32,869 bases of DNA, taken from NCBI RefSeq assembly GCF_003205235.1, contig NZ_QJSM01000034.1, positions 1 through 32,869 of the forward strand, given 5' to 3'. This DNA is from Thermoplasma sp. Kam2015 (GTDB lineage Archaea; Thermoplasmatota; Thermoplasmata; Thermoplasmatales; Thermoplasmataceae). A program made the position numbers and the translations under genes. How positions within the stretch are numbered: the first letter of the stretch is position 1; the number at the start of each line of letters is the position of its first letter. Below, piece after piece: positions 1 to 32,869 of this stretch. The notes beneath the pieces were generated by a model. The model was not told the origin of the DNA and did not search any database. It saw only the letters and a program-made list of their open reading frames with translations.

Positions 1-126
1 TGCCCAGAACGTTACGAAGATGTTGACGTCGATTCCATTGGCAACCGCACCGGATGTTATGACACCTGCGGCCGCTATCTTATCTATTGTTCCGGAGGCC
101 AGAACAATCGACATTGTCTTGGACAT
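1..126 (-). CDS. DsrE/DsrF-like family protein, 5' part (runs off the window)
   Basis: An open frame of 42 codons starts at the ATG at 126-124 and continues past the left edge. The N-terminus has a short hydrophobic strand, then SGTIDKI, then an Ala/Gly-rich helix and VNIFVTFWA. This is the usual opening of the DsrE/DsrF-like fold, a Rossmann-like family linked to sulfur relay or peroxiredoxin-type proteins, whose members typically read SGT-DK, an Ala-rich helix and a F-TFW strand. The catalytic Cys, if there is one, lies outside the window, so activity cannot be judged. The start is the first ATG in frame and follows an A/T-rich stretch at about 130-165. Family assignment is fairly secure; function is not. 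Confidence 0.65.
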   Translation of the reverse strand, partial: MSKTMSIVLASGTIDKIAAAGVITSGAVANGIDVNIFVTFWA

Positions 127-320
127 ATCTATCAAATAAAGAATTGCACATAATTAGATAAATTTTTCTATTTAGTCATAAAATGAAATAAAGGATTATA
201 TGATAACTGATATCGACGATATATGACACAATAACATAGATTACATCGTATATCGCTACTTATTGCCTCGATAATTTCCAATATATGAGTTAGTAGTTTT
301 TATTTCGGCATAAAATGCAC

Positions 321-330
321 ATATAAATAA
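321..330 (+). promoter_or_regulatory. TATA box for the DUF981 gene
   Basis: ATATAAATAA. Its spacing predicts transcription starting near 350, which is downstream of the TTG at 345 but upstream of the ATG at 369. Confidence 0.5.
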
Positions 331-368
331 GTTAAAATACAACTTTGCGATATTTGAATAGTGATGAT

Positions 369-953
369 ATGACTGCTGAATTCATAGATTCATTGGCCGT
401 GATGCTGCTGGCATTGGGAATGACAACAGCCGTTGGATCGATGTATTTCCTATTTTCAGCCCTGGGTAATGAAAAGAAAATTCAGAGTCTTCTGTTCCCG
501 GCGGCTGGTATTGGTGTATTCGATTTTCTAAGCGGTTTCATCATGTCCTTCACATGGCCATTGCCTTCAAGCTACAATATGCTCTTTGGTGATCCACTTC
601 TTATGGCTGGCCTTCTTCTTACGGTTTCAGCCATAGCTTATTATAAGCACTACGATATATCCTCAGTGTCTATACTGCTTTTCTTCCTAGGCATCTATAT
701 AATAATAGAGTCGGTAGGGATAGTAAACTATCATCTCGAAACTGGAAATGATCTTCTCGCCGCCATGGGCCTCTATGTTGTAGACGGCATTGCCGCTCTT
801 CTTTCGCCAGTAATGTTCATTGATCCTAAGAAGGGGAAGGCTGCATACATTGTTGAAGCGGCTATACTTGCCATAGGAACGTTGATAGCCCTTTTCATAG
901 GCTATACGGCAATATATGGGCATCTACTTGACTTCATAAAATATTTCCCATAA
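369..953 (+). CDS. DUF981 family multi-spanning membrane protein
   Basis: A 194-residue integral membrane protein with about six hydrophobic segments. The conserved pattern of small residues, GVFDFLSGF, and a central WPLPSSYN loop resembles the DUF981 family of archaeal and bacterial membrane proteins of unknown function. The frame is open from a TTG at 345, but I prefer the ATG at 369. A TATA box at 321-330 puts the transcript start near 350, so the TTG would lie outside the RNA, and GTGAT at 361-365 could serve as a weak ribosome binding site. The gene converges on the winged-helix gene with only a few bases between stop codons, and a T-run at 964-971 may end its transcript. No substrate or role can be read from the sequence. 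Confidence 0.75.
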   Translation: MTAEFIDSLAVMLLALGMTTAVGSMYFLFSALGNEKKIQSLLFPAAGIGVFDFLSGFIMSFTWPLPSSYNMLFGDPLLMAGLLLTVSAIAYYKHYDISSVSILLFFLGIYIIIESVGIVNYHLETGNDLLAAMGLYVVDGIAALLSPVMFIDPKKGKAAYIVEAAILAIGTLIALFIGYTAIYGHLLDFIKYFP

Positions 954-958
954 TTAGA

Positions 959-1264
959 CTAATCTTTTTTTCTGAATTTATCTATAAGTTCTAATTTATT
1001 CGCAAAGGCTGGATTTATATAATATATTTTTCCATATTTATCTCCCTCCGAAACAAGTACACCATTATCCTCCAATATCTTAGCATGATGCTCCGCCGTT
1101 CTGTAATTTATTCCAAGGGAAGCACTTATCTGATTGAGATTCGAAGGCTTATCCTTTAGGTATTCAATTATCCGCAACCGCATAGGGCCTCCCCTGGTGC
1201 CGAAGAACAGCCACCATATCAATCGCCTGTATTCATCATAGTACTCTGGATCGAGAGACAACAT
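959..1264 (-). CDS. Small winged helix-turn-helix regulator
   Basis: A predicted DNA-binding regulator of 101 residues. It carries the archaeal signature RRLIWWLFFGTRGGPMRLRI followed by a winged helix with recognition segment NYRTAEHHAKILEDNG and a wing (GDKYGKIYYINP). Many archaeal proteins share this RRL-W-LF-GTRGGP opening before an ArsR-like winged helix. The frame extends upstream to 1306, but a TATA element at 1281-1290 on this strand lies 22 nt before the ATG at 1264, which fits a leaderless start there. The residues before it also look hydrophobic and unlike the family. No ligand-binding domain is present. The target could be its own or a nearby gene; the sequence does not say. Confidence 0.75.
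   Translation of the reverse strand: MLSLDPEYYDEYRRLIWWLFFGTRGGPMRLRIIEYLKDKPSNLNQISASLGINYRTAEHHAKILEDNGVLVSEGDKYGKIYYINPAFANKLELIDKFRKKD
963..972 (+). terminator. Oligo-T tract after the DUF981 gene
   Basis: A run of Ts starts 10 nt after the TAA at 951-953. Archaeal RNA polymerase commonly stops at such tracts without a hairpin. It lies inside the 3' end of the convergent gene. Confidence 0.4.
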
Positions 1265-1280
1265 TAACAGATAAGAGAAC

Positions 1281-1290
1281 CATATATAAA
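1281..1290 (-). promoter_or_regulatory. TATA box of the winged-helix gene
   Basis: TTTATATATG on the minus strand, centred 22 nt before the ATG at 1264. It supports a leaderless start at that codon. Confidence 0.5.
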
Positions 1291-1449
1291 TGTGAATATA
1301 TCCCACCGTATAATATGATCAATCCACCGATCAGAAAGAATCTGCATATCTCAAAATATACATGGAAGATAGCTTGCTCTATAATATTGGTAGTTCTATT
1401 CATAAATCGCTAAGCTTAATAAGACTGTATTCCATGAAAGATAGTAATT

Positions 1450-1899
1450 ATGTCTCTCGTTGTAACAGACGTGCTGAAATACTATGAGCCAGAAATAAAT
1501 GACGATCGCATTTCAAAGCATTATATAACCGCATCCAGAAAGGTTCTTGGACAAGCGTATGGACTTCAGAATAAGATGATGGTTGTCGGAAAACTTATGG
1601 ATGTATCTGTGGTTCCGGAAAGAGAGAAAATAACTGAAACAGCTGTCCCTGGTAGAGATAGGCTCGTAGGTACCAAGCTAGAAGCCTATTTCTTTACTGC
1701 CAACGGAAGTGAGCGGGATTACCTCTTTTTCTCGTCCAAGTTCAGTCGCATACTCACTGAATACGCCATTTTCCCTGACGAATATGAGGTCAAAGTTGAA
1801 TTTATCTATGTTCAGAAGAAAATAGGAAAGATCAAACTGTATACAAAGGGAACGGTAATGGATAGTTACAAGAGCACGGAGGGTGAGAACGTTGGATGA
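1450..1899 (+). CDS. Uncharacterised 149-aa protein coupled to the Vps4-like ATPase
   Basis: I do not recognise this family. The protein is soluble, with no signal peptide or membrane segment. The middle and C-terminal part alternates hydrophobic and charged residues (EAYFFTANGSERDYLFFSS, EVKVEFIYVQKKIGKIKLYTKG), which suggests a mainly beta-strand domain after an N-terminal helix. Its last 8 nt overlap the start of the AAA ATPase gene if that starts at the TTG at 1892, and the ATPase ribosome binding site GGAGG (1878-1882) lies inside this gene. The two are therefore probably translated from one mRNA at linked levels. A role as adaptor, regulator or substrate of the ATPase is inferred from gene order only. 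Confidence 0.7.
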   Translation: MSLVVTDVLKYYEPEINDDRISKHYITASRKVLGQAYGLQNKMMVVGKLMDVSVVPEREKITETAVPGRDRLVGTKLEAYFFTANGSERDYLFFSSKFSRILTEYAIFPDEYEVKVEFIYVQKKIGKIKLYTKGTVMDSYKSTEGENVG

Positions 1900-3010
1900 A
1901 GCCGATGAGAAAATAGATAAGGCAACGAGATTATTGCAGGGAGGTATTAATGAGGAATCGCGTGGCCATAAGGACAAGGCTAAAGAGTATTATTTCGCTG
2001 CCTACAGGCTGATGCTAGAAGCTGCAAATGCCTCACCTCCGGATTTGAAGAAGAAGAGACTGGATCAGTGCAATATAATTCTGAATGCATATCAGCGGGT
2101 TAATGTGAACACAGAGCCACTACGTGAAAAAGAAGGAGACGATAGATTATCAGAGGGGGAAGCCCTCTTAGAGGAAATAGGTCTAGAAAAACCGGAGATC
2201 CCAAAGGTTACATTCGAAGACGTTGCAGGATTAGAAGATGTTAAGAATGAGATACTGGGAAAGATCGTGTATCCGATGAAATTCAAGGAGCTATCCCAGG
2301 AGTACAATATACAATTTGGTGGAGGAATGCTTCTTTATGGCCCGCCAGGGACAGGTAAGACCTTCATAGTGAAGGCGATCGCAAACGAGGTTAGAGCCAG
2401 GTTCATAAATGTAAATCCCGCAAGTCTTTACAGCCAATGGTTCGGCATGTTTGAAAAGAACATATCCAAGCTTTTCAGGGCAGCAGCACTGCTCTCTCCA
2501 TCAATAATATTTTTTGATGAAATAGACGCGCTTGTGCCAAAGAGGGATACATCAAATTCAGATGCAGCAAAGCGAGGAGTCGCACAGCTACTGAATGAGG
2601 TCGGTGGTATAAATTCTCAGAAGAACAAGAATCTTTTCATAATTGCAGCAACAAACAATCCCTGGGAGATTGACGAGGCCATGCTGAGACCTGGCAGATT
2701 TGACATAAAGATCTACGTCCCGCCTCCAGATATTGTGGCTAGAAAGAAGATATTCCAACTGAACATGGCAAAGGTCAAGCAGGCTGGGAATATAGATTAT
2801 GATCTTCTTGCACAGCAGACCGAAGGGTACAGTGGCGCTGATATAGAATTCATATGCAAGAAGGCAAGTCAGAATGTTTTCATGGAGGCTGTGAAGACTG
2901 GTAAACAGAGAACCGTTGAGACAAGAGATCTGCTGGACGTGATCGGAAGTATCAAACCATCCATAGATGCTGAGCTTCTCTCAAGATACCTGGAATTCAG
3001 CGGCCTATGA
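1892..3010 (+). CDS. MIT-domain AAA ATPase, Vps4/CdvC-like
   Basis: A single-ring AAA ATPase of 372 residues. Residues 1-75 form a charged helical region with the pattern of a MIT three-helix bundle, followed by a linker and an AAA module. The module has Walker A GPPGTGKT at 150-157, Walker B IIFFDEID at 205-212, pore-loop aromatics in SQWFGMF around 183, sensor-1 Asn in AATNNP near 255, and arginine-finger motif RPGRFD at 266-271. A C-terminal helix (SRYLEFSGL) follows. MIT plus one AAA domain is the architecture of Vps4/CdvC, which disassembles ESCRT-III polymers; proteasomal ATPases have a different N-terminus. The frame opens at a GTG at 1883, but GGAGG at 1878-1882 is spaced 9 nt from the TTG at 1892 and abuts the GTG, so TTG is preferred. 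An ESCRT-III-like protein lies at 8059-8700. Confidence 0.85.
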   Translation: MDEADEKIDKATRLLQGGINEESRGHKDKAKEYYFAAYRLMLEAANASPPDLKKKRLDQCNIILNAYQRVNVNTEPLREKEGDDRLSEGEALLEEIGLEKPEIPKVTFEDVAGLEDVKNEILGKIVYPMKFKELSQEYNIQFGGGMLLYGPPGTGKTFIVKAIANEVRARFINVNPASLYSQWFGMFEKNISKLFRAAALLSPSIIFFDEIDALVPKRDTSNSDAAKRGVAQLLNEVGGINSQKNKNLFIIAATNNPWEIDEAMLRPGRFDIKIYVPPPDIVARKKIFQLNMAKVKQAGNIDYDLLAQQTEGYSGADIEFICKKASQNVFMEAVKTGKQRTVETRDLLDVIGSIKPSIDAELLSRYLEFSGL

Positions 3011-3118
3011 TCAATAAGGTAATCAATCGCATAAGGTTTCTAATTTAAAAGTAAATTATTAGACGCTGAGCATTAAATATATAAAAAGGCCTCTCATCAT
3101 TCAGTTCTATACTCTAGG

Positions 3119-3586
3119 TCAATTAACGGAAAATCCCTCGTCATCCTTTCTGAGAAGACCTGAATAAACGCCCCATTCAATGAGTATGACCTCAAGATCA
3201 TGGTTACCGGATGGCGAATTGAATGTCTGTACTCCTTCCTGATTCAGAGATTCAAGCAATTGATCCAGATCGAAATGCCCAAGCCTAACTGCAGTCCTGA
3301 AAGGTTCTATGTTTTTAAGTGATTCTCTGATTATCTCTTTCCTCCGCTTTATCCCTGATTTGACATACTCCCTTCCCTTCTCGGTTATTATTATGTCACC
3401 TGACTCAGCAGAGACGAAGCCTAGATTGGAGGCCGTATACACTATGGGCATAAGATCGTCTATATCAACTTCCATCTCTTTCTCAAGCCTGTAAAGATCG
3501 GTTTTTCCATCAAATATATTATTCATAACGTACAATAATCCCACGAGATCAGCGATCCTCGCATTGGGGTCAACGACTTCAGTCAT
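3119..3586 (-). CDS. AAA-associated-domain protein (detached C-terminal domain of NitT/TauT-type ABC ATPases)
   Basis: A 155-residue soluble protein that resembles the AAA-associated C-terminal domain (AAA_assoc_C type). It has an N-terminal ADLVGLLYVMNNIFDGKTDLYRL, a winged-helix-like IITEKGREYV, a central RRKEIIRESL helix, and a tail of the form VILIEWGVYSGLL-DDE. In many bacteria this domain is fused to the C-terminus of the ATPase of NitT/TauT-like transporters. Here it is a separate gene next to a permease and ATPase that lack it. It has its own TATA element at 3608-3617, 27 nt before the ATG at 3586, so it may be transcribed apart from the transporter. The winged-helix character suggests regulation of transporter or transcription, but this is inference. 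Confidence 0.65.
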   Translation of the reverse strand: MTEVVDPNARIADLVGLLYVMNNIFDGKTDLYRLEKEMEVDIDDLMPIVYTASNLGFVSAESGDIIITEKGREYVKSGIKRRKEIIRESLKNIEPFRTAVRLGHFDLDQLLESLNQEGVQTFNSPSGNHDLEVILIEWGVYSGLLRKDDEGFSVN

Positions 3587-3607
3587 CGTTAGTTAATGCT
3601 TAGCATA

Positions 3608-3617
3608 ATATTAAAAG
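3608..3617 (-). promoter_or_regulatory. TATA box of the AAA-associated-domain gene
   Basis: CTTTTAATAT on the minus strand, centred about 27 nt from the ATG at 3586. It lies in the short gap after the permease gene. Confidence 0.45.
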
Positions 3618-3660
3618 TGTTCTATTTGACATAAGTATGTGCGTCGTATCGCAAACCATC

Positions 3661-5286
3661 TCAGGCAGCGAATACTCCTTCCTCTGCAACATATCTCTTT
3701 CGAGCAAGATCCATCATCCTTCTTGTGAAGATGATCGAGTATATTGCAACAACTATGCCGAACAAGAATGAACCCCATGCGGCCATTGCTATGTTCCCAA
3801 CATTGGTCTCTATATCGATGAATTTCATCAATCCGTAATGAACACTTAGGTTTGTTCCCGGTATTATATCAGGCCAGTATTCGCCTATCATCAGACCACC
3901 CCACGCGCTGTTTATCGTAGATGATATGCCAGATATGAGATACGGGAAAGTACCCGGTAGTATTATACTCCTCATCCTTCTAAAATATCCCATGTTGAGA
4001 TTCTTCATGACCTCAAAATATTCCGACGGAAGAGCCTTCACGCCCATCCAGAAGGAATAGAATATGTAATAGAATGTGCTCACGAAGCCCAATGCAAGAA
4101 CGTAGAATTCATCAGTGAACGGCCCAAGCACAGAATGTATAGCAGTAAAACTTGCCCCGAATATGAAGGGAAAATATATAGGTGGAGGATATGCACTCAG
4201 GGTTTGTATTATCGGCACGCCAATACCCTCGGCTCGTGAATGCATGGCCAGATAATAGCCTAGAAATATGGCTATCACAAAAGATATAGCCAATATCACT
4301 CCCACCCGTACATAATCATACAGAAGATAGAGAAGTATCTTAGGCGTGACAGAGAATAGATGGATCCATTCGTTATGAGAAACCGAAATTATGAGATCGG
4401 CGCTAGAATATATTATGAGGCCGAGGATCGTGAAACCTATGGCTATGCTAGAATATCTGCTTATCTTCTCCCGTCGCATTTCACGCTTCTCGAAGACCTC
4501 AGGGGGCCTTGACATGACCCTAGATCTATAGTATCCCGCTAATCTTGAAAGTGGATTTCTGGCAACAACTGAGAGCAGCCTGGTGGTCTGCTTTACATTA
4601 AGGCGCCCCCTCCTTATTATAGGCGCATCGGTATCAACTGTATATTTCGACACGGCATACCTGCTGAACTCCCTCAGCCCGAGTATTATAATTATTATGA
4701 CAAGAGCGAGTATCAATAACGCCATATAAATGAGCCTTATCTTATCACTCGCAGCAAGCGAATCCAGAACCGTGCCTATACCAAAAGTCTGGTATGTATG
4801 TACTCCGACGCTGAACACTTCGCTAACAGTTATGTAGAAAAACCCATCGGAAACGCTTGGGAACAGGTTTGCGGCGATCCTAGGATATGAAAATGGAATG
4901 AATATTCTTCTCATCTTTGTAAAAAACGACATCTGATAGTTCTCGGCAACTTCAAGCATCTCCCGGGGAACTGTCTTAAACGCCTGGTATTCACCCATCC
5001 ATATGTTCCAGACCACGGCGGTAAAGACAAGAAAATCAGCAGCCATCTCAACCCCGAGTGGACCGCCGATCCTCGTCACAAATATGATCAAGACTATCGG
5101 GAAGAATGAAATAACTGGAACTGATTCGAATACCTCGATGATCGAGATATAAATATTTTCAAATATTTTCCCCTTTATGGCCGCATAGGCAAGAAACCAG
5201 CCCGTTACTATTGATATCAGTATGAGGCCAAGAACCCTACCGGCAGTCGCAAGAGCGGCCAGCGTGATGAGAAGGATCTCGTTCAT
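3661..5286 (-). CDS. ABC transporter permease, two fused permease domains (NitT/TauT type)
   Basis: An inner-membrane permease of 541 residues, about twice the usual 250-270 for one NitT/TauT permease. There are two homologous halves, each with about six membrane spans and an EAA-type loop that docks on the ATPase: the first around EVAENYQMSFFTKMRRIFIPFSYP, the second around EVMKNLNMGYFRRMRSIILPGTFP. The halves are joined by a basic cytoplasmic linker (RNPLSRLAGYYRSR...EKREMRREK). A single chain can thus supply the whole transmembrane pore. The start overlaps the ATPase stop by 4 nt. No substrate-binding protein gene is in the window, so the substrate is unknown. NitT/TauT systems carry nitrate, sulfonates, or the thiamin precursor HMP. 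Confidence 0.85.
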   Translation of the reverse strand: MNEILLITLAALATAGRVLGLILISIVTGWFLAYAAIKGKIFENIYISIIEVFESVPVISFFPIVLIIFVTRIGGPLGVEMAADFLVFTAVVWNIWMGEYQAFKTVPREMLEVAENYQMSFFTKMRRIFIPFSYPRIAANLFPSVSDGFFYITVSEVFSVGVHTYQTFGIGTVLDSLAASDKIRLIYMALLILALVIIIIILGLREFSRYAVSKYTVDTDAPIIRRGRLNVKQTTRLLSVVARNPLSRLAGYYRSRVMSRPPEVFEKREMRREKISRYSSIAIGFTILGLIIYSSADLIISVSHNEWIHLFSVTPKILLYLLYDYVRVGVILAISFVIAIFLGYYLAMHSRAEGIGVPIIQTLSAYPPPIYFPFIFGASFTAIHSVLGPFTDEFYVLALGFVSTFYYIFYSFWMGVKALPSEYFEVMKNLNMGYFRRMRSIILPGTFPYLISGISSTINSAWGGLMIGEYWPDIIPGTNLSVHYGLMKFIDIETNVGNIAMAAWGSFLFGIVVAIYSIIFTRRMMDLARKRYVAEEGVFAA

Positions 5287-6095
5287 ATCTTTCTCACCTT
5301 AGGTGGCGTAAGATAGTTATAGAGAGTATCCAGTATCTGATTGAACTCTTCACTTCTCGGATTCCTTGGCCTAGGCAGATCCACATGAACCTTCCCAATC
5401 ACGGTGGCCGGAACATTGTTAAGCACGTATATCTCATCGGCCAGCTCCACAACCTCAGTTAAATTGTGCGAAACCAGAACAACACCCTTCAGTGGAGTGT
5501 CAGGACTGAAGAGTATATTGTATATATCCTGTCTGAGACCTTCTGCCGTCAACTCATCAAGATGGGCAAATGGCTCATCCATAAGAAAGACGAGAGGACT
5601 TGCAGCCAGAGCTCTGGCAATGGCAACTCTCTGCCTCATTCCACCGCTCATCTCCTTTGGGTATAGATCTTCGAACCCCTGCAGCCCCACAGTCTCAAGA
5701 GCGTTCCTGGCGGCCTTTTCTGCCTCCTCATCCGAAACATTCCTTACCTTGAGGGACAGCATTACATTCTCCAGTGCCGTTAACCAAGGGAATGTCACTA
5801 TGGATTGATGTATTAAGATGATGTCTGGGGTGGGCCTCTTAATCTGCTTACCGAACAGATAAACGGCTCCTTTGTCAGGTTTCAGGAATCCGCCGAGTAT
5901 CCTCAAAAGCGTCGATTTACCTATACCAGATGGCCCAACTATGGCAACAAATTCGTTCTGGCCTACATCTATATTCACATCCTCAAATACCTTATACCCA
6001 TTCTCATAAGAAAAATCGATCCCAACCGCACTCAGGACGTACTGGGCAGCTCTGGCTCGTTGCATTGCATTATCCTTAATGAGATCCTCGTCCAT
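5283..6095 (-). CDS. ABC transporter ATP-binding protein (NitT/TauT type)
   Basis: A 270-residue nucleotide-binding subunit with a full set of motifs (numbered from the ATG at 6095): Walker A GPSGIGKST at 54-62, Q-loop HQS near 97, signature MSGGMRQR at 149-156, Walker B FLMDEP near 170-175, D-loop AHLD and H-loop VSHN. It powers the fused permease encoded immediately downstream (ATGA overlap). The frame opens at a GTG at 6104, but AGGTGATG just upstream of the ATG at 6095 pairs well with the 16S tail at proper spacing, so the start at 6095 is preferred. The C-terminus ends soon after the ATPase core, without the AAA-associated domain, which is encoded separately at 3119-3586. Confidence 0.88.
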   Translation of the reverse strand: MDEDLIKDNAMQRARAAQYVLSAVGIDFSYENGYKVFEDVNIDVGQNEFVAIVGPSGIGKSTLLRILGGFLKPDKGAVYLFGKQIKRPTPDIILIHQSIVTFPWLTALENVMLSLKVRNVSDEEAEKAARNALETVGLQGFEDLYPKEMSGGMRQRVAIARALAASPLVFLMDEPFAHLDELTAEGLRQDIYNILFSPDTPLKGVVLVSHNLTEVVELADEIYVLNNVPATVIGKVHVDLPRPRNPRSEEFNQILDTLYNYLTPPKVRKI

Positions 6096-6200
6096 GGACA
6101 TCACCTGCAGTGAAACAGTGAAATTCCCCCGATCATGAGCCTAGGCTTCCAGGTTTCAGTGCAGAGATCTCAGTGAGTTTTCACGGGGCAATCACCGTAA
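6096..6200 (-). promoter_or_regulatory. Structured 5' leader of the ABC transporter operon (riboswitch candidate)
   Basis: A TATA element at 6218-6227 puts the transcript start near 6197, leaving a G/C-rich leader of about 100 nt in a genome where most first genes are leaderless. On the RNA strand, CGGUG can pair with CACUG around a GUGA-AAAC-UCAC hairpin, which is followed directly by UGAGA. Then come AAACCUG and, after about 20 nt, GGGGGAA. This order recalls the TPP riboswitch (P3, then CUGAGA, then AACCUGA, then GGGAA). However, the conserved GCGUAGG part is not visible and no P1 is found. Class therefore undecided. Confidence 0.35.
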
Positions 6201-6217
6201 CGCCCGATCCCTAGAAC

Positions 6218-6227
6218 CTATATAAAG
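6218..6227 (-). promoter_or_regulatory. TATA box of the ABC transporter operon
   Basis: CTTTATATAG on the minus strand. It lies about 125 nt before the ATPase start, which is why a long leader is inferred. Confidence 0.5.
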
Positions 6228-6253
6228 ACTGTTTTACATATGACGCGCTTTTA

Positions 6254-7225
6254 TTATGACTTGTTTGATAGAATGAATATATCGTTGACCACAGCTCCGG
6301 CAGTTTCATAAGGTCCATCTGATATATCACTGACATTCACCGTACCATTATTGTCCGTTATAATCTGGTAACCTAAACCATCTATGTCTATGTGCCTAAG
6401 AAAATCATCTTCCGACAATGATGCAATCCTGGATATGGCTACAGGCTTACCGTTATCTTCATAAACTTCAGTTATCAGGCGATCATTTTCACCATATGGA
6501 AGTTCTTTAACACCTTCATATCTTACATCTTTCAGAGTATAAGTGGTTCCAAATAGGCGGTTTACAAGTATAACGCTTTTCCTTCCAGCGTCTAGTCCTT
6601 TGAGGTCGTCCTGAGGATTTCTTTCGGCTATACCCTTCCTTATGGCTTCATCGACGACCTGATCCAGCTTTGCACCTCTCGCCATATTTCTTATAACATA
6701 GTTGATGGTTGAACTCACTATTCCTCTGAATCTAATCACTCTGGACGGAATTATGGAATAATCCAGAATGCTGAAAAGTGGAACACCACCGGCAACTGTC
6801 GCTTCGTATCGTATCTTTCTGGAATATTTTTTGGCCGAGTCCATTATATCTTTCCATCTGTTTGCCAGACCTGATTTATTGGCCGTAACAACATCGAGAC
6901 CGTTTTGAAATGCCATCTTGTACAGATCAGCTTCGCGGGATCCGTCCCTTGATGCAGGTGTGCAGTCAACAAGAATATCTGCTCTTTCCTTCAAAAGTTC
7001 CGCAACATCTATTTCGGCATTGTTTGATACTCTGCCATTTAACTCCTTATTCCTTATAATATCCTGAATATTCAGGTTTTTCCCACTAACTGAACTGTGA
7101 GAATCAGATACGCCAACCAGCCGGACATTAAGACCACCGTTTCTCTCGTTGTTAGTCTGAAGGATCCTTAGGACGTTAAGCCCAACGTTTCCGACACCCA
7201 TGAGTATAACTTTGATCTCTTTCAT
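6254..7225 (-). CDS. hom: Homoserine dehydrogenase
   Basis: A 323-residue NAD(P)-dependent enzyme that reduces aspartate semialdehyde to homoserine, on the way to threonine and methionine. The N-terminal Rossmann fold has GVGNVG at 10-15. The catalytic region shows VDCTP, VVTANKSGLA (Lys117) and EATVAGGVPLFSIL, and the substrate-binding region reads RNPQDDLKGLDAGRK near 202-216. There is no C-terminal ACT domain, so the short form should lack the threonine-binding regulatory domain found in many bacterial enzymes. It stands alone, with a TATA element at 7249-7258 and an ATG at 7225, consistent with a leaderless mRNA. Pathway neighbours (aspartokinase, homoserine kinase) are not in the window. 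Confidence 0.92.
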   Translation of the reverse strand: MKEIKVILMGVGNVGLNVLRILQTNNERNGGLNVRLVGVSDSHSSVSGKNLNIQDIIRNKELNGRVSNNAEIDVAELLKERADILVDCTPASRDGSREADLYKMAFQNGLDVVTANKSGLANRWKDIMDSAKKYSRKIRYEATVAGGVPLFSILDYSIIPSRVIRFRGIVSSTINYVIRNMARGAKLDQVVDEAIRKGIAERNPQDDLKGLDAGRKSVILVNRLFGTTYTLKDVRYEGVKELPYGENDRLITEVYEDNGKPVAISRIASLSEDDFLRHIDIDGLGYQIITDNNGTVNVSDISDGPYETAGAVVNDIFILSNKS

Positions 7226-7248
7226 CCGGGCGAATACCGTATAGTAAG

Positions 7249-7258
7249 ATATAAAATT
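7249..7258 (-). promoter_or_regulatory. TATA box of the homoserine dehydrogenase gene
   Basis: ATTTTATATC on the minus strand, centred about 28 nt from the ATG at 7225. Confidence 0.45.
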
Positions 7259-7369
7259 TTCAACAAACTTGAAAAATGAACCATAATCAACACTATGAAT
7301 ATTGATTCATGATTTTAAGTTTGGAAAATGCAGATCCCATAACGTCTACGCTTCATACATATACGACAA

Positions 7370-7379
7370 GTTTAAATAG
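7370..7379 (+). promoter_or_regulatory. TATA box of the small membrane protein gene
   Basis: GTTTAAATAG, centred about 27 nt before the ATG at 7401, as for a leaderless transcript. Confidence 0.5.
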
Positions 7380-7400
7380 ACCCATTATGTTAATCATTTA

Positions 7401-7709
7401 ATGGTAGAACTAACGGGCTATATCCTTCTCATTGTTGCCCTCATCGATGGTTTGCTATTCGGACTGGCCATTAAAAAAGGCGTCACATCATTTATACTCA
7501 TAGTGATTGCACTCATCCTCTCCACATACGTAGGCTTTTCATTCGCACCCCATGTATCCATAACAAATACGACGGCGAGACTTCTGCCGTATATAAAAAC
7601 CTATGCATCGCAGATAACAAATGATATATCGATAGGTTTCGGTGGGTCCCTTTCCCTCACAGTGATACTGTTCCTAATAGGCCTGGCCGTAGGGCTCTGG
7701 AAGGGATAA
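7401..7709 (+). CDS. Small three-span membrane protein, function unknown
   Basis: A 102-residue protein with three clear hydrophobic segments: residues about 5-24, 30-50 and 80-99. Between the second and third lies a loop of about 30 residues (APHVSITNTTARLLPYIKTYASQITNDISIGF). The last span is Gly-rich (GFGGSL...LIGLAVGLWKG). I do not recognise a family. The gene stands alone between divergent homoserine dehydrogenase and a 350-nt gap. The promoter spacing supports both the ATG start and real expression. It could be an accessory subunit of a membrane complex, but nothing nearby indicates which. Confidence 0.65.
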   Translation: MVELTGYILLIVALIDGLLFGLAIKKGVTSFILIVIALILSTYVGFSFAPHVSITNTTARLLPYIKTYASQITNDISIGFGGSLSLTVILFLIGLAVGLWKG

Positions 7710-8058
7710 GAAGCCGAACAGATAACGCGGGTCGTACTCATTTGAGCCATATATGATATAAAATTTTATTCGTGAATAGATTTTGTAGGAAATAGAAGCA
7801 ATGTGAAGCCATAGCAAGAAAACCCTTACACCTTTATTATGAGATTTTTAAATATTATCAGATAAAAGAATATACAACATATCGCGAGAATAGGATTATC
7901 CTGATAAACCTCTAAATAGATAATAAGGTTCTTCGGTATTGGTACTATTCTATTAGGATAAAAACAACGCTAATATCACCTAGAAAATACAGTGGGTATA
8001 CCGGTACATGCAAACGTCCAACAGGTCCAGTATCCCAGGACTTCATTTTGGGAAAGGT
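7710..8058. other. Non-coding gap of about 350 nt
   Basis: An A/T-rich stretch between two convergent genes. No open frame with protein-like composition was found on either strand, and no tRNA or clear strong hairpin was seen. Runs such as the A/T stretch near 7838-7856 may act as terminators. I see nothing else in it. Confidence 0.4.
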
Positions 8059-8700
8059 TCATTTGATCTGATCGTCATTGTTCTTAACGCCGCCAAGTGA
8101 CTTCAGGAGATTTTCTAGATCTTTATCCGTGCTGGCTGACTCGGATGGCTCCTGAACAGCAGGCTTTTCCGATGCTTTCTGCCCTTCACCTGAAAGTGAA
8201 GACAATATCTTCTCAACGCTCTCTGGATTGTATTCTCCCTTCTGATTGACAGCGGTAGTTATCTGATCAAGCTGGCTGCTCAGCCTCTCCTGTATCTGAT
8301 CCGATGCAGTGATTATCTTCTCAACATTCTGCTGCATCTGTATCACCTGCTTCTCAGTAAGCTGGCTCTTGAGCAGATCTTCTGATCCTTCTTTCAAGGA
8401 GGCCCATACTTTCTTGGTTGTGTCGGCAAACTGCAGATTAAGATCTATATTTTCAAGAAACAGTTTGTAATCCTTCAGTCCCCTTATGGCACTGTCCAGA
8501 GAAATTATGTTAGAAGCAAAAACCCTTGCCTTTTCTATGTTCCCATCCTTTAACGATATCTTGGCGTTTTGTATATTCATATCCCTGTTCTTTTCATACT
8601 GTCTGATTGCCCTGTCTATGTCAGATTTCCATTTGCTTATCCTGGATCTTCTCTCAAGCATTTTCTCTTCTTCGCTCTTTCCAAATTTGAATAATACCAT
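8059..8700 (-). CDS. ESCRT-III/Snf7-like (CdvB-type) protein with C-terminal MIM1-like motifs
   Basis: A soluble, highly helical protein of 213 residues. After a short amphipathic N-terminus (VLFKFGKSEEEKM) a basic helix runs RRSRISKWKSDIDRAIRQYEK. Then comes AKISLKDGNIEKARVFASN and a long helix with LKDYKLFLENIDLNLQFA. This 'A-x-L-x-x-G-x-x-x-x-A-R-x-x-A' hairpin pattern is that of the Snf7 core of ESCRT-III. A low-complexity linker follows, ending in DLENLLKSLGG; D192, L195, L199 and L202 fit the MIM1 pattern (D/E)xxLxxRLxxL, with Leu in place of Arg. A similar helix with V162, I165, L166 and L169 precedes it. MIM1 motifs bind MIT domains of Vps4, one of which is encoded at 1892-3010. The ATG at 8700 is chosen because GGAG at 8710-8707 is 6 nt upstream and abuts the ATG at 8706. 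Confidence 0.75.
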   Translation of the reverse strand: MVLFKFGKSEEEKMLERRSRISKWKSDIDRAIRQYEKNRDMNIQNAKISLKDGNIEKARVFASNIISLDSAIRGLKDYKLFLENIDLNLQFADTTKKVWASLKEGSEDLLKSQLTEKQVIQMQQNVEKIITASDQIQERLSSQLDQITTAVNQKGEYNPESVEKILSSLSGEGQKASEKPAVQEPSESASTDKDLENLLKSLGGVKNNDDQIK

Positions 8701-8838
8701 GATCATCTCCTTCGATCTTTTACTTTCTTCTCCCTTTAAAATATTAATTTAATGTGAGATATAAACTTTTATGTGTATTCCACTTTTTATCTATGATCCC
8801 AATTTTTTTATGATCTTCTCGTAAATCCAAAAACATCA

Positions 8839-9804
8839 TCATATGCTGCTGGAATAGACGTCTTTTACCGCCTTAAGATCACGCAGTGCAAGGTATGGAT
8901 CGAATGGGACAGGAGAATCGTCAAGCACGCTCTTCAAAAAACCAGAAACTTCGTCAAAGAATATGTCATGTTTACCCAGATCAATTAACGAACCGTTGAG
9001 TATAGGATCACCATATGCACGTTTCCCCTTTGGTGTTTCGAAATTGTTTGGTTTGGTAGTAATATCCTCAACTATGCTCCCTTCGGTTCCCACTATCTCA
9101 AATGATGGTAACAACGGCGGGTAGGGATAACCCCATGAATAGAAAAATACCCCGTTTGATCCGTTCCTGAACTTAAATAACGCCTCGACCGTGTCCGGTT
9201 CCTCTATCGATGGTACAGACTTATAAAAGTTTGAACGAATGGATACATATTCGCCGCTAAGATTCAGCAACGTATCGATAAAATGTATGCCGCCATCGAT
9301 CAGTGGCCCACCGCCCATTATTGAGGCCTGCGATCTCCATCCATGCCAGTTGTATTTCCTCTGATCCCTTATTATTATTGTATGCGCTGATCCGATCTTT
9401 CCAGAATCCATGAATTCTTTAGCTTTCCACACACTTGGATCGAAATAATACTGATCCGCAACCATCAATTTTCTTCTATATTCCTCGGAGGATCTTATCA
9501 TTTCCTGCGCGTCTTTGATCTCTGTAGCTATTGGCTTTTCCACCAGTACATGCTTCCCCAAACTCAAGGATCGAATCGTAACATCCTTGTGGAGGTTGTG
9601 TGGAAGAACAAGATCGAATATCTCCGCATCCGATTTGAATGCCTCTTCAAGAGATCCATATACCTTTTTTATGTCGTACTTGCCTTTCAACTCATTTACT
9701 ATATCCATCTTTCTCTCAGTTATCTCTATATCAATATCCGCCTTTGACCATGCTTCAATATGTCGTTTTCCAAATCCATTAAGGCCAATTATATTAACTT
9801 TCAA
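8839..9804 (-). CDS. Gfo/Idh/MocA-family oxidoreductase
   Basis: A 321-residue NAD(P)-dependent sugar or cyclitol dehydrogenase-type protein. The N-terminal Rossmann domain (IIGLNGFGKRH) is followed by the family motif EKPIATE, whose Lys is the usual catalytic residue. The C-terminal alpha/beta domain contains the substrate-site segment GGGPLIDGGIHFIDTLLNLSG, where GG-H-D is diagnostic. The substrate cannot be told. The frame opens at TTG 9810, but GAGGGA at 9816-9811 is spaced 6 nt from the TTG at 9804, so the latter is preferred (MKVNIIGLNG). A TATA element at 9851-9860 and a repeated TAACT motif at the predicted transcript start suggest a regulated gene. Confidence 0.85.
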   Translation of the reverse strand: MKVNIIGLNGFGKRHIEAWSKADIDIEITERKMDIVNELKGKYDIKKVYGSLEEAFKSDAEIFDLVLPHNLHKDVTIRSLSLGKHVLVEKPIATEIKDAQEMIRSSEEYRRKLMVADQYYFDPSVWKAKEFMDSGKIGSAHTIIIRDQRKYNWHGWRSQASIMGGGPLIDGGIHFIDTLLNLSGEYVSIRSNFYKSVPSIEEPDTVEALFKFRNGSNGVFFYSWGYPYPPLLPSFEIVGTEGSIVEDITTKPNNFETPKGKRAYGDPILNGSLIDLGKHDIFFDEVSGFLKSVLDDSPVPFDPYLALRDLKAVKDVYSSSI

Positions 9805-9824
9805 AATCAATCCCTCTGACGTCT

Positions 9825-9847
9825 AGTTAGATTAACTACAACTAACT
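9825..9847. promoter_or_regulatory. Candidate operator over the oxidoreductase transcript start
   Basis: AGTTA at 9825-9829 faces TAACT at 9833-9837, and TAACT is repeated at 9843-9847, exactly 10 bp further. With the TATA element at 9851-9860, transcription should begin near 9830, inside the motif. A bound protein would block initiation. No binder is known. Confidence 0.35.
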
Positions 9848-9850
9848 TTG

Positions 9851-9860
9851 CTTAATATAC
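9851..9860 (-). promoter_or_regulatory. TATA box of the Gfo/Idh/MocA gene
   Basis: GTATATTAAG on the minus strand. It predicts a short leader of about 25 nt carrying the GAGGGA site. Confidence 0.4.
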
Positions 9861-9886
9861 TTTTCATAGAGATACTAGGAAGTCCA

Positions 9887-10264
9887 AGCCAGCTACCTCT
9901 CGCTAAAAGCTCAGAGCTTGCAGCTGGGTGGATCAGATGAGCGAAAATAACACGCGTCACAATAGGCTGGCTGACTACAGCCCCGTCCCTGATATTGAGG
10001 GATGCAACGAAATCTGCCTCTCCCTCAAACCCACAGGAAACCCATCTGAAACTGGATAGTTCAGGTCTGTTCCTTTTACCTATGGTGTGACATACAGGGC
10101 ATTCCCTGCTGGAATTATACGGATCAATGACGATGACTGTAACGCTTATTTCCTTTGCCGTGTATCCGAAGAACTTACTTGTTTTCCATTGGGGAAGTCC
10201 GTGTATCTCATGTCCGAAGAAAGAGTTTTATTGCTTCTATCAAACACCTAACCTTTCTATAAAT
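9887..10264 (-). mobile_element. IS200/IS605-type remnant, copy A (carries a decayed tnpB 3' part)
   Basis: The element lies on the minus strand. Its right-end hairpin remnant AGCGAGAGGTAGCT is at 9891-9904, and its other end is the 60-nt block at 10193-10252 shared with copies B and C (identical or nearly so over most positions), finishing in CTATAAA. Between them lies the C-terminal part of a TnpB protein. No TnpA or other transposase is encoded in the window, so this copy is dead. Confidence 0.6.
9905..10195 (-). pseudogene. tnpB (IS605 OrfB) C-terminal fragment
   Basis: The minus strand translates as IHGLPQWKTSKFFGY, then a VTVIVIDPYNSSRECPVC segment, then a GKRNRPELSSFR segment, then VSCGFEGEADFVASLNIRDG. 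This is the zinc-ribbon and RuvC-III end of TnpB, the RNA-guided nuclease of IS200/IS605 elements. The first CxxC is intact (codons at 10101-10099 and 10092-10090). In the second, the first Cys is Trp (FRWVSC), so the zinc site is broken. The RuvC-III Asp in EADF is kept. The N-terminal two thirds of the gene are missing, and the frame runs on past the element end instead of stopping. Confidence 0.7.
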
Positions 10265-10456
10265 ATTGTAAGATCTGCTTGTTCCATCCTTCACAGCTTT
10301 GAAATTCCTTTCAACGGTTATCTCAGAAATATTTTTTAATTGAATAATGATAGAGATATTGTATAAGAAATGATGTTACAAATGCATAATAGAATAATAT
10401 CGTTCAATCTTGTATCATTTCATTAAAATATCGATATTATGGGAGTGCTGATCGAT

Positions 10457-10744
10457 TTGAACATACGACGTGTGGTGCTTGATGTTGACAAGGGCCTGAA
10501 CAGGCCAACGTTGGTTGAACTTGCTGCCGCGATAGAAAGAGTGCAGGGAGTAGAGGCAGTCAATATAATAGTGACGGAAATGGATATGGAAACTATGGGC
10601 ACAAATATAACCGTGGAAGGTACAAATATAAACTACGATGAACTGATAGAAACTATTGAAAACACTGGATCTGCCATACATTCAGTTGATGAAATTGCTG
10701 TGGGCAAAAGGCTAATAGAAAACGTGAGGAGAAATCAGAATTGA
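10457..10744 (+). CDS. DUF211 family protein
   Basis: A 95-residue protein of the archaeal DUF211 family, with a ferredoxin-like alpha/beta fold. The sequence shows IRRVVLDVDKG, RVQGVEAVNIIVTEMDMETMGTNITVEG and NTGSAIHSVDEIAVGK, all matching the family's strand-helix pattern and its closing IHS-DE-G-K motif. Function is not established. The frame opens at an ATG at 10439, but a TATA-like TTAAAATA at about 10423-10430 predicts a transcript start near 10453, and the family normally begins right at the IRR strand, so the TTG at 10457 is a likelier start. It overlaps the next gene by 4 nt, so it is probably co-translated with a VIT/CCC1-like membrane protein. Confidence 0.85.
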   Translation: MNIRRVVLDVDKGLNRPTLVELAAAIERVQGVEAVNIIVTEMDMETMGTNITVEGTNINYDELIETIENTGSAIHSVDEIAVGKRLIENVRRNQN

Positions 10745-11265
10745 GAGGGCGCATTCTCTTTTCCATAACACTTGGGCTCTCCGATGGAATAATAACATCA
10801 CTTATGATAGCTGCAGCAGCGCTCTCTTCTACCGTTTCCATAGGGCTGATCGAAGCCTTAAGGATTGGCGCTGGTTCGGCCATAGTGGGAAGTTTCAGTT
10901 TCTTCATAGCCGAGTACGCCAGATTGCGTGGTGAAATATCACGGATGTCAAGACAGCTAGCCATGGAGTCGCCGAGGAAACTCATGAGAAGCCACATCGG
11001 CATTGAAATAACTGAGGAAGCCGTGGAGGGTACTGCAATTGCTGGGCTTTCTGGTTTTCTAGGTTCAATGATCCCCCTGGCCTCTGATGCGTTATTTCCT
11101 GGATTGCATGCACTTCCATTTATAGCAGCTACAGTTGCGCTTGCCTTTCTAGGCATAGGTCTTGCAAGGTCAATTTCAGGTCATTATGCTATATGGGCAG
11201 TCGGCATGTCTGCCGTCGGCATAATAATGTCCTATATAGGCATACTTCTGCACATAGTCTCATGA
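10741..11265 (+). CDS. VIT1/CCC1-like membrane protein
   Basis: A 174-residue integral membrane protein with about five spans. The N-terminal pattern GLSDGIITSLMIAAAALSST and the following GAGSAIVGSFSFFIAEYARLRGE resemble the DG-v and SMa-gEy motifs of VIT1/CCC1 family iron/manganese transporters. The family's metal-binding cytoplasmic helix is short here, and the usual E-E-x-E pattern is only partly visible (EITEEAVEGTA), so transport of iron or manganese is a guess. It starts at a TTG at 10741 that overlaps the DUF211 stop codon (TTGA); GGAG at 10728-10731 supports that start. Most likely one operon with DUF211. Confidence 0.65.
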   Translation: MRGRILFSITLGLSDGIITSLMIAAAALSSTVSIGLIEALRIGAGSAIVGSFSFFIAEYARLRGEISRMSRQLAMESPRKLMRSHIGIEITEEAVEGTAIAGLSGFLGSMIPLASDALFPGLHALPFIAATVALAFLGIGLARSISGHYAIWAVGMSAVGIIMSYIGILLHIVS

Positions 11266-11346
11266 GTAATTGTATCGAAGCTCAGAGGCTTCAAAATGTC
11301 ATATCTCCATAAATAACTTTAATTATAATTATGGCTATGGGATTTG

Positions 11347-12537
11347 GTGATAACGGACATACTCACCCAGATCTTGATACTGCTCTCCGTTTCTATGCTG
11401 CTGGGCGTTGTACTTGATAAATTCAAAATTCCAGAGGTTGTCGCATATATCGTCTCCGGTGTGATAGTCGGTGCAGGTGTCCTGAAGATTATATTACCCT
11501 CACCCACGATATCAGACATAGAGAGCATCTCGCTCTTCTTCATAATCCTGTCCATAGGGGTGGAGGCAAATACTGAGTACATATATGGAAATCTGAGGAG
11601 ATCCATAATATTCACCATCTCAGGTTTTGTTATACCGATGATACTCGGATTGATCATACTCAACATGATCACCCCATTTGGTGTGATTTCTTCATTTGTT
11701 GTATCATTGTCGGTTAGTGTTCCTTCAATCTCGATAATATCGGTTCTGTTGATGAGATACAATCTCCTCAAAGTGAATGGAGGGAGACTTATCCTTTCAG
11801 CAGTTGTTCTCACCGATATACTGGCCTTTATAATGCTTTCAGCCACAACGGAAAATATGTACAGAGTGATCGAATCGCTCGGTTTTGTGGTATTATTCTT
11901 CTTTGCAATAGCGGTATTCGATATTCTGATAAGGAGAAGGGCGATAGGAATAATAAAATGGATTGAAGAAAAGGAGGAAAGCACGAACATGGAGTACCTG
12001 CTCTTCTCTATCGTTATAATAGCCGGATTGCTTGTATCAATCATATTTGAGGCTATCGGCATAACCTATGTGCTTGGATCTTTCTTTGCGGGTATACTCA
12101 TACATGAGGCCTCAGTCGGTGAAAAATACCACAGAATGCTGGTTAATACTCTGAAGCGGATAAATGACTCGTTCTTCATCCCGCTGTTCTTTTCCATAGC
12201 TGGACTAAGTGTTGTCTTTCCACATCTGGATCTGTTCATCATCTTTCTGCCGGCACTTATTGTCATAATAGCCTCAGGCACGGCTCTTAACTATCTGATG
12301 TCCAAGAGATTCATAAAGAGCATAACACCATTGACAACGATGTCTGTGCTGGGCGGAAGAGGTGCAGTTGGCGTCATTATAGCCGCAATAGCTTACGACA
12401 CCGGCATAATAACATCGACCGAATATTCACTTGCGATACTAGGAACAGTTCTGATTTCATTGATAATAACGCCATTGATCTCACTTGCTGTATCAGGTAA
12501 CAAAAATGCGGGAACCAGCAGCCAGTCAGGTACCTGA
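11347..12537 (+). CDS. CPA2-type cation/proton antiporter (KefB/NapA-like)
   Basis: An integral membrane antiporter of about 397 residues with 11-13 spans. Family features include the opening DKFKIPEVVAYIVSGVIVG, the SLFFIILSIGVEANTEYI segment, the GITYVLGSFFAGILIHEASVG repeat, and a late Gly-rich motif GGRGAVGVIIAAIAYDTG. These match sodium (or potassium)/proton exchangers of the CPA2 branch. The protein ends after the transport domain, with no TrkA-N nucleotide-binding domain. In an acidophile-like organism such a protein would help hold cytoplasmic pH, but the cation is not readable. A TTG at 11344 is in the same frame. A TATA-like element at 11309-11325 lies just upstream. Confidence 0.85.
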   Translation: MITDILTQILILLSVSMLLGVVLDKFKIPEVVAYIVSGVIVGAGVLKIILPSPTISDIESISLFFIILSIGVEANTEYIYGNLRRSIIFTISGFVIPMILGLIILNMITPFGVISSFVVSLSVSVPSISIISVLLMRYNLLKVNGGRLILSAVVLTDILAFIMLSATTENMYRVIESLGFVVLFFFAIAVFDILIRRRAIGIIKWIEEKEESTNMEYLLFSIVIIAGLLVSIIFEAIGITYVLGSFFAGILIHEASVGEKYHRMLVNTLKRINDSFFIPLFFSIAGLSVVFPHLDLFIIFLPALIVIIASGTALNYLMSKRFIKSITPLTTMSVLGGRGAVGVIIAAIAYDTGIITSTEYSLAILGTVLISLIITPLISLAVSGNKNAGTSSQSGT

Positions 12538-12676
12538 ACTGTTGCAAGGCACTTCGTCTTTATCAAGGCCAGAACATATAATGTTTCTTGAATAAAATTT
12601 TACTTAATACCGTTTTTCAATTAAAAAGGCCAAATCATGATGGGTTTATCATTTTTATAATTTATAAGAGAAAAAG

Positions 12677-12687
12677 TTAATTAATAC
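12677..12687 (+). promoter_or_regulatory. TATA box of the SufR-like gene
   Basis: GTTAATTAATA, centred about 23 nt before the ATG at 12705. It fits a leaderless start. Confidence 0.45.
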
Positions 12688-12704
12688 GCCAATGTTTCAT
12701 ATAT

Positions 12705-13355
12705 ATGGAAGGATTAGAAGACGCCGATGGTTATCCAACCGAGTCGAGGATCATAATTACCTTGAAGAAGCATGACGGATTATCTCTTCAGGACCTGTCA
12801 GATCAACTCGGATTATCAAAGATGGCCATACTCAAGCATATTCAAGTTTTGGAGAACAGACATATTGTGGAAAGAAGGATCATGAAAGGCGAAATAGGTC
12901 GACCATTCTATAGGTTCTATCTTCTAACGGAATCTTCAAGCGCATTTGGTTCCGCAGGAGATCGGATATTGAATGAACTGATAGAATTTCTTGCCGAAAC
13001 AGGCAACAGGGATCTGGTGATCAGATTCCTAGAAAATAGGTATGATGAGATAAAAAGATCTTACATTCGGAAACTGGGTAACATGAAAGAAGATTCAAGG
13101 GTTGAAGGACTGGTAAAGCTACGTTATGAAGAAAATTACGTGCCTGAACTGAAGAAGACTGGTAATTCCAAATACGAGCTGTCTGAATACAATTGCCCCA
13201 TATTCACCATTGCCCAAAGATTCGGCGAGGCCTGTTCACTGGAATGCAGCCTATTCGAATCCGTGCTGGGTATGAAGGTCGTTTCTACACACACGCAGGT
13301 CAATGGACACGGTGCCTGCCGATTCATAATAAGTAAAGAGAAATCAGTTTCGTGA
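12705..13355 (+). CDS. SufR-like winged-helix regulator with C-terminal cysteine cluster
   Basis: A 216-residue transcription regulator. Residues 12-75 form a winged helix (LSLQDLSDQLGLSKMAILKH, then wing GEIGRPFYRFYLL). The C-terminal domain carries C164, C177, C181 and C205 plus nearby His residues, in the order NCPIFTIA, EACSLEC, VNGHGACRF. This is the cysteine pattern of SufR-type proteins, which bind an Fe-S cluster and repress Fe-S assembly genes in bacteria. An iron, redox or oxygen sensing role is inferred. The TGA stop lies in the end sequence of an IS remnant that begins at 13352, so the last residues may be set by the insertion. Neighbouring suf genes are not seen. Confidence 0.8.
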   Translation: MEGLEDADGYPTESRIIITLKKHDGLSLQDLSDQLGLSKMAILKHIQVLENRHIVERRIMKGEIGRPFYRFYLLTESSSAFGSAGDRILNELIEFLAETGNRDLVIRFLENRYDEIKRSYIRKLGNMKEDSRVEGLVKLRYEENYVPELKKTGNSKYELSEYNCPIFTIAQRFGEACSLECSLFESVLGMKVVSTHTQVNGHGACRFIISKEKSVS

Positions 13356-13676
13356 GCTACTCCTCAGCTCAAGCTTCGGATCTTCCTGCTTCAACGATCA
13401 AACTCGATCCACATACTGCCAGATCGCAGTTTCCCGTCATTGGAAACTTTCTTTCGGATCACGTCTGGAAGAAGGGTTACGGAGGTTGCGATCTCCACAG
13501 GCGTATATTCGGATCTCAGCGATTTTACTAAAGTATCATCCACTTGGTTTTCATGGATGATAAAAGAGAATATGGGAAGACGATCTATAGATATTCCCAT
13601 TGAAGGAAGTCCGTGTATCTCCTGTACGAAGAGAGAGTTTTACTGCTTCCCTCAAACTCCTAACTTTTTTATAAAA
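13352..13676 (-). mobile_element. IS200/IS605-derived element, copy B (no tnpB)
   Basis: About 325 nt. On the minus strand the right end forms GAGCT-GAGGAGT-AGCTC (a 5-bp hairpin at 13354-13370), typical of IS605-group ends. The left end carries the 60-nt block at 13605-13664, including an AGTTT/AAACT inverted repeat, and ends at CTAACTTTTTTATAAAA. The interior is shared in part with copy C (13486-13561 against 31391-31463) but not with the tnpB part of copy A. A 69-codon frame at 13391-13600 lies inside; in copy C it is frameshifted and stopped, so I do not call it a gene. The insertion abuts the SufR-like gene. Confidence 0.6.
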
Positions 13677-13760
13677 GAATCTGGCCTTTGATAGTTTTTC
13701 ATTTTTTTGAACGAAGCATTCTATTACGAGTCTCTGATATTTTATAAAATTTATAAACGA

Positions 13761-13770
13761 TTTAATTTAT
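13761..13770 (+). promoter_or_regulatory. TATA-like element of the MFS gene
   Basis: TTTAATTTAT, centred about 28 nt before the ATG at 13794. A neighbouring TTTATAAAC at 13749-13757 is a further option. Confidence 0.35.
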
Positions 13771-13793
13771 TAATTTTTCAAAGATAAGATCTT

Positions 13794-15008
13794 ATGCAAT
13801 CAACGAGAATATCGAAGGATTCGACATTACTTTACAATTCATCGAAGATATTAGCACTATCCTCCACATATCCGGTGGAAATTTACACCATGTTTCTGCT
13901 CAGCCTCAGCGATCTAGGCAAGATCCAGTTCGGAACTATTATGATACTTTCATTGATTTTTTCAATGTTCATCGATCCCTTCCTGGGAAAAATAATAGAC
14001 TCATTTCCAAGAAAGAGACTTATAGAAATGCTGCAGACAATCTCGATCCTATTCGAGATGTTCTCTCTCCTTCTCTGGCACTTTCATATAATGCAGAGGA
14101 TGCTGGTGCTTTCGGTGCTGCTGATCTATATTAATGTGAGTTCAAGCGTGTACTTTGACATGATGAGGGCATTGCTTCAGACCATATCACACCAAACTGC
14201 ATATCTGAGGATGAACGGCATCGCAGAAGCGTCTGGGCAGTTTCCGTCCCTCCTTGGATCTGCGATAGCTGTACCTGCTCTATTACTCATTGGACCGCAG
14301 GGATCACTTGCGCTGGCCATAATCATCCAAATAATATCATTGCTATTCATATCATTGATCGAAGAGAATTTCACTCCAGAAAAATCTTTACGGGATAAGA
14401 AGATCAAACATAATGGAGTCCTGTCGATGATCAGGAGATATCCCAAGCAAACCTTTCTCATCTATTTTCTGAACTTTCCGTTCATCATGATCATAGTTGG
14501 CAATCTGCTGAAGCCTGTATTCATAGTGAATGTTATTCATGGAAATGTATCGTATATTTCATTCTCTGAAATGGATTATGCGGCCTTTGCTGCGCTGACT
14601 GGCCTGGCCATATCGATGTTTCCAAGAGGAAATGAACTTGCCAACAGCTTCATTTTTTTCGCTATTTACACAGCTGCTCTGCTTCTTATGCCTTTTTCCT
14701 CTAATTTCATCTTCTTCATGATCTTTCAGAGCTTACACGGAATCGGAAATCCAGGAACGCGGATAAATAGAAATTCATTCGTGATGAAGCATGTTCCTAT
14801 GGAAATGCTCGGAAGGTTTTCATCAGGAGTTTCTTTCCTTTCCACCATAACAATGATGACCATACTGATAGCGGTTACTCTGGAAATCAATAGTACCAGC
14901 ATAATATTTATTTTCCTAGCCCTTGGAACACTGTCTGTAGCGGCGATGATCATGGCCTTCCTACTTAAACAAAAAACCGCTATGACAATGTTTTCAACCG
15001 ACGTGTAA
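13794..15008 (+). CDS. Major facilitator superfamily transporter
   Basis: A 404-residue polytopic membrane protein with about 12 spans in two groups of six, separated by a charged loop (EENFTPEKSLRDKKIKHNG, residues about 190-208). The loop between the second and third spans, DPFLGKIIDSFPRKRLIEML, matches the MFS motif A pattern (G-x-x-x-D-x-x-x-R-[KR]). The N-terminus is short and polar. The substrate is unknown. The closest MFS type by look is the drug-efflux or MFS_1 group, but I cannot place it further. It is the only gene between IS copy B and the tRNA gene, and its A/T-rich upstream supports a leaderless ATG at 13794. Confidence 0.75.
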   Translation: MQSTRISKDSTLLYNSSKILALSSTYPVEIYTMFLLSLSDLGKIQFGTIMILSLIFSMFIDPFLGKIIDSFPRKRLIEMLQTISILFEMFSLLLWHFHIMQRMLVLSVLLIYINVSSSVYFDMMRALLQTISHQTAYLRMNGIAEASGQFPSLLGSAIAVPALLLIGPQGSLALAIIIQIISLLFISLIEENFTPEKSLRDKKIKHNGVLSMIRRYPKQTFLIYFLNFPFIMIIVGNLLKPVFIVNVIHGNVSYISFSEMDYAAFAALTGLAISMFPRGNELANSFIFFAIYTAALLLMPFSSNFIFFMIFQSLHGIGNPGTRINRNSFVMKHVPMEMLGRFSSGVSFLSTITMMTILIAVTLEINSTSIIFIFLALGTLSVAAMIMAFLLKQKTAMTMFSTDV

Positions 15009-15145
15009 AGCTTTCAATAGAAATTATGAGATATATAAGCATAACCTCATGATCCTGATTTAACTGCATTCTATTGCCAAATTCGAGTTAGAAATCCTAC
15101 AAAACGAGCGATCTGATTCTAAGCTTCAATTAATGAATAGCTCAA

Positions 15146-15219
15146 TGCCCGGGCCGGGATTTGAACCCGGATCTGAGGCTCCGCAGGCCTCCAGGATATC
15201 CAAATTACCCCACTCGGGC
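15146..15219 (-). tRNA. tRNA-Arg (anticodon GCG)
   Basis: A minus-strand cloverleaf of 74 nt, including the discriminator A at 15146. The anticodon arm is GAGGC-CTGCGGA-GCCTC, which gives anticodon GCG for CGC codons. The T arm is CCGGG-TTCAAAT-CCCGG, and the D arm contains AATTTGG. The acceptor stem is GCCCGAG against CCCGGGC: six pairs plus an A6-C67 mismatch. No intron and no encoded CCA are seen. A TATA-like CATAAATATC lies at about 15239-15248. Confidence 0.9.
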
Positions 15220-15356
15220 ATTTCCGTATCCATTTTTGATATTTATGTTTGCGTACACAGTAAAAAATGAAATGTACTGCTGGAATTATATTTATAAATT
15301 CTTACAAATAAAATTATCGTATATGGCCAGCTATACAAAAATATATAAAAAAATAT

Positions 15357-16538
15357 TTAAATTATGTGCAGTTTCTTTCCGAGATCCGCGAATGCATCCA
15401 CAGCGATTTTTATGTCCTGCTCAGTGTGAACTGCTGAAGGCATCAGCCTTATTCTCGCGGTTCCCTTCGGTACAGTTGGATAGACTATGGGTGAAGCGAA
15501 CACATCCTTTTCATCATATAATCTCTTGCTCAGATCAACGGTCTTCTTTTCATCGCCTATTATCACAGGTGTTATCGGTGTCTTGCTGTGGCCAGTATTG
15601 TACCCGATATCCGATAAGGACTTCTTCAGGAGATCAGAATTATGCCAGAGTTTCTTGATCAGCGAGTCGTCCTTCTCTAGGATCTCTATTGCCTTGAGAA
15701 CTGCAGCTGCATCAGCAGGGTTCAACGCGCTGCTGAAAAGGAAAGGCCTGGATTTCTGCTTAAGGAGATCAATAAGATCTGATGAACCTGCTACAAAACC
15801 TCCCATTGATCCAAGTGCCTTTGAGAATGTTCCCATCTCAATATCTACACGATCTTCAAGATGGAAATAGTTCACAATGCCTCTTCCATGATCGCCTAGA
15901 ACTCCTTCACCATGAGCGTCGTCAACGTAAACCATCACATCGTTCTTTTCGGCAACCTCTGTTATCTCTGGCAATGGTGCGATGTCCCCATCCATGCTGA
16001 AGACTCCGTCAGTTATCACAATAGCTTTTTTGAATGAAGACCTGTTTTCTCTGATCTGCTTCTCAAGGTCTTCCACGGAGAGATGCTTGTAAACTATCCT
16101 CTTCGCGGAACTCAATCTTGTTCCATCTATAATACTCGCATGATTCAGTTCTTCTGAGAATATCACATCATCCTTTCCAACAAGAGCAGGTATTGTACCC
16201 ACATTAGCAAGTAGTCCACCCTGATATACCAGAGCAGCCTCCATATGCTTGAACTCTGCGATCTTCTCTTCAAGTTTGGCATGAATTTCATCGGTACCGG
16301 CTATAGATCTCACTGCGCCAGCACCAACACCATATTCTTCTATAGCCTCTATAGCTGCTTTCTTTGTTTCCGGATGATTTGCAAAGCCAAGATAATTGTT
16401 AGAGCACATATTCAGAACTTTCTTGCCGCCAATGGTTACCCAAGATCCCTGAGCACTTTCGATAGTCCTTATGGGAACGTATCTACCCTCTGCCTTCAAC
16501 GCAGAAAGTTCTTCTTCTACCCAGCTCAATTTTTGCAT
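15357..16538 (-). CDS. kbl: 2-amino-3-ketobutyrate CoA ligase / AONS-family PLP acyltransferase
   Basis: A 393-residue fold-type I PLP enzyme of the alpha-oxoamine synthase family, which condenses an amino acid with an acyl-CoA. Diagnostic features are MCSNNYLGFANHPE at 44-57, the substrate/PLP segment ELNHASIIDG with His133, VYVDDAHGEGVLG near 204-215 (PLP-binding Asp and His), and the Schiff-base Lys240 in TFSKALGSMGGF. The length suits Kbl (glycine C-acetyltransferase, threonine breakdown with Tdh) and also BioF-like enzymes. No biotin genes or tdh are nearby, so the specificity is open; Kbl is the usual annotation. A TATA element at 16559-16567 lies 25 nt before the ATG at 16538. Confidence 0.8.
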   Translation of the reverse strand: MQKLSWVEEELSALKAEGRYVPIRTIESAQGSWVTIGGKKVLNMCSNNYLGFANHPETKKAAIEAIEEYGVGAGAVRSIAGTDEIHAKLEEKIAEFKHMEAALVYQGGLLANVGTIPALVGKDDVIFSEELNHASIIDGTRLSSAKRIVYKHLSVEDLEKQIRENRSSFKKAIVITDGVFSMDGDIAPLPEITEVAEKNDVMVYVDDAHGEGVLGDHGRGIVNYFHLEDRVDIEMGTFSKALGSMGGFVAGSSDLIDLLKQKSRPFLFSSALNPADAAAVLKAIEILEKDDSLIKKLWHNSDLLKKSLSDIGYNTGHSKTPITPVIIGDEKKTVDLSKRLYDEKDVFASPIVYPTVPKGTARIRLMPSAVHTEQDIKIAVDAFADLGKKLHII

Positions 16539-16558
16539 ATTTATTTAATCGATAAAGC

Positions 16559-16567
16559 CTATATAAT
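16559..16567 (-). promoter_or_regulatory. TATA box of the kbl-like gene
   Basis: TTATATAGG on the minus strand, centred about 25 nt from the ATG at 16538. Confidence 0.45.
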
Positions 16568-16683
16568 AATTTCATAACATCCCATAACCTGCCACATATT
16601 TGCTCGCTTTCTTTCCTCTTTCTGAACAATGCAGTAAATTTTTCAAAAGGTTTAAAGACATAGGTTAAAGCCACTCGCAAATT

Positions 16684-16692
16684 GCTATATAC
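16684..16692 (+). promoter_or_regulatory. TATA-like element of the rpsB gene
   Basis: CTATATACC. It predicts a transcript start near 16713 and a leader of about 58 nt that carries GGTGATC just before the ATG at 16772. Confidence 0.35.
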
Positions 16693-16771
16693 CTGAAAGC
16701 TATCAACTCATAAAACAGATAATGGAAACCTTAGGTTGATTAAGGTAAAATCCTATTCAATGGGTGATCAG

Positions 16772-17371
16772 ATGGATGAAGAGATGTTAATACCGGAAGA
16801 GGAGTATCAGAAATCAGGAGTGCATATCGGTACGCAGGTAAAGTCCAGCGATATGAAGCCGTACATATTCAAGATCAGAAACGATGGACTTTACATACTT
16901 GATGTTAAAAAGACAAATAGTAAGCTGATAGTTGCCGGAAAGATGCTTGCAAGATTTGAGCCGCAGGATATACTTGTTGTGGCGCAGAGGCAGTATGCGT
17001 TCAGGCCTGTGGCAAAATTTGCTGAGGTCACCGGTGCAACGGCGATAACCGGAAGGTTCAACCCAGGCACGCTCACCAACCCGAGCCTTAAGTTTTACAA
17101 AGAGGTAAAGGTCATAATCGTCACCGATCCTCTTGCAGACGTTCAGGCAATGAAGGAGGCTATAAAAGTTGGTATTCCAATAATTGCTCTGTGCGATGCA
17201 AACAACAAAACCGATTTTGTGGACCTCATAATTCCCACAAACAATAAGGGCAGGAGATCTCTGGCTGTGATATACTGGTTGCTAGCCAGAGAGATATTGA
17301 AAAACAGAGGTACCATATCCAGCTATGATCAGTTCAAATATACAATAGACGATTTCGAGGCTCAGATCTAA
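16772..17371 (+). CDS. rpsB: 30S ribosomal protein S2
   Basis: Archaeal S2 (uS2) of 199 residues, a small-subunit protein at the head-body junction. It opens with [22 protein letters not shown], matching the conserved GVHIGTQ motif. It continues with [14 protein letters not shown], the [11 protein letters not shown] motif, [29 protein letters not shown] and [18 protein letters not shown], all standard for S2. The frame extends to a TTG at 16736, but GGGTGATC directly before the ATG at 16772 is a good ribosome binding site, and the shorter N-terminus is the family norm. In many archaea rpsB sits with enolase and RNA polymerase subunit genes; here it stands alone, converging on the endonuclease gene with a 4-nt overlap. 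Confidence 0.93.
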
Positions 17372-18237
17372 ATTATATCTTTTACCCTTTTAAGAGCCAC
17401 GTATCTGACCTCATTTTTATATATACTCGCAAATATCATTGTTTTCCTCACGCTTGACGCCACTCGCACACCTCTGCTGATAGAATACCATCTTTCCGTG
17501 TCGGATATGACGCTCACTAGATATTCAGCATGCTGACTCTCATTACCCAGATAGACCCGGAAGTTCGCACCATACTTGAATCCTGTCTTTACTATGCACC
17601 CTCTGCTTACCAGATCAGAAAATACTGTATCTACCGGTGTCACATCATGTTTTCCTGAAATAAAGTTGGCCTCCGTTTCTGTCAGTAATCTGTATCCATG
17701 AAACGTGGATCCGATCCAGCTACTGGCCTCTTGGCTGAGAAAATTTCTTCCTCCCATCTTAACGACAGAACCGGAAATTTTTTCAAAATGAACAGTTCCC
17801 GCCGGTGAAACTTCCTGCGATGAATATATGGTGGGATCTCCTTCCTCATCCACCGTGAAATAAAAATCCACTGGATTTTCCACAAAATCAGAGAATTCAA
17901 TGAGATCTGATTCCCTCATTACCCTGAGGCTCATAGGCCTCTCAGTGGTTTTTCTGAAATACAAGAGGCCAGAATCCTCCTTGACACGGTATCCTCTGTT
18001 CTTGAGAAGTTCATAGGCGACGTATCTATCAAAGGTTACAGCGTTAAAGATATCGGCAACCGATCCATCATCCTTGAACCTTATCCTGCCTTTGAGATAG
18101 AGGTATAGGCATTCGAAAGGATCAAGCACCAGTTTATCTCCGCTTAGGTATCCTATTCTGTACTTTCCTATGATGTAATTTCCACTTTTGCCGTCTTCAA
18201 TTAGAAAGTCATGAGAACCGCAGATGCCTTCTTCCAT
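17368..18237 (-). CDS. endA: tRNA-splicing endonuclease (homodimeric type)
   Basis: A 289-residue endonuclease that cuts introns out of pre-tRNA at the bulge-helix-bulge. It is about 100 residues longer than the homotetrameric enzyme of other archaea, as expected for the form made of a degenerate N-terminal repeat fused to a catalytic repeat. The C-terminal half (about 175-289) holds the catalytic set: [10 protein letters not shown] with Tyr229, HAEYLV with His236, and [10 protein letters not shown] with Lys265. The N-terminal half keeps the fold ([26 protein letters not shown]) but has no triad. The gene starts directly after the stop of the GTPase gene (TAG then ATG), with GGAG in the GTPase end as ribosome binding site, so the two are co-translated. 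Confidence 0.92.
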
Positions 18238-18744
18238 CTATCTCCTCAATACATTCCTGCTTATTATTCTATCAACAATATCATCAAGAATACCATCAAA
18301 ACCTGTGCCATCCTTGCATGAAACCATATAATAATCTGATCCGAACTTTCTGCTCAACTCCTCAAGATCCTCCTTCCAGATCTGAGCTTCGTACTTGAGA
18401 TCGGTCTTATTTCCAATGATATACACATTGCTCTTGTTCATCCCATGGGCTCTGGTTATGACCCTCTCAGCAAACTGCAAACTACCTGAATCGGTGAGAT
18501 CAATTATAACGATCATGCCTGTGGCAGTTCCCATGGTCCTTTCAGCATCATCATCTGCCTCCTGAAACAGAATGTCGACGCTGTATCTGTTGCCATTTAT
18601 TTCCCTTGTTACTGTCTTCTTTATCAGAGATCTCTGAAGCCCGGGAGTCATCTCCCCATAGACGATATATGATATGAATGAAGACTTTCCGGATCCCTTT
18701 GAACCGATCACGAGGAATTTCCAAGCGAGTTTTTGAATAGGCAT
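18238..18744 (-). CDS. Small Ras-like GTPase with degenerate G3 motif
   Basis: A 168-residue P-loop protein of the Ras/Rab size. The phosphate loop is GSKGSGKSS at 14-22, and the guanine-specific G4 motif NKTD and G5-like SCK are present. In the place of the G3 motif DTAGQ, after the strand SVDIL, it reads FQEADDD, so the Mg-coordinating Asp, the invariant Gly and the catalytic Gln are all missing. It may bind GTP but hydrolyse it slowly or not at all. No lipid-attachment tail is seen. It is the first gene of a two-gene unit with endA. A TATA element at 18767-18776 lies 27 nt before the ATG, fitting a leaderless mRNA. Role unknown. Confidence 0.8.
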   Translation of the reverse strand: MPIQKLAWKFLVIGSKGSGKSSFISYIVYGEMTPGLQRSLIKKTVTREINGNRYSVDILFQEADDDAERTMGTATGMIVIIDLTDSGSLQFAERVITRAHGMNKSNVYIIGNKTDLKYEAQIWKEDLEELSRKFGSDYYMVSCKDGTGFDGILDDIVDRIISRNVLRR

Positions 18745-18766
18745 TGGGCATCAATATGTATCTTTT

Positions 18767-18776
18767 AGTTATACTT
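18767..18776 (-). promoter_or_regulatory. TATA box of the GTPase-endA unit
   Basis: AAAGTATAAC on the minus strand, centred about 27 nt from the ATG at 18744. Confidence 0.45.
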
Positions 18777-18798
18777 TTTCCTCAGAATACTACCCGTC

Positions 18799-18812
18799 CG
18801 CGATGGATCGCG
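18799..18812. repeat. Perfect inverted repeat between divergent genes
   Basis: CGCGAT-GG-ATCGCG lies between the GTPase and aminotransferase promoters. It could be a protein-binding site shared by the divergent genes. Confidence 0.3.
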
Positions 18813-18881
18813 CGTGATCTTTGACAACAGAGCTCAGAGGGAATTTGAAAAATTAGCCTCTGTTAAATAATGGCACTATAA

Positions 18882-18891
18882 TTTTATATAT
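18882..18891 (+). promoter_or_regulatory. TATA box of the aminotransferase gene
   Basis: TTTTATATAT, centred about 25 nt before the ATG at 18912. Confidence 0.5.
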
Positions 18892-18911
18892 TTACATGAT
18901 ATTTAATAATC

Positions 18912-20120
18912 ATGGAATTTAGATTTTCTGACATATTTCAGTATATAAAGCCCTCGGAGATAAGATCATTATTGAAATACACGTCTGACCCTGAACTTAT
19001 TTCTTTCGGCGGTGGAATGCCAAATCCAGAATCATTTCCGCTGAAAGAGATGAAGGAGATCCTAAATGATGTTATAGAAAACTACGGAAAGAAGGCCCTA
19101 CAGTATGGGACAACGGAGGGCCTGGATCCGCTCAGGGATGAATTGGCTAAATATGTTGAGAAGACTGAAGGAATAAGGGCAAAGAGAGAGGAGATCATAC
19201 TCACCACGGGATCGCAGCAGGCCCTGTATGCCATAGGTAAAATATTCGTGAACCCTGGTGAAACCGTAATCACGGAGGGCCCGACATATGTTGGGGCAAT
19301 ATCAGCGTTCAATTCGAACAAGGCAAACATGATCGCCGTTGATCTTGATGATAATGGCATGAACATCGAATTGCTTGAAGAGAAGATAACGAATCTTATG
19401 GCTAACGGAATGAAACCAAAATTCATCTATGTAATACCGACTTTTCAGAACCCGGCCGGTACAACTATGATACTCGAAAGGAGAAAGAGGCTTCTTGAGA
19501 TCTCCAAGAGGTATCAGATACCCATCGTCGAGGATAATCCTTATGGCCAGCTGAGATACGATGGTGAACCTGTACCATCCATAAAGAGCATGGATGATGA
19601 TGGCAACGTTATCTATCTCGGTACATTCTCAAAGGTCATGGCGCCTGGCCTCAGACTTGGATATGTCATTGCGGACAGACAGATAATAGATAAGATAAAT
19701 CTGGTCAAGCAGGGCCTTGATCTGGCTTCTGATTCCCTTTCTGAATATATAGCCTATGAATATCTGAAAAGAGGAGATATATACAGGCAGATACCTAAAA
19801 CCGTTAGCCTGTACAGAAAGAAGAGGGATCTCATGCTGAAATCCATAGAGGAGTATTTCCCGGAAGGAGTCAAGTACACAAAACCAAACGGTGGCATGTT
19901 CCTTTGGGTTTCCCTCGATGAGAAGATCGACACAACAAAGATGCTCGAGAGAGCCCTAAAGGCAAAGGTAGCCTATGTCAGCGGTTCCGCCTTTTATCCG
20001 CATGGGGAGAAGCATAACAGCATGAGGCTTAATTTCACCTATTCGGACGATGATCAGATCGTAGAAGGCATCAAACGCCTCGCATATGTCATAAATGAAG
20101 AGATGGAGATAGTCGAATAA
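18912..20120 (+). CDS. Class I aminotransferase, LysN/2-aminoadipate aminotransferase-like
   Basis: A 402-residue fold-type I PLP aminotransferase. It has the GGGMPNPESFP segment near 33-43 typical of the LysN/kynurenine aminotransferase-like subgroup, TTGSQQAL near 98-105 (phosphate binding), PTFQNPAG with Asn180, VEDNPYG with Asp208, the Schiff-base Lys241 in GTFSKVMAPGLRLGY, and a C-terminal Arg in SMRLNFTY that binds the substrate carboxylate. Enzymes of this subgroup act on 2-aminoadipate, leucine, or aromatic amino acids, and several in archaea are broad. The neighbours give no pathway clue, so specificity is left open. Transcription is likely leaderless from the TATA box at 18882-18891. 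Confidence 0.88.
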   Translation: MEFRFSDIFQYIKPSEIRSLLKYTSDPELISFGGGMPNPESFPLKEMKEILNDVIENYGKKALQYGTTEGLDPLRDELAKYVEKTEGIRAKREEIILTTGSQQALYAIGKIFVNPGETVITEGPTYVGAISAFNSNKANMIAVDLDDNGMNIELLEEKITNLMANGMKPKFIYVIPTFQNPAGTTMILERRKRLLEISKRYQIPIVEDNPYGQLRYDGEPVPSIKSMDDDGNVIYLGTFSKVMAPGLRLGYVIADRQIIDKINLVKQGLDLASDSLSEYIAYEYLKRGDIYRQIPKTVSLYRKKRDLMLKSIEEYFPEGVKYTKPNGGMFLWVSLDEKIDTTKMLERALKAKVAYVSGSAFYPHGEKHNSMRLNFTYSDDDQIVEGIKRLAYVINEEMEIVE

Positions 20121-20154
20121 TATCTAAATCTCATTATTTTGCAATGTAAGCCAA

Positions 20155-20164
20155 ATATATTTTA
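20155..20164 (+). promoter_or_regulatory. TATA box of the coaD-NTPase fusion gene
   Basis: ATATATTTTA, centred about 27 nt before the ATG at 20187. Confidence 0.45.
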
Positions 20165-20186
20165 TTGTTAAAGTCATAACGTCAGG

Positions 20187-21173
20187 ATGATAACCGTTGT
20201 TGGGGGGACCTTCTCAAAGCTCCACAAGGGACACAAGGCACTGTTGAACACTGCAATAGACACTGGAAATGAAGTTGTGATAGGCCTCACAAGCGATGAA
20301 TATGTGAAGAAAAACAAGATATATCCAGCTGTTCCGTATAGCATCAGGTACAGAACCCTCTACAATTATATGATCAAGCGTACCAACAGATTCAGAATAA
20401 GACAGATCGACGACAGAAATGGAAATGCCCCCTATGAGAAGGATTATGAGATAATAGTTGTATCACCTGAAACATATCCCCGATCATTGAAAATAAACGA
20501 GATTCGGATCAGCAACGGCCTGCCTCCACTGAAGATAATCAGGGTGCCATATGTTCTGGCCCAGGATCTATTCCCGATAAGCTCAACAAGGATAATCAAT
20601 GGTGAAATAGACGCAAATGGCAAAAGAAAAATACCTCTAAAAATAGGGATATCAACCAGAAATGAAGCGAAGATATACGCTGTAGAAAAATTTGTCAGAA
20701 GGATTGTGAAGAATTACAGCATAGTGAAGAACGAGGATTATTCGCTCAAAACACAGCAACCATTTGGCGAGGATACGATGGAACTTGCAACCCAGCGCGC
20801 CATGGCCTCCCTTAAGGATAACGACTATTCGATAGGCATTGAGTCTGGGATAATATATGAAAAATTCTCAAAGAAATACTTTGACGTGCATTACTGCGTC
20901 GTTATAGATCGCTTTGGAAACGTTACTAGGGGCATGAGCAGCGGATTTGAGATTCCGGATCACATCGTAGACAGGATGAAACGAGATATGACGTTCTCTG
21001 AGGCTTATTCAAAATATTTCAATCTGGAGGAAATCGATCAGGCAGAGGGTATAATTGGAAAGCTATCCGGTGATAGATTGAAGAGGATAACGCTCATGGA
21101 CGAGGCCATAAGGAACGCCTTCATACCTCGGCTTGATCCTGACTTCTACGATTCCACGTACACGCCACCCTGA
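20187..21173 (+). CDS. coaD: Bifunctional phosphopantetheine adenylyltransferase / NTP phosphatase
   Basis: A 328-residue fusion. Residues 1-150 are an archaeal-type PPAT of the nucleotidyltransferase superfamily: GGTFSKLHKGHKALL with the HxGH motif at 13-16, and ISSTRIINGE near 140. It transfers AMP from ATP to 4'-phosphopantetheine in CoA synthesis. Residues about 150-328 are a DUF84/YjjX-like inosine/xanthosine triphosphatase: PLKIGISTRNEAKIYAVEKF, YSIGIESGIIYE, VTRGMSSGFEIP, and LSGDRLKRITLMDEAIRNAF. That domain should remove non-canonical purine NTPs. Both active-site regions look intact. Most archaea encode the two separately; this fusion is known from Thermoplasma-type genomes. Transcribed alone. 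Confidence 0.9.
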   Translation: MITVVGGTFSKLHKGHKALLNTAIDTGNEVVIGLTSDEYVKKNKIYPAVPYSIRYRTLYNYMIKRTNRFRIRQIDDRNGNAPYEKDYEIIVVSPETYPRSLKINEIRISNGLPPLKIIRVPYVLAQDLFPISSTRIINGEIDANGKRKIPLKIGISTRNEAKIYAVEKFVRRIVKNYSIVKNEDYSLKTQQPFGEDTMELATQRAMASLKDNDYSIGIESGIIYEKFSKKYFDVHYCVVIDRFGNVTRGMSSGFEIPDHIVDRMKRDMTFSEAYSKYFNLEEIDQAEGIIGKLSGDRLKRITLMDEAIRNAFIPRLDPDFYDSTYTPP

Positions 21174-21255
21174 TCCAGTTGATCAACTCATCATCGTTCC
21201 GTCGAATACAGTTCTCAATTTTATCGATACATTCTGTCAGCCTATCTGGGCTTGA

Positions 21256-22188
21256 TCAGGATCCATTTTTTCTGTACTTTCTACCCGTGATCATGCCCAC
21301 CGTGAGGACAAATGAAGACATGATCAGCATCGCCAGAAGGAGGTAAAATACCTCTCTGAAGCCTGTTGGCTCAGCCAAAGCTATGAAACCGGGTATCAGG
21401 CTCATCTTATACACCGTACTGCCTGTGAATATGCCCATGCTGACGGTCTTCCTGCCGCCCATCAGCGAAACAAGGATCATTATGATCTCTGGAAGGGATG
21501 ATATAAGTCCTATACCATAGACACTCAATGCAATTGCGCTGATTCCGGTGTATCTGGCTATCTCTATGGTGCTTCTCACCAGAACATCTGAAGATATGAA
21601 TATCAGTACAAAAGCTAATATTAACAGTACAGCTGAATAACTATGCATGTTTTTTTCATCCGGATCCCTGTTTCCTTTGGCCTTGACAGAGACGTAGATT
21701 ATGAAAGGAACAAACAGTAATGTACTCAGATACCATGGAATATAGTTATATACTATCGATAAACCAATTGAAATCACTGCTAAAGCTATTATTATCGTCA
21801 TGTCGATCATGAAGGATCTCACTACCTTGAGATAGATCAGCGCAACTATGGCAGTGAAGAAGATCATTGTTATGAAATTGGAACCTTCCACAGCGCCTAT
21901 TCCTATCTCCGGATGACGAAAGATCAGTGATGATACTGAAAGCGCAATCTCATCCAGAACAGACGCTAGGCCAATGAAGATCGTACCTGCATACATGTCT
22001 CCAATGCCCATTTCCCTGAACATCGGCACGGCGTTGTCAAAGAAGGTATCGCCCGAAAGCACAAGTATTAGGAGCGAGATCAGGAAAAATGATACGATCA
22101 GAAAAATAGAATGAGTATTATATAAAATTATCAGTATAGATAATACGGTGAGGGAAGAAAACAGTTCAATGGAATGCGGCCTCTTCAA
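21256..22188 (-). CDS. CaCA-type sodium/calcium exchanger-like membrane protein
   Basis: A 310-residue membrane protein with about ten spans in two inverted halves, each with an alpha-repeat of the cation/Ca exchanger type. The first reads AGTIFIGLASVLDEIALSVSSL...AVEGSNFI, the second SVYGIGLISSLPEIIMILVSL...GIFTGSTVYK. The second keeps the S-LPE motif; the first has VLDE in place of SLPE, so ion choice may differ from classical Na/Ca exchangers (YrbG-like). The start is a TTG at 22188, inside the 3' end of speD (23-nt overlap), with GGGAG about 9 nt upstream. It is thus co-translated with SAM decarboxylase, which might suggest a polyamine or cation balance link; that is inference. Confidence 0.75.
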   Translation of the reverse strand: MKRPHSIELFSSLTVLSILIILYNTHSIFLIVSFFLISLLILVLSGDTFFDNAVPMFREMGIGDMYAGTIFIGLASVLDEIALSVSSLIFRHPEIGIGAVEGSNFITMIFFTAIVALIYLKVVRSFMIDMTIIIALAVISIGLSIVYNYIPWYLSTLLFVPFIIYVSVKAKGNRDPDEKNMHSYSAVLLILAFVLIFISSDVLVRSTIEIARYTGISAIALSVYGIGLISSLPEIIMILVSLMGGRKTVSMGIFTGSTVYKMSLIPGFIALAEPTGFREVFYLLLAMLIMSSFVLTVGMITGRKYRKNGS

Positions 22189-22561
22189 TCTGGTTCTCTC
22201 CCGCCTCCTCTATCATATCACCACGTATAATCTTTCTCGTGGAAATTGACGTTGGTCTCAGCTTATCAACAAGATAAGCAAAAGCATCATCTGCAGTCTT
22301 GGGATCGCCGCATGTATATATATCTAGCGTCACCAAGCCATATTCTGGCCAGGTATGAAAAGAAAGATGCGACTCTGCAAGAAGCACTATACCGCTGGCA
22401 CCCCTCGGCCGGAACTGGTAATAGTCAGATGATATCTTAGTAAGCCGACCGTACTCTACAGCGCCCTCTATGATAGGAAACATGCGTTCTGTAGTAGCTA
22501 TCAGTTCTGAATCCACCCCGTAGAAATCTGCAATGATATGAATTCCTACTCCCACTTCCAT
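22166..22561 (-). CDS. speD: S-adenosylmethionine decarboxylase proenzyme
   Basis: A prokaryotic-type SAM decarboxylase of 131 residues, which provides decarboxylated SAM for spermidine or agmatine-derived polyamine synthesis. It is made as a proenzyme that cuts itself before Ser64 in LAESHLSFHTWPE, forming the pyruvoyl cofactor. His69 and Cys84 (DIYTCGD) are the other conserved catalytic residues. Length and motifs are normal. The ATG at 22561 follows GGAGGACG. A TATA-like TATTTAAATA at about 22616-22625 suggests a short leader. The CaCA-like gene overlaps its 3' end. Confidence 0.93.
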   Translation of the reverse strand: MEVGVGIHIIADFYGVDSELIATTERMFPIIEGAVEYGRLTKISSDYYQFRPRGASGIVLLAESHLSFHTWPEYGLVTLDIYTCGDPKTADDAFAYLVDKLRPTSISTRKIIRGDMIEEAGENQIEEAAFH

Positions 22562-22747
22562 CGTCCTCCATACAGGTTTTCACCTCTTAGGTTAAAGGAA
22601 GAATTAATATGTTGTATTTAAATATTTTATCCGGTTGGTGCATATGTTTAAAATTTATGAATACTTATTAATTTAGTAAATCCATTGCCTGTTATTCATA
22701 ATTTAAATAATATTATAGTTAAATTATAATAATACTGTTCAAAATAT

Positions 22748-23506
22748 TCATGAGAGTTCCAAGATATTGGCTTTAACGGGATTATAACGATTTTCGAGCT
22801 GCGGTATTTCAGCCATGGAATAGTGCAGTCGCCTCCTGGAGGTCACAACCATGACGTTTTGACCCCTCACGCATGCTTCAAACGCAGCGGCAAGAGGGGC
22901 ATATTCAATATCTGGCTCGACACCCACATTCCTAAGGGCAACGTATCCAGCCTCTCCAATGGCAGCACGAAGATCGGAAGGTACCTTGGCCATGATATCC
23001 TTCAATTTTTCCTTCACCTCATCATTCAGCTCGTCCGGTATAACGACTATCGACAGCCTGCCTATATTCACGTCTATCATGCCAGACAGATCGGTTATAC
23101 CAAGAAGTCCTCCAGCCTTCGCACCATTTACAGCCCTTCCCCTGGCTCCATCGCCAGAGAGATATGCATATAGATAACCGCCTTTCATTCTGAGGTAGAC
23201 TGTTGATCCTGAATTTATATCTTCAGCGGCTATTGCCTCCCAGATCATAACGCTGTCCAGATCCTTTATATTGGATGTTATGAATTCCCTCATATCAGAA
23301 AGCTGCCTGTACAGGAAATCGAAGCCTTTCTTTGTTATCCTGTTTTCGTTATCTATGAAACCCTCCTTTTGCATATTTTTGATATGATATATGACGCCCT
23401 GGAGTGTTATATCCATGTCCTTGGCTATCTCTGATGGCTTGCGTCTTCCATGATATATATTCAAAAGCACTATTATCTGATTGATCTGATCCGGTTTGGG
23501 CAGCAT
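22748..23506 (-). CDS. Winged-helix transcription regulator (archaeal COG1497-like)
   Basis: A 252-residue predicted regulator. Residues about 8-70 are a winged helix (KPSEIAKDMDITLQGVIYHIKNMQKEGFIDNENRITKKG). The rest is a ligand- or effector-type domain found in an archaeal family of predicted regulators: SVMIWEAIAAEDINSGSTVYLRMKGGYLYAYLS, then a Gly/Ala-rich GLLGITDLSGMIDVNIGRL, then VALRNVGVEPDIEYAPLAAAFEAC. No effector is known to me. A TATA-like ATATATAAAG at 23515-23524 lies only about 13 nt from the ATG at 23506. That is closer than the norm here, so the true start might be further in or the promoter elsewhere. Confidence 0.75.
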   Translation of the reverse strand: MLPKPDQINQIIVLLNIYHGRRKPSEIAKDMDITLQGVIYHIKNMQKEGFIDNENRITKKGFDFLYRQLSDMREFITSNIKDLDSVMIWEAIAAEDINSGSTVYLRMKGGYLYAYLSGDGARGRAVNGAKAGGLLGITDLSGMIDVNIGRLSIVVIPDELNDEVKEKLKDIMAKVPSDLRAAIGEAGYVALRNVGVEPDIEYAPLAAAFEACVRGQNVMVVTSRRRLHYSMAEIPQLENRYNPVKANILELS

Positions 23507-23581
23507 TCAATGCAATATATAAAGCAAACTAAAAAATTTTGTCATGATCCTCTATACATTGGTTTCCTTTTGATTACTATG

Positions 23582-24442
23582 TCATACCCTTATAGGATAT
23601 ATTATGGTAAGTATCAGAGAAAGCAGATAGATAAAGCCTATGAATGAATTGGCATTGAAAAATGATTTCCTTACCGTTTCTGGCCTCGACGGGTCCAGTA
23701 TGATGTGCTGGTATATGACAAGGAAGCTTATCAGGATCATCGCCACCAGATACCAGTATGTTCTTATATAGAACAGAACCACCCAGAACGAGATCAGCGT
23801 AACTATGTGAAATGCAACTGATATTTGCAGGCCTCGCTTCAATCCATATTTTACCATCAGCGTCTTTAGGCCATTGATCCTGTCATATTCCATATCGGGT
23901 ATGACGTATATCACGTCAAAACCGGCTATCCAGAATGATGATCCTATGAATATGAGATATATTGTAGGGTCTCTTGGGAAGATTGGAAGTACTGCCAGAT
24001 AGCCAGCCAGAATGCCGACGCCTATCGTGGATCCCATGTATATGTGCCTCCACGCTGTGTATCTTTTAAGCAATGGATCCGTTAGAAAGAGAAAGATGAC
24101 GACAGGTGAGAGTATAAGCACAAGCCTGTTGAGCAGAAATGTTGTTAGCTCGAATATGGCTACGAATAATACGGTGAGTGCTATTGCCTCAGATTTTGAC
24201 ATCCTTCCTGAGACAAGCGCCCAGTCCTTCTTCCGTGGATTTATCAGATCATAGCGAAGGCCCTCTATCCTATTTATGGACATTGCGGATGCCCTAGCAG
24301 ATACGGCCGCTATGAGTATAAGCAGTATCTTCAATGGGTATACGTATCTCCCGGCAGCAAGGACATAACCTGTGAATATGAATGGAAGATCGAACACAGT
24401 ATGCTCCAGTTTTATGAATTCAACAATATCCTTGAAGTTCAT
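23582..24442 (-). CDS. UbiA-family prenyltransferase, probably menaquinone (MqnP-like)
   Basis: A 286-residue membrane prenyltransferase with about eight spans. The second Asp-rich motif is intact (GFDVIYVIPDMEYDRINGLKTL). In the first, NRIEGLRYDLINPRKKDWALVSG, the usual NxxxDxxxD reads NxxxGxxxD, so one metal-binding Asp is Gly; a neighbouring Glu could substitute. UbiA enzymes attach a polyprenyl chain to an aromatic ring. Next to a UbiD-type decarboxylase (25-nt gap, same strand) the likely task is prenylating 1,4-dihydroxy-6-naphthoate in the futalosine route to menaquinone, which Thermoplasma is known to contain. Other UbiA substrates, such as geranylgeranylglyceryl phosphate, cannot be ruled out from sequence. 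Confidence 0.8.
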   Translation of the reverse strand: MNFKDIVEFIKLEHTVFDLPFIFTGYVLAAGRYVYPLKILLILIAAVSARASAMSINRIEGLRYDLINPRKKDWALVSGRMSKSEAIALTVLFVAIFELTTFLLNRLVLILSPVVIFLFLTDPLLKRYTAWRHIYMGSTIGVGILAGYLAVLPIFPRDPTIYLIFIGSSFWIAGFDVIYVIPDMEYDRINGLKTLMVKYGLKRGLQISVAFHIVTLISFWVVLFYIRTYWYLVAMILISFLVIYQHIILDPSRPETVRKSFFNANSFIGFIYLLSLILTIIYPIRV

Positions 24443-24467
24443 CGATGCGCCTGCCGCATTTTGAAGA

Positions 24468-25913
24468 TCACTGCGAGAGACCGTTCTTCCTCATGATCTC
24501 GCGTACTTTGTTTTCTATCTCCTTAGGCATCTCGAGCACATCTGGCCAGCGGCGCTGGTATCCTTCATCCGCTCTCTTCTTCGTTGCATCTATGCCCATC
24601 TTGGAACCGTAATTGAATATCGGTGAGGCATGATCCAGACTGTCCGTGACTGTTCCGGGTATGATGATCACGTCCCGATCCGGATCGATTCTGGTAGTCA
24701 TTGCCCAGATCACCTCCTTCCTGTTATGCACATTTATGTCGTCATCAACCACCACTATTATCTTTGAAAACATCATCTGGCCCATGCCCCATAGACCGAA
24801 CATGACCTTCTTTGCGTGGCCTGGATACCGCTTCTTTATGGAAACTATAACCATGTTGTGGAATACGGCCTCCTCCATGGTATTAATATCTACAACCTCT
24901 GGCATAACCATCTGTATCAGCGGCAGAAACATCCTCTCTATGGTCTTACCCATGATCACATCTTCATGCCATAGCTTTCCAACTATGGTGGTTGGGTATA
25001 TCCTGTCCCTGCGTTCTATGATCTTCTTTATATGGAACACCGGAAACTGTTCCTCAAGGGAATAATAACCGGTGTGATCCCCGAATGGCCCCTCTATTCT
25101 GGTTTCCGCCGGATCTATATAACCTTCGAGCACGATTTCGAAGTTTCTTGGGTATTCAACATTGACGGTCTTCCCCTTGACAAGATCGAAACGTTTCTTT
25201 GACACAAGACCCCGGAACATGAATTCATCAATGCCGTTTGGAAGGGGGGCTACAGCCGAGAACACCGTCAGTGGATCCGATCCTATCACCACCGCAACAT
25301 CCATTATCTCGTGCTTCTCAGCCTCCTTCTGGAAATTCTCTGAGCCTCCCTTGTGTATGTGCCAGTGCATACCAGTGGTCTCAGCATCGTACACCTGCAT
25401 CCTGTACATTCCCATGTTCCTCACTCCTGTCTCCGGATCCTTGGTTATAACCAGAGGCAAAGTTATGAATCTTCCCGCATCTTGAGGCCATGTCCTGCAT
25501 ATTGGATAGCGAAACAGATCCACCCTGTCAAGCTCATCATAATTGGACGGAAGGCTGTTTGTTATCTTGGGCCTCAGACCACCTAGCTCCCTCATCATCT
25601 CTATGCCCTTCCCTATGAAGCTTTCGCTGTCACCTGGCGGCTGAGCGATCTCCACGATCCTGCGGCCGATCTGATATGGGTCGTCGCCCAGAATGGTTTT
25701 CATTTTATCGTAGGTCGAAAAAAGATTTCCGACTGCAGGAACTTCGCTTCCCTTAACATTGTTGAACTGTAATGTGCGACCACGCCCTGTCCTTTCCTCT
25801 TCACTCAGCATGTATGTGAGCTCAAGATCCGGATCAACCGGATCATTCACCATCATGAGATCGTTCTTCTTTGCGAGAAAATCCAAGTATTCATGCAGAT
25901 CATCGAACAGCAT
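24468..25913 (-). CDS. UbiD-family decarboxylase, probably menaquinone pathway (MqnL-like)
   Basis: A 481-residue prenyl-FMN-dependent decarboxylase of full UbiD length. Visible family segments include YDELDRVDLFRYPICRTWPQDAGRFITLP, NMGMYRMQVYDAETTGMHWHIHKGG, the E-x-x-R-x-E-G-P-F-G-D-H-T-G-Y-Y segment at RIEGPFGDHTGYY (conserved acid and Arg), and DPDRDVIIIPGTVTDSLDHASP near the C-terminus. UbiD enzymes remove an aromatic carboxylate in quinone synthesis. The adjoining UbiA-like gene points to 1,4-dihydroxy-6-naphthoate formation in the futalosine pathway. The prenyl-FMN synthase (UbiX) is not in the window. The TATA at 25932-25940 fits a leaderless start at the ATG at 25913, making this the first gene of the pair. 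Confidence 0.88.
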   Translation of the reverse strand: MLFDDLHEYLDFLAKKNDLMMVNDPVDPDLELTYMLSEEERTGRGRTLQFNNVKGSEVPAVGNLFSTYDKMKTILGDDPYQIGRRIVEIAQPPGDSESFIGKGIEMMRELGGLRPKITNSLPSNYDELDRVDLFRYPICRTWPQDAGRFITLPLVITKDPETGVRNMGMYRMQVYDAETTGMHWHIHKGGSENFQKEAEKHEIMDVAVVIGSDPLTVFSAVAPLPNGIDEFMFRGLVSKKRFDLVKGKTVNVEYPRNFEIVLEGYIDPAETRIEGPFGDHTGYYSLEEQFPVFHIKKIIERRDRIYPTTIVGKLWHEDVIMGKTIERMFLPLIQMVMPEVVDINTMEEAVFHNMVIVSIKKRYPGHAKKVMFGLWGMGQMMFSKIIVVVDDDINVHNRKEVIWAMTTRIDPDRDVIIIPGTVTDSLDHASPIFNYGSKMGIDATKKRADEGYQRRWPDVLEMPKEIENKVREIMRKNGLSQ

Positions 25914-25931
25914 AGTAGCTCATGCCAACCT

Positions 25932-25940
25932 GTATTAAGA
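25932..25940 (-). promoter_or_regulatory. TATA box of the ubiD-ubiA unit
   Basis: TCTTAATAC on the minus strand, centred about 23 nt from the ATG at 25913. Confidence 0.45.
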
Positions 25941-26065
25941 AATTTAGCAATTCAAGATTATAGCAAATTTGGCTTAATGATTCACAACAGTCTGTTCCTG
26001 AAATCCAGACGGATCAGCCTCATATGGTTTAGTTCGTCAAAGGTGCAAGCTATTAGTATGTGCGC

Positions 26066-27397
26066 CTAAGAAGAAAGAAGATTTTCTGCAACTACTGGAT
26101 TGGACAGAAAATGGATATGTGCGTATGTTGCTGTTATTTTTCCTTCTGAATATCCGTCTTCAGAGCTACTGTATCTGCTGCGAAACACAAATGGATGATC
26201 ATACGAAACATCAAACCTTATCCTTGACTTATGGAATTCATGCCCTCGTGCACTCTCTCCGGCCCTAAGTATGCCGGTATCTCGTTTGGCCAGTATCTCT
26301 CTGTACCCTATGACGAGCTTATCGCTCATATAGACGTATGCAGGTATTATGCCAGCCCCTCTATATACATGACCAGAGGTGTCCTGAAGCGATCTGCAAA
26401 GGTACATGTATCCGCCACACTCAGCATATATCCGCGTACCGCTGGATACTGCAGATTGAATTGCATCAGCGGTATCCTTAGCTCTTTCAAGATCGCCAGC
26501 AAATACCTCCGGATAGCCACCACCCAGATATATCAGGTCACTGTCAGCTTCTGGAACTTCGTTTGCGATCGGTGAAAAATAATGCAAGGAAGCTCCCATC
26601 TTCCTAAATATCCTGAAGTTCTCTTCATAATAGAAATCAAAGGCGCTATCCATGGCCACTGAAATCTTCGCTGGCCCGTAGCTGTTTACTTCCGGCCTGT
26701 ATGAGGAACTTATTTCTCCAGCAGACATCGCTATCTCCATGAGTCTTTCTGTATCGATATTAGAACTGTTTTCTATGGCCTCAAGAACTTCATTAATTTT
26801 TACGATCTCACTGGCCTGAACCAGGCCCAGGTGCCGGCTCTCCAGAATCGCCCTCTCATCACGTACTAGATACCCAATGACTGGCACACCTGTCTTATCC
26901 TCTATGGCCTTTCTTATCAGGTTGAAGTGGGATTCACCAGACACCTTTGTTATGATGACGCCACGCAGCAGATCGCCTGCGTAGTCCTTCACTCCTGCCA
27001 CCATTGCTGCTCCAGTTCCGGCGATGCCGTATCCGTCTATTACCAGCAGTATCGGCGTTCTTGTCCTGATGGCCAGATCATACGTGCTGCCAGAAAAATC
27101 AGACCCAAAACCATCGAAGATGCCCATAACCCCTTCGATGATAGAGACGTCAAATCCTTTAGATGCCTCATTCAGAAGATATACTATCTGATCATCATTC
27201 ATCATCCAGAGATCAAGGTTCTCACTGGGGACACCTGCCGCGATCCTGTGGAACTGGGGATCTATATAGTCCGGACCTATTTTGAAAGGTTTAACCTTCA
27301 ATCCCCTAGATCTAAGCTTCAGTATCACGGATAGGGTTGTCGTAGTCTTTCCTGATCCGCTACTGAGACCGGCTATGATCAATCTAGGCCTATTCAT
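26066..27397 (-). CDS. cbiA: Cobyrinate a,c-diamide synthase
   Basis: A 443-residue enzyme that amidates the a and c side chains of cobyrinic acid (or Ni-sirohydrochlorin, in CfbB) using glutamine and ATP. The N-terminal ATP-dependent synthetase domain has LSSGSGKTTTT at 11-21, KIGPDYIDPQFH, and EGVMGIFDG. The C-terminal class-I-like glutaminase domain has LGGGYPE and IYAECGGYMYL with the nucleophile Cys327, and ATYAHIHFLSNP near the end with the His. Thermoplasma is not a methanogen, so cobalamin is the likelier product than F430. The start overlaps the PAC2 stop by 4 nt, making it the last gene of the translation operon; no other cobalamin gene is in the window. Confidence 0.9.
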   Translation of the reverse strand: MNRPRLIIAGLSSGSGKTTTTLSVILKLRSRGLKVKPFKIGPDYIDPQFHRIAAGVPSENLDLWMMNDDQIVYLLNEASKGFDVSIIEGVMGIFDGFGSDFSGSTYDLAIRTRTPILLVIDGYGIAGTGAAMVAGVKDYAGDLLRGVIITKVSGESHFNLIRKAIEDKTGVPVIGYLVRDERAILESRHLGLVQASEIVKINEVLEAIENSSNIDTERLMEIAMSAGEISSSYRPEVNSYGPAKISVAMDSAFDFYYEENFRIFRKMGASLHYFSPIANEVPEADSDLIYLGGGYPEVFAGDLERAKDTADAIQSAVSSGTRIYAECGGYMYLCRSLQDTSGHVYRGAGIIPAYVYMSDKLVIGYREILAKRDTGILRAGESARGHEFHKSRIRFDVSYDHPFVFRSRYSSSEDGYSEGKITATYAHIHFLSNPVVAENLLSS

Positions 27398-28149
27398 CCG
27401 AAGTATCCCAGATCTTCCTTATTCTGTTTATTCTGAAACTCCTCCTGCATCTTGCCTGTGATCTGCTCAATCTGCCTGCTCCTATTCTCTATATCGCTCA
27501 TATCAAGCTTTATGCCCAGCTGCTTCTGAAGCACGTTAAGTACCTCCATCGCACTCTTTGGATCTGCAAAATAGCCGGAAGTCTCACCCATCAGACAGGC
27601 ACCCTCAAAATTGAACATCTCCATGCCCAGACCGAGTATAAGACCAGCAGAACCAACTATGCCTCCACCAGGCTCGCCCTTTGGAAAAACGACACCGTTC
27701 TTTTCAAGGTCCTTGACCAGTTCTTTATCCGTGACTGCACCAAGCACTCTAGGCTTGTCCACCATCTTTCCTATACTGTATCCCCCCAGGGTATATATCA
27801 TGGATACGCCTATTTCCTTGGCAATTTGGAGAACCTGATAGGAAAGCTCGTACTGGGCTTCCTGAGTCGTACCCTGAAAGTCGCCAGCTAGCACGACAAG
27901 ATCATGCTTGCCCCTCATTTTCTTATAATATATCGAGTTCCTGACGAGATGGATGACACTATCGTCATTGATGAAAACTTGAGGTGGTAGATACTGAGAA
28001 AATATATCGTACATCTTGATCATGTTGAGCTTCTCTACCATATAGTCAGCTGCTATTTTTCCAACGTTTCCAATGCCTGGAAGTCCACCAACCAGCACTG
28101 GCGATTTGAGCTTAACATCCTTGTATTTAATCACAACTATTTTCTCCAT
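27394..28149 (-). CDS. PAC2 family protein (proteasome assembly chaperone-like)
   Basis: A 251-residue PAC2-domain protein. It opens with KSPVLVGGLPGIGNVGKIAADYMVEKL, the characteristic Gly-rich segment, followed by DIFSQYLPPQVFI, a central DLVVLAGDFQGTTQEAQYELS and IYTLGGYS. The C-terminal third is charged and helical (QIEQITGKMQEEFQNKQ). Eukaryotic relatives help assemble the 20S proteasome; the archaeal function is not established. The frame opens at 28158, but GGTGAGATGG places the ribosome binding site before the ATG at 28149, so that start is preferred. It overlaps nop10 by 23 nt and cbiA by 4 nt. Confidence 0.87.
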   Translation of the reverse strand: MEKIVVIKYKDVKLKSPVLVGGLPGIGNVGKIAADYMVEKLNMIKMYDIFSQYLPPQVFINDDSVIHLVRNSIYYKKMRGKHDLVVLAGDFQGTTQEAQYELSYQVLQIAKEIGVSMIYTLGGYSIGKMVDKPRVLGAVTDKELVKDLEKNGVVFPKGEPGGGIVGSAGLILGLGMEMFNFEGACLMGETSGYFADPKSAMEVLNVLQKQLGIKLDMSDIENRSRQIEQITGKMQEEFQNKQNKEDLGYFG

Positions 28150-28309
28150 CCATCTCACCTTTCAATTCTTCAATTCTGTACTTCTTGAACCTGTCAACAG
28201 GAGAATAACGCGGCGGAACCGCCATGTATGTTTCCGATCCGCATTTAGGGCATTTTTCCTCAAGCGTGTAAGTATTGCATTTTGGGCATTTCCTGATCAG
28301 GGATTTCAT
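28127..28309 (-). CDS. nop10: Ribosome biogenesis protein Nop10
   Basis: A 60-residue Nop10, the small zinc-ribbon subunit of H/ACA guide RNP that helps pseudouridylate rRNA. The N-terminal ribbon has CPKCNTYTLEEKCPKCG with four Cys, followed by PPRYSPVDRFKKYR, the conserved linker that binds Cbf5. Length is normal. It overlaps aIF2-alpha by 4 nt (ATGA) and PAC2 by 23 nt. Confidence 0.93.
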   Translation of the reverse strand: MKSLIRKCPKCNTYTLEEKCPKCGSETYMAVPPRYSPVDRFKKYRIEELKGEMDGENSCD

Positions 28310-29070
28310 TGTTTATTGAACTCCACTTCCACCTGTAGTTTCTTAGCCTTATCGTTAACTATCTGCACCACTTTTTTCAGCGTTTCCTCGGCCTTTTTGT
28401 AATCCTTGTCCTTCACAACTACACGATATCTCGGCGCTCCTACGTATTCAAGTTCAACCTTACCTGTATCTTCAGGTATGGTTAGAACCTCCTTTATCCT
28501 TTCAACGCCATCCGATGCAAGAGAATAAACTTCGAAATATCCAGACACAGAGACCTCTGGTATCGTTATATTTTCCTTTGCTATCTCTATAAAAACACTC
28601 TTCCAGTCTCCATCAATATCCGGAAGCCATTCGCCATTTGATTGTGCAGCATTTTCAAACGCAGCAAATAAGGTTCCGAACAGCTCAACCAGTCTTTTAC
28701 CGAACTGTTCCTTACATTCGTCTGTGCTCTTATTTAACCTGTTGCACACGATTTCAAACAGCTTATCGGCTTTTTGTTCGTTTTTCCATTCAGCTATCTT
28801 CTCTCTGCTCTGGTGCTGATTTACCCTTTTGAGTGAAAGATCCACTACCTTTCTATCAGGATTAACTCCGATCACTTTGCATACGACCCTCTGACCTTCA
28901 CGGAGGTAACTCCTTATATGTTTGACCCAACCAGTGGCGACCTCGGATATATGGATGTACCCTTCAACGCCTGGGTATTCCTCAAGGACTCCATTAGCAC
29001 CGAAGTTTTTCACCTCGGTTATTTTGACCACAACGAGGTCTCCGTTGTCTGGAAGTGGCTTTATATTCAT
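28306..29070 (-). CDS. eif2a: Translation initiation factor aIF2 alpha subunit
   Basis: The alpha subunit of the GTP-dependent initiator tRNA-binding factor aIF2, 254 residues. The N-terminal S1/OB domain has GDLVVVKITEVKNFGANGVLEEYPGVEGYIHISEV, then VDLSLKRVNQHQSREK at the end of the fold. The central helical domain runs from about 90 to 170, and the C-terminal alpha/beta domain ends in RYRVVVKDKDYKKAEETLKKVV. The eukaryotic Ser51-type loop region is present but is not expected to be a kinase target here. It overlaps S27e and nop10 by 4 nt each. Confidence 0.94.
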   Translation of the reverse strand: MNIKPLPDNGDLVVVKITEVKNFGANGVLEEYPGVEGYIHISEVATGWVKHIRSYLREGQRVVCKVIGVNPDRKVVDLSLKRVNQHQSREKIAEWKNEQKADKLFEIVCNRLNKSTDECKEQFGKRLVELFGTLFAAFENAAQSNGEWLPDIDGDWKSVFIEIAKENITIPEVSVSGYFEVYSLASDGVERIKEVLTIPEDTGKVELEYVGAPRYRVVVKDKDYKKAEETLKKVVQIVNDKAKKLQVEVEFNKQ

Positions 29071-29264
29071 AATACCTCTACTACCTCGCCTGATGTGGCA
29101 AGTATTCCTCCGGTGGGTTTAGCGAGTGTTGCTCCGCATATGTTGCAGGTTACCGTTGATGATGGTCTTGCAAATACCACCTGAACGTTCCCGCAATCCT
29201 TGCATTTTATTTTGACGAAGTGCCCATTCACATTCTTGGGCTTCACAAACTTTGTCTCTGCCAT
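29067..29264 (-). CDS. rps27e: 30S ribosomal protein S27e
   Basis: A 65-residue zinc-ribbon ribosomal protein (eS27). The ribbon has CKDCG and CNICGATL, giving C-x2-C...C-x2-C, and the tail has KPTGGILATSGEV, the family pattern. The frame opens at a GTG at 29270 that overlaps the L44e stop, but GGAGG at 29277-29273 is 8 nt from the ATG at 29264 and only 2 nt from the GTG, so the ATG is preferred. Confidence 0.92.
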   Translation of the reverse strand: MAETKFVKPKNVNGHFVKIKCKDCGNVQVVFARPSSTVTCNICGATLAKPTGGILATSGEVVEVL

Positions 29265-29266
29265 CT

Positions 29267-29548
29267 TCACGCCTCCACAATCTCAAACTTTTTGGCTCTT
29301 ATTCCTGGCGGTGTCACGGCTTTATGGCATTCATCGCAGACGAGCCTCAATGCTACTCTCTTTGTCGGCTTCTCCCTCCCTTCGAATTTTGGTCTAGGGA
29401 AACCCCCATAACCAGATGTGACTCTTCTGAATCTCCTCTGTCCGGCCTTTAGTTCGCTCGCCTTTCTTTTCCTGACCCTCTCCACCGAATGGCTGGTATG
29501 CTTCTTGCAGTATGGACAGTACGTCATTATCTTCTTTGGCATCTTCAA
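29267..29548 (-). CDS. rpl44e: 50S ribosomal protein L44e
   Basis: The archaeal eL42 (L44e) of 93 residues, near the ribosomal E site. It starts [30 protein letters not shown], with the zinc-site CPYC, then a basic [21 protein letters not shown] loop that contacts the tRNA end, and LVCDECHKA with the second pair of Cys. The start is taken as the TTG at 29548, because GGTGA at 29559-29555 is 6 nt away and family members start MKxPKK; an ATG two codons later is the alternative. It is the first gene of the overlapping operon. A TATA-like AAATAATA at about 29580-29590 precedes it. Confidence 0.92.
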
Positions 29549-29754
29549 ATAGATTCACCTTGATGTGCAAGTATTTCAATCTATTATTTCTATCTTTTCG
29601 CCCTTGAATGAAATGGCAATCTTCTGATCAGATGCGGAATTTTTCGGCCGAACATCATGAAATATCATCTCATAGGCTTATCATGGAATGAAAGAGGAAA
29701 TCATGTTCAGTATTCATTTCTTGAGAAATAAAAAATGAGAAAAGTTATGAATGT

Positions 29755-30042
29755 TCACAATCTGTCTACGACTGATTTCAGCTGGTCTCCCTGCTTTATT
29801 CCAAGCTTCTGGGCTTCAATTGAGGCGTCTGCTATCTTTGCCGATAGCATATCGTCAAGCGTCTTCACACCTGTCACACGTACTGCTATATCTCCAACTT
29901 TATTCGCAGTTTCAATATTCAGATAGCCACACATCGCATAGCCCTTTTTGCCTTTAAGAAATAAAAGGGGAGCGTTTCCAAGATCACTTTTAAAGAACTG
30001 AAATATCCTGCCGTCGATCTCAACAGAATCTATCTGCATCAT
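29755..30042 (-). CDS. DUF1805 family protein
   Basis: A 95-residue protein with the DUF1805 (YunC-like) pattern: a strand-rich start, APLLFLKGKKGYAMCGYLNIETANKVGDIAVRVTGVKTLDDMLSAKI, and a C-terminal helix ASIEAQKLGIKQGDQLKSVVDRL. The conserved G-x-x-x-CGYLN-x-x-x-A-x-x-x-x-D segment is the family mark. Function is unknown. A TATA element at 30064-30072 lies 26 nt before the ATG at 30042. Transcribed alone. Confidence 0.8.
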   Translation of the reverse strand: MMQIDSVEIDGRIFQFFKSDLGNAPLLFLKGKKGYAMCGYLNIETANKVGDIAVRVTGVKTLDDMLSAKIADASIEAQKLGIKQGDQLKSVVDRL

Positions 30043-30063
30043 GATTTGTGCATCGGAGGCTTC

Positions 30064-30072
30064 GATAAATTA
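30064..30072 (-). promoter_or_regulatory. TATA box of the DUF1805 gene
   Basis: GTAATTTAT on the minus strand, centred about 26 nt from the ATG at 30042. Confidence 0.4.
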
Positions 30073-30198
30073 CTTTCTAATTCGCAGATACATAAGGGAT
30101 CGAGCGATACGGTCAAACCCGTAATATCAAGCCTATCGGCTCAAGAATGAAGCACTTTAGTTTGATCATCCTAAAATTTCTATACAACAACAATATTA

Positions 30199-31179
30199 AT
30201 GCAAATGATAGATATGGTTCTTCAGGATGTTGACGGTATATTCGATTCGCAAGCGGTTTTGGCTGGGCGTTTTCAGAATGATCTTACGGTTATAAATGAA
30301 AAATATGATCTTTTCTACCTCATGCTGCCGACTATAAATGAAAAGAAGATCGTATCATTTTACATATTTCTGCAAGATGAACAGATCCCAGATAGACATA
30401 GAGAAGAGATAGAATCTGTGCTCTATAAATTCAACCCTGTCGTGAAAAATGGCGTATGGAAGATATATCTGGATACCCAGAGTTTCAAGCTTAGTGAACC
30501 ATTTACCACATTCTTTGATATAGATAGTATTGTATTTGATATGGCGTCTATGAAAGGCGGAGAGATGCTGCTGCCAGTGAGGTTCATCTCCAAGGACAAG
30601 GATAAGCTTGTAAATTCCATCATAGACTCGGCAGGGTATGGTGAAAATATATATCTAAGATACATGGGCCCAAACAGAGGATTTGATTATTCTTTCACTG
30701 CAATAAAACTGCTTGATCAGGTCTATAAACTCACACTGGAAATAGATAACCCACAGGTTATGCACGGAATATATGCAGAAACCAAGAAGAATATAGCCTG
30801 GAGAAGAGAATCGAAGATACCATACAAAGATAATACAGAGGACTATATCTACGCGCTGGATGATACGCATACAATACCAGATATACTCATAGATACGGCG
30901 TATACTGGTGAAAAGGGAACAGTGTACATAGGGAAATACTCCAACTATGACATATACAGGGCATTTTTCGGCGATTCTTTGACGAATCACATGAGTAGCG
31001 TAATGATCGCTGAAAATGTTTATTACCTAAGAAGATGGTCCAAATTCGAGGATGGAAAGCTAATGCTCTATTTCTACACCACAGTAGAGTTCCTGAGACT
31101 CATACCGGTCATACTTAACGATACTAGGAAGAATTTTCCGAAGGTAAATATGAAAATCGAAGAGATACTTGCCATATGA
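30199..31179 (+). CDS. Uncharacterised 326-aa protein
   Basis: I do not recognise this family. The protein is soluble, acidic to neutral and rich in Tyr, Asp and Ile, with no membrane span or signal peptide. There are two similar-looking halves in secondary-structure terms: each has strands such as [23 protein letters not shown] and [21 protein letters not shown], followed by helices. The C-terminus contains [24 protein letters not shown]. No cysteine cluster and no catalytic motif stand out. The length and lack of interruption, together with the codon use seen in its neighbours, support a real gene. Start at the ATG at 30199 (or 30205) fits TATA-like CTAAAATTT/TTTCTATAC upstream. Confidence 0.7.
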
Positions 31180-31259
31180 CGTTCTTTAGCTGAAATATAT
31201 GAATTTGATGAGGGAGTGAATCTCAGCAAGATCGGTGGTGATGTGCACCGAATTCTATG

Positions 31260-31288
31260 ATGCAGGGTTATGTGGATATAACCTGCAT
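31260..31288. repeat. Long imperfect inverted repeat
   Basis: ATGCAGG-TTAT at 31260-31271 pairs with ATAA-CCTGCAT at 31278-31288, with one bulged G and a 6-nt loop. It lies 80 nt after the 326-aa gene and 14 nt before IS copy C. It may be a transcript end, a protein site, or part of the insertion. No T-run follows. Confidence 0.5.
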
Positions 31289-31301
31289 ATTGAGAATCCT
31301 A

Positions 31302-31574
31302 GTGAGCTGCTCCTAAGCTAAAGCATCGGTCTTCCTTACAGCGAAGAGACATCTGCCTTTTCGGACATCCAGACAAGCCATAAATCGTGATATCCACAGG
31401 CGTATATTCGGATCTCAACGATTTTATTCAAGTATCATATCACTTGGTTATCATGAATGATATATAAAAAATTCGCAAGGTTATTAATAAATTTTTCCAT
31501 TGATGTAAATCCGTGTATCTCATGTCCGAAGAGGGAGTTTTACTGCTTTCCTCAAACTCCTAATCCCTATAAAA
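31302..31574 (-). mobile_element. IS200/IS605-derived element, copy C (no tnpB)
   Basis: About 273 nt, the shortest copy. The right end on the minus strand is AGCT-TAGGAGC-AGCT at 31304-31318. The left end carries the shared 60-nt block (31505-31564), in which GGAGTTT at 31534-31540 pairs with AAACTCC at 31554-31560. The middle (31391-31463) is shared with copy B but carries an extra base and a stop relative to the frame there. No coding capacity is left. Confidence 0.6.
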
Positions 31575-31733
31575 ATTCGAGATCTCAAAATGAAGATATA
31601 TCACAGCATATGTCCAATATCTTGATTTCATTAGCTACAATAGAAGAAAACACGTAAACATGTCATTCTGAACGATGAGAATGAATATGGTATTTATGAT
31701 CTGACTCTTATATGGAGCTTCAGGCTTTCTAGA

Positions 31734-32546
31734 TCATATCATTTTGAAGGCGTCAACGTCCAGTACATCATAAATGTCAGTGCGACGGTGCCTGATGACA
31801 GGGACCTCATCACGGTATTTGTCTATCAAGCTGAAATCTATATCCATAGTAACAACTCCTTCTTCCATTCCCATTTCAGCCAGAATGTCGCCGTATGGCG
31901 ATATGACCATTGAGTGACCAGTAAACCTTTCGCCCGTCTGTGCTGCACCAACCACAAAGACGCCATTCTCCATTGCCCTTGTCTTCAGAAGAGTCTTCCA
32001 CTGATCATACTTTCGTTCGCCCGCGAACCAGCCTGCCTGATAGATTATGATCTTTGCGCCATTTAGTGCAAGAATCCTGGCTGGCTCAGGAAATCTTAAG
32101 TCGTAGCATATCTGGACACCAATTGGGTCGCCAGATCCATTGAATATCCTTGGCGGCATATCCCCCTTCTCAAACACATTGCTTTCTCGGAAATTGAAGG
32201 CATCAAATAGGTGCAATTTCCTGTATTTTAATATCAAACCGAGTTCGTCTATATAGATCGCGCTATTGAATGGCTTAAGGTTGAAATAGTTCTTTTCTGG
32301 AATATTGACCAGTATCTTCTGATGTTCTCTCTGTGCGGTTTCTATCATGCTTTTTATAAAACTTCCATCTATAGATTCAGATACATGAGTCATATCCTCT
32401 TTACTTTCGAATGTGGGCACATAAAGCTGATATTCCGGAAATACGACCAATTCTGATCCCTTTGCCCTCTCCAGCAGCCTGTAAGTGGCCTCTACGTTTT
32501 CTTCCTTATTGGAAGTAGATCCCATTTGTACTATAGCAATTTTCAT
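31734..32546 (-). CDS. Carbon-nitrogen hydrolase (nitrilase family)
   Basis: A 270-residue member of the nitrilase superfamily with the full catalytic set: Glu38 in VVFPEYQL, Lys110 in KYRKLHLFDAF, and Cys147 in VQICYDLRFPEPARILA. The KLHLFD and CYDLRFPE motifs are typical of omega-amidase/Nit2-like and related amidases more than of nitrilases. It would hydrolyse an amide or omega-amide; the substrate is not determined. The ATG at 32546 follows GGTGTTGAT, and it begins 11 nt after the end of an interrupted frame on the same strand, so it was probably the second gene of an operon. Confidence 0.88.
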   Translation of the reverse strand: MKIAIVQMGSTSNKEENVEATYRLLERAKGSELVVFPEYQLYVPTFESKEDMTHVSESIDGSFIKSMIETAQREHQKILVNIPEKNYFNLKPFNSAIYIDELGLILKYRKLHLFDAFNFRESNVFEKGDMPPRIFNGSGDPIGVQICYDLRFPEPARILALNGAKIIIYQAGWFAGERKYDQWKTLLKTRAMENGVFVVGAAQTGERFTGHSMVISPYGDILAEMGMEEGVVTMDIDFSLIDKYRDEVPVIRHRRTDIYDVLDVDAFKMI

Positions 32547-32557
32547 ATCAACACCCG

Positions 32558-32869
32558 CTAATTGTTCGATCTATTGATCGACTGGACTTGAAACTTCCGG
32601 TTAGATGATGGATATCGAAACACGGGAACATATTCCATTACTAATGTGCGATCTTCCAAGATGTATGTTCCAACAAATCCTGCCATTCTCCATCGATCGA
32701 GATATCCGTTACTGAAATACTATGCATTGCTATGCATTTCTTTCTTGCAGTCATTGGCATCCTCAACAATTACTTGATCTGGATGGTACAAGTAATCATT
32801 CTTCATAGAATGCCAAGAGGAACTGCCACTCACGGTAAACGGGGTACCGCAGAGGTCTAATCCACGGAT
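32558..32869 (-). pseudogene. Partial frame interrupted by one amber codon, unrecognised
   Basis: One minus-strand frame is open from the right edge to a TAG at 32560-32558, except for one internal TAG at 32722-32720. The part beyond it reads DYLYHPDQVIVEDANDC, and the part before the nitrilase gene reads YFSNGYLDRWRMAGF then GTYILEDRTLVMEYVP then FRYPSSNRKFQVQS. Both look protein-like and are in one register, which favours a gene with a nonsense mutation over chance. It ends 11 nt before the nitrilase start. I do not recognise the family. A 42-codon frame from the ATG at 32686 is an alternative. The upstream part is outside the window. Confidence 0.4.

Follow-up and report, generated by a model that had tools for sequence, protein, structure and literature searches.

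Thermoplasma sp. Kam2015 encodes an ESCRT-III protein whose last helix, α6, carries a conserved MIM1-like pattern with leucine at the position of the MIM1 arginine. Its gene and that of a MIT-domain AAA ATPase form a pair belonging to a system that is already known; what is new is the conserved MIM1-like tail lacking the arginine. We consider it probable that the MIT domain of the Vps4/CdvC-type ATPase is the docking site of the ESCRT-III tail, and we hold with less confidence that this docking would use the MIM1 groove in Thermoplasma itself, because only conservation and a hand-made register point to it there. The conserved tail and an ancestral row of barrel, Vps4 and ESCRT-III genes speak for joint action of the two proteins in Thermoplasma. 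Thermoplasma is a small wall-less cell with FtsZ, and its three-gene ESCRT system is open to in vitro testing.

Makarova et al. (2024; PMC10936438) describe a minimal ESCRT system in the Thermoplasmata, in which T. acidophilum and T. volcanium have FtsZ as well as Vps4 and ESCRT-III; they do not settle its function and regard division as likely. T. acidophilum CdvB (Q9HIZ5) is listed in PMC8970359, in which MIM2 is assigned to Asgard and TACK archaea and not to Euryarchaeota, and euryarchaeal Cdv proteins are described as lacking interaction domains, so that a Cdv-like system there is called unlikely. MIM1-like tails are described in Asgard archaea, and the absence of MIM1 from the CdvB of Crenarchaea is read as indicating that it is functionally remote from eukaryotic ESCRT (PMC7240154); Sulfolobales CdvB uses a proline-rich MIM2 (PMC5840170). 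The MIM1 consensus, its Arg–Glu68 salt bridge and the α2/α3 groove of the MIT domain are set out in PMC5141497, and an aspartate at position 64 of VPS4A (L64D) prevents MIM1 binding (PMC11218997). In the literature searched, mostly outside subscription papers and in part as excerpts, we found no report of a MIM1-like tail for Thermoplasmata.

The ESCRT-III gene pair and its neighbourhood

The window, that is, the whole 32,869-nt stretch of DNA analysed, is contig 34 of a 1.79-Mb genome. It contains the following features (residue numbers in brackets; "sequence-only reading" refers to an earlier annotation made from the letters alone):

8059–8700, (−): ESCRT-III protein (Snf7/CdvB-like), 213 aa; from Pfam Snf7 and Foldseek, start set by alignment
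8674–8700, (−): N-terminal MVLFKFGKS, kept in relatives (alignment A1); candidate membrane-insertion segment
8362–8673, (−): hairpin of α1 (10–51) and α2/3 (55–113); predicted model
8242–8355, (−): α4 (116–153); predicted model
8194–8226, (−): α5 (159–169), the first "MIM1-like" helix of the sequence-only reading; model, inside the Snf7 match
8095–8136, (−): α6 (189–202), MIM1-like, with the core D192xxL195xxL198L199xxL202 at 8095–8127; model and conservation
1883–3010, (+): MIT-AAA ATPase, Vps4/CdvC-like, 375 aa; AAA match of 137.9 bits, alignment to the CdvC model
1883–2104, (+): MIT three-helix bundle (2–26, 30–50, 53–74); predicted model, matches to VPS4 and archaeal MIT domains
1450–1899, (+): 149-aa protein whose gene overlaps the start of Vps4, probably the β-barrel partner arCOG07400; conserved neighbour
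7401–7709, (+): protein of 102 aa, a membrane protein judging by its hydropathy, and a candidate component linked to ESCRT; conserved proximity
3664–8706: five genes (permease, ABC ATPase, homoserine dehydrogenase, membrane protein, ESCRT-III) in the opposite orientation to those of genome G101; gene order and tblastn

The longest open reading frame at the ESCRT-III gene spans 8059–8706 (−) and would give 215 aa; the 213-aa product beginning at the ATG at 8700, as first proposed from sequence, is preferred because close homologues have MVLFKFGKSEEEK, or a variant thereof, as their start. The N-terminal segment is presumably comparable to eukaryotic N-terminal anchors. Pfam Snf7 matches the protein with 37.9 bits (cut-off 27.3), the sole Snf7 match in its genome, and the predicted model has the canonical helix order, which together uphold the original ESCRT-III identification. 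That reading had placed V162, I165, L166, L169, D192, L195, L199 and L202 correctly; it was also right about a Snf7-type hairpin and wrong in spelling its motif A-x-L, the actual residues being A46-x3-L50-x2-G53-x4-A58-R59-x2-A62. A scan of genome contigs gave two loci, both from metagenome-assembled genomes of Thermoplasma; in one of them the protein is identical. Searched against the sequences of solved structures, the protein gave chance-level rows (best E 0.019, an exonuclease; CHMP1B, 0.99), and neither it, the 149-aa protein nor the 102-aa membrane protein matched an NCBIfam entry.

The model, computed from the rows of the window, L002 and L003 (two identical, the third at 92%), has a modest mean pLDDT of 67.6, with low confidence at residues 169–189, and its helices follow in the order listed above. 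Foldseek ranks 1–6 are all ESCRT-III (CHMP2A/CHMP3, CHMP1B and Asgard ESCRT-IIIB) with E values of 0.05–0.13, none below 0.001; the BAR-like Lsp1 comes next, at rank 7. In VIA, the model aligns with CHMP3 (3frt) at Z 9.5 and an r.m.s.d. of 2.5 Å over 124 residues, and BAR proteins reach equal or better scores (arfaptin, Z 10.3; FAM92A, Z 9.9, 3.5 Å over 152). The predicted α1–α2 hairpin followed by α3–α5 is matched by CHMP, Snf7 and CdvB chains, and by BAR proteins too. Because BAR domains score up to 10.3, the fold search supports ESCRT-III membership without proving it; membership is established by the Snf7 sequence match instead.

The product of 1883–3010 is, judged by its sequence and predicted structure, a Vps4/CdvC-like ATPase. 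PF00004 matches it in one stretch, indicating a single AAA domain; Vps4_C scores 15.7 bits (cut-off 21.3), and NCBIfam CdvC, at 229.1 bits over residues 14–371, lies far under its cut-off of 650 and about level with CDC48 (232.7 bits over 105–352, likewise under cut-off). The MIT-like N terminus postulated for this protein is corroborated by a weak Pfam MIT match in the first 100 residues (E 0.0016; 19 bits, under the cut-off of 30) and by a model of those residues alone, which forms three helices (pTM 0.70) and matches the MIT domains of Vps4 (4niq; r.m.s.d. 1.3 Å over 69 columns), the Sulfolobus ATPase (2w2u; Z 11.1, 2.2 Å over 74) and MITD1, with designed and other helical bundles scoring alike in both structure lists. 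In a profile search of solved sequences, designed proteins outrank Vps4 (yeast Vps4 2v6x, E 0.049), so sequence by itself does not settle the assignment.

In G101, the gene of the 149-aa protein is followed on the same strand by those of the ATPase and ESCRT-III, and the same three-gene row is found in G093, G094, G041, G042, G043, G063, G065 and G066. This barrel–Vps4–ESCRT-III row is the ancestral gene order; the 149-aa neighbour is probably the β-barrel arCOG07400 protein, an identity that we infer from PMC10936438. ESCRT-III and Vps4 lie apart in the window because a rearrangement split this operon: in the window, G098, L003 and L002, the five-gene block from the ABC permease to ESCRT-III is reversed relative to G101, which places ESCRT-III 5 kb from Vps4 and on the opposite strand. 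The next three genes (8842–11262) are likewise reversed in place. A single clean inversion was considered and rejected; more than one event is needed because 3664–8706 and 8842–11262 are each reversed separately and the stretch of G101 showed no counterpart of the 155-aa gene. None of the 12 inverted-repeat pairs listed for 2900–9000 links the edges of the five-gene block.

Of the 38 genomes that have both ESCRT-III and MIT-Vps4, 23 encode a membrane protein of about 100 aa, like that at 7401–7709 (+) in the window, no more than 5 kb from one or the other (also at L143, L145–L148, L150, L163–L167 and L169–L171), against about 1.4% expected per genome under random placement; this count covers neither matches in ESCRT-less genomes nor a few weak or fragmentary matches and the weak Vps4 match of G014. 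The protein occurs in 77 of 117 genomes, some of them without ESCRT, on which ground we rejected it as ESCRT-specific and retain it as a candidate membrane partner. It has no family above cut-off in Pfam or NCBIfam, and we found no name for it in the Thermoplasmata clade in the available text of PMC10936438.

Among the 117 genomes of the order, Pfam Snf7 finds 21 (19 over cut-off) and the A1 profile finds ESCRT-III in 35; the MIT half of the ATPase is present in 29, the 149-aa protein in 24 and FtsZ/tubulin in 101. In a 400-genome draw of the class, the ESCRT-III profile finds 28, all within the family of the window. The window's own genome has three FtsZ/tubulin-family matches, in agreement with the coexistence of FtsZ and ESCRT noted at the outset. 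FtsZ/tubulin went unmatched in 16 of the 117 genomes (G041–G043, G060–G069, G095, G096 and the half-complete G029), and of these G041–G043 and G060–G069 have the 149-aa protein together with the MIT half in 13/13; the MIT-ATPase is retained in the FtsZ-less genera g2 and g5, which agrees with the pattern in PMC10936438.

Six FtsZ-less g5 genomes have a divergent ESCRT-III near Vps4 (L155:5397–6095 (−), L156:8952–9779 (+), L157 and L228–L230) that escaped both the Snf7 model of Pfam and the profile search of whole genomes; these proteins score 25–34 bits to A1 and, read by eye, have a degenerate tail and a lysine at the VPS4A-64 position of the ATPase. The ESCRT of the family is not always minimal, since uncultured sister genera have larger loci (L162, L163, L164, L166, L167, L168, L170 and L171) in which a HEAT-repeat protein, a Double-GTPase, two large family-less proteins and a MIT-ATPase occur in combinations near ESCRT-III; in L166, the HEAT match is weak and the Double-GTPase is PF19975 with a hydrophobic N terminus. 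A second cluster keeps one order in L165:4955–9664, L166:2490–7056, L167, L169 and L170: small membrane protein, a protein of about 196 aa, an AAA ATPase without a clear MIT, a protein of about 201 aa, type B ESCRT-III and MIT-AAA.

The MIM1-like C-terminal helix

The sequence-only reading had proposed two MIM1-like helices. The last one, 189–202, stands: it lies at the α6/MIM1 position and is conserved. We rejected the other, 159–169, which is α5; it directly follows α4, falls within the Snf7 match and has a proline at the MIM1 acid position. As had been proposed, the last helix fits the MIM1 consensus with leucine for arginine, and this pattern occurs in 18/18 rows of A1, the mean rate in shuffled tails being 0.019. 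Residue 192 is acidic, and 195, 198 and 199 are I/L/V/M, in 18/18; position 202 is I/L/V/M in 16/18 and alanine in two. Between the window and L007 (G101), 4/21 linker residues are kept and 11/13 of α6. Sequence conservation argues that the α6 pattern is more than chance, and both model and alignment put a helix with the conserved acid and leucines at the α6 position. The full consensus (D/E)xxLxxRLxxL(K/R) departs from the window tail at two residues, Leu198 for Arg and Gly203 for K/R, and we therefore call the tail MIM1-like rather than MIM1. Read by eye, it holds no MIM2 proline motif (ΦPxΦP).

In a wider set of 33 type A sequences, the paralogues of which are termed type B, 24 have the loose pattern somewhere in their last 48 residues (shuffled rate 0.063). 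Eight of these 24 matches first fall in the α5 region (L147, L152, L153, L161, L221, L222, L223 and L225); four of those eight loci also have the full pattern at α6, giving 20/33 type A by eye. By eye, the remaining 13/33 tails (g4, g6 and G050) have Gln, Lys, Asn, Gly or Ala at acid position 1, and the core I/L/V-x-x-L/I/M-L/I-x-x-I/L/M/A is kept in 33/33; the strict MIM1 pattern with a basic position 7 occurs in 0/33. Tail counts for both types take one sequence per genome apart from two type A copies of G050, leave aside G100 and the six divergent g5 proteins, and are compared with shuffles in which composition is preserved over the final 48 residues alone.

Type B ESCRT-III occurs in 16 genomes of g3, g4, g6, g9 and g10, with a type A gene alongside in 14. 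Its tails match [DE]xx[LIVM]xx[RK][LIVM]xx[LIVM] in 7/16 (shuffled rate 0.011), as in the EDKLKERLRKL of G086. A MIT-AAA gene directly follows type B in eight genomes (G048, G049, G051, G053, G055, G058, G059 and G072). G052, G056 and G057 have type B proteins without the tail motif and no AAA gene in the downstream stretch covered (about 7, 4 and 8 kb); upstream in G052 and G057 lies another AAA gene without a clear MIT. The type B MIT query is too divergent to establish whole-genome absence, having missed G048, G049, G051 and G053, which have one. G082 (L161:6059–8385 (+)) has two tandem MIT-AAA genes, and one ESCRT-III of each type within the same 14 kb.

Tail–MIT residue pairing and the role of the tail

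The register of MIT α3 to VPS4A was set by hand, hhalign to human VPS4A covering only α1–α2, and structural end points vary between VPS4A entries. In this register, a tail Arg/Lys at position 7 goes with Asp/Glu at the MIT VPS4A-68 position in 7/7 pairs, all of them type B; pairs without Arg/Lys at position 7 have an acidic VPS4A-68 in 4/27 (Glu68 in G065 and G047, Asp68 in type A of G053 and of G052). Fisher's test gives p 6e-5, which is not to be taken as a probability because the rows are related and the seven basic pairs come from g4 and g6 alone. G051 has Asn in its type B tail and Gln in its MIT; the window has Leu at tail position 7 and Gln at MIT 68, and the 68 position of its relatives is mostly uncharged or basic.

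The 34 hand-read pairs leave aside G100 (ESCRT-III the same as in G000), G097 (frame-split ATPase), G050 and G084 (MIT unrecognisable by eye) and the six g5 genomes (divergent ESCRT-III). Also dropped were type B of G082 (Gly7 with Glu68, which would count against the pairing), of G086 (Arg7, without a MIT-AAA next to it; a MIT-AAA with Glu68 lies about 9 kb off), of G047 (no ATPase in the stretch) and of G052, G056 and G057 (no motif), as well as type A of G049, G051, G056, G057 and G058 and the second type A copy in G050, whose partner ATPases lie outside the stretch. Type A pairing in g4, g6 and g10 is inferred, since the genes are several kilobases apart and each genome has more than one such ATPase. 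The VPS4A-64 position of the type A partner ATPase is A, E, D or Q in g3, g4, g6 and g10, so the MIM1 groove may go unused there, with the tail kept.

Tentatively, we propose that MIT ATPases of the Thermoplasmatales recognize ESCRT-III in a MIM1-type manner, through canonical Arg/Lys–Asp/Glu contacts in one paralogue pair and through a hydrophobic, salt-bridge-free contact in the Thermoplasma pair. The Snf7 core (α1–α5) would polymerize on the membrane, probably with the N-terminal insertion segment; beyond a disordered linker, α6 would serve as a MIM1-like tag docking on the ATPase MIT domain, possibly in its groove, and the Vps4/CdvC-type unfoldase would then pull ESCRT-III subunits out of the polymer, perhaps in aid of division, vesicle formation or repair. 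In the Thermoplasma type, a leucine stands where MIM1 has its arginine, and its expected partner on the MIT domain of the window is Gln in the hand-set register. If this is true, MIM1-type recognition extends beyond Asgard archaea and eukaryotes, and MIM1 is either older than Asgard or was invented repeatedly. The tail and MIT variants form a natural set for dissecting MIT–MIM1 recognition.

The same helix could instead act mainly as an autoinhibitory latch on its own hairpin, Vps4 being recruited through another site. In closed CHMP3, the C-terminal helix packs on its own hairpin and is autoinhibitory, and our model aligns with CHMP3 3frt over residues 10–202; α6 conservation would be expected of a latch as well, which would also suit the polar VPS4A-64 residue of some partner MITs. 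We regard this as improbable as the main role, given that ATPase contact better explains both the type B position-7/68 pairing and the loss of the tail motif in type B proteins with no MIT-AAA gene downstream; the latch and docking roles do not exclude each other. We give a similarly low standing to the idea that the tail binds another partner (the 149-aa neighbour at 1450–1899 or the small membrane protein) or another MIT groove (α1/α3). Both neighbours are conserved and the residues at the MIM1 groove of the MIT are not uniform, yet the hydrophobic positions of the tail fit MIM1 and, by eye, it has no MIM2 proline motif; moreover, the six g5 genomes have the 149-aa neighbour and the ATPase alongside their degenerate tails and Lys at VPS4A-64. 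Helical proteins often end in an amphipathic stretch, and α6 might on that account be a chance helix without function; a pattern present in 18/18 rows against about 2% per shuffled tail, adjoining a fast-changing linker, makes this very unlikely. We accordingly favour docking of the tail on the MIT domain.

Relation to known systems

The Vps4, ESCRT-III and barrel genes and the coexistence with FtsZ are those of the minimal ESCRT system of Thermoplasmata (PMC10936438), and the Thermoplasma genes are that same system; the available text of that paper mentions no MIM for the clade, whereas the ESCRT-III of the window has a MIM1-like tail. With the eukaryotic Vps2/Did2 class (Did2 E192xxL195xxR198L199xxL202, PMC5141497), the window protein shares the helix position, the acidic start and the leucine spacing; it differs in having Leu for Arg and, in the hand-set register, a partner MIT with Gln for Glu68. 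The Asgard Vps2/24/46 proteins (PMC7240154) are likewise archaeal ESCRT-III with a leucine-rich C-terminal helix, from a different phylum. The Sulfolobales CdvB/CdvC pair shares the ESCRT-III core and the MIT-AAA partner, but its CdvB has MIM2 and a C-terminal winged helix, neither of which is seen in the window protein.
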